Part shown: positions 1 through 64,000 of the stretch, one piece after another | Layout: every line of letters begins with the position of its first letter | How positions within the stretch are numbered: position 1 is the first letter of the stretch | Origin: Echinicola sp. 20G | GTDB taxonomy: Bacteria; Bacteroidota; Bacteroidia; Cytophagales; Cyclobacteriaceae | Direction: 5' to 3' | DNA length: 64,000 nucleotides | Assembly: GCF_015533855.1 (NCBI RefSeq) | Contig: NZ_AP024154.1 | Span: forward strand, 1,057,001 to 1,121,000 | The notes under the pieces: generated by a model | What the model saw: the letters and a program-made list of their open reading frames with translations, nothing else | What the model was told of the DNA's origin: nothing | Databases searched by the model: none | Position numbers and translations under genes: made by a program

Positions 1-1363
1 TACATTCGCCATAAGTTTTCATACTCAGCCCAATCATCCACCAACTCACCCAAGACACGAACGCATATAGCTCGGCATTGGCTGTAAAAAGCGGTAAAAG
101 TAGCCCTACCTTTATCGTAGCCGCCACAAAGGCAATCCGTGCTAAATGGATATCATCTGTTTTTCTAAAGGCTTGTACAGAACCCCATATTCCAACAACC
201 AGAATAGCTATATACAATAACATTCCCAATACGCCTAATTGAACCCCAAATATCAAATATTGGTTTTCCCCACCTATACGCAATTCATCTGTAACTCCAA
301 TGGAATTTCCGCTCATTGCCAAGCCTGAACCCAATGGAGCTGCAATCATTTGATTCAGGGCTTCTACCCATGCCAACACATGCCCCACACTGGAAGCATT
401 TTCGAAAGTCAAGGTGTCTATCACGAAGAAATAAAAATCATCAGTAGCATAAAACAACACATAGACGCCAAAAGCCATCAATATTACACCTCCTATTTTT
501 ATCAAACCATACAAGCGAAATATCATGGCTATAAAAAATAACATAATAAAGAAAGCTGCAAAAGATGCCCTTGAGGAGGCAAAAAACAAACTCATTGTAG
601 TGATCCCCATCAATAATGCAAATACCCATGATTGCCCACGCTTAGAGGTCAAATAGCCAATTAACCCCACGGAAAAACCCAATAAACATGAACTGGCCAA
701 GTCCAGTGGATCAGAAAAAAAAGAAGCCAACCTTTTTCCTCCTGTTTGGGTTTCGAAAGTCCAAGTCAAACCATAGTGGCCAGAAGGTTCCACTTTGTTT
801 ACCATATGATTATAACTGGCATATCCAGTAAAATTTTGGAAATGAACCCCACTGGCCTTTTCAAACAAATTCACCAGTAAGGCAGCAGAAAAAATCATAA
901 TGATGGCATAAAAAATCTTACGGTATTCCCCTGCTTGTAAAACTGTATTTCTCCCAAAAAAATACATTAACCCCATCACCGACACATTCTTGAAATATAT
1001 GGCTTTGGTGATGAAGCTGGCTGAGCCTACTGGAAGAAATAAAAACAAGGTACATAGCAAATAAAAAAACAAAAACAGTTTATCTGTGAGTTGTAGCCTA
1101 AATCCATACTCGAAAATGTTTCTTTGATAAAGCACAAATGATAACATTGTTAATAACAGCACAAACTCCTTGAGATACTGAAAAATACTGGTAATAAATA
1201 CAGATGAAGTCGTTTGATAGACCACACTTAAAATAGTCGTATACACAGGAAGGTACAACATCATAAAATAGATCACCCACTCCCATTTACCCTTGAATAC
1301 AATCTTATCTACCGTAATGGAAATTAAGGGAACAACGTATAGTATGACCGCTATAAAAAGCAC
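1..1363 (-). CDS. O-antigen polymerase/ligase-like membrane protein (Wzy_C), C-terminus cut by window edge
   Basis: About 454 codons are open to the left edge, so the 3' end is missing. GTG at 1363 is the earliest possible start because TAA (1364-1366) lies directly before it in frame. The protein is almost all hydrophobic segments. Its second half carries GHVLAWVEALNQ, then APLGSGLAMSG and GGENQYLIFGVQLG, the spacing seen in the large periplasmic loop and following helix of Wzy_C/WaaL proteins, which join or polymerise undecaprenyl-linked glycans at the inner membrane. It is the last visible gene of the minus-strand polysaccharide unit, 38 bases after the methyltransferase, and with the flippase and Wzz upstream a polymerase role is more likely than a lipid A ligase role. 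Polymerase against ligase cannot be settled from sequence alone. Confidence 0.8.
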   Translation of the reverse strand, partial: MLFIAVILYVVPLISITVDKIVFKGKWEWVIYFMMLYLPVYTTILSVVYQTTSSVFITSIFQYLKEFVLLLTMLSFVLYQRNIFEYGFRLQLTDKLFLFFYLLCTLFLFLPVGSASFITKAIYFKNVSVMGLMYFFGRNTVLQAGEYRKIFYAIIMIFSAALLVNLFEKASGVHFQNFTGYASYNHMVNKVEPSGHYGLTWTFETQTGGKRLASFFSDPLDLASSCLLGFSVGLIGYLTSKRGQSWVFALLMGITTMSLFFASSRASFAAFFIMLFFIAMIFRLYGLIKIGGVILMAFGVYVLFYATDDFYFFVIDTLTFENASSVGHVLAWVEALNQMIAAPLGSGLAMSGNSIGVTDELRIGGENQYLIFGVQLGVLGMLLYIAILVVGIWGSVQAFRKTDDIHLARIAFVAATIKVGLLLPLFTANAELYAFVSWVSWWMIGLSMKTYGEC

Positions 1364-1401
1364 TTATAAAACGATTATTTTATTTGTTTGAGCTTTATCT
1401 T

Positions 1402-2346
1402 TTAGGCAAAATAGGTACTAAATCCACCTTTATAATCTTGAACCAGCTGATCATCAGAAAGCACCCTACCAGTAGATTTTCTGCCCATAAAATAAATTCC
1501 TGAAGCACCATCCAAGGCACTTTCTTTATTTTTGGTGAGGTAGTCAAAATACTTGACCCAAAAGAACAGGTAAGTACCGATCAATCTTAAAAAGACCCGG
1601 ATATAGAAATTGTTGGAAAACCCCATAAAGAAATAAGCCATCGACCAGGCCAATGAGGTGCCAGGTCCTGCTGTGGCTCCCATTGCCAACTCCTCAAATT
1701 TTCGAAACAATCTCCGTTGACCCAAATATGAAAAACGGGTGAAATCAAATGCTTTGCCATGTACTTGCTGCATAAATGGAATCTCAGAATAAACAAGTCC
1801 ATCATCTTTTAGTACCCGGTGAATTTCCTCCACACAACGAACAGGGTCCAAGACGTGTTCCAAAACTGCCTGTACCACCACCGCGTCTATTGACTTGGAT
1901 GCAAATGGCAGATCATGACCATCACAAACCAGTTTGGTCTTTGGTCCAAATGTCACATCAGAGTCAATAAAAGTGAAATTTTCATGACTATAAAGCTCCT
2001 TTGCTCCCTTTCCGTCAATACTTCCGCCTATTGTCAACACCACGGGATTCTTTTTTTCCTTCAGTAGCTCACCAAGTTGTTTGAAATTGGACTTGGCAGC
2101 ATAATTAATACTTAAAGAAGGTATCAAATTTAAAATGAAATTCTTCAGTTTATTATTTGAAAAAAAAGTAACCTCATCATTGATAAACTGATCCAACTTA
2201 AAAATACTTTTATCTTCATTGATCAAAACAGGTACCTTGTTTATGATGGGGTATTTCTGTCCATTCTCAGTAACCAACTCCTCTCCTCTTTTGATAAGCT
2301 TTTCACCCGTCTGGGGGCATCTCAATAATTCGATAAATGTATCCAT
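1402..2346 (-). CDS. Class I SAM-dependent methyltransferase with N-terminal Trm112-like segment
   Basis: 314 residues. Residues 1-50 resemble a Trm112/UPF0434 zinc-ribbon-like segment (LLRCPQTGEKL, then YPIINKVPVLI), although only one Cys is left. A class I methyltransferase domain follows: the SAM-binding region is VLTIGGSIDGKG (about 104-115), an acidic residue ends strand 2 (FIDSD), and the type 11 signature DAVVVQAVLEHVLDP is near 155-170. Proteins of this build occur in surface polysaccharide loci and often methylate a sugar. The gene sits between the GT2 transferase (30 bases upstream) and the Wzy-like gene, so modification of the repeat unit or chain end is the likely job. The substrate cannot be named. 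Confidence 0.8.
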   Translation of the reverse strand: MDTFIELLRCPQTGEKLIKRGEELVTENGQKYPIINKVPVLINEDKSIFKLDQFINDEVTFFSNNKLKNFILNLIPSLSINYAAKSNFKQLGELLKEKKNPVVLTIGGSIDGKGAKELYSHENFTFIDSDVTFGPKTKLVCDGHDLPFASKSIDAVVVQAVLEHVLDPVRCVEEIHRVLKDDGLVYSEIPFMQQVHGKAFDFTRFSYLGQRRLFRKFEELAMGATAGPGTSLAWSMAYFFMGFSNNFYIRVFLRLIGTYLFFWVKYFDYLTKNKESALDGASGIYFMGRKSTGRVLSDDQLVQDYKGGFSTYFA

Positions 2347-2376
2347 ATAGTAAATAGACTATCTCTTAGAAAGTCT

Positions 2377-3294
2377 TTATTTTTCATGTGGTTGAGTTAA
2401 TTTTAAAGTTAGTCCATCTACCAGTCCACTATAGGTAGCGGCCAACTTCTTTTTCCTGTTTCTGACCAAGAAATATACTGCAAACAGGGTAAACTTACCG
2501 AGCTGATAAGCCCAAGCTATAATGGACTTTGGTAGGTTTACATGTTTCCTTAATTGAAACAATTGGTTTCGAGTGGCCAAGTAATGAACTTTGGGACTGA
2601 TTCGCCCTTCCTTTCCCTTACTTTTAGATTTCAAAGATGCTCCAGCTTCATGATAGATGATTGAATGAGGTATAACCGCCAAATCAAAGCCAGCCTTTTG
2701 GATCCGCAGTGACCAATCGACATCCTCGAAGTAAGCAAAATAATGCTGGTTCAAAGGCCCTACTTGTCTGACCACCGATGTCCTAACCAGAACACAACAT
2801 CCTGTAATCCAATCGGTAGCATATGGAACACTTACATTTTTGAATTGCTTGATAGACTTGGAGCCTCCTGTCCATGAACAGTACTTGCCTCCCGCATTCC
2901 ATACAGTAGTCTTGTCATGCAAGTAATACATCAAAGGCTGCACGGCACCCAAACTATCATTCGTGTTCAGTGCATTTGTCAATGGCTCCATAAAATCTTC
3001 CTTGACCTCTGTATCATTATTGAGCAACATGATATATTCAAATCCTCTATCCAAGGCATACTGAATTCCAACATTATTTCCCCCTGTGAAACCAAGGTTT
3101 TCCTCATTTTGGAGATAAATCACCTCTTCAAATTCTTCTTTCAATTGGTTCAAGGATCCGTCTGAGGAAGCATTGTCCACTAAAATAATTTTGAAATCTT
3201 TGGACGTAGCCCGTTTGAGTGAATGAAGGCAATTTCGGGTATACGAATATCCATTCCAATTAAGAATGATGATGGCGACCAAGCAATCTTCCAT
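2377..3294 (-). CDS. Glycosyltransferase family 2
   Basis: 305 residues from the ATG at 3294. A longer reading to 3387 exists, but its extra 31 residues lie inside the flippase gene and do not resemble a GT2 start, whereas residues 4-13 (CLVAIIILNW) are the usual first strand. GT-A fold motifs are visible: VDNASSDGS near 37-45, NNDTEV (the metal/nucleotide-binding acidic motif) near 94-99, and the acceptor-side region FAYFEDVDWSLR. The late segment IYHEAGAS matches rhamnosyltransferase-like GT2 enzymes. The reading frame overlaps the 3' end of the flippase gene by 35 bases, which points to translational coupling. It probably adds one sugar to the lipid-linked repeat unit at the cytoplasmic face. 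Confidence 0.88.
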   Translation of the reverse strand: MEDCLVAIIILNWNGYSYTRNCLHSLKRATSKDFKIILVDNASSDGSLNQLKEEFEEVIYLQNEENLGFTGGNNVGIQYALDRGFEYIMLLNNDTEVKEDFMEPLTNALNTNDSLGAVQPLMYYLHDKTTVWNAGGKYCSWTGGSKSIKQFKNVSVPYATDWITGCCVLVRTSVVRQVGPLNQHYFAYFEDVDWSLRIQKAGFDLAVIPHSIIYHEAGASLKSKSKGKEGRISPKVHYLATRNQLFQLRKHVNLPKSIIAWAYQLGKFTLFAVYFLVRNRKKKLAATYSGLVDGLTLKLTQPHEK

Positions 3295-4576
3295 AGAATT
3301 CACTAAATAGAGCGGGGCTGTGTTTTTTAATGAGCAAAGAACAGGTAATAAAAATTGCAAGTTCTGTGGAAACCAGTGCGTATGCAAGGCCCTTTCCCCC
3401 TAACCAAGCGGTCATTACAGTGGCAACAAGGAGCATGTATACACAAAAAATCCAAGAACTATTAAACAAGACCTTTTTTTGGTCAGTAACTAAAATCATG
3501 ATCATGTTGGCAATATTCAAGGTGGCCATCATTGGGACAAAAGCCAATATCCTCAAAAAAACGACAGAATCTGAGATCAATTCTTTTGCTAAAAGCCTGA
3601 TAATAAATGGCGCTAATACCAATATGACCACCGTAATTAGTATTGATGCCAAGATGACCAACCTGTATACCTTTAATAAAAACCGGTAAAAGCCTACTTT
3701 ATCCTGCTCGTATAACTTACTGGAATTGGGATAAATTGCGGCTATGGTCAAAGAAGGAAACATCCGGAGTACCATGGAGACTCTTTCCGCTAAGCTATAC
3801 ATTCCCAAAATATTGGCACTGGCAAAAAAACTTAATATCACCATGCCACCACTCACTGAAATGTGGCTGGCTAAATTGGATAAAAAAAGATAGATATTAC
3901 TCCGACAGGACTGTAAGGCTTTACTAAAGCCAGCAAAATATATTCGAATCTGGAAAATAAAATGAACATATACCAGCACCAGTAAGTTTACGATTAAAGC
4001 AGCTCCACCAAAGAAAAAGTTTACCCACTTTGCATCTTGGGGGCTGCCAATAAACATTATAATCCCCATGAGGTACAGCAACTTGCTGAAAACATTGGCC
4101 ACAGAAACCAAGCGCATTTTTTCCATCCCCTGAAAAAACCATACCGGTAAGGTCGCTTCTGAAAAGAGCATCAGCAGGGAATACAGCAAGATCACCTGAT
4201 ATTCCTGAAACAAGCCAAAACCCTTCACCGCTACCAAGAGTGACACGCCAGCGAGAATTGCCAAAACCAACTTACTGGAGATCACATTGGATAAGATGGC
4301 AGAAAGCGCTTTTGTGTCCTTTTGGTTGAGGGCCACATCTTTTGGACCACTTAGATTGTACCCAAATCCAACAAAAACATTCGCAATCAAAATCACAGAT
4401 AGGGCCAAGCTCACCAAACCAAACTGATCCACACCTATGGACTGGATCAATAGTGGCATCGCCATCAATGAAATAAGGATGTTGGAAGATTGAATGAAGA
4501 GTAAAAAAATAAAGTTTTGGACAGACTTGTGCCTGATCAATTGTAAAAATGATAGGGAAGTAAGCTTTTCAAACAT
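3260..4576 (-). CDS. Polysaccharide flippase (Wzx-type, MATE/MVF-like)
   Basis: 438 residues with about 12 hydrophobic segments and no soluble domain, the size and layout of Wzx/oligosaccharide flippases that turn undecaprenyl-linked repeat units across the inner membrane. The first segment contains SSNILISLMAMPLLIQSIG, followed by FGLVSLALSVI, the family's typical helix 1-2 region. It starts 14 bases after the Wzz-like gene and overlaps the GT2 gene at its end, so it belongs to the same transcript. Together with the Wzy-like and Wzz-like proteins this makes a complete Wzx/Wzy-dependent assembly set. The ATG at 4576 is the only early start. Confidence 0.87.
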   Translation of the reverse strand: MFEKLTSLSFLQLIRHKSVQNFIFLLFIQSSNILISLMAMPLLIQSIGVDQFGLVSLALSVILIANVFVGFGYNLSGPKDVALNQKDTKALSAILSNVISSKLVLAILAGVSLLVAVKGFGLFQEYQVILLYSLLMLFSEATLPVWFFQGMEKMRLVSVANVFSKLLYLMGIIMFIGSPQDAKWVNFFFGGAALIVNLLVLVYVHFIFQIRIYFAGFSKALQSCRSNIYLFLSNLASHISVSGGMVILSFFASANILGMYSLAERVSMVLRMFPSLTIAAIYPNSSKLYEQDKVGFYRFLLKVYRLVILASILITVVILVLAPFIIRLLAKELISDSVVFLRILAFVPMMATLNIANMIMILVTDQKKVLFNSSWIFCVYMLLVATVMTAWLGGKGLAYALVSTELAIFITCSLLIKKHSPALFSEFYGRLLGRHHHS

Positions 4577-4589
4577 AATAAAATCCCTA

Positions 4590-5663
4590 CTACTGAGCCT
4601 CTTTCACATTGGCTTGATAAAGCCGAGAGATATACAAATAAATAATGGCCAACAGGAAAGCTGCTACGCCACCTAGAAAAACCCCTACATACCATTTTAG
4701 TTTTGACTCTGCCAAAGGAAATCTGGGTTTGTCAATTATTTGAATCAAGGGGGTACTGTTTCTATGGTTTATTTTAGCAATTTCCAAATTCTTTACAATC
4801 TCAGAGTAAGCACTACTGGACACTTGAATGTCTACCTGCTTGCTTTTTGACTCTACTGAGGCCCGCTGCATCAACGGGTTAGGATTAGGTCGGTCATCCT
4901 GCATCCCTGCCAACTCTGCTAAGTCTCGATCTAAAACCCTTCTCACACTATCTGCTTGATTTTGTAGAATACTTAAATTCTCCGCCGTCTTTTTGGTTTT
5001 AGTCTCGAAATAAAACTGATTGACATTTTCAACCAATTTCTCATTATAGGCTTTAGCAAATTGCTCGTCTTTGGAAGTCACCGCTACCTTAATGATACTC
5101 AACTTACGGTCAGGCTTGGTAACTCCAAGATCCTTTTCCCTGATCATCTTGGCCAGAACTTTCATCACACTATCTTGCTGCACTGGAAACTCTTCTCGAT
5201 TTAAAGTAAAATCCAAAGCATTGAAATCAACTTTATCAGCCCATTTTTTATCCAATTGATGATAATGGATATACCTGTCCACCAATAAGCCCTCTCCCCC
5301 CGAATTTTCGCTCAACAATGTTTTGATTAACATATGGTCAGAACGGTATAGTTCCATGATGTTATCTCCTTTGAAAAGACCACTACTACCGCCCAACGAG
5401 CCTAGGTTGATCCCCGCCAAACTTGCCAGCCCCGATAAATTCCCCATCCCACTACCGTCTGATTCTTCCAAAACAAAAGTGGTTTCGGCTGTATATTTAG
5501 GCTTTTTTATCAAGGAAGCGATCAGTCCAAGGGATGCTCCCATAATGGTAGCCAGGAGTATAAACTTCCACTTACTTTTAAAAAACCTGATCCAACCTTC
5601 TCCTCTCTGGATCAACTCTTTGAAAGTGATTTTGTCGTCGATGATATGTTGATGATCTGCCAT
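4590..5663 (-). CDS. Wzz-type chain length determinant protein
   Basis: 357 residues. One membrane segment lies near 33-52 (WKFILLATIMGASLGLIASL) and a second near 325-345 (WYVGVFLGGVAAFLLAIIYL). Between them is a periplasmic domain with coiled-coil-like helices (LSILQNQADSVRRVLDRDLAEL). The last helix is preceded by the proline-rich stretch IIDKPRFPLAESKLKW, the known mark of Wzz/PCP proteins. No tyrosine kinase domain follows, so this is a PCP-1/PCP-2b-like co-polymerase rather than a Wzc. Its ATG overlaps the stop of the export gene in TAATG, which couples their translation. It likely sets glycan length with the Wzy-like protein and contacts the export pore. Confidence 0.88.
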   Translation of the reverse strand: MADHQHIIDDKITFKELIQRGEGWIRFFKSKWKFILLATIMGASLGLIASLIKKPKYTAETTFVLEESDGSGMGNLSGLASLAGINLGSLGGSSGLFKGDNIMELYRSDHMLIKTLLSENSGGEGLLVDRYIHYHQLDKKWADKVDFNALDFTLNREEFPVQQDSVMKVLAKMIREKDLGVTKPDRKLSIIKVAVTSKDEQFAKAYNEKLVENVNQFYFETKTKKTAENLSILQNQADSVRRVLDRDLAELAGMQDDRPNPNPLMQRASVESKSKQVDIQVSSSAYSEIVKNLEIAKINHRNSTPLIQIIDKPRFPLAESKLKWYVGVFLGGVAAFLLAIIYLYISRLYQANVKEAQ

Positions 5664-8272
5664 TAGTTTCCGCTGTTGTTATTGATTTGCGTAATCACCA
5701 ATACCAAGGTAGCTAAACCCGAAGTCAATCCTATGATTTCCCCTACTCTCAATGGTGTTCTTGGCCCTTTGGAAGGAACGATTACTTCAGAACCAGGCTC
5801 TACATTGGGAAAAGACTTAAAGAACAAAAACCCTTTTGTTCGTGCTACCTCTCCATTGGCATAAACCACATAAGTCCTCTTCTTTTTAGCCCTATTGTCG
5901 AAACCACCTGCCCGGTCAATATAATACTTCATGGATCGGTTGTTTTCAAACCTCACCGTGGTCGGATAGATCACATCTCCCCTCATCCTTACGGTCTGGA
6001 GTTGCTTGGGAACACTAATGATATCGCCTTCTTCTAAAATCAAATCATACTTGGAATAGGGATTCTCCATGATGGCTTGCAAGTCAATGGCGATGGCTTC
6101 AGTTTCTTTGATTTTGATAGAAGTTTGACCTTCACCTTGGGTAATTTCCTGTAGCGTTTCTTGGCGAGTCTTGGTGATCAAATCACTTTTTTGTTGTTCC
6201 AAATTTGCTCTTCCTGCTTCTTGTTCCAGCCTTGATTTCTGCCTGGACTGTGCTTCTGAAGGATCTGTAGCCTCTGTTTCCAATCTTTCCAGAAGCTGAT
6301 CCATATTTTTCTGTCTTCGGATCCTCTCTGATTCTGTATTGAAATACTCTGTTCTCCGAATCAAGGTAGCCCCCTTGGGATAAGCATATTTGGTCAGTCC
6401 CCCTGCCCTGCTGATAACATCGGAGATCCTTTCTTCTGCCGCTCTAAGGGCAAATTCACCAGGAGCATTCACTTGCCCTTCTACTATCACTACTTTCTCC
6501 AAAGCAAAATTCGGCTTCCTTCTGATGATGACATTATCAAATGGCTTTAAAATCACCGAGCTTTCATTAATGCTCAAGTCCCCCTCCACATTTACCGGGA
6601 TCAGCTCTGCAATCTCTCCATTTTCTTCACTAGATAATCTTCTTGCCACTTCAATATCAGATTTTGAGGCAGACTCTTTAAACCCTCCTGCATTGACAAT
6701 CAGGTCTTCAACTGTCATTCCATCTGAATAGGGATAAATACCTGGGTCACGAACTTCCCCAGAAATCTTGAGATAGTATTCGTCCTTTAGGTCATATATG
6801 GAGGCGACCCTAATTATGTCATCCGGTTTAAGCATTACATCGCTTCCACCTTCTATTACCTGATTGAGGTCAACTTGAATTACCGAAGTTGTCAAATCTT
6901 CATGGGTCCTGATGATACTGGCCCGCTTCAAATAAGCATCTCCTTTAAGTCCTTCCGCTCTTTCAATTAATGTAGATAAAGTCAATCCATCTGTCAAGGC
7001 ATAATTACCTTCCCGAAAGACAGCCCCTTTGATTTGTACCCTGTTATTATATCGATCCAAAATGGTTCCAACGGTATAACGATCTCCTCCTTTTACTGTA
7101 AAAATTCCAAATTGACCTGCATATACATCAGAAACTGCTTTTTCCTTATCGGTCAACCGAGTCACACTTACCCGTTCTGTGTATGCTTGATCAGCAAAAC
7201 CTCCAGCATAACTCAAAACATCTTGAAAAGTCTCCCCTTCTTTGACTTCAAAAATAAGTGGTCGCTTCACTGCACCTTCCAATTGCACCCTGGCCTCATA
7301 AGGTTCTACTAAAATAACATCCTGGTCCATTAGCTGAAAACCCATATTGGCCTTACCATTGACTAGAAAATCATAAGCATCGACCACCGCCACTTGACGG
7401 TTATTTCTCACCACCTTGATGTTCCGCATTGTCCCGTTTTGATTGGGCCCTCCTGCAGCATACAAGGCATTAAATACGGTACTGAAAGCACTCAAAGTAA
7501 AAGTACCAGGCAGTCTTAATTCTCCTACCATATGTACTTTTATACTTCTTATATTTCCCAATGAAACTTGCAAGAACGTACTCGGATTAGCACCTTGCAT
7601 CTCCGCATAGAATTGGGCCAACCTATTCTTAATGACTTTGGTCGCTTCACTAATAGATAAGCCAGAAATAGGAATGGGGCCAATATTATCCAATATCAAT
7701 TTCCCTTCAGGGGTAACCGTGGACTCATAGTAATGTTCTGAAGCACCGTATACGTCCACATAGACCAAGTCTCCAGGTCCTAAAACATAGTTTTCGGGGG
7801 TGGCAAGATTGAGGCTAGGCTCAAAAGTAAGCTTACGCTCTTTTTGATAAAAAAGGTCCAAGCCAAAATAGGGCTGCAATTCCCTTTCTTCGTCCATTTC
7901 CTCCTGGTTGGTAAAAATGCCTTGAAGAATTTCATTAAGGTTTGCCTGCTCTCGAGGTTCTCTTTTGGAAGCAGTGGAGCTGCTTTTCATGGTGGTGGGT
8001 ACATTATTCAGGTTTTCCAACCTGCTTTGGAGCTTCTCCAATTCCATATTTGACATTCCACGCATCCTTGCCATTTCCAAAAGCTCCGTTTTACTAAGTC
8101 CAGAACTTGTTGCGCGGCTAACCAATTGTCTTAATTGTGCATCTGATAACTCATCCACTTTGATGGAAGAAATATCAGGGATGCTCTGCGCAAATGACTC
8201 AGGCGCGCTGACAAAAACCAATATTAAACCGAGTAAAAATCCCGGAATTGACCACTTCAAAAATCTAATCAT
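5663..8272 (-). CDS. Large SLBB-domain polysaccharide export protein (Wza-like)
   Basis: 869 residues, more than twice the length of E. coli Wza. A signal peptide ends near residue 29 (SAPESFAQ). The Poly_export domain starts near 165 with YVLGPGDLVYVDVYG. Several SLBB repeats follow (IKVHMVGELRLPGTF, VQLEGAVKRPLIFEV, VQIKGAVFREGNYAL, YLKISGEVRDPGIYP, VVIVEGQVNAPGEFA, VRMRGDVIYPTTVRF), so about six copies. A charged, coiled-coil-like insert rich in Arg, Glu and Gln lies between the fifth and sixth repeats. The C-terminus has one hydrophobic segment (IIGLTSGLATLVLVI). The protein probably forms the periplasmic and outer-membrane path for the polymer. It is the first gene of the polysaccharide transcript, and I found no convincing promoter in the 240 bases before it. 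Confidence 0.88.
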   Translation of the reverse strand: MIRFLKWSIPGFLLGLILVFVSAPESFAQSIPDISSIKVDELSDAQLRQLVSRATSSGLSKTELLEMARMRGMSNMELEKLQSRLENLNNVPTTMKSSSTASKREPREQANLNEILQGIFTNQEEMDEERELQPYFGLDLFYQKERKLTFEPSLNLATPENYVLGPGDLVYVDVYGASEHYYESTVTPEGKLILDNIGPIPISGLSISEATKVIKNRLAQFYAEMQGANPSTFLQVSLGNIRSIKVHMVGELRLPGTFTLSAFSTVFNALYAAGGPNQNGTMRNIKVVRNNRQVAVVDAYDFLVNGKANMGFQLMDQDVILVEPYEARVQLEGAVKRPLIFEVKEGETFQDVLSYAGGFADQAYTERVSVTRLTDKEKAVSDVYAGQFGIFTVKGGDRYTVGTILDRYNNRVQIKGAVFREGNYALTDGLTLSTLIERAEGLKGDAYLKRASIIRTHEDLTTSVIQVDLNQVIEGGSDVMLKPDDIIRVASIYDLKDEYYLKISGEVRDPGIYPYSDGMTVEDLIVNAGGFKESASKSDIEVARRLSSEENGEIAELIPVNVEGDLSINESSVILKPFDNVIIRRKPNFALEKVVIVEGQVNAPGEFALRAAEERISDVISRAGGLTKYAYPKGATLIRRTEYFNTESERIRRQKNMDQLLERLETEATDPSEAQSRQKSRLEQEAGRANLEQQKSDLITKTRQETLQEITQGEGQTSIKIKETEAIAIDLQAIMENPYSKYDLILEEGDIISVPKQLQTVRMRGDVIYPTTVRFENNRSMKYYIDRAGGFDNRAKKKRTYVVYANGEVARTKGFLFFKSFPNVEPGSEVIVPSKGPRTPLRVGEIIGLTSGLATLVLVITQINNNSGN

Positions 8273-8502
8273 TATTATTTGATCTTTTTAATCAATTATT
8301 CCATGACACAGCTTCGCCACCTCACTCCCACAAAAAGGAGATCAATGGTCCAATAAACTGCATAAATCCGTACACACGGAAAACCAGTGTAAAGATAATT
8401 ATTCCGAGGGATTGAGAGACATTCAGCGGAAGTATTTCCCCATACGCCCAGAATAAAGCATCATGCCTTCCTTACAAAAAAGATGCTGATCTTTGAATTG
8501 AA

Positions 8503-8538
8503 CAAAAAAACCCCAAGAATTAATTCTTGGGGTTTTTT
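8503..8538 (-). terminator. Terminator after the SusC/SusD unit
   Basis: A perfect 22-base inverted repeat (ccccaagaatt / aattcttgggg, 8511-8532) lies 30 bases after the SusD stop. On the minus strand it is followed by a run of seven T. The plus side also ends in six T, so it could work both ways, but only the minus direction has a gene leading into it. The remaining bases between it and the polysaccharide unit (8273-8502) show no gene. Confidence 0.9.
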
Positions 8539-8562
8539 ATAGTATTTAAATTAATTGGAAAA

Positions 8563-10062
8563 TTAATTTGTTGGATTTTGCTCCATAAGTTCGTTGGCAT
8601 TCAACTCATCTCTAGGAATCTGCCACTGCCATTCCCATGCTCCTGCTTCCTCAGTAAACTTACCATTAATAACAGACTCAACATGGTTTGCTCCTGTTCT
8701 ATCCAATGGAAGATTCAAACGTTTCAGATCATAAAACCTGAATCCTTCACCCCAAAGCTCTATCCTACGTTGGATCATGATCTCCTCGATCAAAGCACTT
8801 CCAGTATTAGAACTTCTGGTGTACTCTGGATCTCTTGCTTGCATAAATTCAAACAGTAAGTCAGCTGCAGCAGCATCGCTTCCAGACCTTGCCAAAGCCT
8901 CAGCCTCTAAAAGATACATTTCTGAAGCTCTCATATAAGGTACATCCCCAACAGAAGAAGCATTCCCTTGAGCGAGAAACTTACGGTTCATATAGTCAAT
9001 CTTTGCAAAAGAAGACAAGGTCATCTCATCGATAAAAGGATCTCTTAATGCAGGATCAGATGCATTAGGATCCCAAAGGCCTTTTCTGTAATCAGAATCA
9101 GAGATCATTCCATAAAGCGTACTGTTGATTGCTTTAGGATTGTTTCTGATATTGGTAGAACTAAAGTTCAGCGATAAATACGCAAAATAAGAAGCAAAAT
9201 AGGTCTGCTGATCATCTACTTGATGACTACCCCAGATCCATTCTTCGTTCTCCACATTATTAAATCCTGCATAAAGATCATCCTCTGACATCAAAGAATA
9301 ACCTTCACGAGCTGTATTAGCAAAAGTAGCCGCCTCAGCAAACCTTCCTTGGGTAGCTAGCACCCTAGCTTTAATCCCACTGACTACATTAACATCTAAG
9401 TGTGATTTGGCATTTCTACCATTAATATCATCCAACAAAGCAATGGCGTCGTCCAAATCAGTGTGAATTTGCGTATAAACTTCTTCAACTGTATTTCTGG
9501 CCGCTCCTTCAGTAATTGGAGCTAGCACGATAGGAACTCCCATTTGACTATTACTTCCATTGAAATCATATCGTTCTGCAAACATTTGAACCAAGTTGAA
9601 ATGCGCCCAAGCCCTATAAGCTAAAGCTTGTCCTTTAATTTCATCTTTTTCTGTTTGTGATCCCTCTGCAGCATCGATATTTTCAATAATCAAATTGGCA
9701 TTACCAATAATTTTATAATAAAATCTCCAAACGAATCTTACATCACCACTATTTTCAGAAATATGGTTTAGCCATCTACAAATGGACACATACCAACCAT
9801 TACCGGTGGTCGTCATCACCAAATCTTCCGCCATCACGTCTCTCATAATCATCACAGCTCCCTCACCTGCTTGACCTTGACTATCATAGCGAAGTAACAT
9901 GGATCTGTGAATACCATTTAAGGCAATCATGGCATTATTGGTGGTCGTAAATACTGATTCAGATGAAACCGCATCTGTCGGCACAGTATCTAGATAGTCT
10001 TCTGCACAACTGAAAGTAAACAGTAGTGCAATTGCTAATAAAGGTTTATATATTCTATTCAT
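8563..10062 (-). CDS. SusD/RagB family outer-membrane nutrient-binding lipoprotein
   Basis: 499 residues. The lipobox is FTFSC with the lipidated Cys at 19, followed by the usual SusD start AEDYLDTVPTDAVS. The N-terminal region has the TPR-like helices of the family (EIKGQALAYRAWAHFNLVQMF, a very typical SusD stretch). The C-terminus has the RagB/SusD signature RRIELWGEGFRFYDLKRLNLP. It would sit on the outer face as the lid of the SusC barrel encoded just before it (13 bases apart on the same strand). No glycoside hydrolase or sensor lies next to the pair, so the ligand cannot be guessed from context. It is probably a peptide or glycan. Confidence 0.95.
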   Translation of the reverse strand: MNRIYKPLLAIALLFTFSCAEDYLDTVPTDAVSSESVFTTTNNAMIALNGIHRSMLLRYDSQGQAGEGAVMIMRDVMAEDLVMTTTGNGWYVSICRWLNHISENSGDVRFVWRFYYKIIGNANLIIENIDAAEGSQTEKDEIKGQALAYRAWAHFNLVQMFAERYDFNGSNSQMGVPIVLAPITEGAARNTVEEVYTQIHTDLDDAIALLDDINGRNAKSHLDVNVVSGIKARVLATQGRFAEAATFANTAREGYSLMSEDDLYAGFNNVENEEWIWGSHQVDDQQTYFASYFAYLSLNFSSTNIRNNPKAINSTLYGMISDSDYRKGLWDPNASDPALRDPFIDEMTLSSFAKIDYMNRKFLAQGNASSVGDVPYMRASEMYLLEAEALARSGSDAAAADLLFEFMQARDPEYTRSSNTGSALIEEIMIQRRIELWGEGFRFYDLKRLNLPLDRTGANHVESVINGKFTEEAGAWEWQWQIPRDELNANELMEQNPTN

Positions 10063-10075
10063 AATATGTCAGAAT

Positions 10076-13000
10076 TTAGAGGTTGACATTTAAGCCTAAA
10101 GTGAACGTTCTCGCAGGCGTGTAGGCATTTGATGTCGTTCCGTTAAAACTTCCGGAAACATACATTCCTTTTCTGGCAGACATCCAGCCCAAGTTCTCAC
10201 CAGCCAAATAAACTGTGGCGTTTGATACACTGATTCTATTCAGTAATGATTTCGGAAGAGAATAGGACAAGTTAACTGAGCGAAGGTTCAAGTAGGAACC
10301 ATCCACTAACCACCTATCCGAAGTTCCATTGGTTTGTGCAGATCCAGTAACATCCATTTTTGGTACATCAGTTACCTGACCAGGGCTTGTCCATCTGTTC
10401 ATTGCATCCACATGAAGGGCATTTCCATCAGGATCCGCATTCATCAAACTTGCGTAAACCCCATCATAAACTTTACCTCCAACCGAGTAAGACAACAACA
10501 CATTCAATGTGAATCCTCTGTATGAGAAAGTATTGGTAATACCACCAAAGAAATCAGGGATAGCCGTTCCTGCAAAATGTTCTCTTGCATTATTGGCAGT
10601 TACTGTAACTGTATCAGCTCCCATAATTCTAACATCATCTCTTACTTCTCCATCTCCATCAAAATACTCCTCTGCTCTGTAAAGCCCTTCACCAGTAGCT
10701 GGATCAACACCAATCCAGTCTCTTAACCAATAATCATAAATGGAATGACCAACTTGTAGTTTTTTGGTTCCATTGATTTGCTCATCGAATGGAAGCTCCT
10801 TGAACTCATTTTTAAAGGTAGATACGTTTAAATTTGCATTCCAAGTGAAATCTTGGTTACGGATAATATCTCCACCAATATTGAATTCAACACCGGTATT
10901 TGACATGGTACCGATATTTTGATATTTGGACTCAAGCCCTGTAGTCAAAGAAAGAGGTACTTCAAACAATAGGTTTTCAGATTGTCTAGCATAAAATTCC
11001 AAACTACCTGAGAATCTTCTTGCAAAAGCAAAGTCAAGACCAACATCGACAGTATTATTGGATTCCCAAGTCAACTGTGGTGCTGCAAGACTGGCTTGAA
11101 GGATACCTGGCTCAGACGCGTTATTATAACCTAAGTCATATAAAGCTTGCCATGGGTAATATAAAGTACCTCCATCAGCATTTTGCAAGTTGTCATTCCC
11201 CACTTCACCATAAGAAGCTCTCAACTTCAACATATCGAAGAAATCAACATTGAAGAATTCTTCCTTATCTATGCTCCATGCACCACCTACAGAGAAAAAT
11301 GTTCCCCATCTTACATCACCAGCAAATTTGGAAGAACCGTCTCTTCTAAATGAACCTGAGATAGAGTACTTATCATCAAACACATAGTTCAATCTAGAGA
11401 AGTAAGATTCAATCGTATGACGATCTATTCTGCTGTTGGCTGAACTGATAGTTACAAAGTTTCCAAACTCAATGTTTCCATCAAGTATCTGGTCTTGTTT
11501 AGCAGTATACTGATAGTTGTATTTAAAATCATAATTTTCATGACCTGCCAAAACTTCCACAAAGTGTCTGTCATTGATTGTTTTGGTATAAGTCAATAAT
11601 TGGTTAAAAGTATAAGAATTATACCTTCTATTGGTCCTATTACTTCTACCAGCAGGAGCACCATCACCTACTATTGGGTTATCATATCCCACATTAAGCT
11701 GAGAGGTCATATCAGAAGCGATATTAGTTCTCAAAGTAAAGTTTTCTAGAAAACTTACTTCAGCATAAGCCCTGGCAGAAAGTACATCTCTATCAAATGT
11801 ATCCACATTCAACAATGCTTCCTGATAAGCATGACGGCCAGGAGAACCACCCGGACCTCTTCTTGGTAGGCCCAAGTTTGTCAAATCACCTGTGTCGTAG
11901 ATTCTGTTTCCTAGATCATCCAACACATATCCTCCCGTCATAGGATTCTGTGCATATAAAGGATAAATAGGCCCCATATTACGAGCAAAATACATAGGGT
12001 TTACGTAACTGGTATTACCATCAGTCCTAGCATTATTGCCTTCACTCATAGTAGTGGACAAGTTGATACCTGTTTTAAACCATTCTACGGGGTTGGTGTT
12101 GATGTTTAATCTTCCGGTCCATCTTTTGAAATCAGAATTAACCACAAAGCCTTTTTCGTCCAAGTAGCCCACAGAAGCTAAATAATCTGTTTTTTCGTTA
12201 CCACCAGAATAGCTCATATTGTACTCAGAACGACCTCCTCTTTCAGCAATTTTGTCAAACCAGTCCAGATCAGTAAAGTTATTGACAGCATTTGGATTCA
12301 AGGTTCCATCAGCTCCAACTACCTCACTGTTGGGTACATTGTAAACATTATAGCCTAGTACGTCATCAATTAGGTTCTCAGAAGCATAAGCAGCTGCGGC
12401 AGCTTCATCCGCTCCATTTCCCAACTGGGCATTTCTCAAGGACTCCCATACCAATGGGTAATATTGATCAGCATTTACTCTCTCATACTCTGGCAAAGCC
12501 CTAGAAGCAGTACCTTGCTGAACCCTAAATGAAAAGTTTGACTTATTCTTCTTTCCTCTTTTGGTGGTGATCATGATCACACCATTGGCAGCTCTAGAAC
12601 CATACAATGCTGCTGAAGCGGCATCCTTCAGAATGGTCATATCTTCAATATCATCTGGGTTCAAGTTTGAAATGGCTCCATCATAAGGAACACCATCCAC
12701 CACATAAAGCGGAGAACTTGAAGAGTTAACAGAACCGATACCTCTAATCCTGATAGCTGGAGTAGAACCTGGCTGACCAGAAGCTGAAGTGGTGATTACA
12801 CCAGGAGCCTGACCTTCAATTGCGTTAGCTACGTTGTTGATTGGTCGATTGGCAATCTGATCTGACTTCAAGGCAACTGCAGAACCTACAAAGTTTCCTT
12901 TTTCAGCAGTACCATAGGCTACGACAATAACTTCCTCCAGATTTTGGGTATCTGGCATCAAAGTGATATTGACGGTAGTTTGGTTCCCTATTTGAACCTC

Positions 13001-13243
13001 ATCAGTTCTGTAACCTATAAAACTAAATACCAATGTATTCTTTCCATCAGGAACTTCAATAGAATACATACCATCTAAGTCAGTAATCGCACCGACTGTA
13101 GATCCTTTGACCAGCACATTTACACCAGGCAAACCCATTGGTTCCTCTTCAGAAACCACTTTACCTGTTACGGTTCTGCTCTGCGCCCAAACCGATGTGA
13201 GTGTAAAGACTGCTAAGATGAAACTTAGTAAACCTTTTCTCAT
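10076..13243 (-). CDS. SusC/RagA family TonB-linked outer-membrane transporter
   Basis: 1055 residues. The signal peptide ends at LTSVWAQ (about residue 21). A CarboxypepD_reg-like domain (about 24-108; GKVVSEEEPMGLPGVNVLVK, FSFIGYRTDEV) comes before a TonB-box-like EEVIVVAYGT and the plug domain, with GQAPGV and IRIRGIGSVN, the SusC signature LYVVDGVPYDG, and ILKDAASAALYGSRAANGV. The rest is a 22-strand barrel that ends in Leu-Asn-Val-Asn-Leu. It imports the ligand held by SusD using TonB energy. A perfect inverted repeat lies about 75 bases upstream (13319-13343) and may be its operator. The gene order SusC-SusD and the terminator after SusD make this a two-gene unit. Confidence 0.96.
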   Translation of the reverse strand: MRKGLLSFILAVFTLTSVWAQSRTVTGKVVSEEEPMGLPGVNVLVKGSTVGAITDLDGMYSIEVPDGKNTLVFSFIGYRTDEVQIGNQTTVNITLMPDTQNLEEVIVVAYGTAEKGNFVGSAVALKSDQIANRPINNVANAIEGQAPGVITTSASGQPGSTPAIRIRGIGSVNSSSSPLYVVDGVPYDGAISNLNPDDIEDMTILKDAASAALYGSRAANGVIMITTKRGKKNKSNFSFRVQQGTASRALPEYERVNADQYYPLVWESLRNAQLGNGADEAAAAAYASENLIDDVLGYNVYNVPNSEVVGADGTLNPNAVNNFTDLDWFDKIAERGGRSEYNMSYSGGNEKTDYLASVGYLDEKGFVVNSDFKRWTGRLNINTNPVEWFKTGINLSTTMSEGNNARTDGNTSYVNPMYFARNMGPIYPLYAQNPMTGGYVLDDLGNRIYDTGDLTNLGLPRRGPGGSPGRHAYQEALLNVDTFDRDVLSARAYAEVSFLENFTLRTNIASDMTSQLNVGYDNPIVGDGAPAGRSNRTNRRYNSYTFNQLLTYTKTINDRHFVEVLAGHENYDFKYNYQYTAKQDQILDGNIEFGNFVTISSANSRIDRHTIESYFSRLNYVFDDKYSISGSFRRDGSSKFAGDVRWGTFFSVGGAWSIDKEEFFNVDFFDMLKLRASYGEVGNDNLQNADGGTLYYPWQALYDLGYNNASEPGILQASLAAPQLTWESNNTVDVGLDFAFARRFSGSLEFYARQSENLLFEVPLSLTTGLESKYQNIGTMSNTGVEFNIGGDIIRNQDFTWNANLNVSTFKNEFKELPFDEQINGTKKLQVGHSIYDYWLRDWIGVDPATGEGLYRAEEYFDGDGEVRDDVRIMGADTVTVTANNAREHFAGTAIPDFFGGITNTFSYRGFTLNVLLSYSVGGKVYDGVYASLMNADPDGNALHVDAMNRWTSPGQVTDVPKMDVTGSAQTNGTSDRWLVDGSYLNLRSVNLSYSLPKSLLNRISVSNATVYLAGENLGWMSARKGMYVSGSFNGTTSNAYTPARTFTLGLNVNL

Positions 13244-13318
13244 AGAGTTAATTTTTTAAAATGGATAATTTAGGATTGTGAAAATCTTAAAGCCCTTGGC
13301 GTGGCTAGAAAATTTCCT

Positions 13319-13343
13319 GTTCGAAAGTAATTCGATTTCGAAC
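13319..13343. promoter_or_regulatory. Inverted repeat upstream of susC, candidate operator
   Basis: The arms gttcgaaa (13319-13326) and tttcgaac (13336-13343) are perfectly complementary over 8 bases around a 9-base spacer. The repeat has no T-run, so it is not a terminator. It lies 76 bases before the susC start codon, downstream of the likely promoter, and could be a repressor site or a leader-RNA hairpin. Confidence 0.45.
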
Positions 13344-13383
13344 ATATTTTTCATAATTAAAGATTTTTTTTTCTGATTCTAAT

Positions 13384-13413
13384 CAAATTTTAATACCAAC
13401 GGTAAAAAGCAAA
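13384..13413 (-). promoter_or_regulatory. Weak promoter candidate for susC
   Basis: On the minus strand TTTG is followed after 17 bases by taaaatttg. This resembles the Bacteroidota TTG/TAnnTTTG promoter but has one extra base in the -7 box. It is the best match in the gap, but still poor. Confidence 0.25.
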
Positions 13414-13604
13414 AACGAAACTAAACTATTAGAAGAATGAAAAAGTAAAATTATAAGAAACAAAATTCTTCATTTATATTTTTTCAAGAAATATTATACC
13501 AACATACATAGATAAGCAAAATATTACACAACCTATCTATTAAAGAATATTTTACACGGCCGATTTTGAACAAAAAGCCTAATCGTACACTTTTTTTGAT
13601 GAAA

Positions 13605-14609
13605 TCACTCGGAACAGTTCCTACAAATATCAATTTGACCTCTATTTTCTAATAATTGGGCTCTAAATTTACCATATTTTGGATTATTCCATATTTTACC
13701 AAGACTTGAATTTTGGAGATTTCCCATCTTATGATTTGCATCTTTGTCAAAACAACAGGGCACCATATCCCCGTCCCAGGTCACTACAGCACCTTGCCAC
13801 ATTCGCCAGCATTTGTTTCGTATTTCCTTTTTTAGCTTCCACTTTCCATTACCAGCCGGAAGGTACCTTGAGTATATTAAGTTGCTGGGAATTAATTCTG
13901 AACCATCTTCATAATTATATATTTGGGCAGTTTTGAACTGGAGCTCATCTACTCCTAGCTTTTTTGATAGTGCTTTAATAGCAGTGATCTCATGCTCATT
14001 CTTTCCCGTTACTAAAAATTGAAAAATGACCTGAGGGAATTTTTTCCCTACTTTATTTCTTGATTCTATCAATAGTTGAATACCAGATTTTACCCGCTCC
14101 AAATTTCCACCAATTCTGTAATTTTCATACACCCCCTGAGAAGCCCCATCCACTGAAACAATTAATTGCTTCAGTCCTGAATCCAATATTCTCGGCACTA
14201 TCTTCTCATTTAAAAAATGGGCATTGGTGGATGTTGCTGTGAAGATTTTATACTGATCTGCCAACTTGACCAACTCTAAAAATTCAGGATGTAGAAAGGG
14301 CTCCCCTTGAAAATACAAATGTAGATAAGAAAGGTGCCCCGCACTTTCTTTGATAATTTTCTTGTACAATTCTTGGTCCAGCATCCCCGTAGGCCTGGTA
14401 AAGCTCCTCAGGCCTGATGGACACTCGGGACACCTCAGGTTACATCCAGTAGTTGGCTCTATAGACATGGCCACAGGCAAACCCATTATCCTGGCCCGTT
14501 TAGTCCATCTTGAAAAATGAAATGAACCAAAGAGCATCAAAAAGTTAGTCACCTTTCTCCATGAAAGGTATTGAACGAAAGCGGCAGCTAAAACAAATTT
14601 ACTCTTCAA
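13605..14609 (-). CDS. Radical SAM/SPASM domain protein of unknown substrate
   Basis: 334 residues. The radical SAM cluster motif CNLRCPEC has Cys at 56, 60 and 63, preceded by SIEPTTG. The barrel includes LYFQGEPFLHPEF and VSVDGASQGVYENYR. The C-terminal quarter has further Cys residues (NKCWRMW, MVPCCFDKD, DICRNCSE) in the layout of a SPASM domain for auxiliary iron-sulfur clusters. The start is TTG at 14609, because TAG lies directly before it in frame; this length places the cluster near residue 56, as is usual in this family. Such proteins occur near polysaccharide and glycosyltransferase genes, but no substrate is established. The gene lies between the SusC/SusD pair and a fasciclin lipoprotein, all on the same strand. 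Confidence 0.85.
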   Translation of the reverse strand: MKSKFVLAAAFVQYLSWRKVTNFLMLFGSFHFSRWTKRARIMGLPVAMSIEPTTGCNLRCPECPSGLRSFTRPTGMLDQELYKKIIKESAGHLSYLHLYFQGEPFLHPEFLELVKLADQYKIFTATSTNAHFLNEKIVPRILDSGLKQLIVSVDGASQGVYENYRIGGNLERVKSGIQLLIESRNKVGKKFPQVIFQFLVTGKNEHEITAIKALSKKLGVDELQFKTAQIYNYEDGSELIPSNLIYSRYLPAGNGKWKLKKEIRNKCWRMWQGAVVTWDGDMVPCCFDKDANHKMGNLQNSSLGKIWNNPKYGKFRAQLLENRGQIDICRNCSE

Positions 14610-14669
14610 CTATATCCCTATTTAATTCCTCCAAAGGTAGGAAAATCTTTAGGACCTGTTCAATCTATG

Positions 14670-16013
14670 CTATTCTGGAATCAATACTTCTCCAACGCCA
14701 TGAATCAAGCCATTTGTTCCTAATTGGTTTAGGTAGTTTTCATCTAAAGAAATGCCATTGACTGTGGGACCTTCTCCATCTAAAAGCAAAGTTTTGTCTG
14801 CCAATTTGGTTTCAAGGACTTGTCCTGTTTGAAACGATTGACTGAAAACCCTTCCAATAGCAATATGGTACATCAAAGTTTCAACAAGGACTGTTTCTTC
14901 GATTTCATAGTAACCAGACACCCCTAAGGATTCATACCATGCATAAAAAGCCAAGTTGTTAGGGACAAAAACGGTGAGTGGTCCTTCCTGCTGTTCTAAT
15001 TCACTCAAAAGCCCAGCGTAAATAAGCGCAGCTTTGAATTCTTCATAACCCTGGTTTTGAGAACCTTCTGACACAATAGTTGCCAAGGATCGTTCAGGCA
15101 CTGTGATCACCTTGTCCTGTTCATGAATAATTCCGTTACCTCCTTGAATATCCTTTCTGGTAATCAACGCATTCCCATTCAACCATATTTCTTCTTCCTT
15201 TTTGCTCACAAACAAACTATCACCTCCATAACTGATTAAGGCATCTGAGACCAGCTCATCACTTTCCAAGCTTCCTTCCACGATACAATACTCCATAAAA
15301 GCATCCAGCCTGGAAGCGGACAACCACTCTTCTTCAGTAATTCCATTTGCTTCGAAATAAGCCGCAAAGGCCGCATCTGTAGGGATAAAAAGTGTAAATG
15401 GACCTGTCTCGGTGAGCACTTTATCCAATCCTGTCTGTAGAAGTCCTTTGACAAACAAAGTATAGCCTTGACTTTGCGCCATAGAAACCACATTTAATTT
15501 ACTGGCTTCCAACACACTTCCTATACCATGTACCATTCCATTAGAGACCTCAATGTCTTTAACCAACAAAGAAACATCGCCATTGACGATGATCTCGTTT
15601 TCTTCTTTATTGATCAACCAGTAATAACCTTGCAAAAAAGTTTCTTTTACTTCTCCTATCAAATCTTCACTGTTCAATTTTCCTGAAGCCAAGTGATAGT
15701 TAATCAAACTGTCCAAATCTTCAGAAGACAAATCAGAAGCCGATGTAATTCCTGCTTCTTCAAAGGCCTTATTAGTAGGTGCAATCAAAGTAAAAGTACC
15801 ATACCCATTTAGTGTATCCCCAATACCTGTCTGTTCAAAAATTTCTGCAAGAATACTAAAATTGGGATCCTGTTGAATAAAGCCTTGAACGGTCAATCCC
15901 TTATAGTCAGGAGTAAGTTCATCTGTACCACAAGAGCTGATCAAAGCAATTACTAAGAATAAAAAAAATAGCGATTTAAAAGAATCCCCATAATTTTGTC
16001 GCCCTTTGCCCAT
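14670..16013 (-). CDS. Fasciclin (FAS1) domain lipoprotein with three repeats
   Basis: 447 residues from the ATG at 16013; an upstream TTG at 16031 is less likely. The lipobox is ALISSC with Cys at 28. Three FAS1 domains follow, near 40-165, 180-300 and 310-447. Each has the core pattern of a TLIAPTNKAFEE-like strand and turn (FTLFIPTDAAFAAYFEANG and LTVFVPNNLAFYAWYESLG in repeats 2 and 3) and the final NGIIHEQD/NGLIHGVGEVL type motif. FAS1 domains mediate adhesion or ligand binding at cell surfaces. In Bacteroidota such lipoproteins are often coded near SusC/SusD pairs. A consensus promoter is present (16079-16110). Confidence 0.9.
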   Translation of the reverse strand: MGKGRQNYGDSFKSLFFLFLVIALISSCGTDELTPDYKGLTVQGFIQQDPNFSILAEIFEQTGIGDTLNGYGTFTLIAPTNKAFEEAGITSASDLSSEDLDSLINYHLASGKLNSEDLIGEVKETFLQGYYWLINKEENEIIVNGDVSLLVKDIEVSNGMVHGIGSVLEASKLNVVSMAQSQGYTLFVKGLLQTGLDKVLTETGPFTLFIPTDAAFAAYFEANGITEEEWLSASRLDAFMEYCIVEGSLESDELVSDALISYGGDSLFVSKKEEEIWLNGNALITRKDIQGGNGIIHEQDKVITVPERSLATIVSEGSQNQGYEEFKAALIYAGLLSELEQQEGPLTVFVPNNLAFYAWYESLGVSGYYEIEETVLVETLMYHIAIGRVFSQSFQTGQVLETKLADKTLLLDGEGPTVNGISLDENYLNQLGTNGLIHGVGEVLIPE

Positions 16014-16040
16014 ATATTTTATATTTATCAATCGGTTCTT

Positions 16041-16072
16041 TTGGAGAACCTCAAAAGCCGTGCTTAAGTTTA
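16041..16072 (+). promoter_or_regulatory. Promoter for gldB
   Basis: TTG (16041-16043), 21 bases, then TAAGTTTA (16065-16072), one mismatch from TAnnTTTG. It lies 30 bases before the gldB ATG. Its expected start site falls within the -7 box of the opposing fasciclin promoter. Confidence 0.5.
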
Positions 16073-16078
16073 CAATGA

Positions 16079-16110
16079 CAAATATACTGCTATAATAAAA
16101 ACATGGCCAA
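16079..16110 (-). promoter_or_regulatory. Promoter for the fasciclin lipoprotein gene
   Basis: On the minus strand TTG (16108-16110), 20 bases, then TATATTTG (16079-16086): an exact Bacteroidota consensus. The -33 element lies inside the first codons of gldB. Confidence 0.65.
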
Positions 16111-17140
16111 AAACCTGAAAATTGGAAAAAGTTATTTTTGCGGAAGATCTAAGACTTTTCTTGTCTTTTTTCTTTTGATCCTTCTTGGAGCTTGTGGTAA
16201 AAGTGACCAAAGCTGTCATGTCTCCAGTGAAGTCGATTCAATTCCTGTTGATCTGAAAATCGAGAGGTTGGAAGATTTGTTGTTTGAGGCCAAGAACAAT
16301 GATGCCATCAACTATTTCTTGGACGGCCATCCAGATTTCACCAACAAGTACCTTCAGGAGGAGCTCTATCCAAGTAGAGAAGCTTTAGTAGCAACACTTA
16401 GTGAAATCCCGAGAGACAGTTTAATGGCGGCCTTATACCAGGAAGTGAAATCAAATTTCAAAAACATCCGCCAACTGGAAAAGGATCTTGAAAATAGCTT
16501 CAAGCACATCAAATATTATTTTCCGGACTTTAAAATTCCCAAAGTCTACACTTTTGTCAGCGGTTTTACTTCTGACCTCTACATTGATAGTGACATGATC
16601 GTAATTGGCTTGGATTATTTTTTACCCCATAACCATAAGTTTCAGCCTCCTGAGATTCCAGAATACATGGCTGTCAGGTATGATAAGGCCCATCTGGTCC
16701 CTATGATAATTACCGCTATTTCCTCTAGATACAACGAAACCAACCTGAAGGATAATACCCTTTTGGCAGAAATGATTTTCTACGGAAAGGCCTATCACTT
16801 CACCAAAGCCATGATGCCTTGCACCCCTGAGGAATTGATCATTGGATACACTTCTGATGAATTGGCTGCTTGCTATTCCAATGAGCAGTTCATTTGGACA
16901 CACTTGATAGAAGAAGAGGCTATTTATGAAACCAATCCTTTTGAAATCAGAAAATACACTGGAGAAGCTCCCTTTACAGATGTTATCAGCACAGAAGCAC
17001 CTGGAAGAGTAGGAAGATGGGTAGGTTGGAACATCGTAGATGCCTACGCTGAAAGGAATAATGTCGAATTAAAAACATTGATGGAAGAAGAGGACGCGAG
17101 AAAAATCTTTATGCAGTCAGCATATAAACCTCGTCAATGA
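16103..17140 (+). CDS. gldB: Gliding motility lipoprotein GldB
   Basis: 345 residues with a long N-terminal region, a hydrophobic helix and the lipobox LLGAC (Cys at 31). The body matches GldB: VDLKIERLEDLLF near the start, the repeated acidic helices (FLDGHPDFTNKYL), VYTFVSGFTSDLYID, and the metalloprotease-like fold region YMAVRYDKAHLVPMIITAI. The C-terminus has APGRVGRWVGWNIVDAY. In Flavobacterium GldB is needed for gliding and stabilises the type IX secretion motor, but homologues also occur in non-gliding species. The gene stands alone, and its 3' end overlaps the convergent GT4 gene by 32 bases, so no terminator separates them. Confidence 0.87.
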   Translation: MAKNLKIGKSYFCGRSKTFLVFFLLILLGACGKSDQSCHVSSEVDSIPVDLKIERLEDLLFEAKNNDAINYFLDGHPDFTNKYLQEELYPSREALVATLSEIPRDSLMAALYQEVKSNFKNIRQLEKDLENSFKHIKYYFPDFKIPKVYTFVSGFTSDLYIDSDMIVIGLDYFLPHNHKFQPPEIPEYMAVRYDKAHLVPMIITAISSRYNETNLKDNTLLAEMIFYGKAYHFTKAMMPCTPEELIIGYTSDELAACYSNEQFIWTHLIEEEAIYETNPFEIRKYTGEAPFTDVISTEAPGRVGRWVGWNIVDAYAERNNVELKTLMEEEDARKIFMQSAYKPRQ

Positions 17141-18338
17141 CAGGCCTTGGAAAGCGTTTTGGATCTAGCGTAAATAATAATCTGCTTATGGCCATCTCTT
17201 TGGAAAAGTGAAGCATAGCCAGATTTCTGGAGCGCTGTTTCATGGCTTTTAAAATGGTCTCATCCTCCGCCAAAATTTCCAAATGTCGAATGGTTTCTTT
17301 AACCTGCTTGACATCATAAATTATTCCCAAATGGTTGCTCTTAGTCAAATCCCAAACCCAACCTTCATGATTGATCAAAATACCATTGCCCATGGCCAAA
17401 GCATCAAAAAACTTATTGGGGCTATTGGTTTGTAATACTGGTAGGTGGTCAAAAGATATAAATGCCAAATCAGTAACGGACAATAAATCCCTTACAGAAA
17501 TTTTGTCTCCGAAAGGAAGAAACTGCAGGTTTTTCAACTGCAGCTTAGTTGCAAGCCCTTTCAGCTCTTGTAGCTTCTTACCTTTACCCTTGATAGCAAA
17601 TTGCCATTCTTTTCCTTGATCTTGAGCCTCTTTTGCCAAGAACAACAATTCTTGGACTGCGTTTACCTCACCGATGGCCCCAGTGTAAGAAATGCTAAGA
17701 TTTTCAGCTTTCCAATTTAGCTGATCCAAGATCTTGCTGCTTTTTTCCTTAGTAGGTTGAAAGAAATTCACATCTGAGAAATTAGGGATCAGGCTCGTAG
17801 AAACATTCGGAGCGCAATTCTCCACGTAAGTCCTAATTCCAGGGGAAAGCGTAACTACCTTTAATGCTTGGTCATAGATTTTTTTCTCCAAACCATAAAG
17901 CATTTTCTTAAGTAAGGGATTTCTCACCGCGCCCACTTGAACGGGAGCTTCTGGCCAAAGATCCCTTACTTCAAAAACATACGGTACGGCGAGTGCTTTC
18001 TTTGCCCATAAACCTATCAGTCCTGTGGTAAGTGGTGTAGAGGTGATGTAAAGTAAATCTGGCCTTTTGAGCTTCATTAGTAACTTCTTGGCCATCTTAA
18101 CAAACTTCAGAAAGGCATAAGACCGCTTGATAAAACCAAATTTATTGTCATAGCTTACCGGTAGATAATGTACCTTGATTCCATCAATCACTTTGTAATC
18201 ATATACATTTCCTGAATGTGCGGTAACCATTTCTACCTCAATACCAGCATCCACCATTCCTTTGGCCAAGTGATAAGACCTCACCGCACCACCCTCTTCA
18301 GGTTTTAAAAAATATTGGTGGATATAAATTAATCGCAT
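17109..18338 (-). CDS. Glycosyltransferase family 4 (WbuB/WcaI-like)
   Basis: 409 residues with the GT-B fold. The N-terminal domain has MRLIYIHQYFLKPEEGGAV, the glycine loop of GT4 enzymes acting on nucleotide sugars, and the C-terminal domain has ISYTGAIGEVNAVQ, LPFGDKISVRDLL and FDALAMGNGILIN near 305-325. The usual Glu of the E-x7-E motif region is not clear. The start codon overlaps the stop of the asparagine synthase-like gene by 10 bases, so the two are translated together. This points to a surface glycan pathway in which a sugar carboxylate is amidated, although no other glycan gene is adjacent. Confidence 0.88.
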   Translation of the reverse strand: MRLIYIHQYFLKPEEGGAVRSYHLAKGMVDAGIEVEMVTAHSGNVYDYKVIDGIKVHYLPVSYDNKFGFIKRSYAFLKFVKMAKKLLMKLKRPDLLYITSTPLTTGLIGLWAKKALAVPYVFEVRDLWPEAPVQVGAVRNPLLKKMLYGLEKKIYDQALKVVTLSPGIRTYVENCAPNVSTSLIPNFSDVNFFQPTKEKSSKILDQLNWKAENLSISYTGAIGEVNAVQELLFLAKEAQDQGKEWQFAIKGKGKKLQELKGLATKLQLKNLQFLPFGDKISVRDLLSVTDLAFISFDHLPVLQTNSPNKFFDALAMGNGILINHEGWVWDLTKSNHLGIIYDVKQVKETIRHLEILAEDETILKAMKQRSRNLAMLHFSKEMAISRLLFTLDPKRFPRPVIDEVYMLTA

Positions 18339-20128
18339 GATTTATTTTTTTGATACCAAGATGCCAGGACAAATGTATTCCAAATTTGGAGGAAATTGTC
18401 TTTTACGAACTTATCTGGCGCCTGGCTCAATTTACGCATTTCTTCTGGCAAATGGTCTCCTTGTTCCTTTGCAAAGGACTTAATATGTTCCAAAAAATAA
18501 TCTCTAAATTTCCGATCTGTCAGTAACCACTCTTTTAGTGGCAATCCAAATCCAATTTTCTTCCTGTTGGCTATTTTTCCTAAACCTGCATCTCCCAAGG
18601 ACTCTCTAATCCATTGCTTTGACTTAAGTTGGAGATGTTGCTCTTCAGATAAGCTAAGACTTAAATCCACTATTGCTTTGTCCAAATAAGGAGCCCTTCC
18701 TTCGATACCATGAGCCATCAACGCATTGTCGTGAATTTTCAAGACATCATTTACCAAATAATAATTCCTATCCCATTCCAAAGCAGCTTTGAAAGGTGTT
18801 TTTATGGTAGGATAATATTCCAAAAAGTGAGACCTATATTGTTTGGGCACATTTCTCAATGAACTAAAATTCAAAAAGGTCGCCTTTTCACTATCCTCCA
18901 CTGCCAACAGCATTTTCTTTAATCGTCTTGGCAAAAAAGGTATGTTACCTCCAACTGCTGATGATTTGGTCAATAATTCTTTATTCTTCAAATAAAATTT
19001 GAAGGCTTCATGGCGGCTATAGCCTCCAAACAGTTCATCCGCACCTGCGCCACTTACCAGTATTTTGACATACTTTTTGGCCTCCTTGGCAATCATCCAG
19101 CTGATAAAACCAGCACTATCCCCAATGGGCTGATCCAGAGCATCAATATATGCCCCCCAATTTTCAAGGACAAGCTCCTGTGTGATCAATATTTCATGAT
19201 GCTCACAATTGTACTTTTGCGAAACCCATTTGGCGTACTTATGATCTTGATAATTCTTTAAATATGCATCCTCAAATGTCACCGTGAAAGTATGCAGAGG
19301 TATTCCGGTTTCTTCAAACCAAGTACTCAACAACAAACTGCTGTCTGCTCCTCCACTGAGCAATACTCCAACCGCAACATCTGCTTGAAAGTGATTGAGA
19401 ACAGCATCCGTAAGTAACATTTTAAAATGCTGTTTATCCGGAGGTGGAATACTTGTCCCTTGAAAAGAATGCGTTTTACGCTCCAGTAAATTACCCCCAA
19501 AATCAATGGACATGATCTCTCCAGGTAAAAGTTGCTTTACATTTTTGTAAAAACTATCCTCTGGAAAGGAATGCCTTGAGTAGTAATAGGGCAGATATTG
19601 GGAAGAATTAATTTTAGAAGGCACTATTCCAGAATGAACAATCGCTTTAGACTCAGAGGAAAAAACCCACTTATTACCTTGGTGAAAATAGTATAGTGGC
19701 TTTTTTCCAAATTGATCTCTGGCCGCCACTATTATTTTGGATACCTTATCGATGAAAAGAATGGAATACATTCCTTGAAAATCACCTATTCCATCGGCCC
19801 CATATTGGCCCAACCACTTAATAATTATTTCACTATCAGACCTGCTCTCAAATGCCTCCCCTAATTGTAAAAGTCTATTCCTTAAGTCTTCTGCATTATA
19901 CAGAGCACCATTCCAACATAAGAAATAGCTGTCTTTTACATTCACTGGTTGATTTGCCCAATCTCCCAAATCAATAGTCTTCAACCTGTTTGCTGCCAGG
20001 TATAATTCTTTATTGACCGCAAGCCATTCTGAATGGTCAGGTCCCCTGTGACGGGTAGCTTCCATCATTTTGCTAATGGCCCTTTCACCCTCCGATGAAA
20101 AGTTGAGAATCAAATTGATCCCGCACAT
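18329..20128 (-). CDS. asnB: Asparagine synthase (glutamine-hydrolysing), possibly amidating a glycan
   Basis: 599 residues starting MCGIN, so Cys2 can serve as the N-terminal nucleophile of the class II glutaminase domain (about 1-195; RHRGPDHSEW, NGALYNAEDLR, SDSEIIIKWL). The synthetase domain has the pyrophosphate-binding motif VLLSGGADSSLL near 252-263 and VSGAGADELFGGYSRHE, a hallmark of AsnB. All catalytic elements are present. AsnB proteins coded beside glycosyltransferases often amidate sugar acids in cell-surface glycans instead of making asparagine. The 10-base overlap with the GT4 gene favours that reading here, but free asparagine synthesis cannot be ruled out. Confidence 0.88.
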   Translation of the reverse strand: MCGINLILNFSSEGERAISKMMEATRHRGPDHSEWLAVNKELYLAANRLKTIDLGDWANQPVNVKDSYFLCWNGALYNAEDLRNRLLQLGEAFESRSDSEIIIKWLGQYGADGIGDFQGMYSILFIDKVSKIIVAARDQFGKKPLYYFHQGNKWVFSSESKAIVHSGIVPSKINSSQYLPYYYSRHSFPEDSFYKNVKQLLPGEIMSIDFGGNLLERKTHSFQGTSIPPPDKQHFKMLLTDAVLNHFQADVAVGVLLSGGADSSLLLSTWFEETGIPLHTFTVTFEDAYLKNYQDHKYAKWVSQKYNCEHHEILITQELVLENWGAYIDALDQPIGDSAGFISWMIAKEAKKYVKILVSGAGADELFGGYSRHEAFKFYLKNKELLTKSSAVGGNIPFLPRRLKKMLLAVEDSEKATFLNFSSLRNVPKQYRSHFLEYYPTIKTPFKAALEWDRNYYLVNDVLKIHDNALMAHGIEGRAPYLDKAIVDLSLSLSEEQHLQLKSKQWIRESLGDAGLGKIANRKKIGFGLPLKEWLLTDRKFRDYFLEHIKSFAKEQGDHLPEEMRKLSQAPDKFVKDNFLQIWNTFVLASWYQKNKSCD

Positions 20129-20131
20129 ATG

Positions 20132-20818
20132 CTATTTTTTGGAACTAGAAAACAGGTCATTTTCCATTTCTATCTTGGCTTGGTTCTTTTCAAAATACCT
20201 GCAGAAATGAGTGATTTCACATACTTCACACTTAGGTTTTCTGGCCAAGCAAACATAGCGACCATGCAATATCAACCAGTGGTGCGCAATATGGATATGT
20301 TCTTTAGGAATGTGTTTGATCAGCTGTAACTCAACTTCGAGCGGTGTCTTTGCATTTTGGGGAACCAGTCCAAGCCGCTTGGATACACGAAAGACATGTG
20401 TATCTACCGCCATATTGGGCTGATTCCACACAACAGAGGTTATCACATTGGCTGTTTTTCGTCCCACACCTGGGAGTTTAATCAGTTCCTTTACTGTAGA
20501 AGGGATTTCACTGTTGAAATCCTCTACCAGCATCTTTCCCAAACCTAGAAGATGCTTGGTTTTATTATTCGGATAGGATACAGTTTTGATATAAGGAAAC
20601 AGTTCATCAAAATTGGAAGCCGCCAAATGCTCTGGAGTAGGAAAATCCTTAAATAAGGCTGGGGTGACCATGTTGATTCTTTTATCTGTACACTGCGCAC
20701 TCAACACCACTGCGATCAGAAGTTGAAACGGGTTTTCATAATTTAACTCTGTTTCAGCAACAGGCATATGAGTCGAAAAATGATCAATAAACGCTTTGTA
20801 CCGCTCTTTTTTTAGCAT
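20132..20818 (-). CDS. nth: Endonuclease III (DNA glycosylase/AP lyase)
   Basis: 228 residues, slightly longer than the E. coli enzyme. The helix-hairpin-helix LPGVGRKTANVI contains the catalytic Lys, and the catalytic Asp is in VDTHVFRV. The C-terminal [4Fe-4S] loop is complete: Cys-x6-Cys-x2-Cys-x5-Cys (CLARKPKCEVCEITHFC). It removes oxidised pyrimidines from DNA and cuts the resulting abasic site. A charged tail (about 20 residues) follows the cluster. The start of the asnB gene lies only 3 bases after its stop, so they may share a transcript. Confidence 0.95.
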   Translation of the reverse strand: MLKKERYKAFIDHFSTHMPVAETELNYENPFQLLIAVVLSAQCTDKRINMVTPALFKDFPTPEHLAASNFDELFPYIKTVSYPNNKTKHLLGLGKMLVEDFNSEIPSTVKELIKLPGVGRKTANVITSVVWNQPNMAVDTHVFRVSKRLGLVPQNAKTPLEVELQLIKHIPKEHIHIAHHWLILHGRYVCLARKPKCEVCEITHFCRYFEKNQAKIEMENDLFSSSKK

Positions 20819-20884
20819 ATCCTAAGTCCTTAATCCGATCAAATATAAGGCATTTATAAGCCAAAAAATAAATGTGGGCAACAA

Positions 20885-20922
20885 AAAAGCCCACTCTAAA
20901 TCTTCATCTAGAATGGGCTTTT
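20885..20922 (-). terminator. Terminator after the sigma factor unit
   Basis: The stem is agcccactcta / tagaatgggct with a 9-base loop and one G-U type mismatch. On the minus strand it is followed by six T. It lies 20 bases after the stop of the small 81-codon gene and closes that unit. Confidence 0.85.
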
Positions 20923-20940
20923 ACCGAATTATCATTTTTT

Positions 20941-21186
20941 TTAGACCTTTTCGAGTCCGGAAGATTTGGCTTTTCTCTTAATGGCTTTCACCACCAAATC
21001 AGATGGTTCAAGCATGACTCCGTTGAGCTTATCAACGGTACCCAACATATCCAAATAATCCTGCATCAAAGCTTCGTTTTCTCGCAGTTTCTGCTCAAAA
21101 TCAATGTTTTCTGCTTCACTCATCTCCTGATAAACATATCTTATCAGATGGTCACTTAGGGTAAAATATTTTGTCATAGGCAACAT
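20941..21186 (-). CDS. Small soluble protein coupled to an ECF sigma factor, possible anti-sigma-like regulator
   Basis: 81 residues (78 from the alternative ATG at 21177). The frame overlaps the 3' end of the sigma factor gene by 35 bases, so translation is coupled. The sequence starts like the N-terminus of Bacteroidota anti-sigma proteins: an aromatic-hydrophobic helix (HLIRYVYQEMSEAE) and an acidic helix (DFEQKLRENEALMQDYLDML), followed by a basic tail (VVKAIKRKAKSSG). There is no Cys, no zinc-binding His-Cys pair and no membrane segment. I do not recognise a named family. A cytoplasmic partner of the sigma factor is plausible from the context, but this is inference. Confidence 0.7.
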   Translation of the reverse strand: MLPMTKYFTLSDHLIRYVYQEMSEAENIDFEQKLRENEALMQDYLDMLGTVDKLNGVMLEPSDLVVKAIKRKAKSSGLEKV

Positions 21187-21754
21187 TTATTTGTTTCAAT
21201 TTTTTACGCATGTTAATCAGCGCATACCTCATCCTTCCCAGTGCAGTATTGATACTTACGCCGGTCTGGTCAGCAATCTCCTGAAAGCTCAAATCCATAT
21301 AGTGCCTCATAATCAACACTTGCTTTTGAGCTTCTGGCAATTCATCAATTAAATCCCTCACCAAAGCATGTGTCTCATCTCTAACTTTTTGGTCTTCGAC
21401 ATTGGCTTCGGCAAACTTTAATGTATTGAATAAATTTGATCCATCTTCCATAACAATGGATGGATACCGCTTCATTTTTCTGAAATAATCAATGGCCAAA
21501 TTATGCGCGATGCGCATTAACCATGGCTGAAATTTACCTTCTTCGTTATATCGGTCAGAGTTGAGGGTTTGGATTACTTTCACAAAAACATCCTGTAACA
21601 AATCCTCCGCTACTCCTTGATCTTTTACTATCATATAAATCGTCGTGAAAACACGTGACTTATATTTATCTACCAACACTTCGAAAGCAGCTTCGCTTCC
21701 GTTTCTATATTGAGCGATCAACTCACTGTCCTTCGGTCTTAACCTTTTACTCAT
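21152..21754 (-). CDS. ECF-type RNA polymerase sigma factor
   Basis: 200 residues. Region 2 (about 25-95) has VDKYKSRVFTTIYMIVKDQGVAEDLLQDVFVKV and the DNA-melting region FQPWLMRIAHNLAIDYFRKMKR. Region 4 (about 135-190) has the helix-turn-helix LPEAQKQVLIMRHYMDLSFQEIADQTGVSINTALGRMRYAL in the usual form. It would direct RNA polymerase to a special promoter set. This paralogue is close in type to a sigma factor widely conserved in Bacteroidota with a small partner gene after it. A consensus promoter of the primary sigma type lies upstream (21831-21861), so it is probably made constantly. Confidence 0.92.
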   Translation of the reverse strand: MSKRLRPKDSELIAQYRNGSEAAFEVLVDKYKSRVFTTIYMIVKDQGVAEDLLQDVFVKVIQTLNSDRYNEEGKFQPWLMRIAHNLAIDYFRKMKRYPSIVMEDGSNLFNTLKFAEANVEDQKVRDETHALVRDLIDELPEAQKQVLIMRHYMDLSFQEIADQTGVSINTALGRMRYALINMRKKLKQINVAYDKIFYPK

Positions 21755-22152
21755 AAATTCTGACGTTTAAATAACGTAGAGGTCTATCTCATATTGCGGA
21801 TTTTAGGGTTGAAACAAATACAGCTAGTCTCAAATGTATATATTTGAAATACACCATGCAATGAAATAACTGATTTTTTTATATTATAAAAGTGTATCAG
21901 AGGCGTACACTCCAAATTTATATTCAGAAACCAACAAAACAACCAAATAATATACTTAATCAGTTTCATAAAAAATAATCGTAAAAAAAATCAAATTCTG
22001 TACCATAATTTTCAACTAACCCATTAATAATTGTTAAAAGTTTAAAGCACCAAACTTCATACAAAAACCACTTATCAATACAATATAAATGGCTTACTTA
22101 TTGCTGTTTAAGATGAAAAGTTGTGGAATTATTCAACAGTAATTTTAAGCTC
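21755..22152. other. Intergenic region between divergent sigma factor and lipoprotein genes
   Basis: 398 bases, A+T-rich. It contains the sigma factor promoter (21831-21861). A 61-codon minus-strand frame at 21784-21969 has no recognisable product and is probably chance. I found no clear promoter for the plus-strand lipoprotein gene and no RNA gene. Confidence 0.55.
21831..21861 (-). promoter_or_regulatory. Promoter of the ECF sigma factor gene
   Basis: On the minus strand TTG (21859-21861), 20 bases, then TACATTTG (21831-21838), an exact consensus. It lies about 77 bases before the sigma factor ATG. The -7 box is part of the imperfect palindrome tcaaat-6-atttga. Confidence 0.65.
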
Positions 22153-22788
22153 ATGAGAAGTTTCATCATCAAATTCATCCTATTTGCACTTTTATGCACT
22201 GCCATTTTCTCTTGCAATGCTCCACACCACCATGAAAATCGCACCATAGAAATGATCGGTTTCAATGAACTCACAATTGATGGGCTTCAACCATGCATCA
22301 ATGTGAATTTTAACGGAGATAAAGCAACCAGAGATAAATTGATCCAACTCATGGAAAGCGATGCCATGAAACCTTACAGAGTAAAAAAGAACTCAGAGAA
22401 TTTCTACAAAGATGGAGCCGGAACAAGCGCCCAAAAAAGACCTGGTTTCACATATGGGATTAATTATTTGATCGTATTGACTAATGAATCTGAAAAAGAA
22501 AAAATAAGCCAATTGCTACTCGATAGTAATATTCCTGTTTCCATCAACAGCAATGGTTATTACCTTGACCCGCAGCAAAATACTACCCTCCAAGATCAAG
22601 CCTTTCAGAACGCGCTGCATAATGCTAAGCTAAGGCTTCAGCATTATGCAGATGGCGTAAACGCAAACTTTGAAATCATATCAATTTCTGAAATAGATGA
22701 TTATCAACTGTACCCAATGGACGGAATCATATACAATGACAAGCTGATCAAGAAAGTAAAGGTCAAAGCTGAACTTTTATCGGATTGA
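22153..22788 (+). CDS. SIMPL (DUF541)-like lipoprotein
   Basis: 211 residues from the ATG at 22153; an earlier start at 22123 would put ten polar residues before the signal peptide. The lipobox is AIFSC, followed by a His-rich start (NAPHHHEN). The C-terminal third has the helix of the SIMPL/DUF541 domain, where many Ala, Lys and Leu lead into a strand (LHNAKLRLQHYADGVNA, then FEIISISEID). SIMPL proteins form large periplasmic or outer-surface rings, and their role is not established. Assignment rests on the pattern only, so it is tentative. No operon partner is present, since uvrA follows after a separate promoter. Confidence 0.65.
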   Translation: MRSFIIKFILFALLCTAIFSCNAPHHHENRTIEMIGFNELTIDGLQPCINVNFNGDKATRDKLIQLMESDAMKPYRVKKNSENFYKDGAGTSAQKRPGFTYGINYLIVLTNESEKEKISQLLLDSNIPVSINSNGYYLDPQQNTTLQDQAFQNALHNAKLRLQHYADGVNANFEIISISEIDDYQLYPMDGIIYNDKLIKKVKVKAELLSD

Positions 22789-22865
22789 TTGGGGAGTTCA
22801 ACCCTTAGGGAACTTTTCCTGTCAATTCAGTTTTAAACAAATTACCATTTAAGCTGTTCACTTGG

Positions 22866-22873
22866 TATCTTTG
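22866..22873 (+). promoter_or_regulatory. -7 box of the uvrA promoter, near-leaderless
   Basis: TATCTTTG is an exact TAnnTTTG match that ends only 6 bases before the uvrA ATG at 22880. Transcription would start at or next to the start codon. I see no good -33 TTG at the expected distance. Confidence 0.45.
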
Positions 22874-22879
22874 CAATCT

Positions 22880-25696
22880 ATGAATGAATCGACTCCCTTG
22901 AATCCAACTTCCATAGAGGATCTAAATCCCAAAGAATATATTATCATAAAAAACGCACGGGTAAATAACCTAAAAAACCTAAGTGTGGCCATTCCAAGAA
23001 ACAAATTGGTGGTGGTGACTGGCTTATCAGGATCAGGTAAATCTTCCTTGGCTTTTGATACTTTATTTGCGGAAGGACAAAGGATGTACGTAGAAAGCCT
23101 GAGTTCGTATGCTCGTCAGTTTTTGGGAAGAATGGAAAAACCCGATGTAGAATACATCAAAGGTGTTTCTCCAGCGATTGCCATTCAGCAAAAAGTAACT
23201 ACAAAAAACCCAAGGTCCACTGTAGGCACCACTACTGAAATTTATGATTACTTAAAATTACTTTTTAGTAGAATTGGTCGGACAATTTCACCCATTAGCG
23301 GAGAAGAAGTCAAACATCACACGGTAACTGATGTAGTAGATTACATTCATAGTTTTGAGGAAGGCGAAAAAGTGATGATCAGCTGCCCTCTTCAGGTGCA
23401 TGCGGACAGAAGTATAAAAAAAGAATTGGAAATCCTGCTTCAAAAGGGCTTTACCAGAATCATTATTGAGGGTGAGGTGTATTATGTGGAAGATTTACTT
23501 TCCGAAAATGACATCCCTTCTGGAGAAATAGAGATTTTAATTGATAGGGCAGTCATCCAAAAAGAAGATGAGGACAATCAGTTCAGGATTGCAGATAGTG
23601 TCCAAACAGCTTTTTTTGAAGGCCATGGAGAGTGCTTTGTGGTTATCCCAAGAAAAGAAAGCAAACAGTTCAGTGATAAATTTGAATTGGATGGCATGTC
23701 TTTCGAACTTCCCTCTGTCAATTTTTTTAGTTTCAACAATCCTTACGGAGCCTGTAAAACATGTGAAGGGTTTGGTTCGGTATTAGGAATTGACCCTGAC
23801 TTGGTAATCCCTGACAAATCCCTTTCCATTTATGAAGGAGCCATTGCTCCATGGAGGGGAGAGACTACTAAAAAGTGGGTTGCCCCTTTGATCAAAAACG
23901 GTATTCACTTCGATTTTCCGATTCACCGGCCTTACGAAGAACTGGATGAGCAACACAAGGAGTTAATTTGGACGGGCAACAGTTCCTTTAAGGGATTGAA
24001 CGACTTTTTCCAGCACCTTCAAAGCAAGACTCACAAAATCCAGTACCGTGTCATGCTGTCTCGATTTCGAGGAAGGACCACTTGCCCCGACTGTAAAGGA
24101 ACGCGCTTGAGAAAGGACGCTTCTTATGTTAAGGTCAATGGACATTCCATCACAGACATCGTGTTGATGCCCATAGAAAAAGCGCTGGACTTTTTCCAAA
24201 ATATCAATCTTACAGTTGCAGAAGAAAAAACAGCTAATCGCCTACTGAAGGAAATACTAAACCGACTCGAATATATAGATAAAGTCGGCTTGGGCTACCT
24301 AACGCTCAACAGACTTACTTCCACATTATCCGGTGGAGAGTATCAAAGAATCAAACTGGCCACTTCATTAGGAAGTGCCCTGGTAGGTTCCATGTACATT
24401 TTAGATGAGCCCAGTATTGGCCTACATCCACGCGATACGGATCGACTGATATCTGTTCTTGAGACCCTTCGAGATTTGGGGAATACAGTAATTGTCGTTG
24501 AGCACGAGGAAAAAATCATGAAAGCGGCTGATGAGATCATTGATATCGGCCCTGACGCAGGTGTAAATGGTGGGGAGTTAGTATTCCAAGGAGGGCTGGA
24601 AAACCTGCTAACTCATGGGGAAACCTACACTGCCAAATACCTCAAAGGTGAAGAGCAGATCAACATCAAAAAAGGTAACCGCAAATGGAAAGATAAAATC
24701 ATCATCAACGGTGCCCGAGAAAACAATCTCAAAAACCTCACCGTACAAATCCCTTTGAATACCCTTACCGTCATTACTGGGGTAAGTGGCTCTGGCAAAT
24801 CCACCTTGATCAAAAAGGTACTATATCCGGCACTGGGCAAAACACTGGGAACAGTAATCGATGAAACAGGCAAATTTGATAAGCTTGGAGGAGATTACAA
24901 ATCCATTTCACAGGTGGAATTTGTTGATCAAAACCCAATAGGTAAATCCAGTAGATCTAACCCTGTCACCTACGTAAAAGCTTACGATGCGATTAGGAGT
25001 TTGTTTGCCGAACAAAGCCTTTCCAAGCAAAGGGGCTACAAGCCCGCTTTCTTTAGCTTCAATGTAGATGGTGGCCGATGTGAAGCTTGCCAAGGGGAAG
25101 GCACCCAAAGGATAGAGATGCAATTTATGGCGGATATCTTTTTGACCTGTGAATCCTGCAAAGGAAAGCGGTTTAAAAATGAAATTCTGGATGTAACCTA
25201 CAAGGATAAAAACATTGCCGACATTCTGGACATGACCATCGATGAGGCCATGGAATTCTTCAAAGGCAAAAACGCCATTATCCATAGACTCCAACCATTG
25301 CAGGAAGTAGGACTAGGCTATATTGGGCTCGGCCAATCCTCCAACACACTTAGTGGTGGAGAAGCCCAAAGGGTCAAGTTGGCTTCCTTCCTGGGAAAAA
25401 GTAGTGGTAAAAACAAAGATCATGTGCTTTTCATTTTTGATGAGCCCACCACAGGTTTACACTTCCATGACATCAAAAAACTTCTTCATTCTATTAATGC
25501 TCTGATCGAGGAAGGACATTCTGTGATCATCATTGAGCACAATACTGAAGTAATCAAGTCTGCGGATTGGGTCATTGACCTTGGCCCTGAAGGTGGAGAG
25601 AGAGGAGGAAATATAACTTTTGAAGGTACACCTGAAGCCTTGCGAGAAGTAGCGGACAATTACACCGCCAAATATTTGAGAGAGTCATTTATGTAA
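22880..25696 (+). CDS. uvrA: Excinuclease ABC subunit A
   Basis: 938 residues from the ATG at 22880; a TTG 18 bases upstream is unlikely because it overlaps the promoter. Two ABC ATPase modules are present: Walker A GLSGSGKSSLAFD near residue 50 and GVSGSGKSTLIKK near 640, signature LSGGEYQRIKLA and LSGGEAQRVKLA, and Walker B LDEPSIGLHPRD and FDEPTTGLHFHD. Both zinc modules keep their Cys pairs (CKTCEGFG/CPDCKGT and CEACQGEG/CESCKGK). UvrA dimers find DNA damage and load UvrB in nucleotide excision repair. The gene stands alone, with no uvrB or uvrC nearby, and looks intact. Confidence 0.97.
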   Translation: MNESTPLNPTSIEDLNPKEYIIIKNARVNNLKNLSVAIPRNKLVVVTGLSGSGKSSLAFDTLFAEGQRMYVESLSSYARQFLGRMEKPDVEYIKGVSPAIAIQQKVTTKNPRSTVGTTTEIYDYLKLLFSRIGRTISPISGEEVKHHTVTDVVDYIHSFEEGEKVMISCPLQVHADRSIKKELEILLQKGFTRIIIEGEVYYVEDLLSENDIPSGEIEILIDRAVIQKEDEDNQFRIADSVQTAFFEGHGECFVVIPRKESKQFSDKFELDGMSFELPSVNFFSFNNPYGACKTCEGFGSVLGIDPDLVIPDKSLSIYEGAIAPWRGETTKKWVAPLIKNGIHFDFPIHRPYEELDEQHKELIWTGNSSFKGLNDFFQHLQSKTHKIQYRVMLSRFRGRTTCPDCKGTRLRKDASYVKVNGHSITDIVLMPIEKALDFFQNINLTVAEEKTANRLLKEILNRLEYIDKVGLGYLTLNRLTSTLSGGEYQRIKLATSLGSALVGSMYILDEPSIGLHPRDTDRLISVLETLRDLGNTVIVVEHEEKIMKAADEIIDIGPDAGVNGGELVFQGGLENLLTHGETYTAKYLKGEEQINIKKGNRKWKDKIIINGARENNLKNLTVQIPLNTLTVITGVSGSGKSTLIKKVLYPALGKTLGTVIDETGKFDKLGGDYKSISQVEFVDQNPIGKSSRSNPVTYVKAYDAIRSLFAEQSLSKQRGYKPAFFSFNVDGGRCEACQGEGTQRIEMQFMADIFLTCESCKGKRFKNEILDVTYKDKNIADILDMTIDEAMEFFKGKNAIIHRLQPLQEVGLGYIGLGQSSNTLSGGEAQRVKLASFLGKSSGKNKDHVLFIFDEPTTGLHFHDIKKLLHSINALIEEGHSVIIIEHNTEVIKSADWVIDLGPEGGERGGNITFEGTPEALREVADNYTAKYLRESFM

Positions 25697-25835
25697 GACC
25701 GAAATAGCTTTTTGATAAAATACCTTTGATGAAAAATTAAATTTTCATTAAGTCATTATCATCTGGAAACTTTTCCTCTTCTAATCAAGTTTTAAAATCT
25801 AATAATTATAAATAATTAAATTTTTACGAATAAAT

Positions 25836-26882
25836 ATGAGAAAGGCACACCATCTCCTATTTTTGCTTGCATTATCTGCAATCGTATGGACAAGTTGCAG
25901 CAACCCACCATCTGTTGAGGTCAGATCCCCTTTGGGCTGGGAAATTCTGAACACTCCTACCAAAAGCTCTTTGCGTGGATTGTGTCCGTTGACCGAAGAG
26001 ATTGCATGGGCCACTGGCAGCAATGGGCTATGGATGCTTACCATTGATGGAGGCCAGTCTTGGAATCATGGGGTCATCGACGGTCTGGACACTGTAGACT
26101 TTAGGGATATTGAAGCTTTTAATGCCAGTACGGCCATCGCTGTTTCTGCCGGCCAACCTGCTGTAATCTATAAAACTACGGACTCCGGTAAAACCTGGGA
26201 AAGAAAATATGAAGGTCCAGAAGAAGCATTTTTGGATGGTTTAGTATTTGAAGATGATAGAAGGGGTTATGCTTATGGTGACCCTGTGAATGGGAAATGG
26301 ATGATTTTGTTGACCTTGAATGGTGGAGAATCTTGGGAACCACTTACTACAGCTCCCAAAGCCCCAAAGGGAGAAGCTGGTTTTGCTGCCAGTGGCTCAG
26401 GAATCTTATCCAAAGGGCACCGGATATGGATGGCCAGTGGAGGCTTCAAAAGCAATATCTATTATTCTGAGGACGGTGGTGTAGACTGGGATACCATTCC
26501 TGCCCCTATCATTCAGGGTGAACCCTCTCAAGGGATTTTTTCTTTATCATTTATCAACGGCAAAAACTTGGTGGCTGTTGGGGGAGATTACCTTAAACCT
26601 GACTTCAATCAAAATAATATCAGTCTCTCATTTGATGAAGGAATTACATGGAAAAAGCCAGAAGGAACCCCTCCATCTGGTTACCGATCGGGTGTCACTT
26701 ATTTTCCTGCGTATGGCTGGTTGATCTCTGTGGGAACGAATGGATCTGACTATTCCACAGATGGAGGAAATAACTGGACCAAGTTTTCAGACATAGGGCT
26801 GCATGCAGTAAAAAGATCAAAAAATGGCGGTGCCATTTGGGCCTCTGGTGGTGAAGGGAAAGTGGCACTGCTGAACTTCTAA
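25836..26882 (+). CDS. YCF48/BNR-repeat beta-propeller lipoprotein
   Basis: 348 residues with a lipobox WTSC (Cys at 21). The body has repeated Asp-box-like motifs of sialidase/YCF48 propellers: TIDGGQSWNHG, TTDSGKTWERK, LNGGESWEPL, SEDGGVDWDT, SFDEGITWKK and STDGGNNWTKF. These give about six blades. YCF48-like proteins in plants and cyanobacteria help photosystem II assembly, but in Bacteroidota they are surface or periplasmic proteins of unknown function, often called oxidoreductase-like. No catalytic site can be seen. It stands alone, and an inverted repeat follows the stop codon (26882-26913). Confidence 0.85.
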   Translation: MRKAHHLLFLLALSAIVWTSCSNPPSVEVRSPLGWEILNTPTKSSLRGLCPLTEEIAWATGSNGLWMLTIDGGQSWNHGVIDGLDTVDFRDIEAFNASTAIAVSAGQPAVIYKTTDSGKTWERKYEGPEEAFLDGLVFEDDRRGYAYGDPVNGKWMILLTLNGGESWEPLTTAPKAPKGEAGFAASGSGILSKGHRIWMASGGFKSNIYYSEDGGVDWDTIPAPIIQGEPSQGIFSLSFINGKNLVAVGGDYLKPDFNQNNISLSFDEGITWKKPEGTPPSGYRSGVTYFPAYGWLISVGTNGSDYSTDGGNNWTKFSDIGLHAVKRSKNGGAIWASGGEGKVALLNF

Positions 26883-26913
26883 TTGTAAATCAAGCTTGAA
26901 AAATATTTACAAT
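26882..26913. promoter_or_regulatory. Inverted repeat between the YCF48-like and HisA-like genes
   Basis: The arms attgtaaat (26882-26890) and atttacaat (26905-26913) are perfect over 9 bases with a 14-base spacer. No T-run follows, so it is not a normal terminator. It could be an operator for the HisA-like gene 133 bases downstream or an RNA hairpin after the lipoprotein gene. The spacer length is equal to that of the crt repeats, but the arm sequence differs. Confidence 0.4.
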
Positions 26914-27045
26914 ACATAATTATTAATTGATTATGTGAAGTGTTATATTAGGAAGCAATTCAAAAAGAAACAGTGCTTTGCCCTCCTTGGTTTTGGAAGG
27001 TAAAAGCGTAAAACACCAAGCTCACAGATTTAATTTAAGCCCAAA

Positions 27046-27780
27046 ATGTTCGAGATTATACCATCCATATGGCTGATCAACGGTAAATGTGTACGCCTAA
27101 AGAGAGGCGATTTTACCACTCAGGAAGTGATTTCAGAAAATCCACTTGAAATTGCACAGCAATTTGAGGATTGTGGTATTGAACGCTTGCACTTGGTTGA
27201 CTTAGATGGAGCCCGTCGCGGGGAGCCCAAAAATTACCATATACTTAATATCATCGCTGGCTATACTTCCTTGAAAGTCGATTTTACAGGAGGAATCTCC
27301 ACAGATGGGGCAATCATCAAGGTTTTTGAACATGGTGCCAAAACCATTACAGCCTCCACTGTCGCAGCCAACTCCCCTGATAAATTTGCCCAATGGCTTA
27401 TTTCCTATGGTAGAGAAAAAATCAATCTTGCTGTAGATACCAGTCCAGAAAACTACAATATTAAAATTCGAGGTTGGTTAAAAAACACGGATATTAATCT
27501 TTTTGACCAAATCCAATATTTTTATGATCGAGGCTTGAAATATCTCAAATGTTCTGATATAACCAGAGATGGTGTAATGGAGGGACCTAATTTTTCCCTG
27601 TATAAAGAAATCTTAGATAAGTTTCCAGACTTACATTTAGTAGCCAGTGGCGGGGTTAGAGATACTGATGATTTCAAGAAATTACGGGATATGGGGCTTC
27701 GAGGGGCTGTATTTGGCAAAGCTTATTATGAAGGAAAGATCAAGATCGAAGATCTAAAAGAATTTGTATTAACTGTATAA
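27046..27780 (+). CDS. HisA/HisF-family barrel, HisA paralogue lacking the catalytic Asp
   Basis: 244 residues, the usual HisA length, aligned end to end with HisA by eye. The first strand reads IIPSIWLINGK, where true HisA enzymes have IPALDL-type, so the general base Asp is replaced by Trp9. The other catalytic-side Asp is kept (LAVDTS), as are CSDITRDGVMEGPN and the C-terminal phosphate loops ASGGVRD and FGKAYYEGK. The N-terminal phosphate loops are weakened (FTGGIST, TASTVAANS). The gene is far from any his operon. A normal isomerisation of ProFAR seems unlikely, and a different ligand or a regulatory role is possible. Database pipelines will probably label it hisA. Confidence 0.85.
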   Translation: MFEIIPSIWLINGKCVRLKRGDFTTQEVISENPLEIAQQFEDCGIERLHLVDLDGARRGEPKNYHILNIIAGYTSLKVDFTGGISTDGAIIKVFEHGAKTITASTVAANSPDKFAQWLISYGREKINLAVDTSPENYNIKIRGWLKNTDINLFDQIQYFYDRGLKYLKCSDITRDGVMEGPNFSLYKEILDKFPDLHLVASGGVRDTDDFKKLRDMGLRGAVFGKAYYEGKIKIEDLKEFVLTV

Positions 27781-27784
27781 AAAA

Positions 27785-27812
27785 TAAGGAGGCCATCTAG
27801 CCTCCTCACTTT
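27785..27812 (-). terminator. Terminator between convergent HisA-like and secreted protein genes
   Basis: The 7-base stem aggaggc / gcctcct (27787-27793 and 27800-27806) has a 6-base loop. In the minus direction it is followed by ttattttttat, so it best serves the gene at 27845-28195. Confidence 0.6.
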
Positions 27813-27844
27813 GGGTTATTGTTAATTGTAAAATGGGTTCTTGT

Positions 27845-28195
27845 TTAATCTTCTTTGAAACGATCTACTATATATAAAAACAGATTAAATGATAGAGTAG
27901 ACATTTCATCTTTCTTGACATCTTTTTCTCCTGAAGCCTTATAGATAGGATTTTCCTTCCTTTCTTTCACAGTAGATTTGCTTACAGGATTTGCTTTTTC
28001 TGGTTTATATTCTTCGAAAGAGTTTACATTTCCATTATCCTCCAATACTTCCAAACGACTTCTTTCTTGTTGCGATGAACGATCACAATCCCTAACTTCC
28101 TGCGCATCTGCTTCCGTTGACAAAAATGTTCCGCCAATTGCTCCAAACATTATTGCAAGGAAAGATTTAGAAAGAATTTGGTTAGCTTTGGACAT
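27845..28195 (-). CDS. Small secreted protein of unknown function
   Basis: 116 residues from the ATG at 28195 (a TTG at 28216 is less likely). The N-terminus is a signal peptide ending near ADAQ, with EVRDCDRSSQQ as a likely mature start. The middle is highly charged and rich in Lys, Glu and Ser, with no visible fold. The last 20 residues form a hydrophobic-aromatic stretch (LSFNLFLYIVDRF). I do not recognise a family. It is read divergently from csaA, and its promoter (28249-28278) reaches into the csaA start codon. A single Cys is left in the mature part. Confidence 0.6.
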   Translation of the reverse strand: MSKANQILSKSFLAIMFGAIGGTFLSTEADAQEVRDCDRSSQQERSRLEVLEDNGNVNSFEEYKPEKANPVSKSTVKERKENPIYKASGEKDVKKDEMSTLSFNLFLYIVDRFKED

Positions 28196-28248
28196 CGTAA
28201 AATATAATTTTAACAATCTTTTGTTGGCCTTATTACATTCAAAGTTTT

Positions 28249-28278
28249 CAAATATACAAATAATTGAATAAGATGCAA
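28249..28278 (-). promoter_or_regulatory. Promoter of the small secreted protein gene
   Basis: On the minus strand TTG (28276-28278), 19 bases, then TATATTTG (28249-28256), an exact consensus. The -33 element lies in the second and third codons of csaA. The leader is about 45-50 bases. Confidence 0.62.
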
Positions 28279-28608
28279 ACGATTCAGTTTTCTGATTTTC
28301 AAAAGGTTGAAATCAGAATTGGCACAATTATCCAAGCAGAAATTTTTAGTGAAGCTAAAAAACCTGCCTATAAGCTTCTTGTAGACTTGGGAGAGCTAGG
28401 TATTAAAAAGTCTTCGGCACAAATCACAGAAAATTATGTCCCGAAAAAATTAGTTGGAAAGCAGGTTGTTTGCATTTGCAATTTTCCTCCAAAGCAAATT
28501 GCTAACATCATGTCAGAAGTTTTGGTAACCGGTTTCCATGATCAAAACGGACATGTCGTTCTCACTACTTCAGATTTGCCAGTACCCAATGGAACTAAGC
28601 TGTATTAA
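28273..28608 (+). CDS. csaA: CsaA-like tRNA-binding domain protein
   Basis: 111 residues from the ATG at 28273. The whole protein is a single OB-fold tRNA_bind domain: FQKVEIRIGTIIQAEIFSEAKKPAYKLLVDLG, then KKSSAQITENY, and NFPPKQIANIMSEVLVTGF, the CsaA signature. In Bacillus CsaA is an export-related chaperone that also binds tRNA. The exact role in Bacteroidota is not known. It lies 48 bases before murF-alr on the same strand, but a separate -7 box is present before that gene. Confidence 0.9.
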   Translation: MQTIQFSDFQKVEIRIGTIIQAEIFSEAKKPAYKLLVDLGELGIKKSSAQITENYVPKKLVGKQVVCICNFPPKQIANIMSEVLVTGFHDQNGHVVLTTSDLPVPNGTKLY

Positions 28609-28622
28609 CCCTGATGAATTCT

Positions 28623-28630
28623 TAATTTTG
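28623..28630 (+). promoter_or_regulatory. -7 box before murF-alr
   Basis: TAATTTTG matches TAnnTTTG exactly and lies 26 bases before the ATG. No convincing -33 TTG is found, so it may be weak or fortuitous. Confidence 0.35.
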
Positions 28631-28656
28631 GCTCTTCCACAACCATTATCAATCTC

Positions 28657-31119
28657 ATGATTAAACCTATCTCCATTGAAGAACTTGCTACATTGATCCA
28701 GGGCGAAATTATTCAGAAGAATTCCCATCATTCCATTGAATTTGTTTCTACCGATTCCCGTAAAATCATCAAAGGAGAAACTACCTTGTTTGTGGCACTG
28801 AAGGGATTCAAAGTTGATGGTCATTCTTACTTAGAAGAAGCCTATCAATTAGGGGTCAATAATTTCATCATTGAAAGAGAGGTTTCTCATTTCACATTTT
28901 CAAATGCCAACATTGTCCAAGTAAGCAATGCATTGGATGCATTACAATCTTTGGCAGCCTGGAACCGGTCAAATTTCTCAGGTCCTGTCATTGGTATCAC
29001 TGGAAGTAATGGAAAAACAATAGTCAAAGAATGGATTGGTCAATTACTATCCGTGAAATTTGACATTGCCAAAAGTCCTAAGAGCTACAATAGTCAAACC
29101 GGTGTTCCACTCTCCATATTTGGTATTGAAAATCATCATCAGGCAGCTATCTTAGAGGCAGGCATCTCTAAGCCAGGTGAAATGGAGCGGCTTGAGCAAA
29201 TGATCAAACCCAATGTAGGTCTCTTTACCAACATCGGAACGGCCCATGCCGAAGGTTTTGAAAGCCAAGAGCAGAAACTCCAGGAAAAGGCTTTACTATT
29301 TAAAGATAGCCAATTCATTGTCTATCGACAGGACCATCAAGCGGTTCATGAATTTTTAACCAAACACTTTTCTTCTGACAGATTAATCTCATGGTCCCAA
29401 CAGTCTGGAGCTGATTATACCCTCGCCATAAAAAAAGAAGGTTCAGAAAGCAAAATCACTTTGATCAAACCGGACATGGGACTTTTCACCTTCTCTACCC
29501 GATTTACAGATGAAGCGTCTTTGGAAAATCTTCGCCATGCTATAGTCGCAGGACTTACTCTTGGGCTTTCCGAAAAAGACATTCAAAATGTCATTCCGCA
29601 GCTAAACACGGTGGAAATGAGACTTACCCTAAAAGCCGGAGTCAACCAGTCTCTACTTATAGATGACACTTATAATAATGACTTAGCTGGTCTTGATATT
29701 GCCTTGGAGTTTTTACAAAACCAAAGACAAAAAAATAGAAAAGTGGTTATTTTATCGGATCTTCTTCAAGCTGGGGATTCTGATTTTGTCTATGATCGTG
29801 TCAACGCCCTTATCAAGCATTATCAAATAGATTTGTTGATTGGTGTTGGAAATGAAATCAAACAATTAGGACAAAACCCTCCTTGTTCCACGCTCTTTTT
29901 TGAAAGTACCAAGCACCTTCTCTCCGCCATTAATGAAATTCCATTTCAAAATGACCTCATCTTAATCAAGGGCGCCAGGACATTTGCATTCGAACAGGTA
30001 GTGAATACCCTTCAAGAAAGAATTCACGGTACAGTGTTGGAAATCAATTTGAATGCCCTAAGAAGGAATTTCACTTTTTATAAACAACTGTTAGAACCAA
30101 AAACAAAAGTCATGGTTATGGTCAAGGCATTTGCTTATGGAGGAGGAGCTACTGAAATAGCACACCATTTAGAGCAGTTAAAAGCTGATTACCTAGCTGT
30201 GGCCTATACCGATGAGGGAGTGGCACTGCGACTGGATAAAATCAAACTCCCTATTATGGTCCTAAACCCAGCACCTGAATCTTTCCCAAATCTCATCAGG
30301 CATCAGCTCGAGCCCGTAGTTTATAGTCCCTCATTTTTCAAACAACTAGGTGAATATTGTCAAAGTAACCAATCTCAATTGAGTATTCATTTGGACTTGG
30401 ACACGGGCATGCACCGCCTGGGATTTGGTGAAGAAAATCTTACTGAATTAGTAGATTTGATTCAACTTTACCCAGAATTACATATCGCCAGCTGTTATAC
30501 ACATTTGGCTGGAGCAGATGAGGCCATACATGAAGAATTCACAAAGAATCAAATTGAATTGTTTTCATCTATGTGCAATGCTATCCAAAATTCGCTTGAC
30601 TATTCCCCCATCAGACACGCACTTAATTCTGCTGGCATAGTAAGGTACCCCAAGCATCAATTTGACATGGTTAGGTTAGGCATTGGATTATATGGCGTGG
30701 AAGTGAATGGTATGCATGAAAGTGCACTACAACCAGTAAGCACTCTAAAAACAACAGTGTCTCAAATCAAATCGTTGAAAAAAGGTCAAACAGTAGGCTA
30801 TAGTAGAAAAGGATCCATGAAACGTGATGGGAAAATTGCTACCATCGCCATAGGCTATGCAGACGGCTATGACAGGCGCTTTAGCAATGGTAACGGACAA
30901 GTTTTAATCAATGGAAAAAAAGCTCCCGTCATTGGGAATGTCTGTATGGACATGACCATGGTGGACATCACAGACATGGAAGTTAGAGAAGGCGATGAAG
31001 TTATTATCTACGGAGAAGGGCTTTCTATTATGGAACAGGCAAAATCCATTGGAACCATTGCTTATGAATTACTCACCAATATCAGCGGACGTGTCAAAAG
31101 AGTTTATTATTTGGATTGA
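28657..31119 (+). CDS. murF-alr: Bifunctional MurF ligase / alanine racemase fusion
   Basis: 820 residues. Residues 1 to about 453 are MurF, which adds D-Ala-D-Ala to the UDP-MurNAc-tripeptide: the ATP loop is GITGSNGKTIVKEW, and IDDTYNND is the ligase motif. Residues from about 455 (IHGTVLEINLNALRRN) are an alanine racemase: the PLP Lys is residue 490 in VMVKAFAYGGGA, and VGYSRKGS and IGNVCMDMTMVDI hold the C-terminal catalytic Tyr region and barrel-to-domain contacts. The fusion is known in Bacteroidota and puts D-Ala supply next to its use in peptidoglycan synthesis. Both halves look complete. Its stop codon directly abuts the stop of wecB on the other strand. Confidence 0.96.
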   Translation: MIKPISIEELATLIQGEIIQKNSHHSIEFVSTDSRKIIKGETTLFVALKGFKVDGHSYLEEAYQLGVNNFIIEREVSHFTFSNANIVQVSNALDALQSLAAWNRSNFSGPVIGITGSNGKTIVKEWIGQLLSVKFDIAKSPKSYNSQTGVPLSIFGIENHHQAAILEAGISKPGEMERLEQMIKPNVGLFTNIGTAHAEGFESQEQKLQEKALLFKDSQFIVYRQDHQAVHEFLTKHFSSDRLISWSQQSGADYTLAIKKEGSESKITLIKPDMGLFTFSTRFTDEASLENLRHAIVAGLTLGLSEKDIQNVIPQLNTVEMRLTLKAGVNQSLLIDDTYNNDLAGLDIALEFLQNQRQKNRKVVILSDLLQAGDSDFVYDRVNALIKHYQIDLLIGVGNEIKQLGQNPPCSTLFFESTKHLLSAINEIPFQNDLILIKGARTFAFEQVVNTLQERIHGTVLEINLNALRRNFTFYKQLLEPKTKVMVMVKAFAYGGGATEIAHHLEQLKADYLAVAYTDEGVALRLDKIKLPIMVLNPAPESFPNLIRHQLEPVVYSPSFFKQLGEYCQSNQSQLSIHLDLDTGMHRLGFGEENLTELVDLIQLYPELHIASCYTHLAGADEAIHEEFTKNQIELFSSMCNAIQNSLDYSPIRHALNSAGIVRYPKHQFDMVRLGIGLYGVEVNGMHESALQPVSTLKTTVSQIKSLKKGQTVGYSRKGSMKRDGKIATIAIGYADGYDRRFSNGNGQVLINGKKAPVIGNVCMDMTMVDITDMEVREGDEVIIYGEGLSIMEQAKSIGTIAYELLTNISGRVKRVYYLD

Positions 31120-32217
31120 TTAAATGGCATAAATTTCCAACAAGATCTTAACAATTCTATCAGAAGTTTTTCCGTCCCAAAGAGGAATCTGTTGATATTT
31201 CTTCCATTGACCTGAGAGCATTTTTTCCAAATAAGGCTTGAGTTTGGAAGGATCAGTACCAACCAGCTCATTTGTACCCAGGTCGATGGTCTCAGGCCTT
31301 TCCGTATTATCCCTCAATGTCAAACAGGGAACATTCATCACGGAAGCTTCTTCCGTAATTCCACCAGAGTCGGTAATCACACCTTTCGAATGTTTCACTA
31401 AATAATTAAACTCCAAGTAGGAAAGTGGTTCAACATAATGCAGTCTATCGTTTTCAATCCCTAAGTTCTTCAACACCTTCGCGGTCCTTGGGTGAACCGG
31501 AAAAACAATTGACAAACTTCCTGTTCCTTCTAAAATAGCTTCCATCATGGCTTTTAGCTTCACTTCCTCGTCCACATTTGCTGGGCGATGCAAAGTCAAG
31601 ACAAAGTACTTCTGGGAAGAGAGTTTGTCGTAAATATTTCCCCCCGGCTTTCGAAATCTAGGCATCTGGCTGAGCAAGGTATCAATCATTGTATTGCCCA
31701 CAAAATGAATCCTGTGGTTTTCTACCCCTGACCTTCTGAGGTTCTCATTGGCCAATTCCGAAGTAGTAAAGAATTGATCTGTGATGCTGTCCGTTACTAT
31801 ACGATTAATTTCCTCTGGCATACTCATATCTCCTGATCTAATACCTCCTTCCACATGTACGACTGGAACCAATAATTTCTTTGCAGTAATAGAGCAAGCC
31901 AAAGTCGAAGTGACGTCACCTACCACCAAAACCACATCAGGCTTATTGTTTAAAAGTTCCCTTTCAAAACCAATCATGATGGCAGCAGTTTGCTCTGCTT
32001 GAGAACCACCTCCAGCTCCTAAATTGGCGTTTGGGCTTGGGATATTCAGTTGTTCGAAAAAGTCACCTGACATCTTGTGATCATAATGTTGGCCAGTATG
32101 TACCAATCTAAAGTCGATACCAACTCCTAAACTTTTTTGCTTATCAATGGCATGAATAATAGGAGCGATTTTCATAAAGTTTGGACGGGCACCAGCAACC
32201 AAGGTGATATTGAGCAT
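31120..32217 (-). CDS. wecB: UDP-N-acetylglucosamine 2-epimerase (non-hydrolysing)
   Basis: 365 residues. Family motifs are GARPNFMKIAPIIHAI, VLVVGDVTSTLACSITA, HVEGGIRSGDMSMPEEINRIVTD, DSGGITEEAS and LRDNTERPE. The Asp, Glu and His residues around the active site are present. The enzyme makes UDP-ManNAc, a building block for surface polysaccharides. Located next to the Wzi-like pair, it fits capsule or exopolysaccharide supply. Regulation is not evident, and the 250 bases between it and the divergent lipoprotein gene show only a partial -7 match. Confidence 0.95.
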   Translation of the reverse strand: MLNITLVAGARPNFMKIAPIIHAIDKQKSLGVGIDFRLVHTGQHYDHKMSGDFFEQLNIPSPNANLGAGGGSQAEQTAAIMIGFERELLNNKPDVVLVVGDVTSTLACSITAKKLLVPVVHVEGGIRSGDMSMPEEINRIVTDSITDQFFTTSELANENLRRSGVENHRIHFVGNTMIDTLLSQMPRFRKPGGNIYDKLSSQKYFVLTLHRPANVDEEVKLKAMMEAILEGTGSLSIVFPVHPRTAKVLKNLGIENDRLHYVEPLSYLEFNYLVKHSKGVITDSGGITEEASVMNVPCLTLRDNTERPETIDLGTNELVGTDPSKLKPYLEKMLSGQWKKYQQIPLWDGKTSDRIVKILLEIYAI

Positions 32218-32372
32218 AGGACGATTGAGCTAACAAATTACTTTAAAATGATCATGTCGACGATGCTGCGAATATACTGATTCTTTTATTGGAACTGAAA
32301 ACAGGTCAATTCTTATCTAGGTAACTACTTTATAAAAAAGTGGGGTACACCAACTTTCCTGTCAATTTCGTT

Positions 32373-32380
32373 TATATTTG
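32373..32380 (+). promoter_or_regulatory. -7 box candidate for the lipoprotein-Wzi unit
   Basis: TATATTTG matches the consensus exactly and lies 87 bases before the ATG at 32468. No TTG at -33 can be seen. Confidence 0.35.
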
Positions 32381-32467
32381 TGACTTTATCGAAGGACCGA
32401 CAATAATATCCATCACCTTCGGGTTGTAAATCAGTAGTTGAATTAATAAAACCAGCTAGGTCACCAG

Positions 32468-33136
32468 ATGCAAATAAAACTCCCTAAGTCTTTTCCTTTA
32501 CTTTTTGGACTAGCAATTACATTATCATTTCTCAGTTCCTGTCAAGAGGATGAATTAGTGGGAGAAATTTTGGTGTATGAAAATGACTTTTCCCATGCTA
32601 GCAGTCTTACCAATATTGAGAATGGTAAAGTCCATGTTTTTGAAAATGATACCATCCTTGGCAATTACAATAATGAAGAAATCTCCCTCAACATAGAGGA
32701 TATGCCTTATCACAATACCGTAAGAGTAGTCATTGAATTATTGCTTCATGACAGTTGGGACGGAAACGTTGGAGGCGTAGGAGGACCAGACTATTGGTAC
32801 ATGAACGTAGATCAGCAACAAATCCTATACACCACCTTTTCCAATTCACCTTGTGTTTCTACTTACTGCCTTTACCAGTCTTATCCTGACAATTATGGCA
32901 GAAATTATGATCCAAAAACCAGTGCAGTTGAAACCAACCTGCCCGGACTATGTCAATACAGAAACACTCCAGGCTGGACTTCAAAATATAGAATTTCAAA
33001 ATTGATCGACCATTCCAATCCAAATATCAACATCACTTGCGGTGACATTTTAAACCAAAGTAACGCACCATCTGCAATCTGCGATGAAAGTTGGTCCATC
33101 TCCAAAATTGAAGTAAGTGCCCTTTATGTAAAATGA
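32468..33136 (+). CDS. Lipoprotein of unknown function coupled to a Wzi-like protein
   Basis: 222 residues with lipobox FLSSC and an acidic mature start (QEDELVGE). The N-terminal part reads like a beta-sandwich (EILVYENDF, IENGKVHVFEND, TVRVVIELLLHDSWDG). The C-terminal half has several Cys residues (CVSTYC, LPGLC, ITCGD, AICDE) that may form disulfides, and many Tyr and Asn. I do not recognise a family. The stop codon overlaps the ATG of the Wzi-like gene in ATGA, so they are co-translated and probably work together at the outer membrane in capsule handling. This is inference from context. Confidence 0.7.
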   Translation: MQIKLPKSFPLLFGLAITLSFLSSCQEDELVGEILVYENDFSHASSLTNIENGKVHVFENDTILGNYNNEEISLNIEDMPYHNTVRVVIELLLHDSWDGNVGGVGGPDYWYMNVDQQQILYTTFSNSPCVSTYCLYQSYPDNYGRNYDPKTSAVETNLPGLCQYRNTPGWTSKYRISKLIDHSNPNINITCGDILNQSNAPSAICDESWSISKIEVSALYVK

Positions 33137-34845
33137 TGACAAAAAGCTCAATACTATATAAAACCATTAAGGCTATCACCTTTCTTTTTTTGATAAGCTC
33201 TCCTGTTCTGCTTTTTGCACAAACCAGTAATCTCAATGCACCCTTTTTGGAAGAGTACCTGAGAAGGCAACAGCTCATTGGTAATTTCAATGAAAACTAC
33301 TCTTTCAACATAAGACCCCTATCTCCAAATGTTGATGATATGGATGGTGAATTTGACAATTCCAGAAGTATCTATAATGATCTTTATGATTATAGGGTCC
33401 AACAACTCTTTGCCAATGGAAAAGGAATTTTCAAAATACTACCAGTTTTGGTGAAAAGTCAGTACAATTCTAATTATTCCTTTGGGATTAATGATGGCGC
33501 AATGATTCCCAATAAAGGCCTCCAGGTACTTCTCAGTGGAGGCTTCTACGCTGAATTCGAAGGCCTGAGCCTTCAATTTCAACCTGAACTTATTACCGCT
33601 CAAAATCTCGATTTTGAAGGCTTCCCCTTGGATCACTGGGCCAGTACTTGGAGGCAATACTATGAATGGCTAAACTACGCAGATATTCCAGAACGTTTTG
33701 GTACTGGTTCCTATACAGAACTATTCTGGGGTCAATCTAGCATTAAATACACTTACAAGGATTTCTCAATCGGAGTTTCTACAGAGAACATCTGGTGGGG
33801 ACCTGGCAAAAGAAACTCACTCCTGATGAGTAATAATGCTCCAGGTTTTCTTCATGCTACCGTTGAAACCAAAAGACCCATTTCCACCAAGATAGGTCAC
33901 TTTGAAGGCCAATTGATAGCTGGGAAGCTTAAAAACTCAGGTTTTCCACCTCCCCAGTCTAGCTATATCAGTCAGCAAACCCCACTTTATGTGCCTAAAA
34001 GAGATGAAGATTGGCGCTATCTTTCTGGTATCACCATCAGCTACCAGCCAAAATGGGTTCCTGGCCTAAGCGTTGGCTTCAGCAGTGTTTCTCAGATGTA
34101 TAATAATGACATGGACCAATTCTCCGATTACCTTCCCATCTTTAATGGAGAAAAAGGGCCCGCCAATGTTGTAAATGTAGATCGTGACCAAAGAAACCAA
34201 CTCAGCGCTGGATATTTTAGGTGGATGAGCCATGGGGGCTTGTTTGAATTCTATGGAGAATATGGTTCAAATGGAAACAGTAGAAAGCTCAGGGACTTTC
34301 TGGTTAACCCTGACCTCAACAGGGCATTTACTTTTGGGTTTACCAACCTAATCCCTTTAAAAAAAGAAGACAGCTATATCCAACTCAGCTCAGAGATGAC
34401 CCAAACCGGTCAGACCGTCAGGGACGCCATCGTGGCCAAAAATAGCTGGTATACGCATTCTTATGTGCGACATGGTTACACCCATTTGGGGCAAGTCCTA
34501 GGTGCTGGAAATGGCCCGGGAAGCAATGTCATTTTTTTTGAAGCTAGCTGGGTTAAAGCTTACAATAAACTAGGCTTTACTATGGAACGCATTGTCTATA
34601 ACAATGATTTCTATTACAAGAGGTTTGAAGAAATTAAGGATTGGAGAAGAAAATACATTGACTTGGTTCCTTCCTTGATTGGTGACTGGAAAGTAAACAA
34701 CTTTCTGCTCAGTGGAAAAATACAGTATGTCAACACTTTAAACTACAAATGGTACTTAGAGGAGAACCCCAACCAATATTTCATCGCCGGCTTAGACAAA
34801 ACTAACTTCGTGGCCAGCTTCAGCATGATGTACATTTTCCCATAA
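33133..34845 (+). CDS. Wzi-like capsule assembly outer-membrane protein
   Basis: 570 residues with a signal peptide ending near LLFAQ (about residue 30). The centre has the family motif ENIWWGPGKRNSL, with LIAGKLKNSG and many alternating strands, as in the 18-strand Wzi barrel. The C-terminus ends in a beta strand (SFSMMYIFP) with a final aromatic-Pro. E. coli Wzi is an outer-membrane lectin that anchors capsule, and Bacteroidota members are probably involved in exopolysaccharide binding. The gene overlaps the lipoprotein gene by 4 bases. The C-terminal end is only 5 bases from that of the convergent BamA-like gene. Confidence 0.85.
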   Translation: MMTKSSILYKTIKAITFLFLISSPVLLFAQTSNLNAPFLEEYLRRQQLIGNFNENYSFNIRPLSPNVDDMDGEFDNSRSIYNDLYDYRVQQLFANGKGIFKILPVLVKSQYNSNYSFGINDGAMIPNKGLQVLLSGGFYAEFEGLSLQFQPELITAQNLDFEGFPLDHWASTWRQYYEWLNYADIPERFGTGSYTELFWGQSSIKYTYKDFSIGVSTENIWWGPGKRNSLLMSNNAPGFLHATVETKRPISTKIGHFEGQLIAGKLKNSGFPPPQSSYISQQTPLYVPKRDEDWRYLSGITISYQPKWVPGLSVGFSSVSQMYNNDMDQFSDYLPIFNGEKGPANVVNVDRDQRNQLSAGYFRWMSHGGLFEFYGEYGSNGNSRKLRDFLVNPDLNRAFTFGFTNLIPLKKEDSYIQLSSEMTQTGQTVRDAIVAKNSWYTHSYVRHGYTHLGQVLGAGNGPGSNVIFFEASWVKAYNKLGFTMERIVYNNDFYYKRFEEIKDWRRKYIDLVPSLIGDWKVNNFLLSGKIQYVNTLNYKWYLEENPNQYFIAGLDKTNFVASFSMMYIFP

Positions 34846-34850
34846 ACCTA

Positions 34851-36023
34851 TCAGATAACCTCATTAAGACCAAAGTAAAAGGCAGTTTGGTCTCCAAAGC
34901 CAAAGTCAATACGAATATTGATACCCTCATCCATCAATTTATAGCGAATTCCAAATCCTCCACCATAATGGAAACGGTCAAATCCATAGGTAGAGATTTT
35001 GTCCGCTACTTGCCCAGCATTACTGAAAAGCACCATTCCCAAGTTTCCATAAACAGGTAACCGTAATTCTGCCTGGTAAACCATGGCCATCTTGTCCCGG
35101 TAACGACCTTCAAAATATCCACGCATTCTCCGGCTCCCACCTATTGCTGCCATTTGCTGAAAAGGAGATTCCCCCTCTATAAAACTCCACCATGCTTGGA
35201 CAGCTAGCAATTTATTTCTTAAAACAGGCACATATTTTCTCAGGTCTAACTCATAACGATTATATGTGTATTTACTTCCTAAAAAAGGCTGGAAAGACAT
35301 CCATGTAAATTGATGATAAGAACCGGACTGAGGCTGGAATACATCATCTCTGGTGTCGTAATTCAACTTTAAACCCAAGCCTGATACCCGAGGATTTTCA
35401 CTTCCTGGAATGGATCCGCTGTCCAACATCCCTCCTTCTTTTTTCTCATAAACATTGTCGGCTCGAAATTCTATCCGTGGACCTACATAAACATGAGGTA
35501 AAATCCTTCTCATATAATTAAGATGGAAATAGATATATCGGCTGGCATAGTCTTCTTGATTTTCTGAGGGAAGATCATTTCCAATACCATAGAATTTAAA
35601 GGGGTACTTGGTCAACTCTAGCCTTGCATTGATATAGTCTTTATTGTAATTCTTCCACAAATCCAGGTCAAGCTCCAAAATTGCCTGCTTCTTTAGGGTA
35701 TAAATAAATGTAATTGGCATGGATGAAGGCCGAAGGTTCTGCTCAACCATTTTATCTGATTTAAATACCTTGATGGCTCCTGCCCCTACTCCTAAACTGG
35801 TTTCAGGAGAATAGGTAACTGCTGGAATAAAAGACCAAGTGTCCGTACTCAATACATCCAGCACCTTTTCCACCGTACCAAAAAGACCGCCTTCTGGCCC
35901 TTCATATATTGAAGTATCCATGGCAACCTTGAGAGAGTCATCTTGTGCAAATACCCCGGAGACCTTAGTGATAGAAAAAGCAAAGACCAATGAGGCCACA
36001 ATTATTAAACTGTTATTTGACAT
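34851..36023 (-). CDS. BamA/TamA-type outer-membrane barrel (Omp85 surface antigen), no POTRA
   Basis: 390 residues with a signal peptide (KVSGVFAQ near 26). Most of the protein is the C-terminal D15/Omp85 barrel: LGLKLNYDTRDDVFQPQSGSY, the lid-loop-like AAIGGSRRMRGYFEGRYRDK (close to the VRGF/Y motif, here RMRGY), and YGGGFGIRYKLMDEGINIRIDFGFG. The length leaves no room for POTRA domains, so this is a short stand-alone barrel. Such proteins in Bacteroidota have unknown cargo. A short acidic stretch precedes the barrel. Confidence 0.85.
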   Translation of the reverse strand: MSNNSLIIVASLVFAFSITKVSGVFAQDDSLKVAMDTSIYEGPEGGLFGTVEKVLDVLSTDTWSFIPAVTYSPETSLGVGAGAIKVFKSDKMVEQNLRPSSMPITFIYTLKKQAILELDLDLWKNYNKDYINARLELTKYPFKFYGIGNDLPSENQEDYASRYIYFHLNYMRRILPHVYVGPRIEFRADNVYEKKEGGMLDSGSIPGSENPRVSGLGLKLNYDTRDDVFQPQSGSYHQFTWMSFQPFLGSKYTYNRYELDLRKYVPVLRNKLLAVQAWWSFIEGESPFQQMAAIGGSRRMRGYFEGRYRDKMAMVYQAELRLPVYGNLGMVLFSNAGQVADKISTYGFDRFHYGGGFGIRYKLMDEGINIRIDFGFGDQTAFYFGLNEVI

Positions 36024-36111
36024 TTACAGAGAGCTGAACATTGAAATGAAGTTCCGCAAAATTACTGAAATCTGTCTATTCAACACGATTACCTAATAAA
36101 AGGATAGAGGT

Positions 36112-36807
36112 TTAAGATTTGTATCTCCATAATCTCCACCAAGGAGTTCCAGGAGAATCATGATGTTCATAGTGATATCCAAAAAAGTAACACGTAAGAA
36201 ACGCCCAAAAATGATTCTTTTTCATGCTACCAGACTGATGCTTATTGTCGTGCTCTCCCTTGTGAGGCAAATAAGTCCCAAAATAAAATAGCTGAAAGGT
36301 GGACAAAATAGCAGGTAGCATCCAATAGAACACCAAATTTTCAACAGGATAAACCAGCCTGAGCAATTGAAACGCTACTCCCATCAATACCAATTGACCT
36401 AATGAAAGATAGGTTTTAATAAAGCTCCAATACCAAGGCCAAAAATCACCTGACTCATGATAATCCGGATCACTCACCGAAGCTACAAAGCGATGGTGAT
36501 CATGGTGTTTTGGAAATAACTTATGGTAAAAATTAAAAGAAAAAAGGATGGCACAAAACCAGCCAATGGCTTTATTTAGTCTTTTATTGAAGGATACTGT
36601 TCCATGCATAGCGTCATGGGCCGTAATAAAGAGCCCGGTATAAAGATGCATTTGAATCAGGACTCCCATGTAAGTCAAGGGATTGGTATAATCCATTTCC
36701 CAGTTAAGGAAAAATAGAAGAGATAGAAACCATATCAAAATAATTCCCAAAGCAATGATAGTTCCCATTGGATCAACTGGTCGATATTTTTCTTTGACAA
36801 AAGACAT
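36112..36807 (-). CDS. crtW: Beta-carotene ketolase (CrtW)
   Basis: 231 residues from the ATG at 36807; a TTG at 36819 is less likely. It is a membrane fatty acid desaturase-type di-iron enzyme with HDAMHG, HHDHHRF, YLPHKGEHDN and YHYEHHDSP as the metal-binding His boxes. The YFGTYLPH segment is specific for CrtW ketolases. It adds keto groups at C4/C4' of beta-carotene rings. It is the last gene of the crt unit, 36 bases after ispH. With CrtZ coded in the other unit, the expected end product is an astaxanthin-type carotenoid, but the specificity was inferred from motifs only. Confidence 0.9.
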   Translation of the reverse strand: MSFVKEKYRPVDPMGTIIALGIILIWFLSLLFFLNWEMDYTNPLTYMGVLIQMHLYTGLFITAHDAMHGTVSFNKRLNKAIGWFCAILFSFNFYHKLFPKHHDHHRFVASVSDPDYHESGDFWPWYWSFIKTYLSLGQLVLMGVAFQLLRLVYPVENLVFYWMLPAILSTFQLFYFGTYLPHKGEHDNKHQSGSMKKNHFWAFLTCYFFGYHYEHHDSPGTPWWRLWRYKS

Positions 36808-36843
36808 ATTTTCTTCCAAGTTACTGTAAGATAAAAATATCTT

Positions 36844-37689
36844 TTAAAAGTTCAGCAAGCGGTCCCTGACCTCTTCCATCAACCACCGAGGTGTCGAAGT
36901 CGCCCCACAGATCCCCACCGTTTGATTTGAATTGAACCACGACGGTTTAACTTGACCTGCATTGGAGACAAAATAGGTTTCGGTATTCTGACTTTTACAA
37001 ACTTCATAAAGGGCCTTACCGTTACTTGATTTGCTTCCACTCACAAAAACGACTTTATCGAATTCTGTCGAAAACTTTCTCAATTCTTTATCTCGGTTGG
37101 AAACCTGTCGACAGATAGTATCGTTGGTCTGAACCGTAATGCCCTTTTCTTCCAATATTCGGTTGATCTCATAAAACCTATCTGTACTTTTGGTAGTCTG
37201 GCTGAAAAGGGTAATTTTTTCGGGCATATTGTCCAAATCCAATTCTTCAATATTTTGAAATACAACCGCCTCATGTTTGGTCTGACCCAATAGACCTTCT
37301 ACCTCTGCATGTCCATGTTTACCAAAAATATAGATCCTATCCTGACGGTCATAGGCATTCTTGATCCTATTTTGAAGCTTTAGCACTACTGGACAACTTG
37401 CGTCTACTAAAGTAAGGTCATTTTTCAGTGCTAACTCATAGGTAGTTGGAGGTTCTCCATGCGCCCTGATCAAGACCTTTTCATTTTTTAAATCTTTTAA
37501 AAATTCTCGATCTATGATTTTAAGACCTTTGCTTACCAAACGACTGACTTCCTCATCATTATGTACTATATCCCCCAGGCAATAGAGGTGGCCCTCTTCA
37601 TCAAGGATTTCCTCTGCCATCTCTATGGCATATACTACACCAAAACAAAAACCAGAATTAGGATCAATATGTACCTTGAGATCTAACAT
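36844..37689 (-). CDS. ispH: 4-hydroxy-3-methylbut-2-enyl diphosphate reductase
   Basis: 281 residues. The three Cys ligands of the [4Fe-4S] cluster are in SGFCFGVVYA, VDASCPVV and NDTICRQVSNR, and the conserved residues include RAHGEPP, KHGHAEVEG and GATSTPRWLM. It is the last step of the MEP pathway and gives IPP and DMAPP. Located between crtYcd and crtW, with 6 bases to the upstream gene, it is likely co-transcribed with the carotenoid enzymes and raises precursor supply. It may also be the only ispH of the genome, in which case the pathway end is tied to this promoter or has an extra one. Confidence 0.95.
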   Translation of the reverse strand: MLDLKVHIDPNSGFCFGVVYAIEMAEEILDEEGHLYCLGDIVHNDEEVSRLVSKGLKIIDREFLKDLKNEKVLIRAHGEPPTTYELALKNDLTLVDASCPVVLKLQNRIKNAYDRQDRIYIFGKHGHAEVEGLLGQTKHEAVVFQNIEELDLDNMPEKITLFSQTTKSTDRFYEINRILEEKGITVQTNDTICRQVSNRDKELRKFSTEFDKVVFVSGSKSSNGKALYEVCKSQNTETYFVSNAGQVKPSWFNSNQTVGICGATSTPRWLMEEVRDRLLNF

Positions 37690-37695
37690 ATCTTA

Positions 37696-38403
37696 TTAAC
37701 CCAAAGGGCTTTGGATTGTTTTTCTTTGCTTGATTTTTTCATAAATAGAAATATTCATCAGCATCAGTCCCATGGAATAGATAAAGTCTTCTACAGGGAT
37801 AGTAAATATGCGTAGCCCCAAATTTTCTGCGTCATCATAAAACACCACTGGTTCAGGAGTAAATGCTCCTGTCAAGGTGCCGTTAAAAAGTAAAAACGGA
37901 ATCAAATGCACCAAGTAAAAAACATAAAACCTTCCTAAAATTTTATCCTTAAAGAAATAATAATGAAGGGTCAGCAGGAGAGCTACCAAAGTAAAGTTCA
38001 CACAGGTATACCATTTGTCAAGGTTTAGGATTCCAATAATAATCAAGACTCCTATAAGCAAAAATGTAATGCCTTTGGTAATCTTTGTTTTGGGTTTAGG
38101 AGGAAAATAAAATTGGAGTACTTCATAAATAAAAATAGTTGAGAAGGGGACAATGATAAAGAAAAGACATTCTTCTAAGGGCAAACTACCCAAATATACT
38201 CCTGTCAAATATCTTTCATTGAAGCCCCACACCCCCATCTCTGTAAACCACTGGTCCCAGATCAAGTATAGAGCAGCAGTAAATAAAATGGCTGGAAATA
38301 AGGCAAACCACTTTTTAGCATAACTTACCTTAGACTCAAATGACCAAAGCAATGGGAACAATAATGTCGCAATGTTTAATATCAAATAGAGACACTTCTC
38401 CAT
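37696..38403 (-). CDS. crtYcd: Lycopene beta-cyclase, CrtYcd-type fused membrane protein
   Basis: 235 residues with about 6-7 hydrophobic helices in two related halves. Each half has the family motif with acidic residues: PLEECLFFIIVPFSTIFIYE near 75-95 and PVEDFIYSMGLMLMNISIYE near 200-222. This is the fused form of the heterodimeric CrtYc/CrtYd cyclases, unrelated to the FAD-dependent CrtY. It makes beta-rings from lycopene in the membrane. The gene is 3 bases after crtB and 6 before ispH, so it is in one operon. Confidence 0.93.
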   Translation of the reverse strand: MEKCLYLILNIATLLFPLLWSFESKVSYAKKWFALFPAILFTAALYLIWDQWFTEMGVWGFNERYLTGVYLGSLPLEECLFFIIVPFSTIFIYEVLQFYFPPKPKTKITKGITFLLIGVLIIIGILNLDKWYTCVNFTLVALLLTLHYYFFKDKILGRFYVFYLVHLIPFLLFNGTLTGAFTPEPVVFYDDAENLGLRIFTIPVEDFIYSMGLMLMNISIYEKIKQRKTIQSPLG

Positions 38404-38406
38404 AAG

Positions 38407-39252
38407 CTATTCTTCTAAACCTAACTTTGACCCAAAGTAAATACCTAAAAGCAATGATAGCTTTTTGATATTGGGGATTCGTACCCTTCTTAAAGTAATC
38501 GTTTCTGGTTCTAACTTCTTAATCTTCCGAAACAGATTCAAATAATATAAATAGGCTATTTTGACCCCAATTTTTGCACCAACAGGCAAGCGCTTTATCC
38601 CCTCATAGGCATCATCAAAGTCCTTTTGGATATCCTCTTCAATTTCTTTTTTCTTTGTACGGTTAAAAGTTTTATAATCTACTTCCGGGAAATAAACCCT
38701 TCCTCTTTCTTCATAATCACTCTTGATATCCCTTAGGAAGTTAACTTTTTGAAATGCAGAGCCTAATTTACACGCTGGAGATTTTAGTCGTTCATATTCT
38801 TCCTGGTTTCCTTCACAAAAAACCTTCAAGCACATCAAGCCAACTACCTCTGCAGATCCGTAGATGTATTGTTTGTATTTACTATCATTGTATAGACTAA
38901 AATCAAGATCCATGGCCATACTGTCCAGAAACGCATCAATGAGCTCCTTTTCAATCCCATATTGATGGACCACTATTTGAAACGAATGTAAGACAGGGTT
39001 CATACTTATTTTTTGATCAATAGCTTCATAAGTATCTTCTCGGAATTTATCCAAAAGATACTTTTTATCCTTATGGTGAAAAGTATCTACAATCTCATCT
39101 GCAAAACGCACAAAACCATAAATACCATATATTGGGCCGTGAAGCTTCTGATCCATCACCCTAATGCCTAAGCTAAAGGAAGTACTGTACTTTTGAGTGA
39201 TCAGTTTGCTACAGGCTAGCGTAGTCTGGTGATATAAATTAAGAGCATCCAT
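38407..39252 (-). CDS. crtB: Phytoene synthase
   Basis: 281 residues of the trans-isoprenyl synthase head-to-head class. The first Asp-rich motif is RFADEIVDTF, and the second is NFLRDIKSDYEERGRVYFP. The substrate-binding start KYSTSFSLGIRV is typical. It condenses two GGPP into phytoene. It lies 6 bases after crtI and 3 bases before crtYcd on the same strand. Confidence 0.96.
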   Translation of the reverse strand: MDALNLYHQTTLACSKLITQKYSTSFSLGIRVMDQKLHGPIYGIYGFVRFADEIVDTFHHKDKKYLLDKFREDTYEAIDQKISMNPVLHSFQIVVHQYGIEKELIDAFLDSMAMDLDFSLYNDSKYKQYIYGSAEVVGLMCLKVFCEGNQEEYERLKSPACKLGSAFQKVNFLRDIKSDYEERGRVYFPEVDYKTFNRTKKKEIEEDIQKDFDDAYEGIKRLPVGAKIGVKIAYLYYLNLFRKIKKLEPETITLRRVRIPNIKKLSLLLGIYFGSKLGLEE

Positions 39253-39258
39253 GGTTTG

Positions 39259-40755
39259 TTAGTTTTGAGGGGCTATTGAAAATTTCTGTTTGATAATCTC
39301 GTGCGCCACTACTTGGCCGGAAATTAAAGAGGGAGGCACTCCCGGACCCGGAACAGTAAGTTGTCCAGTGTAATATAAATTTTTGAGTTTTTTGTTCCTC
39401 AATTTTGGCTTCAACAGTGCTGTTTGACCTAAAGTATTCGCCAATCCATAAGCATTGCCTTTATAAGCATTGTAATCCGAAATAAAGTCTCGATGTGCAT
39501 AAGACCTGCGATAAAGCACGTGTTCTCTAATACTTTGCCCCGTAAGCTTCTCCAATCTGTCCATCACCAATTGTAAATACTTTTCTCTCTTGGCCTCAGA
39601 ATCCTCTAAATCTGGGGCAAGCGGAATAAGAATAAATAGGTTTTCTTTGCCTTCTGGTGCAACGGAAGGATCTGTCTTGGAAGGACAACACACATAAAAT
39701 AATGGTTTCTCAGGCCAGTCAGGATTTTCATATATCGCCGCTGCATGAGGTTCCAGAGGCTCATCAAAAAAGAGGTTATGATGGTCAAGGTTTTTGAGTT
39801 TCTTATCAATACCTAAATAAAAAATAAGGCTAGAAGGTGCTAGGGTTCTTTTGTCCCAATAGGTATCAGAATAATTTCTACAGTCAGGTGGCAGAAGGGC
39901 GCTATCCACATGATGATAGTCTGCTCCTGCAATCACAATATCCGCAAGGAAAGACCGATCATCGGTCAAATGAACCGCCTTGGCCTCTCCATTTTGAACT
40001 TTTATATGGCTTACATCAGCATTATAAATAAACTCAACCCCTCTTTCTTCCGCTAAGGTGACCATTCCTTTAATGATCTCATGCATACCTCCCATAGGAT
40101 ACCAAGTCCCCAAAACCATATCTGCATAGTTCATCAAGCTATAAAGCGCTGGTATTTTCTCCGCTGTCTGACCCAAAAAAAGTACAGGAAACTCCATCAG
40201 CCTGACTAATTTTTCATTTTTGAAAAATTTCCTCACATGCTTTTTCATGGAATTAAAAATATCCAGCTTGATCAGGTCATTAATAATCCCCGGCTGCGCA
40301 AATTCCCATATGGACTGACCCGGCTTATATACCCAATCTTGAATACCTACTTTATATTTGTGGGCGGCTTGCACCAGAAATTTCTCCAACTTTTCTGCAG
40401 CTCCCGCTTCAATTGATTCAAACAACTCCTTTAATCCATCTAAATCAGCAGGCATATCAATTTGATCATCCTCACCAAAATAAACCTTGTAGGAAGGATC
40501 TAACCTTACAAGCTTATAATAATCGGATGTTTTTTTTCCAAATTGCGCAAAGTAACTTTCAAACACATCTGGCATCCAGTACCAACTTGGACCCATATCA
40601 AAAGTAAATCCCTCAGCTGTAAATTTTCGAGCGCGACCTCCAGGGCTATCGTTTTTCTCCAATAACGTTACCCGGTAGCCTTGATTAGCTAACCTGGTGG
40701 CTGCTGCAATACCCGCAAAGCCAGCACCTATTACCACTACTTGTTCGTTGGTCAT
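39259..40755 (-). CDS. crtI: Phytoene desaturase
   Basis: 498 residues from the ATG at 40755, one base after the sigma factor stop; an in-frame TTG at 40764 is inside that gene. The FAD-binding motif VVIGAGFAGIAAATRLANQG is at the start, followed by EKNDSPGGRARKF. The C-terminal bacterial phytoene dehydrogenase signature is in YYTGQLTVPGPGVPPSLISGQ. It turns phytoene into lycopene. The nearly overlapping start makes translation of crtI depend on the ECF gene before it. Confidence 0.96.
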   Translation of the reverse strand: MTNEQVVVIGAGFAGIAAATRLANQGYRVTLLEKNDSPGGRARKFTAEGFTFDMGPSWYWMPDVFESYFAQFGKKTSDYYKLVRLDPSYKVYFGEDDQIDMPADLDGLKELFESIEAGAAEKLEKFLVQAAHKYKVGIQDWVYKPGQSIWEFAQPGIINDLIKLDIFNSMKKHVRKFFKNEKLVRLMEFPVLFLGQTAEKIPALYSLMNYADMVLGTWYPMGGMHEIIKGMVTLAEERGVEFIYNADVSHIKVQNGEAKAVHLTDDRSFLADIVIAGADYHHVDSALLPPDCRNYSDTYWDKRTLAPSSLIFYLGIDKKLKNLDHHNLFFDEPLEPHAAAIYENPDWPEKPLFYVCCPSKTDPSVAPEGKENLFILIPLAPDLEDSEAKREKYLQLVMDRLEKLTGQSIREHVLYRRSYAHRDFISDYNAYKGNAYGLANTLGQTALLKPKLRNKKLKNLYYTGQLTVPGPGVPPSLISGQVVAHEIIKQKFSIAPQN

Positions 40756-40756
40756 T

Positions 40757-41266
40757 TTAGTCAAGCTTATAAACCTTTAGATCATCTTTCAAGATTTTCC
40801 TTGCGATATGAATTCTGTTTTTGACCGTTCCGATAGGTAAATCTAATTTCTCAGCTATTTCTTGATATTTCCATCCTTTAAAGTACATCATGAATGGAAC
40901 CTGATACACCTCATCTAATCTATCAATGCATTTATTGATATCATTTAAGGCAAACTCACCTGGCGCTCCATTTTCCACAGCTGTATCTCCTGAATTAAGG
41001 TAGTGTAGGTTATCCGTTGTATCTACAAAAGTTGCCCGTCTTACCATCCGTTGATAATTCGTAATGAATGTGTTTTTCATTATGGTATATAACCAAGCTT
41101 TCAGGTTAGTACCATCCGAAAATTTATCTCTATTCGTATATGCTTTTAGCACAGTATCCTGTAGAAGGTCATTTGCCGCATCCAAGTCTTTGGTCAGCCT
41201 AAGCGCAAAAGGTTTTAGAGATTTTGAATGTTGGTTTAAGGTATAACTGAATTCGAGCGTTGTCAT
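40757..41266 (-). CDS. ECF-type sigma factor heading the carotenoid operon
   Basis: 169 residues. Region 2 has LTKDLDAANDLLQDTVLKAY and the -10 recognition part LKAWLYTIMKNTFITNYQRM; region 4 has YQEIAEKLDLPIGTVKNRIHIARKIL. It is the first gene of the crt unit with crtI one base behind it. No anti-sigma gene is next to it. The promoter region carries two long inverted repeats (41278-41354) that are probably the operators of the CarH-like regulator coded upstream. The sigma factor may therefore relay the light signal to other genes or amplify its own unit. No target promoter can be named from this window. Confidence 0.92.
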   Translation of the reverse strand: MTTLEFSYTLNQHSKSLKPFALRLTKDLDAANDLLQDTVLKAYTNRDKFSDGTNLKAWLYTIMKNTFITNYQRMVRRATFVDTTDNLHYLNSGDTAVENGAPGEFALNDINKCIDRLDEVYQVPFMMYFKGWKYQEIAEKLDLPIGTVKNRIHIARKILKDDLKVYKLD

Positions 41267-41277
41267 AGCTTGGTCTT

Positions 41278-41313
41278 TTTTGTTTAATCAAATATAATTT
41301 ATATTAAACAAAA
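41278..41313. promoter_or_regulatory. Site A: inverted repeat over the crt promoter, predicted CarH-like operator
   Basis: The arms ttttgtttaat (41278-41288) and attaaacaaaa (41303-41313) are perfect over 11 bases with a 14-base spacer. The spacer contains the minus-strand -7 box TATATTTG (41289-41296). A bound protein would cover the core promoter of the sigma-crt unit. Confidence 0.65.
41289..41296 (-). promoter_or_regulatory. -7 box of the ECF-crt operon promoter
   Basis: TATATTTG on the minus strand, exact consensus, 22 bases before the ATG at 41266. A TTTG lies 14 bases upstream, shorter than the usual 19-21, so the promoter may need help or may differ at -33. Confidence 0.55.
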
Positions 41314-41322
41314 TAAAAACAA

Positions 41323-41354
41323 TTGTTTAATTAATTTTTATTTATATTAAACAA
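41323..41354. promoter_or_regulatory. Site B: second inverted repeat upstream of the crt promoter
   Basis: The arms ttgtttaat (41323-41331) and attaaacaa (41346-41354) are perfect over 9 bases, again with a 14-base spacer. It is 9 bases beyond site A, so the two copies lie in tandem. Confidence 0.6.
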
Positions 41355-41370
41355 AAATATTTTTGGCATA

Positions 41371-41391
41371 AAAAAACGGGCTTTTGCCCGT
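41371..41391 (-). terminator. Terminator after the crtZ-regulator unit
   Basis: The stem acgggc / gcccgt (41376-41381 and 41386-41391) has a 4-base loop and is followed by seven T on the minus strand. It separates this unit from the crt unit downstream. Confidence 0.9.
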
Positions 41392-41454
41392 GTGATTGTA
41401 TAACGTATAATCAATACCTTTCTTCTTTATTTAGATCGCAGAACCTTAAGGAAA

Positions 41455-42351
41455 TCAGTCCTCATTAATTACCTTTCTCTCGTCTTGTAGATAAAATTTG
41501 ACCTCTTCTATTTTATTCATTATCATGACATTCTCAGGCACCTCAACTTCACCTCTAAGAACTTGATAACCCGATACAATAATCGTACTCTTCGGAAATG
41601 TTTTGCTAAGCTTACAAAGGTATGCTGCCACAAGTTCTACCTCAGGAGAAGTGGTAAGTACTGTGATCAAATATTCTGGTTGATGAAACTTATAAACTTC
41701 TAACAAGTCCTCTTGCGGCGTGCTCTGTCCAAGATAAATCACCTTATGCCCTTCACTTTTGATCAAATAAGCAGCAAAAAGAAGAGATATTTCATGCAGC
41801 TCTCCTTCTGGCAAAAAGAGCATGAACTTTTTACCTCCACCTTGATACACGTACCGATCAATCGCCACAATCAGTTTCTGCCTGATCAAATTGCTGATAA
41901 AATGTTCCTGAGCCGGAGAGATGGCTCCTATCTGCCATAAAACACCGATTTTAGACAAAAAGGGATAAATAACACTTAACATAGTTTCATCAAAACCAAT
42001 ACTTCTGGTATTGATTGAAAGAATACGATCAAACCCTTCCTCATCAATTTCTATCATACAAACGGTAAGGGCATAGATCTGATCTTCATAAGCCATAACT
42101 CCTTCAGTCAAGGCAATGACCTTATCTCTGATTTCCTCCGAGCTCATTTTGGCGATTTTTGAAATCTTATAGCCGTTGTTGTTGAGTAAGGAGACATTAA
42201 GAATCAATTTCAAATCCGCATCATCGTAATACCTGATATTGGTCTCTGTTCTTTTTGGCTCGACCAAATTATAGCGTTGCTCCCAAATCCGGATGGTATG
42301 TGCCTTGATCCCCGAAAGATGCTCCAAATCCTTTATCGAATAACTACTCAT
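41455..42351 (-). CDS. MerR-family, B12-binding CarH/LitR-like light-responsive repressor
   Basis: 298 residues. The MerR DNA-binding domain (1-70) has SIKDLEHLSGIKAHTIRIWEQRY. Residues 85-165 match the helical cap with the W-x9-EH motif of B12 photoreceptors (W139, E149, H150). The cobalamin-binding fold (about 175-290) has PEGELHEIS with His186 as the expected axial ligand; the family's next Gly is Ser189 here. CarH binds DNA as a tetramer with adenosylcobalamin in the dark and falls apart in light, so carotenoid genes are turned on. The ATG overlaps the crtZ stop in ATGA. Sites A, B and C with equal arms flank the unit. The function is well supported by context but not shown. Confidence 0.87.
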   Translation of the reverse strand: MSSYSIKDLEHLSGIKAHTIRIWEQRYNLVEPKRTETNIRYYDDADLKLILNVSLLNNNGYKISKIAKMSSEEIRDKVIALTEGVMAYEDQIYALTVCMIEIDEEGFDRILSINTRSIGFDETMLSVIYPFLSKIGVLWQIGAISPAQEHFISNLIRQKLIVAIDRYVYQGGGKKFMLFLPEGELHEISLLFAAYLIKSEGHKVIYLGQSTPQEDLLEVYKFHQPEYLITVLTTSPEVELVAAYLCKLSKTFPKSTIIVSGYQVLRGEVEVPENVMIMNKIEEVKFYLQDERKVINED

Positions 42352-42797
42352 TTCTTCCCTTCTTTAAAATACTTTAGTGGAACCAGTAAGAGACCGAAAG
42401 CCTCCGTTCCCTTCTTTTTATTATTGGCATGGTGGGCTTGATGCGCCTTAAATATGCCCCTGAAGAAGCTATTTCTATTTGGCCTTTTGATCCACTTTCC
42501 TCTTCTATGGATCAGTATATCATGCAACACAAAATATCCAGCTCCATAAATGGTAATCCCCAATCCCATCCAGAATCTGTAATCCAGTTGCTCAAAACCA
42601 AGGACCATTAAAATGATCGAAATACTTCCAAATAGCAGTGAAAATAGATCATTGAGCTCAAATGGCCCCTTAGAGTGCTGATGGTGCGTCTTATGAATTC
42701 TCCAAAGCAATCCATGCATGATATACCTATGGATAAACCAACCAGAAATCTCCATCAGGAAAAAACCTAAAATCACAAACAGTAATGCAAATAACAT
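42348..42797 (-). CDS. crtZ: Beta-carotene hydroxylase (CrtZ, fatty acid hydroxylase superfamily)
   Basis: 149 residues. The four His boxes of the non-heme di-iron enzyme are HRYIMHG, HKTHHQHS, HDILIH and HQAHHANN. The length and spacing fit bacterial CrtZ, which hydroxylates C3/C3' of beta-rings. It is the first gene of a two-gene unit with the regulator, and the two overlap by 4 bases. Together with crtW in the other unit this predicts astaxanthin or related keto-hydroxy carotenoids. A -7 box lies at 42927-42934, beside the inverted repeat site C. Confidence 0.93.
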   Translation of the reverse strand: MLFALLFVILGFFLMEISGWFIHRYIMHGLLWRIHKTHHQHSKGPFELNDLFSLLFGSISIILMVLGFEQLDYRFWMGLGITIYGAGYFVLHDILIHRRGKWIKRPNRNSFFRGIFKAHQAHHANNKKKGTEAFGLLLVPLKYFKEGKK

Positions 42798-42926
42798 GAA
42801 TTGATAACCTTTTGTGGATTAAAATGTTTGCAGTGTCACAAATAAAACTCCCAATTCTGCTTTATTTTGATTCAATACAGCTCAAACCATCCAAAATATC
42901 TATTTTTGTAATCAGATACATTTAAG

Positions 42927-42934
42927 CAAAAATA
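42927..42934 (-). promoter_or_regulatory. -7 box candidate for crtZ
   Basis: TATTTTTG on the minus strand matches the consensus. It lies 129 bases before the crtZ ATG, directly beside site C, and no -33 TTG is found at 19-21 bases. Confidence 0.4.
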
Positions 42935-42938
42935 AATA

Positions 42939-42975
42939 TTTTGTTTAACTATAACTATTTGAATAATAAACAAAA
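42939..42975. promoter_or_regulatory. Site C: inverted repeat between crtZ and the DUF4286 gene
   Basis: The left arm ttttgtttaac (42939-42949) and right arm aataaacaaaa (42965-42975) match the arms of site A with one difference each, and the core ttttgtttA/Taaacaaaa is perfect. The spacer is 15 bases. It is 9 bases before the DUF4286 ATG and next to the crtZ -7 box, so a bound protein could control both genes. Confidence 0.55.
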
Positions 42976-42984
42976 TCTGATAAA

Positions 42985-43287
42985 ATGATTTTATACAATA
43001 TTACAGTAAATATTGACCAAGATGTGGAGAAGGAATGGGTACAATGGATGAAAGCTACCCATATCCCCAAAGTAATGGAAACCGGCCTATTCAATGAATT
43101 TAAGTTCTACAAGCTTTTGCATGAAATGGAAGGCGGAGGTGTTAATTATTCCGTTCAATATTTTGCAGAAAGTATGGATCATGTCTTGGATTACCAAAAC
43201 AACCATGATATGAAGATCCATGAAGTCTTCAATCAAAAGTACAATAACAAGTACGCTCTCTTCAGATCTGTTTTAGAGCAGGTTTAA
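42985..43287 (+). CDS. DUF4286 family protein
   Basis: 100 residues. The start MILYNITVNIDQDVEKEWVQWM and the middle HIPKVMETGLFNEFKFYKLL are the known DUF4286 pattern, a small ferredoxin-like alpha/beta fold similar to dimeric monooxygenase-type proteins. The function is unknown. It is read divergently from crtZ, and its only upstream signal is site C, which is shared with the carotenoid genes. A strong terminator follows. A role linked to light or carotenoid response is therefore possible, by inference only. Confidence 0.8.
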   Translation: MILYNITVNIDQDVEKEWVQWMKATHIPKVMETGLFNEFKFYKLLHEMEGGGVNYSVQYFAESMDHVLDYQNNHDMKIHEVFNQKYNNKYALFRSVLEQV

Positions 43288-43326
43288 AAAAAGGCTGCAA
43301 CAATTGTTTGTTGCAGCCTTTTTTAT
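43283..43326. terminator. Bidirectional terminator between DUF4286 and GNAT genes
   Basis: The perfect stem aaaggctgcaacaa / ttgttgcagccttt has a 4-base loop with A-runs before and T-runs after, so it serves both convergent genes. Confidence 0.93.
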
Positions 43327-43343
43327 CTCATGTAGCAAGACAG

Positions 43344-43820
43344 TTAACCCAACATTTCCCTGATCTCTTCAGCTTGCAAATGGCAGTTATACCAACCTTC
43401 TTCAATTTCTGAATTATACTTATTGTAGAAATTGATGGCCGGCTCATTCCAATCCAAGACTTGCCACATCATTCCTGTACAATTATCCTCCAAGGACTTT
43501 TTCATCACCCTTTCAAATAGCAATTTACCTGCTCCTTTGCCCCTTTCCTTTTCTGTCACAATGTAATCCTCCAAGTACAATCTTCTTCCCTTCCATGTAC
43601 TGTAACGATAATAATAAATGGCTGTCCCAATGATTTCTTGAGTTGCCTCTTTAATCAATACAAAAAAGCCATAGACTGGATTAGGGCCGAACCCATCTTC
43701 TTCCATCATCGCCACAGTATTGGTTACTTGCTCAGGCGCTTTCTCATAAATTGCCAATTCTTCTATCAATTCGAATATTCTGGGCAAATCCTCTTTTTTT
43801 CCTTCTCTGATCGTATACAT
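43344..43820 (-). CDS. GNAT family N-acetyltransferase
   Basis: 158 residues. The N-terminal part (TIREGKKEDLPRIFELIEELAIYE) and the acetyl-CoA loop KERGKGAGKLLFERVM (the R/Q-x-x-G-x-G/A motif) near 97-112 define a GNAT. QVLDWNEPAINFYNKYNSE is motif B. It is close to the spermidine/spermine N-acetyltransferase-like and thialysine acetyltransferase group by length and motifs, so an amine or lysine analogue may be the substrate. It has a separate transcript that ends at the bidirectional terminator. Confidence 0.88.
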   Translation of the reverse strand: MYTIREGKKEDLPRIFELIEELAIYEKAPEQVTNTVAMMEEDGFGPNPVYGFFVLIKEATQEIIGTAIYYYRYSTWKGRRLYLEDYIVTEKERGKGAGKLLFERVMKKSLEDNCTGMMWQVLDWNEPAINFYNKYNSEIEEGWYNCHLQAEEIREMLG

Positions 43821-43932
43821 AATCCGAAATTATAAAAATTTGAAAAAAGAACGTTGATCTTGCTTCATTTTACTCCATCTAGGTGCTAGATTTATACAGG
43901 TTCTGTGATTTTTGAATATAAAACTCCACACT

Positions 43933-44700
43933 ATGTTTCTCTCTATCGATGCCGGTAATTCAAATATTGTTTTTGGCTTCTATGACAATGGTAGCCAAAC
44001 TTGGAAATATGAGCACAGAGTAGAAACAAAAAGAGAGGTCAGTGTAAACAAATTGGCCAAAGACCTACAGCTTTTCTTTCTAGAGATGGGACTCAAACCT
44101 ATTCAGGTTAAACAAATCGGCATTAGCTCTGTAGTTCCTGAAATTAACCGTACCTTGATCAGCCTTTCAGAATCCTTTTTTAACATTACTCCCCACTTCA
44201 TTAATGAACACAGCTATTCATCTGTAAATATCCTCACAACAAGGCCTGCAGAAATGGGCACGGACCTTATGGCCAATGCTGTGGCTGCATTTGAAGCCCA
44301 TCGTTCCGCGTGTATTATTGTAGATTTTGGAACTGCGCTGACTTTTACCGTAATCAGTGATAAAGGAGAAATTATAGGAGTAAACATAGTTCCTGGCCTT
44401 AAAACGGCATTAAAATCTCTATTTAGAAATACTTCTAAACTTCCTGAGGTCAAGCTGGAACTACCTACATCGGCCATTGGGAAAAATACCATCCATTCCA
44501 TTCAGGCAGGTATACTTTATGGCTACTCTGGATTGGTGAAAGGGATGCTACAAACCATCCAACAAGAGCTCTCCATGGATTTTACCATTATTGCTACTGG
44601 TGGCCTTTCTGAAATTTTAACCAATCTAAAAGATACATTTGATTATATAGATCGTGACCTAACACTTAAAGGAATTAAAATAATTGCAGAAAGGAATTGA
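43933..44700 (+). CDS. coaX: Type III pantothenate kinase
   Basis: 255 residues from the ATG at 43933; an earlier TTG at 43912 is not needed. The ATP-binding DAGNSN at the start, GTDLMANAVAA, and VDFGTALTFTVIS are the ASKHA-fold motifs of CoaX. GLKTALKSLFRNTSKLP matches the pantothenate-binding part. It makes phosphopantothenate for CoA. Single gene; no terminator is obvious behind it before the rng terminator. Confidence 0.94.
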   Translation: MFLSIDAGNSNIVFGFYDNGSQTWKYEHRVETKREVSVNKLAKDLQLFFLEMGLKPIQVKQIGISSVVPEINRTLISLSESFFNITPHFINEHSYSSVNILTTRPAEMGTDLMANAVAAFEAHRSACIIVDFGTALTFTVISDKGEIIGVNIVPGLKTALKSLFRNTSKLPEVKLELPTSAIGKNTIHSIQAGILYGYSGLVKGMLQTIQQELSMDFTIIATGGLSEILTNLKDTFDYIDRDLTLKGIKIIAERN

Positions 44701-44830
44701 GCAAAATTGTAGAAACACTTACGAAACAGGCGCTTACCTATTTCAGAAAAATGAAAACAACGAGTGGAAATTAATATGTAACAAACAATTTCAACTTACT
44801 ATCTGGGACTAAAAAAGATAGGTTAGACAT

Positions 44831-44858
44831 AAAAAAAACGGAGCTTATTCGGCTCCGT
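44831..44858 (-). terminator. Terminator of the HU-TPR-rng unit
   Basis: The stem acggagc / gctccgt (44838-44844 and 44852-44858) is followed by eight T on the minus strand. The rng stop codon TAA (44845-44847) lies in its loop. Confidence 0.9.
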
Positions 44859-46416
44859 CTTTTACTGTAAGTTCTATTTCTTCTCCTGTTTCATCCAGGA
44901 ATTTATACTCCGTCACTGGTAATGAAGAATCTTTGATCAGTTTTACCCATTTGAAATATTTAAAAAACCATTTAACCCTTTTTGAAATCATGCCATGGGT
45001 AAAGTATGCATGAAGGTAAGGGTGCAACCCAATTTTAATTTTGGGTAAGTTCTGGTGAACCGCCGTATACTCAAGGTCTCTTTCCAGCTTATCAGCCACC
45101 AAAATTGAGGCTTGGATCTTTCCTGTCCCATTACATGAAGGACAAGTTTCTTTGGTCACAATATTCACTTCAGGTCTTACTCTTTGCCTGGTGATCTGCA
45201 TCAACCCAAACTTGGTCAATGGCAGGACGGTGTTTTTGGACCTATCCTCCTTCATTTCAGCTTTCATAGCGTCATAGATGGCCCTTTTATTTTCGGCCTT
45301 CTTCATGTCTATGAAGTCGATGACGATAATTCCGCCCATATCTCGGAGGCGAAGCTGTCTGGCAATTTCTTTGACAGCAACCAGGTTAGTTTTTAATGCT
45401 GTAGTTTCCTGGTCACTTTCTTGGTTGGACTTGTTTCCACTGTTTACGTCTATAACGTGCAGTGCCTCGGTATGCTCAATAATAAGATATCCGCCATGAG
45501 GCAGGCTTACCGATTGTCCAAACAGACTCTTGATTTGCTTTTCAATTCCAAAACTTTCAAAGAGCTTAGCTTTTCCGTTGTAAAGCTTAACAATTTTTTC
45601 CTTTTCAGGGGCAATCGATCTTATATAAGACCGGATCTGATCATAGATTAATTCATCCTCTACCGTGATTGCATCGAATGATTCGTTGAGCAGGTCTCTT
45701 ATGATAGAGCTGGCCATACTCATTTCTCCTATCACCTTATCTTTGCTCTTGGCTTTCATCAGCTTCTTCATGCCATCCTCCCAGGTGGTTACCAAGTTTC
45801 TAAGGTCTTTGTCCAGTTCCGTTACGGACTGGCCCTCAGCTACTGTTCTGATAATTACACCAAAATTGGCTGGCTTGATCGAAGTGATGAGTCTGGCAAG
45901 CCTTCTCCTCTCTTCAGCCTTTCTGATCTTTTTGGATACATTGACTGAATTGGAAAAAGGAACCAGCACCAAATAGCGACCGGCTAGGGAGAGCTCACAG
46001 GATAGTCGCGGGCCTTTCGTTGAGATCGGCTCCTTTACAACCTGAACTAAAATTTGATTGGTTTTAGAAAGGACTTGGGAAATTTTCCCCAGCTTTTCTA
46101 TCTCAGGTTCTAGTTCAAACCCTTTAAGGGTGGGATGGTCCGAATGATTGTTTCTGATATGCTTGGTGTATTTCACCAGGCTTTTCACTTTCGGCCCTAG
46201 GTCTTGGTAATGCAAAAAAGCATCCTTCTCGTAACCTACATCAATAAAGGCTGCATTCAGCCCATTGACGATTTTACGAACCGTACCAAGGTACATATCC
46301 CCTACTTTAAACTGGTTGTTGTCTTCATCTGAATGAAGTTCTACCAGTCCCTTGTTTTTTAAAAGGGCTATTCGACTACTGTTTTGAGCAGAATCAATTA
46401 CTAATTCCGTACTCAA
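44845..46416 (-). CDS. rng: Ribonuclease G/E family endoribonuclease
   Basis: 523 residues. The S1 domain (about 35-120) has YLGTVRKIVNGLNAAFIDVGYEKDAFLHYQDLG. The catalytic DNase I-like region has HVIDVNSGN and GIIVIDFIDMK with the metal-binding Asp residues, and the zinc-link is in CPSCNGTGKI. The length is that of RNase G, without the RNase E scaffold tail. The start is TTG at 46416 because TAA lies in frame before it; a strong AAAAAAGGAG lies 7 bases upstream, rare in this phylum. It matures rRNA and starts mRNA decay. It follows the small ribosomal protein gene in a likely unit with HU and the TPR gene. Confidence 0.95.
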   Translation of the reverse strand: MSTELVIDSAQNSSRIALLKNKGLVELHSDEDNNQFKVGDMYLGTVRKIVNGLNAAFIDVGYEKDAFLHYQDLGPKVKSLVKYTKHIRNNHSDHPTLKGFELEPEIEKLGKISQVLSKTNQILVQVVKEPISTKGPRLSCELSLAGRYLVLVPFSNSVNVSKKIRKAEERRRLARLITSIKPANFGVIIRTVAEGQSVTELDKDLRNLVTTWEDGMKKLMKAKSKDKVIGEMSMASSIIRDLLNESFDAITVEDELIYDQIRSYIRSIAPEKEKIVKLYNGKAKLFESFGIEKQIKSLFGQSVSLPHGGYLIIEHTEALHVIDVNSGNKSNQESDQETTALKTNLVAVKEIARQLRLRDMGGIIVIDFIDMKKAENKRAIYDAMKAEMKEDRSKNTVLPLTKFGLMQITRQRVRPEVNIVTKETCPSCNGTGKIQASILVADKLERDLEYTAVHQNLPKIKIGLHPYLHAYFTHGMISKRVKWFFKYFKWVKLIKDSSLPVTEYKFLDETGEEIELTVKDGAE

Positions 46417-46423
46417 ATCGTGT

Positions 46424-46433
46424 CTCCTTTTTT
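46424..46433 (-). promoter_or_regulatory. Strong Shine-Dalgarno before the rng TTG start
   Basis: AAAAAAGGAG ends 7 bases before the TTG at 46416, the best spacing. Most genes here have no such motif, so it supports the TTG start. Confidence 0.75.
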
Positions 46434-46481
46434 ATGTTAATGAACGTTGTTCTGTGTAAAAACTCAAAAAGAAGAAGTGTA

Positions 46482-46571
46482 TTACTTCTTCTTATGTCTG
46501 TTTTTTCTAAGTCTTTTCTTACGCTTGTGCGTAGCAATCTTATGTCTTTTTCTTTTTTTACCGCAAGGCAT
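46482..46571 (-). CDS. 29-residue AURKAIP1/COX24-type small ribosomal protein
   Basis: The frame starts ATG at 46571 and ends TAA at 46482: 29 residues. It reads MPCGKKRKRHKIATHKRKKR and ends RKNRHKKK, with 18 Lys/Arg. This is the AURKAIP1/COX24 pattern found in Bacteroidota and in the mycobacterial ribosomal protein bS22, which sits in the small subunit. It lies between the TPR gene and rng on the same strand, a conserved place with ribosome-related genes. It is easily missed because of its size. Binding to the ribosome is inferred from the family. Confidence 0.82.
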   Translation of the reverse strand: MPCGKKRKRHKIATHKRKKRLRKNRHKKK

Positions 46572-46601
46572 AATCTTATGGATTTAAGTTTAACAATACT
46601 T

Positions 46602-47420
46602 TTATAGTTGCCCCAGATAATTGTCCACACTCGAAATAATCATCGGATCATCTGTCATGTCTTTTACCAGCTGGAGCTGTTTTTTTGCTTTATTTTTCTG
46701 CTTCGCTTCAAAGTAGCTCACCCCGAGGTAAAACTGACCTTGAATATTGTCGGGATGATAACTGATAAGCTCTTCAAAACGTTCAACTGCTCGTTTGTAC
46801 TGGCCTGACTGCATGGACAGGATTCCCATATTAAACAAAGCCTGCTCGTTTTGAGGATCTTCTTCAAGTACCTCCCTTAGCATCATAATCCCCTGCATAG
46901 GGTTGGTAGAAGACACATGTGTCATTGCTACCTTAGTTTTGAGATCAAGTCGATCTGGTTGCTTTTCAAGCACCCTGTTCAAATAATCCCTGGTGTGCCC
47001 GGCCAAATAAGCTACCTTATCCTGATCCATCGCAAAACCAAATGCTTCATAATAAGCATTACCTGCTTTCTCAAGTGATTCCATGTCTGGATATCTGTCA
47101 GCAGTCTGGCCCAAATAGTAGGCTGCACTGTCATACATCCCGGAACTCACATAGAAAGAGGCAATTGAATCTGCAAAGATAGTAATTTTTTCTTTACTTT
47201 CCGCTTTTTCTAAATTGGTTATCAAGGCACTAACCGTTCCCCGCTCTGAATCTGGGATACTGGTACTGTGTGCTTGGGCCACTGAGTCAGCAGACGCCAT
47301 ATCTTCCTGCTCGAGGGCTTCACCATCTTCTGCATTGTCCACCACTACTCTTGGTAGCGAATAAAGGGCTGCCGCAGCGACGACGACGACAACGACCAGG
47401 ATGATTTGCGACTTTTTCAT
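46602..47420 (-). CDS. TPR-repeat membrane-anchored protein
   Basis: 272 residues. One N-terminal hydrophobic segment (QIILVVVVVAAAALYSLPRVV) forms an anchor or uncleaved signal. An acidic linker follows. From about 100 on there are several TPR units (DSAAYYLGQTADRYPD, ALFNMGILSMQSGQYKRAVERFEELISYHPD, GQFYLGVSYFEAKQKNKAKKQL). Its partner is unknown. It lies 19 bases after the HU gene and before the AURKAIP1/COX24 gene, an order that looks like a conserved unit in Bacteroidota. Confidence 0.85.
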   Translation of the reverse strand: MKKSQIILVVVVVVAAAALYSLPRVVVDNAEDGEALEQEDMASADSVAQAHSTSIPDSERGTVSALITNLEKAESKEKITIFADSIASFYVSSGMYDSAAYYLGQTADRYPDMESLEKAGNAYYEAFGFAMDQDKVAYLAGHTRDYLNRVLEKQPDRLDLKTKVAMTHVSSTNPMQGIMMLREVLEEDPQNEQALFNMGILSMQSGQYKRAVERFEELISYHPDNIQGQFYLGVSYFEAKQKNKAKKQLQLVKDMTDDPMIISSVDNYLGQL

Positions 47421-47439
47421 AGACAGTAGATCTCTCAGA

Positions 47440-47748
47440 TTAGTCCTGAAGAGTTACTTCCTTTACTTTTTTGCTGTTCTTAATCTTGTCGATGAAGACT
47501 TTAGAAGGCTTGAAAGCCGGAACATAATGCTCATCGATAACGATAGCAGTGTTTTTAGAAATGTTTCTGGCGATTTTCTTAGCGCGCTTCTTGTTGATGA
47601 AGCTACCGAATCCCCTCACATAAATATTCTCTCCCTCTGACATGGAATCCTTTACTACTTTGAAGAATGCCTCAATTGTCTGAGTTACATCATCCTTCTG
47701 AATTCCTGTCTTGTCCGAAATCTTGGTAATTACCTCTGCTTTAGTCAC
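47440..47748 (-). CDS. HU/IHF-family DNA-binding protein
   Basis: 102 residues starting at GTG (47748). The family signature is GFGSFINKKRAKKIARN; the basic beta-arm follows with PAFKPSKVFIDKI. It has the start MTKAEVITKISDKTG. The protein bends and packs DNA as a dimer. It is the first gene of the unit that leads to rng. A -7 box (47813-47820) lies 65 bases upstream. Confidence 0.95.
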   Translation of the reverse strand: MTKAEVITKISDKTGIQKDDVTQTIEAFFKVVKDSMSEGENIYVRGFGSFINKKRAKKIARNISKNTAIVIDEHYVPAFKPSKVFIDKIKNSKKVKEVTLQD

Positions 47749-47812
47749 TGTATTTAAATTTTAATTTGATTAAATTGCTTAACAATCTATTAACCAACTA
47801 ATTTTGGGACTG

Positions 47813-47820
47813 CAAATTTA
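47813..47820 (-). promoter_or_regulatory. -7 box of the HU-TPR-rng unit
   Basis: TAAATTTG on the minus strand matches the consensus and is followed by CA as is common. The -33 TTG is only 12 bases away, so the -33 part is unclear. Confidence 0.45.
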
Positions 47821-47867
47821 AATGATGCTTTTCAATATAAAAACAAAATGAAGAAAATTAGCGTCTT

Positions 47868-48980
47868 TTGTTCAACGAAAAGTTTACAGATAAAATTTCA
47901 AAAGTTTTGAATTTCAACGTTTTTGCCTCCAAGCTTCTCCTTTGGTACCCCCAAAATAAAAGGGATCTGCCGTGGAGAAACACCCAAAACCCATACATCA
48001 TTTGGTTGTCAGAAATTATTCTTCAGCAAACCAGAGTCGCCCAAGGACTTCCCTATTTCGAGAAATTTGTCTCCCATTATCCCTCTGTTCAGGACCTCGC
48101 GAAAGCACCAACTGAAGAAATCATGCGTCTTTGGCAAGGACTAGGCTACTACAGCAGGGCCAGAAACCTTCATGAATGTGCCAAACAAGTGGTCAATGAA
48201 TATAGAGGACAATTCCCCTCTGATTACAAAAGTCTTCTAAAACTCAAAGGTGTGGGGCAGTATACCGCCGCAGCCATTGCTTCCTTTGCCTTCAAAGAAA
48301 AAGTCGCCGTAGTGGATGGCAATGTATTCCGTGTCCTAAGTCGGTACTTCGGGATCGAAACAGATATTAGCAGCTCACAAGGCAAAAAGGAATTCCAAGA
48401 ACTCGCCAATAAGCTGATTTCAAAAGAACACCCAGATGAATACAACCAGGCTATCATGGAATTTGGTGCTTTGCAATGCACCCCAAAAAATCCTGACTGT
48501 GACAATTGCCCCTTATTGGATGGATGCTTTGCAGCAAAACATCAAATGGTAAGCTCCCTCCCAGTGAAGGAAAAGAAAATAAAAGTCAAAACACGCGCGT
48601 TTTTGTATCATGACATTACCTGTGGTGAACTAACGATAGCCAAAACCCGAGGCCCCAAAGACATTTGGCAAGGCCTTACAGATTTTCCATTAGTGGAATT
48701 TTCCTCTCCTGAAAAGATCGACCCTGAGGCATCAAATTTGTTTCATGAACTTCAAGCATTTAAGCCAACCATAAACTTCGAAAAGGAAAAGACTTATAAA
48801 CATATACTGACCCATCAAAAAATTTTTTCAAACTTTGTCTCGTTCAACATAGATAAAGATCATCAATCAGCCTTGGAAAAATGGGCCAAAGACAATGATT
48901 TTCTCTGCTGTAATGAAGCAGAATTGGAAGCTTTGGGCAAGCCAAAACTGATTGTTCGTTATTTGAACGATAAAAAATAA
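47868..48980 (+). CDS. mutY: A/G-specific adenine DNA glycosylase
   Basis: 370 residues from the TTG at 47868; TAG lies in frame shortly before it. A second TTG at 47907 would give a start nearer to the usual MutY N-terminus (the region before FASKLLLWYPQNKRDLPWR), so the true start is open. The catalytic Glu is in LSEIILQQTRV, the HhH is LKGVGQYTAAAIASFAF with the catalytic Asp in VVDGNVFRV, and the [4Fe-4S] loop is CTPKNPDCDNCPLLDGC. The C-terminal NUDIX-like domain reads 8-oxoguanine. It removes A opposite 8-oxoG. It heads a mutY-ssb-gldE group known from other Bacteroidota. Confidence 0.95.
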   Translation: MFNEKFTDKISKVLNFNVFASKLLLWYPQNKRDLPWRNTQNPYIIWLSEIILQQTRVAQGLPYFEKFVSHYPSVQDLAKAPTEEIMRLWQGLGYYSRARNLHECAKQVVNEYRGQFPSDYKSLLKLKGVGQYTAAAIASFAFKEKVAVVDGNVFRVLSRYFGIETDISSSQGKKEFQELANKLISKEHPDEYNQAIMEFGALQCTPKNPDCDNCPLLDGCFAAKHQMVSSLPVKEKKIKVKTRAFLYHDITCGELTIAKTRGPKDIWQGLTDFPLVEFSSPEKIDPEASNLFHELQAFKPTINFEKEKTYKHILTHQKIFSNFVSFNIDKDHQSALEKWAKDNDFLCCNEAELEALGKPKLIVRYLNDKK

Positions 48981-49034
48981 TCCTTAAATTTAAAAGTACG
49001 CTTTTTAACAAAATTCTATAAATCAACTTAAACT

Positions 49035-49499
49035 ATGGCCGGTGTAAATAAAGTAATATTAGTTGGCAATCTAGGTAAAGACCCTGAAGTGAGGCATTTG
49101 GAAAGTGGTAGCGTAGTAGCCAACCTGACACTAGCAACTACAGAAGCATACAAAGACCGCAACGGAAACCGTGTAGAAAATACTGAATGGCATGACCTGG
49201 AACTGTGGGACGGGCAAGCAAAAGTAGCGGAACAATATTTGCGAAAAGGCAGCCAAATCTTCGTAGAAGGAAAAATCAAATCCGACACTTGGCAAGATGA
49301 GCAAGGAAACAACAGGAAAAGAACAAAAATCCGTGTACTGAGTTTCACCATGCTTGGCTCCAAAAACAGTGAAATGGGCGCTGGAGGAAGCAGCAATCCC
49401 AATACCATCAGCCAACCTAACGCTGGCAACCCTCAACCCGCATCCATGCCTTCATCAGGAGGAAATATCGAAGAGGGTGATGATGACTTACCATTCTAA
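49035..49499 (+). CDS. ssb: Single-stranded DNA-binding protein
   Basis: 154 residues. The OB fold (about 1-110) has AGVNKVILVGNLGKDPEVR, NTEWHDLELWDGQAKVAEQYLRKGSQIFVEG and RTKIRVLSFTMLG. A Gly/Asn/Pro-rich linker leads to the acidic tip DDDLPF, which binds replication and repair partners. It lies 54 bases after mutY. Confidence 0.96.
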   Translation: MAGVNKVILVGNLGKDPEVRHLESGSVVANLTLATTEAYKDRNGNRVENTEWHDLELWDGQAKVAEQYLRKGSQIFVEGKIKSDTWQDEQGNNRKRTKIRVLSFTMLGSKNSEMGAGGSSNPNTISQPNAGNPQPASMPSSGGNIEEGDDDLPF

Positions 49500-49534
49500 T
49501 TGGGTCATTTTAAGAATTGTAATGGATAAATCAT

Positions 49535-49542
49535 TAATTTTG
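49535..49542 (+). promoter_or_regulatory. -7 box candidate before gldE
   Basis: TAATTTTG followed by CA lies 23 bases before the gldE ATG. A TTG is 15 bases upstream, shorter than usual. Confidence 0.4.
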
Positions 49543-49565
49543 CAGAACAATATTTGAATCACTTA

Positions 49566-50915
49566 ATGGACGATCCATACCCGAGTATTTTGTTGCTGGC
49601 TGAAATCAACCAGGTTTCGGCCGGCTATATCATTCTTAATAGTCTTATTTTTCTAGCACTGCTTTTGGCATCTGCTCTTATTTCCGGCTCAGAAGTGGCT
49701 TACTTTTCGCTATCTCACGATGATTTAAGCCTGCTCAGCACTGAAACAGATGAAACTTCCAGCTTGGTGATCAAACTGATCGAAGCACCTCAAAAACTCC
49801 TGAGTACGATTTTGATCTTGAATAACATGATCAACATCGGCATAGTGACTTTGACCACGTTCTTTACCTTGACACTCTTTGGCGCCAACGCTACTGGCCT
49901 TATGGTCATCTTGATTCAAACTGTTGGGATCACCTTTGCCATTGTCTTCTTTGGTGAAATTGTTCCAAAAGTATACGCCAACAATGCCAGAATCAGCTTT
50001 TCCAAGCTTATGGCCAAAAGCCTTAATTTCTTCTCCATCGCTTTGGCACCGCTCTCTTCCTTCCTGATGGCCATCAGTAATATCATCGAAAGAAGAATAG
50101 AAAGAAAAGGCTATACGCTTTCGGTTAATGAACTTCATCAAGCCTTAGAAATCACAGCTGAGCACACCACTGAAGGAGAAAAAGACATCTTCAAGGGCAT
50201 TGTAAATTTTGGGACATTGTCTGTAAAACAGGTCATGTGCTCTAGGATGGATATCACAGCAGTCGATGTGGAAATGGACTTCCATGAACTCATGGATAAA
50301 ATCAACAAAAGCGGGTATTCCAGAATCCCTGTTTATAAAGAAACCATTGATAATATTGAAGGGATTCTGTACATCAAAGACCTGCTTTCCCATATTGAAA
50401 AAGAAGAAGATTTTCAATGGCAAACCTTGACTAGAAAAGGATTCTTCGTTCCGGAAAACAAAAAAATTGATGCCTTGCTCAAGGACTTCCAAAACAAAAG
50501 GGTACACATGGCCATCGTTGTGGATGAATATGGAGGAACATCCGGATTGGTAACTTTAGAAGATTTGATCGAAGAAATCATTGGGGAAATCAATGATGAA
50601 TTTGACGACAGTGAAGAATCCCTTTTTAAGCAAATCGATGACAGTACTTATGTGTTTGAAGGGAAAGTTTCCTTAAATGACTTTTGTAAAAGGTTGGAAT
50701 TGGACCCCCAGTCTTTTGATGAGGTCAAGGGAGACAGTGAATCTTTAGGTGGATTGCTTTTGGAGATCAATGCTAAATTGCCCAAAAGCGGGTCTAAAAT
50801 TCAATTTGACAAATTCACCTTCACCATTTTGGCAGTAGATGCCCGAAGGATCAAAAAAGTAAAGGTAAAACTTCACTCCCAAGAGGCTGGGGATGTGGCA
50901 CATAATGAAGATTAA
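49566..50915 (+). CDS. gldE: GldE-like CNNM/CorC-family membrane protein
   Basis: 449 residues from the ATG at 49566; a TTG 12 bases upstream is less likely. The N-terminal CNNM (DUF21) domain has about four hydrophobic segments (SLIFLALLLASALISGSEVAYFSLS, STILILNNMINIGIVTLTTFF). Two CBS domains follow (VKQVMCSRMDITAVDVEM, SRIPVYKETIDNIEGILYIKD), then MAIVVDEYGGTSGLVTLEDLIEEIIGEINDEFD and the C-terminal CorC_HlyC domain. GldE was named in Flavobacterium gliding, where it lies near gldD, ssb and mutY. The place after mutY-ssb supports this name. No gldD gene follows here. Confidence 0.85.
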   Translation: MDDPYPSILLLAEINQVSAGYIILNSLIFLALLLASALISGSEVAYFSLSHDDLSLLSTETDETSSLVIKLIEAPQKLLSTILILNNMINIGIVTLTTFFTLTLFGANATGLMVILIQTVGITFAIVFFGEIVPKVYANNARISFSKLMAKSLNFFSIALAPLSSFLMAISNIIERRIERKGYTLSVNELHQALEITAEHTTEGEKDIFKGIVNFGTLSVKQVMCSRMDITAVDVEMDFHELMDKINKSGYSRIPVYKETIDNIEGILYIKDLLSHIEKEEDFQWQTLTRKGFFVPENKKIDALLKDFQNKRVHMAIVVDEYGGTSGLVTLEDLIEEIIGEINDEFDDSEESLFKQIDDSTYVFEGKVSLNDFCKRLELDPQSFDEVKGDSESLGGLLLEINAKLPKSGSKIQFDKFTFTILAVDARRIKKVKVKLHSQEAGDVAHNED

Positions 50916-51347
50916 AGCCAACTAAAAATCAAGCCTTTTGCCAATCAAAAAACTGCTATTCATATTTAATTCAAGATAATTCGGTTTCCTTTATATTTTC
51001 AGCGATAATTTCTTTGCACCCATCAATCGGGCATGATTCATTGAAAAAATTTCAATTTCATGGAAAAATAATGGAAATTTCATTTTTTGAACCTGTTTCA
51101 GGTTATTTTACATCCTTTTCAAAAAAACAGGTCAAAATATTAATCACTTTCAATGATTTGAACATAAAATTGCAATAAGGCAACTTTTAGGAACCCTCCA
51201 TTTCTATTTTAATAATTGTAAAAATCATAGGCCAATTTGGTTATTAATGTATTTTTTTCGTTCTTTTGTTGCCGAGATTTTAAAAAAAGAAAAATTCTTT
51301 GTAATTTATTCAATCGAATTTACAAACCTATTTAAATAACACTAACT
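50916..51347. other. Intergenic region upstream of gltB
   Basis: 432 bases, A+T-rich, with no gene. It contains an inverted repeat at 51090-51104 and a half-site caggtc at 51128-51133. No full consensus promoter or terminator was found. As gltBD is usually nitrogen-regulated, this gap is expected to hold regulatory sites. Confidence 0.5.
51090..51104. promoter_or_regulatory. Inverted repeat upstream of gltB
   Basis: aacctg-ttt-caggtt is a perfect 6-base inverted repeat with a 3-base centre, about 240 bases before gltB. A related half-site lies 24 bases on. It may be an operator, but 6-base arms can be chance. Confidence 0.25.
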
Positions 51348-54300
51348 ATGAATGAAGGATTATACCATTCACAGTTTGAGCATGACGCCTGTGGGATTGG
51401 CGGAGTGGTCAATGTGAAGGGCAACAAAAGCCATGAGACGATAAGCGATGCGCTCTTTATGCTGAGCAATATGGAGCATAGAGGAGGGAGAGGCAGTGAT
51501 CCTAAAACCGGTGATGGAGCGGGTATTTTGATTCAGGTACCACATGATTTTCTGAAGGAGGTAACTCACCGTGCAGGCTTTGAACTACCAGAAGAAGGTA
51601 GTTACGGGGTTGGCATGACATTTTTTCCGAAAAACAAGCAACTACATAAAAAATCAAAAACACTGCTCAACAAAATCCTTGAAGAAATGGATTTTGAGCT
51701 TATTGGTTATAGAGAAGTACCAGTGGACGAGACCGTGCCAGGATCAGGTGCTTTGGAGGTAATGCCTAATATTGAGCAACTCTTTGTTAAGCACAAAGAT
51801 GGATTAGTAGGTAAGGAACTTGAAAGAAAGCTCTATGTACTGAGAAACTATGCGACCAAAGTGATCAACTCCACAACTCCAGGGGTTAATATGTCATTTT
51901 ACTTTGCCAGTTTCAGCTCAAACACCCTTATATATAAAGGGCAGTTGAGAACCGATCAGGTACTAGCTTTCTATAAAGACTTACAAAACAATAAAATAAC
52001 TTCTGCCCTAGCAGTAGTACACTCTAGATTCTCAACCAACACCTTCCCGAACTGGAGATTGGCTCAGCCTTTCAGATACCTATCCCACAATGGTGAGATC
52101 AACACCATCAGAGGTAACCTGAACAAGATGAGGTCCAAAGAATCCCTGATGAAATCAGAACTCTTCACCGAGGAAGAGCTTGAGAAACTAATGCCTGTGA
52201 CCAATTCAACCTATTCAGATTCAGCGAACCTGGATGCCATGGTGGAATTGCTTACTCTAAGCGGAAGGTCTTTGCCACATGTGATGATGATGTTGGTGCC
52301 AGAAGCTTGGCAGGACAATAAGTCCATGAACAAGTCCAAAAAGGCTTTCTATAAGTTCCATGCAGCTTTGATGGAGCCGTGGGATGGTCCAGCAGCTTTG
52401 CTATTTACAGATGGCAAATCACTTGGTGCCACTTTGGATCGAAATGGTCTGAGACCTTTGAGGTATTTTATGACCAATGACGACAGGCTGATCCTTTCAT
52501 CTGAGGCTGGAGCTTTACCGATAAGAGAAGCCACTGTCACAGAAAAAGGAAGAATCAGCCCAGGCAGAATGATCATGGCTGACCTTGAAAAGGGTAAAGT
52601 ATTGTTCGACGAAGAAGTGAAAGCTGAAGTTTGTGAAAACAAACCATATGATACTTGGGTAAGAAAAGAAAGATTGAAGCTGAGACTAATGCCTGCGCCT
52701 AAGGTGCTTTCCCAGCCTTACAATACCCAAAACATCAAACAAAGACAAACAGTCTTCGGGTTTACAACCGAAGATGTACATACTATTTTGGCTCCTATGG
52801 GAGACACTGCTTACGAACCACTAGGTTCTATGGGTGCAGATACACCACCTGCAGTACTATCCAAACAAAGCCAGCATATTTCCAATTACTTCAAGCAGCT
52901 ATTCGCCCAAGTAAGTAACCCGCCGATTGATCCGATTAGGGAGAGATTGGTGATGTCTCTTTTCACTAGAATCGGTGAAGGTTACAATATCTTGGAAGAA
53001 AGCCCTCAGCACACGAGACAAATTCACATTTCGCAACCTGTATTGCTGAACGAAGATCTCGAAAAGATCAAAAATCTTGAAAATAAAGGTTACAGATCAA
53101 AAACCCTTTATGCACACTTCAAGGCTGACCATCAACCTGGTAGAATGCTAGAAGCTTTGGATAAGCTATGTCAAGATGCAGTTGATGCCATCAATGAAGG
53201 TTATAACGTGTTGGTCATTTCTGACAGAAACACCTACGAAGGTGTTGCTCCTATTCCTTCTCTTTTGGCCATTGGTGGTGTTCACCATCACTTGGTGAAC
53301 ATGAAAATGAGAACCAAAGCAGGTTTGATTGCAGAAGCAGGAGACATCAAAGAAACGCATCATTTCGCAACGGCTGTGGGCTACGGGGCTAGTGCCATCA
53401 ACCCTTATTTGGCCCTAGAAACACTTGTGCACTTGAATGAGACGGAGCAACTTTCAAAAGTATTTGAGCAGAAAGAATTGTTCGAAAACTACCAAGCTGC
53501 TATAGGAAAAGGCTTGCTGAAAGTCCTTTCAAAAATGGGAATCAGTACTCTCCAATCTTACCAGAGTGCTCAGATATTCGAAGCAGTTGGTTTAGGGCCT
53601 GAAGTAATAGAAAGATGCTTTAAAGGTACCATCAGTAGAATCAGCGGTGTTTCCTTTGATGAGTTAGCAGAGGAAGTATTGGTAAGACATAACGCAGCTT
53701 ATGGTTTTGAAGGTCCAAGATTGGAAACTGGAGGAGTTTACCAATGGAAAAGAAGAGGTGAAAAACACCTTTTCAACCCGGAAACCATCCATTTACTTCA
53801 AAAATCCACTGCGAACAATGACTATGCTTTATACAAAAGGTTCGCTGAAAAAATAAATAACCAAACCAAAGATGCCTTGACCATTAGAGGCTTGTTTGAG
53901 TTTAAAAAGAGGATCTCAGTTCCTTTGGAAGAAGTAGAATCAGCAGAAAGCATCATGAAGCGTTTTGCAACAGGCGCCATGTCATTTGGATCTATTTCGC
54001 ACGAGGCACACTCTACGTTGGCCATTGCCATGAACCGCATTGGGGCTAAATCCAATAGTGGTGAGGGTGGAGAAGATGAAATCCGTTTTGAAAGAAAAGA
54101 AAATGGCGATTGGGAAAGATCTGCTATAAAGCAGGTAGCCTCTGGTAGATTTGGTGTAACCAGCAACTACCTCACCAACGCCGAAGAACTACAAATAAAA
54201 ATGGCCCAGGGTGCCAAGCCAGGTGAAGGCGGGCAACTTCCTGGTCATAAAGTGGATGATTGGATCGGTAGAGTAAGACACTCCACTCCGGGAGTAGGTC

Positions 54301-55850
54301 TGATTTCTCCACCACCTCACCACGATATTTATTCCATTGAGGATTTGGCGCAGTTGATCTATGACCTTAAAAATGCCAATAGAAAAGCGCGTATCAATGT
54401 AAAATTGGTATCACAGGCTGGTGTAGGTACTGTAGCAGCTGGGGTGGCCAAGGCCCAATCAGATGTGATCTTGATCTCAGGTGCTGATGGTGGAACTGGA
54501 GCATCTCCTTTGAGTTCAATAAGACACGCTGGCTTACCTTGGGAACTTGGCTTGGCTGAAGCTCACCAAACTTTGGTTAAAAACAACCTTAGAAGCCGAG
54601 TTACCCTTCAAACAGACGGTCAAGTAAGAACTGGTCGAGACTTGGCAATTGCTGCCATGCTTGGTGCAGAAGAGTGGGGAATCTCAACAGCAGCCCTGGT
54701 TGTAGAAGGCTGTATCATGATGAGAAAATGCCACTTGAACACTTGTCCAGTGGGTATTGCTACGCAAAATCCAGATTTGAGAAAACTCTTCACTGGAAAC
54801 CCTGACCATGTTGTTAATTTCTTCAAGTTTTTGGCCGAAGACCTTAGAGAAATCATGGCTTCGCTTGGCTTTAGAACTGTAAACGAGATGGTTGGTCAGT
54901 CAAATGTATTGAAGTCCACTGGACACCTTAACCACTGGAAGTGGGACAAGCTAGACCTTAGTCCGATCTTCCATATGGTAGAAGTTCCTGAGCATGTAGG
55001 TATTTACAAGCAAATTGATCAGGACTTTAAATTGAAAAAGGTACTGGACAGGAAATTGATCAAATCTGCTTTGCCTGCTCTTGAGCAAGCCAATGCGGTA
55101 AAAGACAACTTCCAAATTAAAAATATTGACCGTTCGGTAGGTGCCATGCTTTCCAATGAAATCTCCAAGATTTATGGAAGTCCTGGATTACCAGATGACA
55201 CCATCCACTATAAGTTTACAGGTTCGGCCGGACAAAGTTTCGGTTTGTTCTTGACCCAAGGTGTTACTTTCGAATTGGAAGGTGAAGCCAATGATTACTT
55301 TGGTAAAGGCCTTTCAGGTGGCCAATTGGTGGTCTACCCAAGCAGAAATGCAAATTTCAAGGCCGAAGACAACATCATCATTGGTAATGTGGCCTTCTAT
55401 GGCGCAACATCAGGCCATGCTTACATTAATGGTAAGGGTGGTGAACGTTTCTGCGTAAGAAACTCAGGTGTAAAAGCAGTAGTTGAAGGCATTGGAGACC
55501 ACGGTTGTGAATATATGACCGGTGGACAAGTGATCATCCTAGGTGAAATTGGAAGAAACTTCGCTGCAGGTATGAGTGGTGGTATCGCTTATATCTTCAA
55601 AGAAAATGTGAAACATATCAACCAGGAAATGGTGGATTTGGATCCATTGGAAGAAGAAGATTTCAATATCATCAAGAAAGACTTGGAACTTCACCAAAAG
55701 TACACCAACAGTAGTCTGGCAACCCAATTCCTAGAGAACTGGGAAACTGAAAAGGAGAAATTCATCAAAGTAATGCCAAGAGATTACAAAGCAGTTCTTA
55801 AACAAAGAGCTTTAAAACAAGAAGAAGAACAATCTAAAACTTTAGTGTAA
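51348..55850 (+). CDS. gltB: Glutamate synthase large subunit
   Basis: 1500 residues. The glutaminase domain should begin at Cys15 (DACGIGGVV) after removal of a short propeptide. HRGGRGSDPKTGDGAGI is in the first domain. The FMN/2-oxoglutarate domain has SGEGGEDEIRFERK and GVGTVAAGVAKAQSD, and the [3Fe-4S] cluster is in CIMMRKCHLNTCPVGIATQ. The C-terminal GXGXG helix region is in YFGKGLSGGQLVVYPS. It makes glutamate from glutamine and 2-oxoglutarate. gltD follows one base after the stop. Confidence 0.98.
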   Translation: MNEGLYHSQFEHDACGIGGVVNVKGNKSHETISDALFMLSNMEHRGGRGSDPKTGDGAGILIQVPHDFLKEVTHRAGFELPEEGSYGVGMTFFPKNKQLHKKSKTLLNKILEEMDFELIGYREVPVDETVPGSGALEVMPNIEQLFVKHKDGLVGKELERKLYVLRNYATKVINSTTPGVNMSFYFASFSSNTLIYKGQLRTDQVLAFYKDLQNNKITSALAVVHSRFSTNTFPNWRLAQPFRYLSHNGEINTIRGNLNKMRSKESLMKSELFTEEELEKLMPVTNSTYSDSANLDAMVELLTLSGRSLPHVMMMLVPEAWQDNKSMNKSKKAFYKFHAALMEPWDGPAALLFTDGKSLGATLDRNGLRPLRYFMTNDDRLILSSEAGALPIREATVTEKGRISPGRMIMADLEKGKVLFDEEVKAEVCENKPYDTWVRKERLKLRLMPAPKVLSQPYNTQNIKQRQTVFGFTTEDVHTILAPMGDTAYEPLGSMGADTPPAVLSKQSQHISNYFKQLFAQVSNPPIDPIRERLVMSLFTRIGEGYNILEESPQHTRQIHISQPVLLNEDLEKIKNLENKGYRSKTLYAHFKADHQPGRMLEALDKLCQDAVDAINEGYNVLVISDRNTYEGVAPIPSLLAIGGVHHHLVNMKMRTKAGLIAEAGDIKETHHFATAVGYGASAINPYLALETLVHLNETEQLSKVFEQKELFENYQAAIGKGLLKVLSKMGISTLQSYQSAQIFEAVGLGPEVIERCFKGTISRISGVSFDELAEEVLVRHNAAYGFEGPRLETGGVYQWKRRGEKHLFNPETIHLLQKSTANNDYALYKRFAEKINNQTKDALTIRGLFEFKKRISVPLEEVESAESIMKRFATGAMSFGSISHEAHSTLAIAMNRIGAKSNSGEGGEDEIRFERKENGDWERSAIKQVASGRFGVTSNYLTNAEELQIKMAQGAKPGEGGQLPGHKVDDWIGRVRHSTPGVGLISPPPHHDIYSIEDLAQLIYDLKNANRKARINVKLVSQAGVGTVAAGVAKAQSDVILISGADGGTGASPLSSIRHAGLPWELGLAEAHQTLVKNNLRSRVTLQTDGQVRTGRDLAIAAMLGAEEWGISTAALVVEGCIMMRKCHLNTCPVGIATQNPDLRKLFTGNPDHVVNFFKFLAEDLREIMASLGFRTVNEMVGQSNVLKSTGHLNHWKWDKLDLSPIFHMVEVPEHVGIYKQIDQDFKLKKVLDRKLIKSALPALEQANAVKDNFQIKNIDRSVGAMLSNEISKIYGSPGLPDDTIHYKFTGSAGQSFGLFLTQGVTFELEGEANDYFGKGLSGGQLVVYPSRNANFKAEDNIIIGNVAFYGATSGHAYINGKGGERFCVRNSGVKAVVEGIGDHGCEYMTGGQVIILGEIGRNFAAGMSGGIAYIFKENVKHINQEMVDLDPLEEEDFNIIKKDLELHQKYTNSSLATQFLENWETEKEKFIKVMPRDYKAVLKQRALKQEEEQSKTLV

Positions 55851-55851
55851 G

Positions 55852-57333
55852 ATGGGAGCGAAAGACGGATTCCTTAAATATAAAAGAGAGCTAGAAGAAA
55901 ACAGAGATCCTAAAGAAAGGATTGGTGACTATAAAGACATCCATCATCAAATAAAACCAGAGACACTTAACAATCAAGCTGCTAGGTGTATGGACTGTGG
56001 TATTCCATTTTGTCATAATGGATGTCCGCTTGGGAATGTAATTCCTGAATTTAACGATGCCGTTTACCGTAAAGAATGGGGAGAAGCTTTCGATATTTTA
56101 CGAGGCACCAACAACTTCCCTGAGTTTACAGGTAGGATTTGTCCAGCACCATGCGAAGCCAGTTGCGTGCTAGGGATCAACAAAGACCCTGTTGCGATTG
56201 AATTGATCGAAAAGAATATAGCTGAAAAAGCTTATGAGCTAGGATTGGCCAAGCCAAATGTACCGGAAATCAGAACTGACAAAAAGGTAGCAGTGATCGG
56301 TGCCGGACCAGCTGGTCTAGCTGCAGCAGATCAGCTTAACCAAGCAGGCCACGAAGTAACCCTATTCGAAAAAGACCAAAAAGTAGGTGGTCTCTTGAGA
56401 TATGGTATTCCTGATTTTAAAATGGAAAAGTGGGTCATCGACCGAAGAGTAAAGCTAATGGAAGAAGAAGGAGTTATCTTCTCTACTGGCACTGAAATCG
56501 GTTTTAACATTAAAGCTGACCATATTCTTCAAAACTTTGATGCAGTGGTTCTATCCACTGGGGCCCAAGAGCCTAGAGATCTTAAAATCAAAGGTCGCGA
56601 AGCCAATGGGGTTCACTTTGCCATGGAATTCCTTGGTGAACAAAACAAAGTAGTAAGTGGAGAGAGAGACTCAGAAAATCCTATTTCTGCAAAAGGAAAG
56701 CATGTGATCGTGATTGGTGGGGGTGATACAGGTAGTGACTGTATCGGTACTTCCAATAGACACGGAGCGGCCTCTGTTATGCAGCTGGAGCTATTACCAA
56801 AACCACCTCAAAAGCGTGCACAGCTGAACCCTTGGCCAGAATGGCCAATGACGCTCAAAGTGTCCAGCTCTCACGAAGAAGGTGTAGAAAGAGTTTTCTC
56901 TGTATTAACCAAGGAGTTCACCAAAGATGAAAGCGGAAATGTTACCGGCCTTACTTTGGTGGATATTGAATGGAATGAAGAAAATGGTAGAATGAAATTC
57001 TCCGAAATAGAAGGCACGGAAAGAACAGTACCGTGTGACTTAGCTCTATTGGCTATCGGTTATACTGGTCCGAAACAAAATGGCCTGCTAGATGCATTCG
57101 GGGTAGACACCATGGAAAATACATTACCTAAATCGAAAGAGTATCAAAGTACTAATGGCAAAGTTTTCTTAGCTGGTGACATGCGAAGAGGACAGTCGCT
57201 AGTGGTTTGGGCTATTTCTGAGGGTAGAGAATGCGCCGTAAAAGTAGATGAATATTTGATGGGTAAATCCCACTTACCTAGAAAAGATCGCTCCTTTTTC
57301 GAGAACGTAGAAGACGCTGAATTCTGTGAATAA
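55852..57333 (+). CDS. gltD: Glutamate synthase small subunit
   Basis: 493 residues. The two N-terminal [4Fe-4S] clusters are bound by CMDCGIPFCHNGCPLGN and CPAPCEASCVLG. The FAD site is VAVIGAGPAGLAAADQL near 141-157, and the NADPH site is HVIVIGGGDTGSDCIG. It passes electrons from NADPH to GltB. The gene starts one base after the gltB stop, and a strong terminator closes the unit. Confidence 0.98.
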   Translation: MGAKDGFLKYKRELEENRDPKERIGDYKDIHHQIKPETLNNQAARCMDCGIPFCHNGCPLGNVIPEFNDAVYRKEWGEAFDILRGTNNFPEFTGRICPAPCEASCVLGINKDPVAIELIEKNIAEKAYELGLAKPNVPEIRTDKKVAVIGAGPAGLAAADQLNQAGHEVTLFEKDQKVGGLLRYGIPDFKMEKWVIDRRVKLMEEEGVIFSTGTEIGFNIKADHILQNFDAVVLSTGAQEPRDLKIKGREANGVHFAMEFLGEQNKVVSGERDSENPISAKGKHVIVIGGGDTGSDCIGTSNRHGAASVMQLELLPKPPQKRAQLNPWPEWPMTLKVSSSHEEGVERVFSVLTKEFTKDESGNVTGLTLVDIEWNEENGRMKFSEIEGTERTVPCDLALLAIGYTGPKQNGLLDAFGVDTMENTLPKSKEYQSTNGKVFLAGDMRRGQSLVVWAISEGRECAVKVDEYLMGKSHLPRKDRSFFENVEDAEFCE

Positions 57334-57372
57334 CAGTAGTTTAGTTTATTTAACAAGTTTGTTAATTCGATG

Positions 57373-57404
57373 AAAAGCTCCCCGATAATCGGGGAGCTTT
57401 TTTA
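57373..57404 (+). terminator. Terminator of gltBD
   Basis: The perfect 12-base stem aaagctccccga / tcggggagcttt with a 3-base loop is followed by TTTTTTT. It may also serve the convergent gene at 57411. Confidence 0.93.
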
Positions 57405-57410
57405 TTTTCC

Positions 57411-58013
57411 TTAATGAATATTCAACAAACCTCTTAGACTTTTTAGATCTTCATATTGCTCCACATCAAATAACATTCTCATTTTGTGGACATTTAACTT
57501 CAAGGATTTGGCATCACTTAAAATTTCACTTACAACAGATTGAACTTCCCAATCTTTATCTCTGAATAACTCGCTGTAAAGCTCTTTCATCCCAAGCAAA
57601 TAAAACGTACCATCCTGTGCCGGGCCTACTACTAAATCTTGGTAACTTAAAGCCTCAAATGCTTCATCCAAAATATCAGCGTTCAACTCCAGACAATCAG
57701 ATCCAATGATTACCACTTTCTGATATCCTTTACCCAAAACCTCAGCAAAGGCCTGTTCCATTTTTTCAGCAATATTGCCTTGTCCTTGTAGACTAAGATG
57801 ATAATGATTATTTAAGAGAAACCTATCATCAACCTCATCTTGGAAATAAACGAAGACATCCGCTGGATACTTTTCAACCACTTCATGGGTGTTTTTCAAG
57901 AGGTATTCATAAACCTCTGCAGCCTTTTCACTACCAATTACCTCGCCTAGCTTAGTCTTTACTTTACCCGGCTCAGGATTTTTTTGAAAAATTATTATCG
58001 CATGTTCATTCAT
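57411..58013 (-). CDS. TIGR04282/DUF2064 glycosyltransferase-like protein
   Basis: 200 residues. The start AIIIFQKNPEPGKVKTKLG is the family mark (x-K-x-P-x-P-G-x-x-K-T-R/K-L). VVIIGSDCLELNADILDEAFEAL holds the DxD-like metal site, and VVGPAQDGTFYLLGM is the third motif. The fold is GT-A, like the family described with arsenosugar biosynthesis, but most members have no proven substrate. The gene stands alone. Confidence 0.88.
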   Translation of the reverse strand: MNEHAIIIFQKNPEPGKVKTKLGEVIGSEKAAEVYEYLLKNTHEVVEKYPADVFVYFQDEVDDRFLLNNHYHLSLQGQGNIAEKMEQAFAEVLGKGYQKVVIIGSDCLELNADILDEAFEALSYQDLVVGPAQDGTFYLLGMKELYSELFRDKDWEVQSVVSEILSDAKSLKLNVHKMRMLFDVEQYEDLKSLRGLLNIH

Positions 58014-58090
58014 GGTGCTTTGTTACATTTGGGTACTCAATTATAATCAGTTTTTCCGAAAGTTTGTACGCAAAACAACAGCCAAAGCAT

Positions 58091-58121
58091 AAAAAAGAAG
58101 ATCAAAATTGATCTTCTTTAC
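58091..58121 (-). terminator. Terminator after the Spy-like protein gene
   Basis: The stem aaagaagatcaa / ttgatcttcttt (58094-58105 and 58108-58119) is followed by T-rich sequence on the minus strand. It lies 48 bases after the stop at 58167. Confidence 0.85.
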
Positions 58122-58166
58122 ACTTTTCACTAAAAATATTCACTAAACACCATTACTCATGGCATT

Positions 58167-58571
58167 TCATCCATCTCCTCTTCTCTGACCTCTTGCACCC
58201 CTTTCTCTCATTTTTTCTCTACTTTCCTTTTGAAATTCCTTCCACTTCTCAGTTTGCTCAGGTGTCAGGATCGCCTCTAACTTCTCTTCATGCTCTTTGC
58301 GATCCGCTTCCATTTTCTCTCTCATCTCATCGCGATCTTCCTTAGCCTGATCTCTAGCTTCCATTCGCTGCTTTACACTCTCCAGGTTTAATTCATAAAC
58401 CGCCTTTTTTTGGGTTTCATCCAAATCCAACTCTTCAGCCATACGATTGGTCATTCTTTCGGCCATATCTTCTGGTTTAACATCTGGGCGTTGTTTCCTT
58501 TGCTGAGCTTCAGCGGCAATAACTGTTACGGCCATTAGGGCAATTACAAACAATAGTTTTTTCATGGTCAT
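58167..58571 (-). CDS. Small secreted Spy/LTXXQ-like (DUF4890-type) charged protein
   Basis: 134 residues (132 if the second ATG at 58565 is used, which is likely). The signal peptide ends at AAEAQ. The mature protein is all helix and very rich in Glu, Lys, Arg and Met, with two LTxxQ-like motifs (LDETQKKAVYELN and LTPEQTEKWKEFQ). Spy is a periplasmic ATP-independent chaperone, and DUF4890-type proteins of Bacteroidota look similar. The role here is inferred from this likeness only. Confidence 0.82.
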   Translation of the reverse strand: MTMKKLLFVIALMAVTVIAAEAQQRKQRPDVKPEDMAERMTNRMAEELDLDETQKKAVYELNLESVKQRMEARDQAKEDRDEMREKMEADRKEHEEKLEAILTPEQTEKWKEFQKESREKMRERGARGQRRGDG

Positions 58572-58654
58572 TAATTTTTTGATTATATTCCTTTGACCAA
58601 AATCTCTATTCGAGGTTTAACCCAAAGTTAAAAATAATTTCTGCCCCAATAATT

Positions 58655-59104
58655 ATGGCTTCAATTTACTACTTCGGATATGCCAGCAACTTAGACCAAT
58701 CCACATTGGTGGGACGGCTGGTCACCCCTCCAAAATTTATAGGAATAGGAATATTAACGGGATATGGTTTTAGGTTTAACCACCCAAATCCTGATGGCTC
58801 GGCAAGGGCAAACATTGTAGAAAGTGCTAATGAAAATGTTTATGGTGCGCTGTATCAAATCAATGAAAAAGACAAAAATCACTTTTTGACCTCAGAAAAA
58901 AACTATGACTTCACATCGGTGAACATCATCACCAAAGAAGGCACAACTAGGGCCTTCACATTTAAATCTTCCCAAAATGTGGATAAAATATTCCCTCATA
59001 AGGATTATATCAATACCATTATTAAAGGAGGTAAGGCAATTGGAATCCCCAACACCTATCTTACCAGCATTTTAAACAGAAAACCAGTTAAAGTGTTATT
59101 TTAA
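58655..59104 (+). CDS. Gamma-glutamylcyclotransferase-like protein
   Basis: 149 residues. The AIG2/GGCT fold shows the start motif IYYFGYASNLDQ (Y-G-S-N type, here with Ala between). The middle has VYGALYQI, the usual second strand, and the likely catalytic Glu in LTSEKNYD. Enzymes of this fold release 5-oxoproline from gamma-glutamyl compounds or lactamise other amines. The substrate is not known. Stand-alone gene. Confidence 0.82.
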   Translation: MASIYYFGYASNLDQSTLVGRLVTPPKFIGIGILTGYGFRFNHPNPDGSARANIVESANENVYGALYQINEKDKNHFLTSEKNYDFTSVNIITKEGTTRAFTFKSSQNVDKIFPHKDYINTIIKGGKAIGIPNTYLTSILNRKPVKVLF

Positions 59105-59154
59105 CAAAATAAAGCGTCAATAAACATACATGAACTATAAGATTATTTTTTCAA

Positions 59155-60492
59155 TTATTCATGTTTTTCCTCCACTAACTCATCTTGCTCCTTAGGCTTC
59201 ACGTATCTTGGCCTAATTAGTAATCTGAGAGCTGGATCAAAAGACAAATAATTCCAAGCCCAATCCAGAAATATAAAAATCCTGTTCTTGACACCCACGA
59301 TTGCCATCAAATGGACAAAGAGCCAAGTGATCCAAGCAGTAAAACCCTGGAATTTTATAAATGGTAAATCTACCACTGCAAGTTTTCTCCCCACAGTTGC
59401 CATAGAACCAAGATCTTTGTATTTAAACGCTTTGGGCTTTCTATTATCTGCCCAGGCAATAAAATTATTGGCCAGATTATCTGCTTGCTGAATGGCCACT
59501 TGTGCCACTTGAGGGTGCCCCCTTGGATAATCTTCATCGGTTTGAACACAGAGATCTCCGACCACATAAATACTCTCTGTGCCAGACAACTGATTAAATT
59601 GATTTACTTTAAGTCTACCGTTTGGAATCATTTGTTCCTCTTTCAAACCCTTGATATGGTTTGGCTTTACTCCTGCCGCCCAGAGCAAGGTTCTGGTTTC
59701 CAGGCTTTCATGATCTTTGATCTTGATCGTCAAACCATCATAATCCTCCACAGCAGCATTGACCATGATTTCCACGCCCAAATTATCCAAATAAACCACA
59801 GCCTTTTCACTAGCTTCTTGTGACATTCCTGCCAAGAGCTTTGGACCAGCCTCTGCCAAGACTACCCGCATGTTTTTGAAGTTCAACTCTGGATAATCTT
59901 TTGGGAATACATTGTTCCGCAGCTCGGCAATCGCTCCTGCCAGCTCTACCCCAGTTGGTCCACCTCCCACTATAACCACATTCATCAAAGCCTTTCTAGC
60001 TGCTACATCAGCTATGTTAATGGCTTTTTCATAATTGGAAATAATGCGGTTACGGATATAGAGTGCTTCAGAAACGGTCTTCATTGGAGTACTGTACTCC
60101 ATGATGTTTTTCATCCCAAAATAATTGGTATCTGCTCCCATCGCCAACACCAAATGATCGTAGTCAATATACCCTTGGTTGGTATAAAGGCGCTTTTGTT
60201 CCTGATCAACTGCTTGTGCTTCTGCCATTCTAAAAGTAACATTCGGAGTATTGTGAAAAATCCTTCTCAAAGGGAAAGAAATAGCACTCGGCTCTAATGC
60301 CGCTGTAGCCACTTGGTAAAATAAAGGCTGAAATTGATGGTAATTGTTTTTATCCAACAAAATCACTTGATACTCAGATTTGATCATCTTACGGGCCAAC
60401 TTAAGTCCGGCAAAGCCGCCTCCCAAAATGACCATTTTTGGTCTGTTTGATATAGGAAGGTTTGGAATGGGTTGGTATGTGGCAAAGTCCAT
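59155..60492 (-). CDS. ndh: Type II NADH dehydrogenase (NDH-2)
   Basis: 445 residues. The FAD motif is MVILGGGFAGLKLARKM, and the NAD motif is VVIVGGGPTGVELAGAIAEL. LLWAAGVKPN and YVVGDLCVQ are further family motifs. The C-terminal half holds hydrophobic-aromatic stretches (FTAWITWLFVHLMAIVG) that bind the membrane surface. It passes electrons from NADH to quinone without pumping. A -7 box lies at 60548-60555. Confidence 0.92.
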   Translation of the reverse strand: MDFATYQPIPNLPISNRPKMVILGGGFAGLKLARKMIKSEYQVILLDKNNYHQFQPLFYQVATAALEPSAISFPLRRIFHNTPNVTFRMAEAQAVDQEQKRLYTNQGYIDYDHLVLAMGADTNYFGMKNIMEYSTPMKTVSEALYIRNRIISNYEKAINIADVAARKALMNVVIVGGGPTGVELAGAIAELRNNVFPKDYPELNFKNMRVVLAEAGPKLLAGMSQEASEKAVVYLDNLGVEIMVNAAVEDYDGLTIKIKDHESLETRTLLWAAGVKPNHIKGLKEEQMIPNGRLKVNQFNQLSGTESIYVVGDLCVQTDEDYPRGHPQVAQVAIQQADNLANNFIAWADNRKPKAFKYKDLGSMATVGRKLAVVDLPFIKFQGFTAWITWLFVHLMAIVGVKNRIFIFLDWAWNYLSFDPALRLLIRPRYVKPKEQDELVEEKHE

Positions 60493-60547
60493 AATTCGTA
60501 TGGTTTTGGTTAAAATAGTTAGGGGAGGTTATTTTTGAGTGGCTATA

Positions 60548-60555
60548 CAAATATA
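60548..60555 (-). promoter_or_regulatory. -7 box of ndh
   Basis: TATATTTG on the minus strand, exact match, 55 bases before the ATG. A TTG is 14 bases upstream, shorter than usual. Confidence 0.45.
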
Positions 60556-60648
60556 AAAAGCCTAGTCATCAAAAGCACTTGTTTGTCAAGGAATGATGAG
60601 CCAATTCAAAAGATTTATTATTTTTACGATCCTGAAATGTAAAAGAAT

Positions 60649-61356
60649 ATGGGAAGAGCATTCGAATTTAGAAAAGAGAGAAAATTCAAGCGTTGGAGCA
60701 AAATGTCCAAAGTCTTTACCCGTCTGGGAAAAGAAATCGTCATAGCCGTAAAAGCGGGTGGTCCTGATCCGGAAAACAACCCTAAGCTTAGGACGGTAAT
60801 GCAAAACGCAAAAGGTGCTGCTATGCCCAAAGACCGCATCGAAGCGGCCATTAAAAGAGCAAGCAACAAAGACCAAAGTAACTACGAAGAAGTAGTATAT
60901 GAAGGCTATGCACCTCACGGAGTAGCCATACTTGTGGAAGCTTCTACGGATAATATCAATAGGACTGTAGCGAACGTACGTCACTATTTCACCAAAGGCG
61001 GCGGATCATTGGGAACCTCAGGATCTGTGAGTTTCATGTTTGACCATAAGGCTGTTTTCAGATTTCCGCAAGATGATCACGACATGGAAGAACTAGAGCT
61101 TGATCTTATTGATTATGGTTTGGATGATATTGACGAAAACGAAGGGGAAATCTATATTTATACGGCATTTGAGGACTTCGGCAACATGCAAAAAGCGCTG
61201 GAAGAAAGAAACATTGAGGTAACAAGTGCCGAATTCCAACGTTTTCCGACCACAACGGTTGATCTTACTGAAGAGCAGGAAGAGGAGGTAAATAAAATGA
61301 TTGAAAGAATGGAAGAGGACGATGATGTAAACCACGTCTTTCATAATATTTCATAA
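60649..61356 (+). CDS. yebC: YebC/PmpR family protein
   Basis: 235 residues. The start MGRAFEFRKERKFKRWSKMS and FTRLGKEIVIAVKAGGPDPENNPKLR are the family signature. NVRHYFTKGGGSLGTSGSVSFMFD is the central motif. The family was described as transcription regulators; recent work on YebC-type proteins shows a role in translation of proline stretches. No DNA target can be named. A hairpin terminator follows at 61373. Confidence 0.95.
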   Translation: MGRAFEFRKERKFKRWSKMSKVFTRLGKEIVIAVKAGGPDPENNPKLRTVMQNAKGAAMPKDRIEAAIKRASNKDQSNYEEVVYEGYAPHGVAILVEASTDNINRTVANVRHYFTKGGGSLGTSGSVSFMFDHKAVFRFPQDDHDMEELELDLIDYGLDDIDENEGEIYIYTAFEDFGNMQKALEERNIEVTSAEFQRFPTTTVDLTEEQEEEVNKMIERMEEDDDVNHVFHNIS

Positions 61357-61372
61357 GGAAGCTTATTCCTAC

Positions 61373-61403
61373 AGCCTTTGGACTACACCAAAGGCTTTTT
61401 TTA
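61373..61403 (+). terminator. Terminator after yebC
   Basis: The 9-base stem agcctttgg / ccaaaggct with a 6-base loop is followed by TTTTTTTATTTTT. It lies 17 bases after the yebC stop. Confidence 0.9.
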
Positions 61404-61421
61404 TTTTTAAACATCAAGTAA

Positions 61422-61994
61422 ATGGCATTTCCGAAAAGAAAAAATATCCAGAAGCGTGAAAGGCAGCTTCTGGTGGTCGTGGGTAGTCAAAACCCAGTAA
61501 AAATCAATTGTACCGACAGTAGTTTTCACAAAGTATTTGAAGAGCACCATTTTGTGGTACAAGGGCTTAATGTAAACTCAGAAGTCAGCGAGCAGCCTTT
61601 TGGAGATGCAGAAACTTACAGAGGAGCTTATAACAGGGCAAAAAATGCTAAAAATACTTTTCCAGAAGCCGATTACTGGGTGGGTATCGAAGGAGGAGTG
61701 GATGAAATGGGTGAAGATCTGATTGCTTATGCTTGGGTCGTCATCATAGACCAGCAAGGGAATACAGGGAAATCCAAAACTTCCACTTTCTTTTTGCCCA
61801 AAGCCATCAGCAATTTGATCAAAGGAGGCATGGAACTTGGGGATGCAGATGATCAGGTTTTCAACCGGGAAAACTCCAAACAAGGGAATGGAGCTGTAGG
61901 CATCTTGACTAAAAGCCTGGTAAACAGGCAAGAATATTACGAACAAGCTGTTATACTTGCTTTAATACCATTCGTGAATGAAAGCATCTATTAA
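61422..61994 (+). CDS. yjjX: Inosine/xanthosine triphosphatase (DUF84, YjjX-like)
   Basis: 190 residues. The motif VVVGSQNPVKINCTDSSF is the nucleotide-binding start, and QPFGDAETYRGAYNRAKNA, DYWVGIEGGVDE and AYAWVVIIDQQG follow as in YjjX. It breaks down non-canonical purine nucleotides such as ITP and XTP. The gene follows yebC after a terminator, so it has its own promoter or is read through. Confidence 0.9.
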   Translation: MAFPKRKNIQKRERQLLVVVGSQNPVKINCTDSSFHKVFEEHHFVVQGLNVNSEVSEQPFGDAETYRGAYNRAKNAKNTFPEADYWVGIEGGVDEMGEDLIAYAWVVIIDQQGNTGKSKTSTFFLPKAISNLIKGGMELGDADDQVFNRENSKQGNGAVGILTKSLVNRQEYYEQAVILALIPFVNESIY

Positions 61995-62023
61995 TTCATT
62001 CTATCACCGATAGAATTTATCAA

Positions 62024-62055
62024 TTGGATTTAGGAATTAATTGACGCTACTTTTG
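62024..62055 (+). promoter_or_regulatory. Promoter of the thioredoxin-like gene
   Basis: TTG (62024-62026), 21 bases, then TACTTTTG (62048-62055), an exact consensus. It lies 34 bases before the ATG at 62090. Confidence 0.65.
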
Positions 62056-62089
62056 TTTCAATAATTAGAAATCGTTAAAACAAAAAGAT

Positions 62090-62404
62090 ATGTTACAAGA
62101 ATTAGATCAGGACAATTTGCAGGAAATCATCACCCAGCATGACAAGGTAATTGTACAATATGGTGCTACTTGGTGTGGGAATTGTCGTATTATGAAGCCT
62201 AAAATGAAACGTTTATCTGGCAATTATGAAGAAGTGAAATTTTTGTATGTAGATGCAGAAAAGCTTCCCGAATCCCGCAAACTAGCGCAAGTAAATAACT
62301 TGCCTACATTTGCTTCCTTTAAAAATGGCCAACTGGTCAACCAAGCTCAAACCAACAAAGAAGACAACTTAAAAGCATTGATCGATGAGATTGCCAATAA
62401 TTAA
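62090..62404 (+). CDS. Thioredoxin-fold protein with CGNC active site
   Basis: 104 residues of a single thioredoxin domain. The active site is ATWCGNCRIMKP, with Asn in place of the Pro of WCGPC. The cis-Pro is in NNLPTFASF. The changed middle residue should shift its redox potential or partner choice. Cytoplasmic, no signal peptide. Its stop overlaps the start of the following gene by 20 bases, so both are coupled. A consensus promoter stands before it. Confidence 0.9.
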   Translation: MLQELDQDNLQEIITQHDKVIVQYGATWCGNCRIMKPKMKRLSGNYEEVKFLYVDAEKLPESRKLAQVNNLPTFASFKNGQLVNQAQTNKEDNLKALIDEIANN

Positions 62405-62642
62405 GCACGTACTTACTTTTATAGAAGAAAATGATGAAGATTGGGTAAATGAAACCATTGAGCTGCTTGAAAACATGACAGAAATCGCTTCATTGAAAGA
62501 TGAAGAACTTGAAGTGATGGGTGAGCTGCTTTCCAATCTTTATGGAACATTAGAGGTAAACGCCATGATCAAAGAAGGCATGGATAAAAAAGAAGCCATG
62601 AACACCTTTATGAAAAGGGTCATGGGCTCTATAGACAAATAA
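62385..62642 (+). CDS. Small helical protein coupled to the thioredoxin (DUF6952-like)
   Basis: 85 residues. It is mainly helical and acidic (FIEENDEDWVNETIELLENM, LKDEELEVMGELLSNLYG) with a basic-Met end (MDKKEAMNTFMKRVMGS). There is no Cys, signal peptide or membrane segment. It resembles DUF6952 proteins of Bacteroidota, which have no known function. The 20-base overlap with the thioredoxin gene suggests that it works with that protein. The start ATG at 62385 is the only one near the overlap. Confidence 0.75.
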   Translation: MRLPIIKHVLTFIEENDEDWVNETIELLENMTEIASLKDEELEVMGELLSNLYGTLEVNAMIKEGMDKKEAMNTFMKRVMGSIDK

Positions 62643-62673
62643 AAAAATCCGGGTTGAAGCCCGGATTTTTTTA
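62641..62673. terminator. Bidirectional terminator
   Basis: The stem aaaaatccggg / cccggattttt with a 6-base loop is flanked by A- and T-runs, between the DUF6952-like gene and the convergent nitroreductase gene. It overlaps the nitroreductase stop. Confidence 0.93.
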
Positions 62674-63273
62674 TTTCACCCATTTCACTTTATCTGCAAT
62701 AGGCTTTCTCCTACCTGCCGGCCAAATATCCAAGTTAGGTTTAGCCACAAAGAAAAATCCCATCAACTTATCCTCCTCTTCCAAACCAAAGTATTCCTTT
62801 GCCTCAGGATAAAAAGTTACTCCTCCTGTTCCCCAATATGCCGCCAAACCATGCGCACTTGCAGTGAGGTACATATTTTGAACTGCCATGGAAACTGACG
62901 CTACTTCTTCCATTTCTGGCAGACCTGAACCAAGGTCCCTTTTCATCGCTATTGCGATCACATGAGAACATTTCAATGGATTTTGCTGTAATTTTTCATA
63001 CACAGGAACTTTAAAATTGCCGTTTTTCTCAGCCCTCTCCTTGTACAACTCTGACTGAAACCTAGCCAGTTCTTTAAGTCCCTCACCAGAAAAAACAGTA
63101 AATCTCCACGGTTCTGTCAGTTTGTGAGTAGGTGCCCAATTGGCATTTTCCAGCATTTCCTCAATGATGAAGTCCTCAATTGGGTCACTTTCCTTAAACT
63201 GGGCCACAAACATGGATCGTCGGTTTCGGATAATTTTATTTACTTCTTCAATATTAAAAACAGGCTTTTCCAT
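62671..63273 (-). CDS. Nitroreductase family protein
   Basis: 200 residues. The FMN-binding start IRNRRSMFVAQF, then ANWAPTHKLTEPWRF and FTVFSGEGLKELARF are typical, with ASVSMAVQNMYLTASAHGLAAYWGTG as the second FMN part. It is close in length to YdjA/minimal nitroreductases. It reduces nitro or quinone compounds with NAD(P)H, and its natural substrate is not known. A TACCTTTG -7 box lies upstream (63317-63324). Confidence 0.92.
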   Translation of the reverse strand: MEKPVFNIEEVNKIIRNRRSMFVAQFKESDPIEDFIIEEMLENANWAPTHKLTEPWRFTVFSGEGLKELARFQSELYKERAEKNGNFKVPVYEKLQQNPLKCSHVIAIAMKRDLGSGLPEMEEVASVSMAVQNMYLTASAHGLAAYWGTGGVTFYPEAKEYFGLEEEDKLMGFFFVAKPNLDIWPAGRRKPIADKVKWVK

Positions 63274-63316
63274 AAAAGAAATTCAAAGTTTTGTTTAGTT
63301 ACAAGTTATCTCTCCG

Positions 63317-63324
63317 CAAAGGTA
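63317..63324 (-). promoter_or_regulatory. -7 box of the nitroreductase gene
   Basis: TACCTTTG followed by C on the minus strand, exact consensus, 43 bases before the ATG. No clear -33 TTG. Confidence 0.4.
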
Positions 63325-63515
63325 GACAATGACGATTCATTCTTTTCCATCCATCTGCATTTTACCCAACTTAGTTTGAACTCTGAAGGTTCAATATCAT
63401 AAAACTAATAAGCTTAATTTGATGAGAATAAACGAAATTATTTAGTGATTAACATGGCGAAAAGTTAAATTAGTAACATGTTTCATAATATTTCCACACC
63501 TTAACCAAATCTAAG

Positions 63516-63950
63516 ATGGCAGCAGTAAATCCTTACCTCACATTCTTGGGCAATTGTGAAGAAGCCTTCAACTTTTACAAATCAGTTTTTGGTGGAGAAT
63601 TTAGCTATATGGGCAAATTCTCAGATATGCCTCCACAAGAAGGGGTCACGCTTTCGGAAGAAGATAAAAACAAAGTCATGCATGTTAGCTTACCCATAGG
63701 CCAGACCATTCTGATGGGCAGTGACACAGGTGGAGAATGGGCTCCGAAAACAATAATCGGTAATAACATAACAATTTCCATCACTGCTGACAGTAAAGAA
63801 GATGCTGATCGTTATTTTAGCCAATTGTCAAAAGGGGGAAAAGTGACCATGCCTATGGCGGATACGTTTTGGGGAGATTATTTTGGCATGTTTACGGACA
63901 AGTTTGACATTAATTGGATGGTTGGTTTTAACGAAAACAATCAGACTTAA
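63516..63950 (+). CDS. VOC family protein (PhnB-like)
   Basis: 144 residues. The start AVNPYLTFLGNCEEAFNFYKSVFGGEF is the PhnB/glyoxalase-like family mark. MHVSLPIGQTILMGSD and WGDYFGMFTDKFDINWMVGF, the final strand and end, fit the same family. The fold is a pair of beta-alpha-beta-beta-beta units. No metal site or substrate is evident, and most members have no proven role. A hairpin terminator follows. Confidence 0.9.
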   Translation: MAAVNPYLTFLGNCEEAFNFYKSVFGGEFSYMGKFSDMPPQEGVTLSEEDKNKVMHVSLPIGQTILMGSDTGGEWAPKTIIGNNITISITADSKEDADRYFSQLSKGGKVTMPMADTFWGDYFGMFTDKFDINWMVGFNENNQT

Positions 63951-63966
63951 TTATATAATTCATGTT

Positions 63967-64000
63967 AGGTGAGAGTAGCAGGCTCTCACCTATGTTTTTA
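63967..64000 (+). terminator. Terminator after the VOC gene
   Basis: The 9-base stem aggtgagag / ctctcacct with a 7-base loop is followed by atgttttta at the window edge. The T-run is short. Confidence 0.7.

Follow-up and report, generated by a model that had tools for sequence, protein, structure and literature searches.

Tandem inverted repeats upstream of the sigma-carotenoid operon of Echinicola sp. 20G as predicted operators of an adjacent CarH-like regulator

Results and Discussion

Within the 64,000-nucleotide stretch of the Echinicola sp. 20G chromosome analyzed in this work (contig NZ_AP024154.1, positions 1,057,001 to 1,121,000; the whole stretch is referred to as the window), two palindromes lie between the gene of a MerR/B12-binding regulator and an ECF sigma factor gene. 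Judging from sequence comparisons, they very probably constitute a tandem operator of this adjacent B12-dependent, CarH-like repressor, which would be bound over the sigma-crt operon in the dark and released in the light. The analysis computed the sites with their conservation and spacing, their overlap with a promoter, their joint occurrence with the regulator, and the conserved residues of its B12 site, and from these we infer binding, its dependence on adenosylcobalamin (AdoCbl) and light, and the oligomer state.

Gene neighbourhood and the operator pair

On the minus strand, the crtZ-like gene is followed by the MerR/B12 regulator gene, a terminator-like stem, both repeats, and the genes of the ECF sigma factor, crtI, crtB, lycopene cyclase, ispH, and the crtW-like ketolase. 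The features are as follows (window coordinates):

42938 to 42976, no strand assigned: probable third, weaker operator, ATTTTGTTTA-N19-TAAACAAAAT, between the divergent crtZ and DUF4286 genes
42348 to 42797, minus strand: crtZ-like hydroxylase (FA_hydroxylase; no NCBIfam match), overlapping the regulator gene by 4 bp
41455 to 42351, minus strand: CarH-like MerR/B12-binding regulator, 298 aa
41376 to 41391, minus strand: terminator-like stem (ACGGGC-AAAA-GCCCGT and a T-run) after the regulator gene
41323 to 41354, minus strand: distal operator, second copy of TTGTTTAAT-N14-ATTAAACAA
41316 to 41322, minus strand: expected -33 region, degenerate here (TTTT at 41316-41319, TTG at 41320-41322)
41280 to 41311 (core), minus strand: proximal operator, TTGTTTAAT-N14-ATTAAACAA, ending 13 bp before the sigma start codon
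41289 to 41296, minus strand: -7 box TATATTTG, inside the proximal spacer and touching the downstream arm
40757 to 41266, minus strand: ECF sigma factor, heading the operon proposed to be repressed and overlapping crtI, as called, by 8 bp
39259 to 40764, minus strand: crtI phytoene desaturase (CrtID model above cut-off)
38407 to 39252, minus strand: crtB phytoene synthase (SQS_PSY; NCBIfam CrtB models below cut-off)
37696 to 38403, minus strand: lycopene cyclase of the CarR-domain type
36844 to 37689, minus strand: ispH
36112 to 36819, minus strand: crtW-like ketolase (below the NCBIfam cut-off)

The two gene overlaps (crtZ/regulator and sigma/crtI) suggest that transcription proceeds in two units, the second of which is headed by the repeats. 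As the terminator-like stem appears to end the regulator unit, a promoter of its own is probable for the sigma operon. The search for such stems found one against 0.9 expected by chance, and the terminator reading relies on the place of the stem just after the regulator gene and not on this count.

The proximal repeat has perfect 11-nt arms (41278-41288 and 41303-41313) and the distal one perfect 9-nt arms (41323-41331 and 41346-41354), each pair flanking a 14-nt spacer, and 9 bases (41314-41322) separate the full arms of the two repeats. The cores with 9-nt arms start 43 bp apart, i.e., about four helical turns, and the 34-nt copies of the operator are 88% identical as direct repeats. A first-pass annotation, made from the sequence of the window, had described two inverted repeats with N14 spacers, 9 bases apart, and both are present as written: the pattern matches twice in the window and in none of 100 dinucleotide shuffles. 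The exact -7 box that it placed in the first spacer was likewise found, on the minus strand at 41296-41289. The search of the genome (5.79 Mb, one contig) that it proposed was performed and yielded three exact sites, the reversed-letter control giving none. When up to three mismatches were allowed (N14 only), the genome contained 24 sites versus 16 in the reversed control; weak matches therefore mean little, weight was placed on conservation and on sites matching exactly or nearly so, and a genome-wide regulon built from weak matches was dropped.

The probable third operator lies closer to the DUF4286 start than to crtZ. It may also be written in the TTGTTTAAC-N15 form, with two mismatches, at 42941-42973, and similar sites occupy the same place in a congeneric genome (G047) and in Echinicola arenosa.

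Conservation of the sites upstream of sigma factor genes

The regulator is carried by 52 of 60 genomes of the family. Out of 60 matches listed, 53 loci were used, and 40 of these have a sigma gene with a readable start, the remaining 13 (L101, L102, L112, and L116-L125) standing outside n = 40. The matches set aside comprise five weak paralogues, a second gene fragment from a split gene (G038, the same place as L126), and G033, whose locus (L058) bears one exact N15 site and one site with three mismatches; for four loci (L019, L026, L031, and L032), longer stretches covering the same positions were taken instead. A site was counted when it lay within 150 bp upstream of the sigma gene and had at most three of its 18 arm positions changed.

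By this definition, at least one site precedes 36 of the 40 family sigma genes linked to the regulator, and two sites precede 30 of them. Shuffles of the same 40 regions gave on average 0.64 regions (maximum 4) with one site and 0.01 (maximum 1) with two, and reversing their letters left single sites in seven regions and pairs in none. In the four other regulator-linked upstream regions no site with up to three mismatches was found. The spacer is N14 in 60 of 66 sites, N15 in six, and N13 in none, and the distance within pairs amounts to 43-46 bp in 26 of the 30 pairs, 63-64 bp in three, and 32 bp in one. At 10.5 bp per turn, the spacings of 43-46 and 63-64 bp correspond to about four and six helical turns, each exceeding whole turns by 2 bp.

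Among named organisms, 46 loci were gathered, 39 of them with a sigma gene, and a site was present in 38 of the 39 (two sites in 24, spaced by 43-44 bp in 18 pairs and by 63-64 bp in six). The repeats are thus conserved upstream of crt genes in relatives, the lack of which the first-pass annotation had named as grounds for giving up its reading. Echinicola, Algoriphagus, Aquiflexum, Adhaeribacter, and Rufibacter are among the genera with sites; Pontibacter has weaker sites, most of them single, and one representative has none.

The sites also accompany the sigma-crtI pair where it stands away from the regulator. In three genomes of this kind (450 kb away in one, on other contigs in two), the displaced sigma-crtI loci (L155-L157, from the genomes of L123-L125) have two, two, and one adjacent sites. 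In three further genomes crtI was present and no regulator was found: in two of them (L158, L160) the fetched stretch contained neither this sigma factor nor sites, and in the third (L159/G008, 83% complete) both the sigma gene and a site were present.

Overlap of the proximal site with a predicted promoter

Nineteen proximal and 21 distal sites passed the filters for alignment (N14, pair spacing of 42-46, full flanks). The alignment of the 19 proximal sites reveals, in register with the palindrome, TTTG (15, 19, 17, and 14 of 19 per base)-N19-TAnnTTTG, a -33/-7 arrangement that we take to be the Bacteroidetes housekeeping promoter. TTTG thus stands 19 bp before the -7 box in relatives; its counterpart in the window is degenerate and the -7 box is kept. 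Among the 36 site-bearing loci, 19 have TAnnTTTG 14-16 bases after the start of the sigma-nearest site, so that in about half of the loci the proximal site overlaps a conserved, predicted -33/-7 promoter. Of the two arms, the upstream one lies within the spacer of this promoter and the downstream one directly follows the -7 box, hence a bound protein would block the polymerase. An overlap with the promoter of the carotenoid operon, expected of a CarH operator, is therefore seen here at the level of sequence.

The regulator as a distant homologue of CarH

The regulator contains an N-terminal MerR winged-helix domain (PF13411, 60.9 bits against a cut-off of 21.6) and a B12-binding_2 domain (PF02607, 32.6 against 23). 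In CarH, the C-terminal cobalamin domain combines a four-helix bundle with a Rossmann part. The score for PF02310 (23.1) is below the gathering score of 32.1; the same stretch aligns with the Thermus thermophilus CarH structure 5c8d, including the axial His, and the whole alignment with this protein covers residues 4-218. With NF052513, the CarH equivalog of NCBIfam, the protein scores 91.3 bits, far below the cut-off of 400, yet this is the best-scoring model of that library, which indicates a distant CarH homologue and not an equivalog by that rule. The closest regulator among the named-genome matches listed (from which the window's own record may be left out) is that of Echinicola arenosa, with 94% identity.

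The Wx9EH motif, which caps the adenosyl group, is represented by W139, E149, and H150, and the lower axial ligand by H186 in GELHEIS, where the G after the His is replaced by S. These residues are nearly invariant in 119 homologous segments from 119 loci (W in 119, E in 118, H in 118, axial His in 117). Wx9EH together with the B12-binding motif defines CarH, CarA being without Wx9EH (PMC8156234, as far as its accessible text goes); the presence of the motif sets the regulator apart from CarA. It is also distinct from class II LitR proteins, in which the B12 domain is cut to a four-helix bundle, as its alignment with 5c8d reaches residue 218 and takes in the axial His region. In T. thermophilus CarH, the residue after the conserved W is a His that joins the photolysed bis-His state, according to the part of PMC8156234 available. 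This position holds Q in 97 of the 119 segments and His in one, and the lit form of the regulator may therefore differ from that of T. thermophilus CarH.

Co-occurrence of the site and the regulator

The exact site (N13-15) was detected in 48 of 291 genomes of the order, with two in the reversed control, and the exact site (N14-15) in 35 of 295 genomes of the class, with none in the control; 11 genomes, two of them positive, are common to both sets. A homologue of the regulator at E ≤ 1e-20 was found in 237 of the 291 and 184 of the 295 genomes, respectively. All site-bearing genomes have such a homologue (48/48 and 35/35, where chance would give 39.1 and 21.8; one-sided Fisher test 1.9e-5 for the order and 1.7e-8 for the class, kinship ignored), and no exact site occurs in the 54 order and 111 class genomes without a regulator match. 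The reverse relation is looser, since 189 of the 237 order genomes and 149 of the 184 class genomes with a homologue contain no exact site.

Half-site geometry and comparison with known systems

In the aligned sites, the core TnnACA is present in the downstream arm of all 19 proximal and all 21 distal sites and, as TGTnnA, in the upstream arm of 18 of the 19 and all of the 21, respectively, a score that is partly given by construction, because the arms were the search pattern. The half-sites are inverted, with centres 24 bp apart, and direct repeats in the spacer are next to absent: elsewhere, TnnACA occurs in at most one of 19 proximal, two of 21 distal, and one of 86 symmetrised non-sigma sites, and TGTnnA at other offsets in at most two of the 19 proximal sites. 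The tandem sigma operators thus present four half-sites about 24, 19-20, and 24 bp apart, i.e., about two turns each, and half-sites of the same direction are in most cases separated by 43-46 bp, nearly the length of four 11-bp repeats.

The operators of myxobacterial, Thermus, and Bacillus CarH proteins are described, in the accessible part of PMC9304148, as tandem arrays of roughly three to five direct repeats of 11 bp (nnnnTnnACAn), some of them degenerate. Such a tandem of direct repeats was not found here, and the predicted inverted layout sets this operator apart from the characterised CarH operators as published. In other respects the system resembles CarH, or class I LitR, of T. thermophilus, Bacillus megaterium, and Myxococcus xanthus, with which it shares the MerR DNA-binding domain, a predicted B12-binding domain, Wx9EH, the axial His, the linkage to crt genes, a predicted operator over a primary-sigma promoter, and the TnnACA half-site core; besides the orientation of the half-sites, it differs in the residue after W, mostly Q here and not His. 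The view expressed in the first-pass annotation, that the repeats are CarH-like operators over the crt promoter, is consequently supported by the conservation of the repeats, the CarH signature residues, the co-occurrence of site and regulator, and the promoter overlap, with two corrections: the sites are neither confined to crt promoters nor laid out as direct repeats.

A likeness to CarA of M. xanthus consists, as far as the accessible accounts go, in the cooperative binding of two dimers over the promoter, known for CarA, and in a site first described as two inverted repeats; the difference is that CarA, devoid of Wx9EH, does not need B12. Later work suggests that CarA too reads direct repeats (PMC9304148, accessible part). 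For the class II LitR proteins PplR1/PmlR2 of Pseudomonas, the available text of PMC9758184 gives the site T(G/A)TACA-N12-TGTA(C/T)A, two copies of which occur at one promoter, and the light-inducible targets photolyase, folE, cryB, and pplR1; crt, rhodopsin or FAS1 genes are not named in that text. These proteins differ, by the same text, in keeping only the four-helix part of the B12 domain, in their LOV partner, and in half-site and spacing. By analogy, their control of folE and photolyase is an independent parallel for the candidate pterin target described below.

Another system worth comparing is LitR-LitS of Streptomyces coelicolor, in which a B12-binding MerR repressor controls an ECF sigma factor serving crt genes. 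Here, the crt operon itself begins with the sigma gene, and the two systems also differ in phylum, promoter type, and operator.

Genes adjacent to the sites

Genes were classified beside the 55 exact sites of the order and 37 further sites of the class, with Pfam checks on selected proteins; the ECF class denotes similarity to the window's sigma factor at E ≤ 1e-6 and does not imply crt linkage. The order sites adjoin genes of ECF sigma factors (27), rhodopsins (seven; six by script and L069 from coordinates), PTPS (four), FAS1 (four), DUF4397 (three), BLUF (one), and the regulator (one). In L086 and L087 a rhodopsin gene comes after a 72-aa frame (L087 by its likeness to L086 and a rhodopsin profile search), and six sites (L048, L049, L063, L079, L093, and L097) are outside these classes. 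One of the four PTPS sites is common to a CrtI-like gene, and another is 266 bp off, with another frame nearer on its other side. The class sites are next to genes of sigma factors (13), FAS1 (five), CrtI-like proteins (three), CrtZ (two), the regulator (two), SDR (one), flavin reductase (one), a TetR_C_23-like protein (one; L145, by resemblance to L079), and, in L140, a rhodopsin with a divergent beta-carotene dioxygenase, eight being outside the classes. Exact sites just upstream of the regulator's own gene were found in L084, L142, and L271.

Two further arrangements were observed. In L079 and L145, from two different families, exact sites stand directly before TetR_C_23-type genes (Pfam check on L079 only), and in L064 and L065, from two genomes of one genus, the operator region is common to the sigma gene and a divergent gene resembling Zn-dependent phospholipase C/S1-P1 nuclease.

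In ten genomes of the family, 44 sites with up to two mismatches were found against 13 in the reversed control, and PTPS recurs in six of the 20 loci listed from them, with folE next in line in L287. In the congeneric genome G047, four sites of this kind are present (one in the control), located before FAS1, before sigma as a pair, and one before crtZ-regulator. Counted from the gene side among the matches listed, sites with up to two mismatches precede six of 30 rhodopsin and five of 30 FAS1 genes (shuffle means 0.01 and 0.0; reversed 1 and 0); with up to three mismatches these figures, for the same 30 listed each, rise to nine and eight (shuffles 0.35 and 0.27; reversed 5 and 0). The rhodopsin count includes at least one locus with a misassigned strand (L218; its genome carries an exact site at that place, L069). 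As the gene-side counts are modest, general control of FAS1 or rhodopsin genes is not claimed.

In the Echinicola sp. 20G genome itself, rhodopsin is ruled out as a target, there being no PF01036 match in that genome. The only other exact operator (209314-209345) lies 60 bp upstream of a lipoprotein-like FAS1 gene (L001:496-1440, minus strand), whose closest matches, in G047 and G045, have upstream sites with two and one mismatches, respectively; in several further families, too, exact sites precede FAS1 genes. These arrangements suggest that the same operator probably ties FAS1 and crtZ-carH into one regulon in this genome and, in other Bacteroidota, probably rhodopsin, pterin-synthesis, and BLUF genes as well. 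AstaP of green algae, an astaxanthin-binding FAS1 protein, is a comparable case of a FAS1-domain protein accompanying carotenoids. The Echinicola-like FAS1 protein matches AstaP (8c18) by sequence, although better scores are obtained with further FAS1 chains, among them TGFBI and periostin. For a cyanobacterial FAS1 relative, the accessible part of PMC10147662 reports a failure to bind carotenoids.

Three observations made alongside are recorded here. The window encodes a second FAS1 protein with three domains (14670-16031, minus strand), near which no N14 operator with up to three mismatches was found. The only regulator homologue found in another genome (39%; L101, G037:C609) is located divergently beside a FAS1 sequence instead of crt genes, with a three-mismatch site before FAS1, a further hint of a CarH-FAS1 link. 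A second tandem pair in the Echinicola sp. 20G genome (sites at 351182 and 351234, with one and two mismatches and starts 52 bp apart; span 351182-351265, L004:1501-1584) precedes a gene for a small membrane protein without a Pfam match, near transposase-like frames (labels from sequence), and is a possible target only.

Alternative explanations

The adjacent regulator might bind the palindromes and respond to a signal other than light and B12, in a B12-independent manner like CarA, or to redox state or singlet oxygen. The precedent of CarA, which binds a bipartite operator without needing B12 (PMC8156234, accessible text), and the Q that replaces the His of T. thermophilus CarH in most homologues are in keeping with this. 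However, Wx9EH, missing from CarA, is kept with the axial His in nearly all of the 119 segments, and many of the target genes are light-related, which makes such a signal unlikely. A still smaller chance is given to the palindromes being recognised by another transcription factor or by the ECF sigma factor itself. Autoregulation by the sigma factor would account for its gene being the commonest neighbour of the sites (27 of 55 in the order, 13 of the 37 further class sites), but other genes (rhodopsin, PTPS, FAS1, and the regulator's own) are preceded by sites as well, and the proximal site carries -33/-7 elements that resemble a housekeeping promoter. To our knowledge, the symmetric N14 layout is not how any sigma factor reads promoters. 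Against this explanation as a whole stands the complete absence of exact sites from the genomes of order and class without a regulator match.

Inverted repeats between two genes, with a terminator-like stem nearby, could also be taken for RNA hairpins, i.e., a terminator or attenuator, instead of DNA operators. The stem at 41376-41391 is, however, separate from the repeats, whose arms are A+T-rich with 14-nt loops, while the regular spacing of the pairs and the -7 box inside the proximal copy fit recognition of double-stranded DNA; we regard the hairpin explanation as extremely improbable.

Proposed mechanism and significance

If the palindromes are the operator of the CarH-like repressor, then in the dark AdoCbl-bound oligomers would bind to two and, through cooperativity, to four TTAAACA half-sites spaced by roughly two turns. 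The protein on the proximal palindrome would cover the sigma-crt promoter and block RNA polymerase with the housekeeping sigma factor. Light would split the Co-C bond, CarH would release the operator, and sigma, crtIB, cyclase, ispH, and ketolase would then be transcribed together. A single tetramer using all four of its DNA-binding domains on the four half-sites is a tempting model.

Among the papers listed by full-text searches of open literature, none announces a CarH operator or regulon of Bacteroidota in its title or the opening of its abstract. In the accessible parts of the sources, light-induced carotenoids are reported for Chryseobacterium, in which no car or lit operon genes were found and which may have a new light regulator (PMC7064467), and a MerR gene is mentioned in the crt cluster of Nonlabens (PMC11855829).

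With little more than even confidence, we lean towards a wider view, in which a B12 photoreceptor-repressor acting on inverted half-sites would be a general light switch across Bacteroidota. It would control carotenoids via an ECF sigma factor and, depending on the lineage, rhodopsin together with the dioxygenase that forms its retinal, pterin synthesis, BLUF, and FAS1/DUF4397 proteins. Some of these last proteins, which are exported, perhaps hold or carry carotenoids at the cell surface; four half-sites would fit one tetramer. Should this be true, Bacteroidota, with their many coloured and rhodopsin-bearing species, would gain a light sensor, its DNA target, and a testable list of target genes. 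Inverted half-sites would then have to be counted among the targets of CarH proteins, which would widen the rules for B12-based light switches, and FAS1 and DUF4397 proteins would stand out as unexplained parts of the light response.
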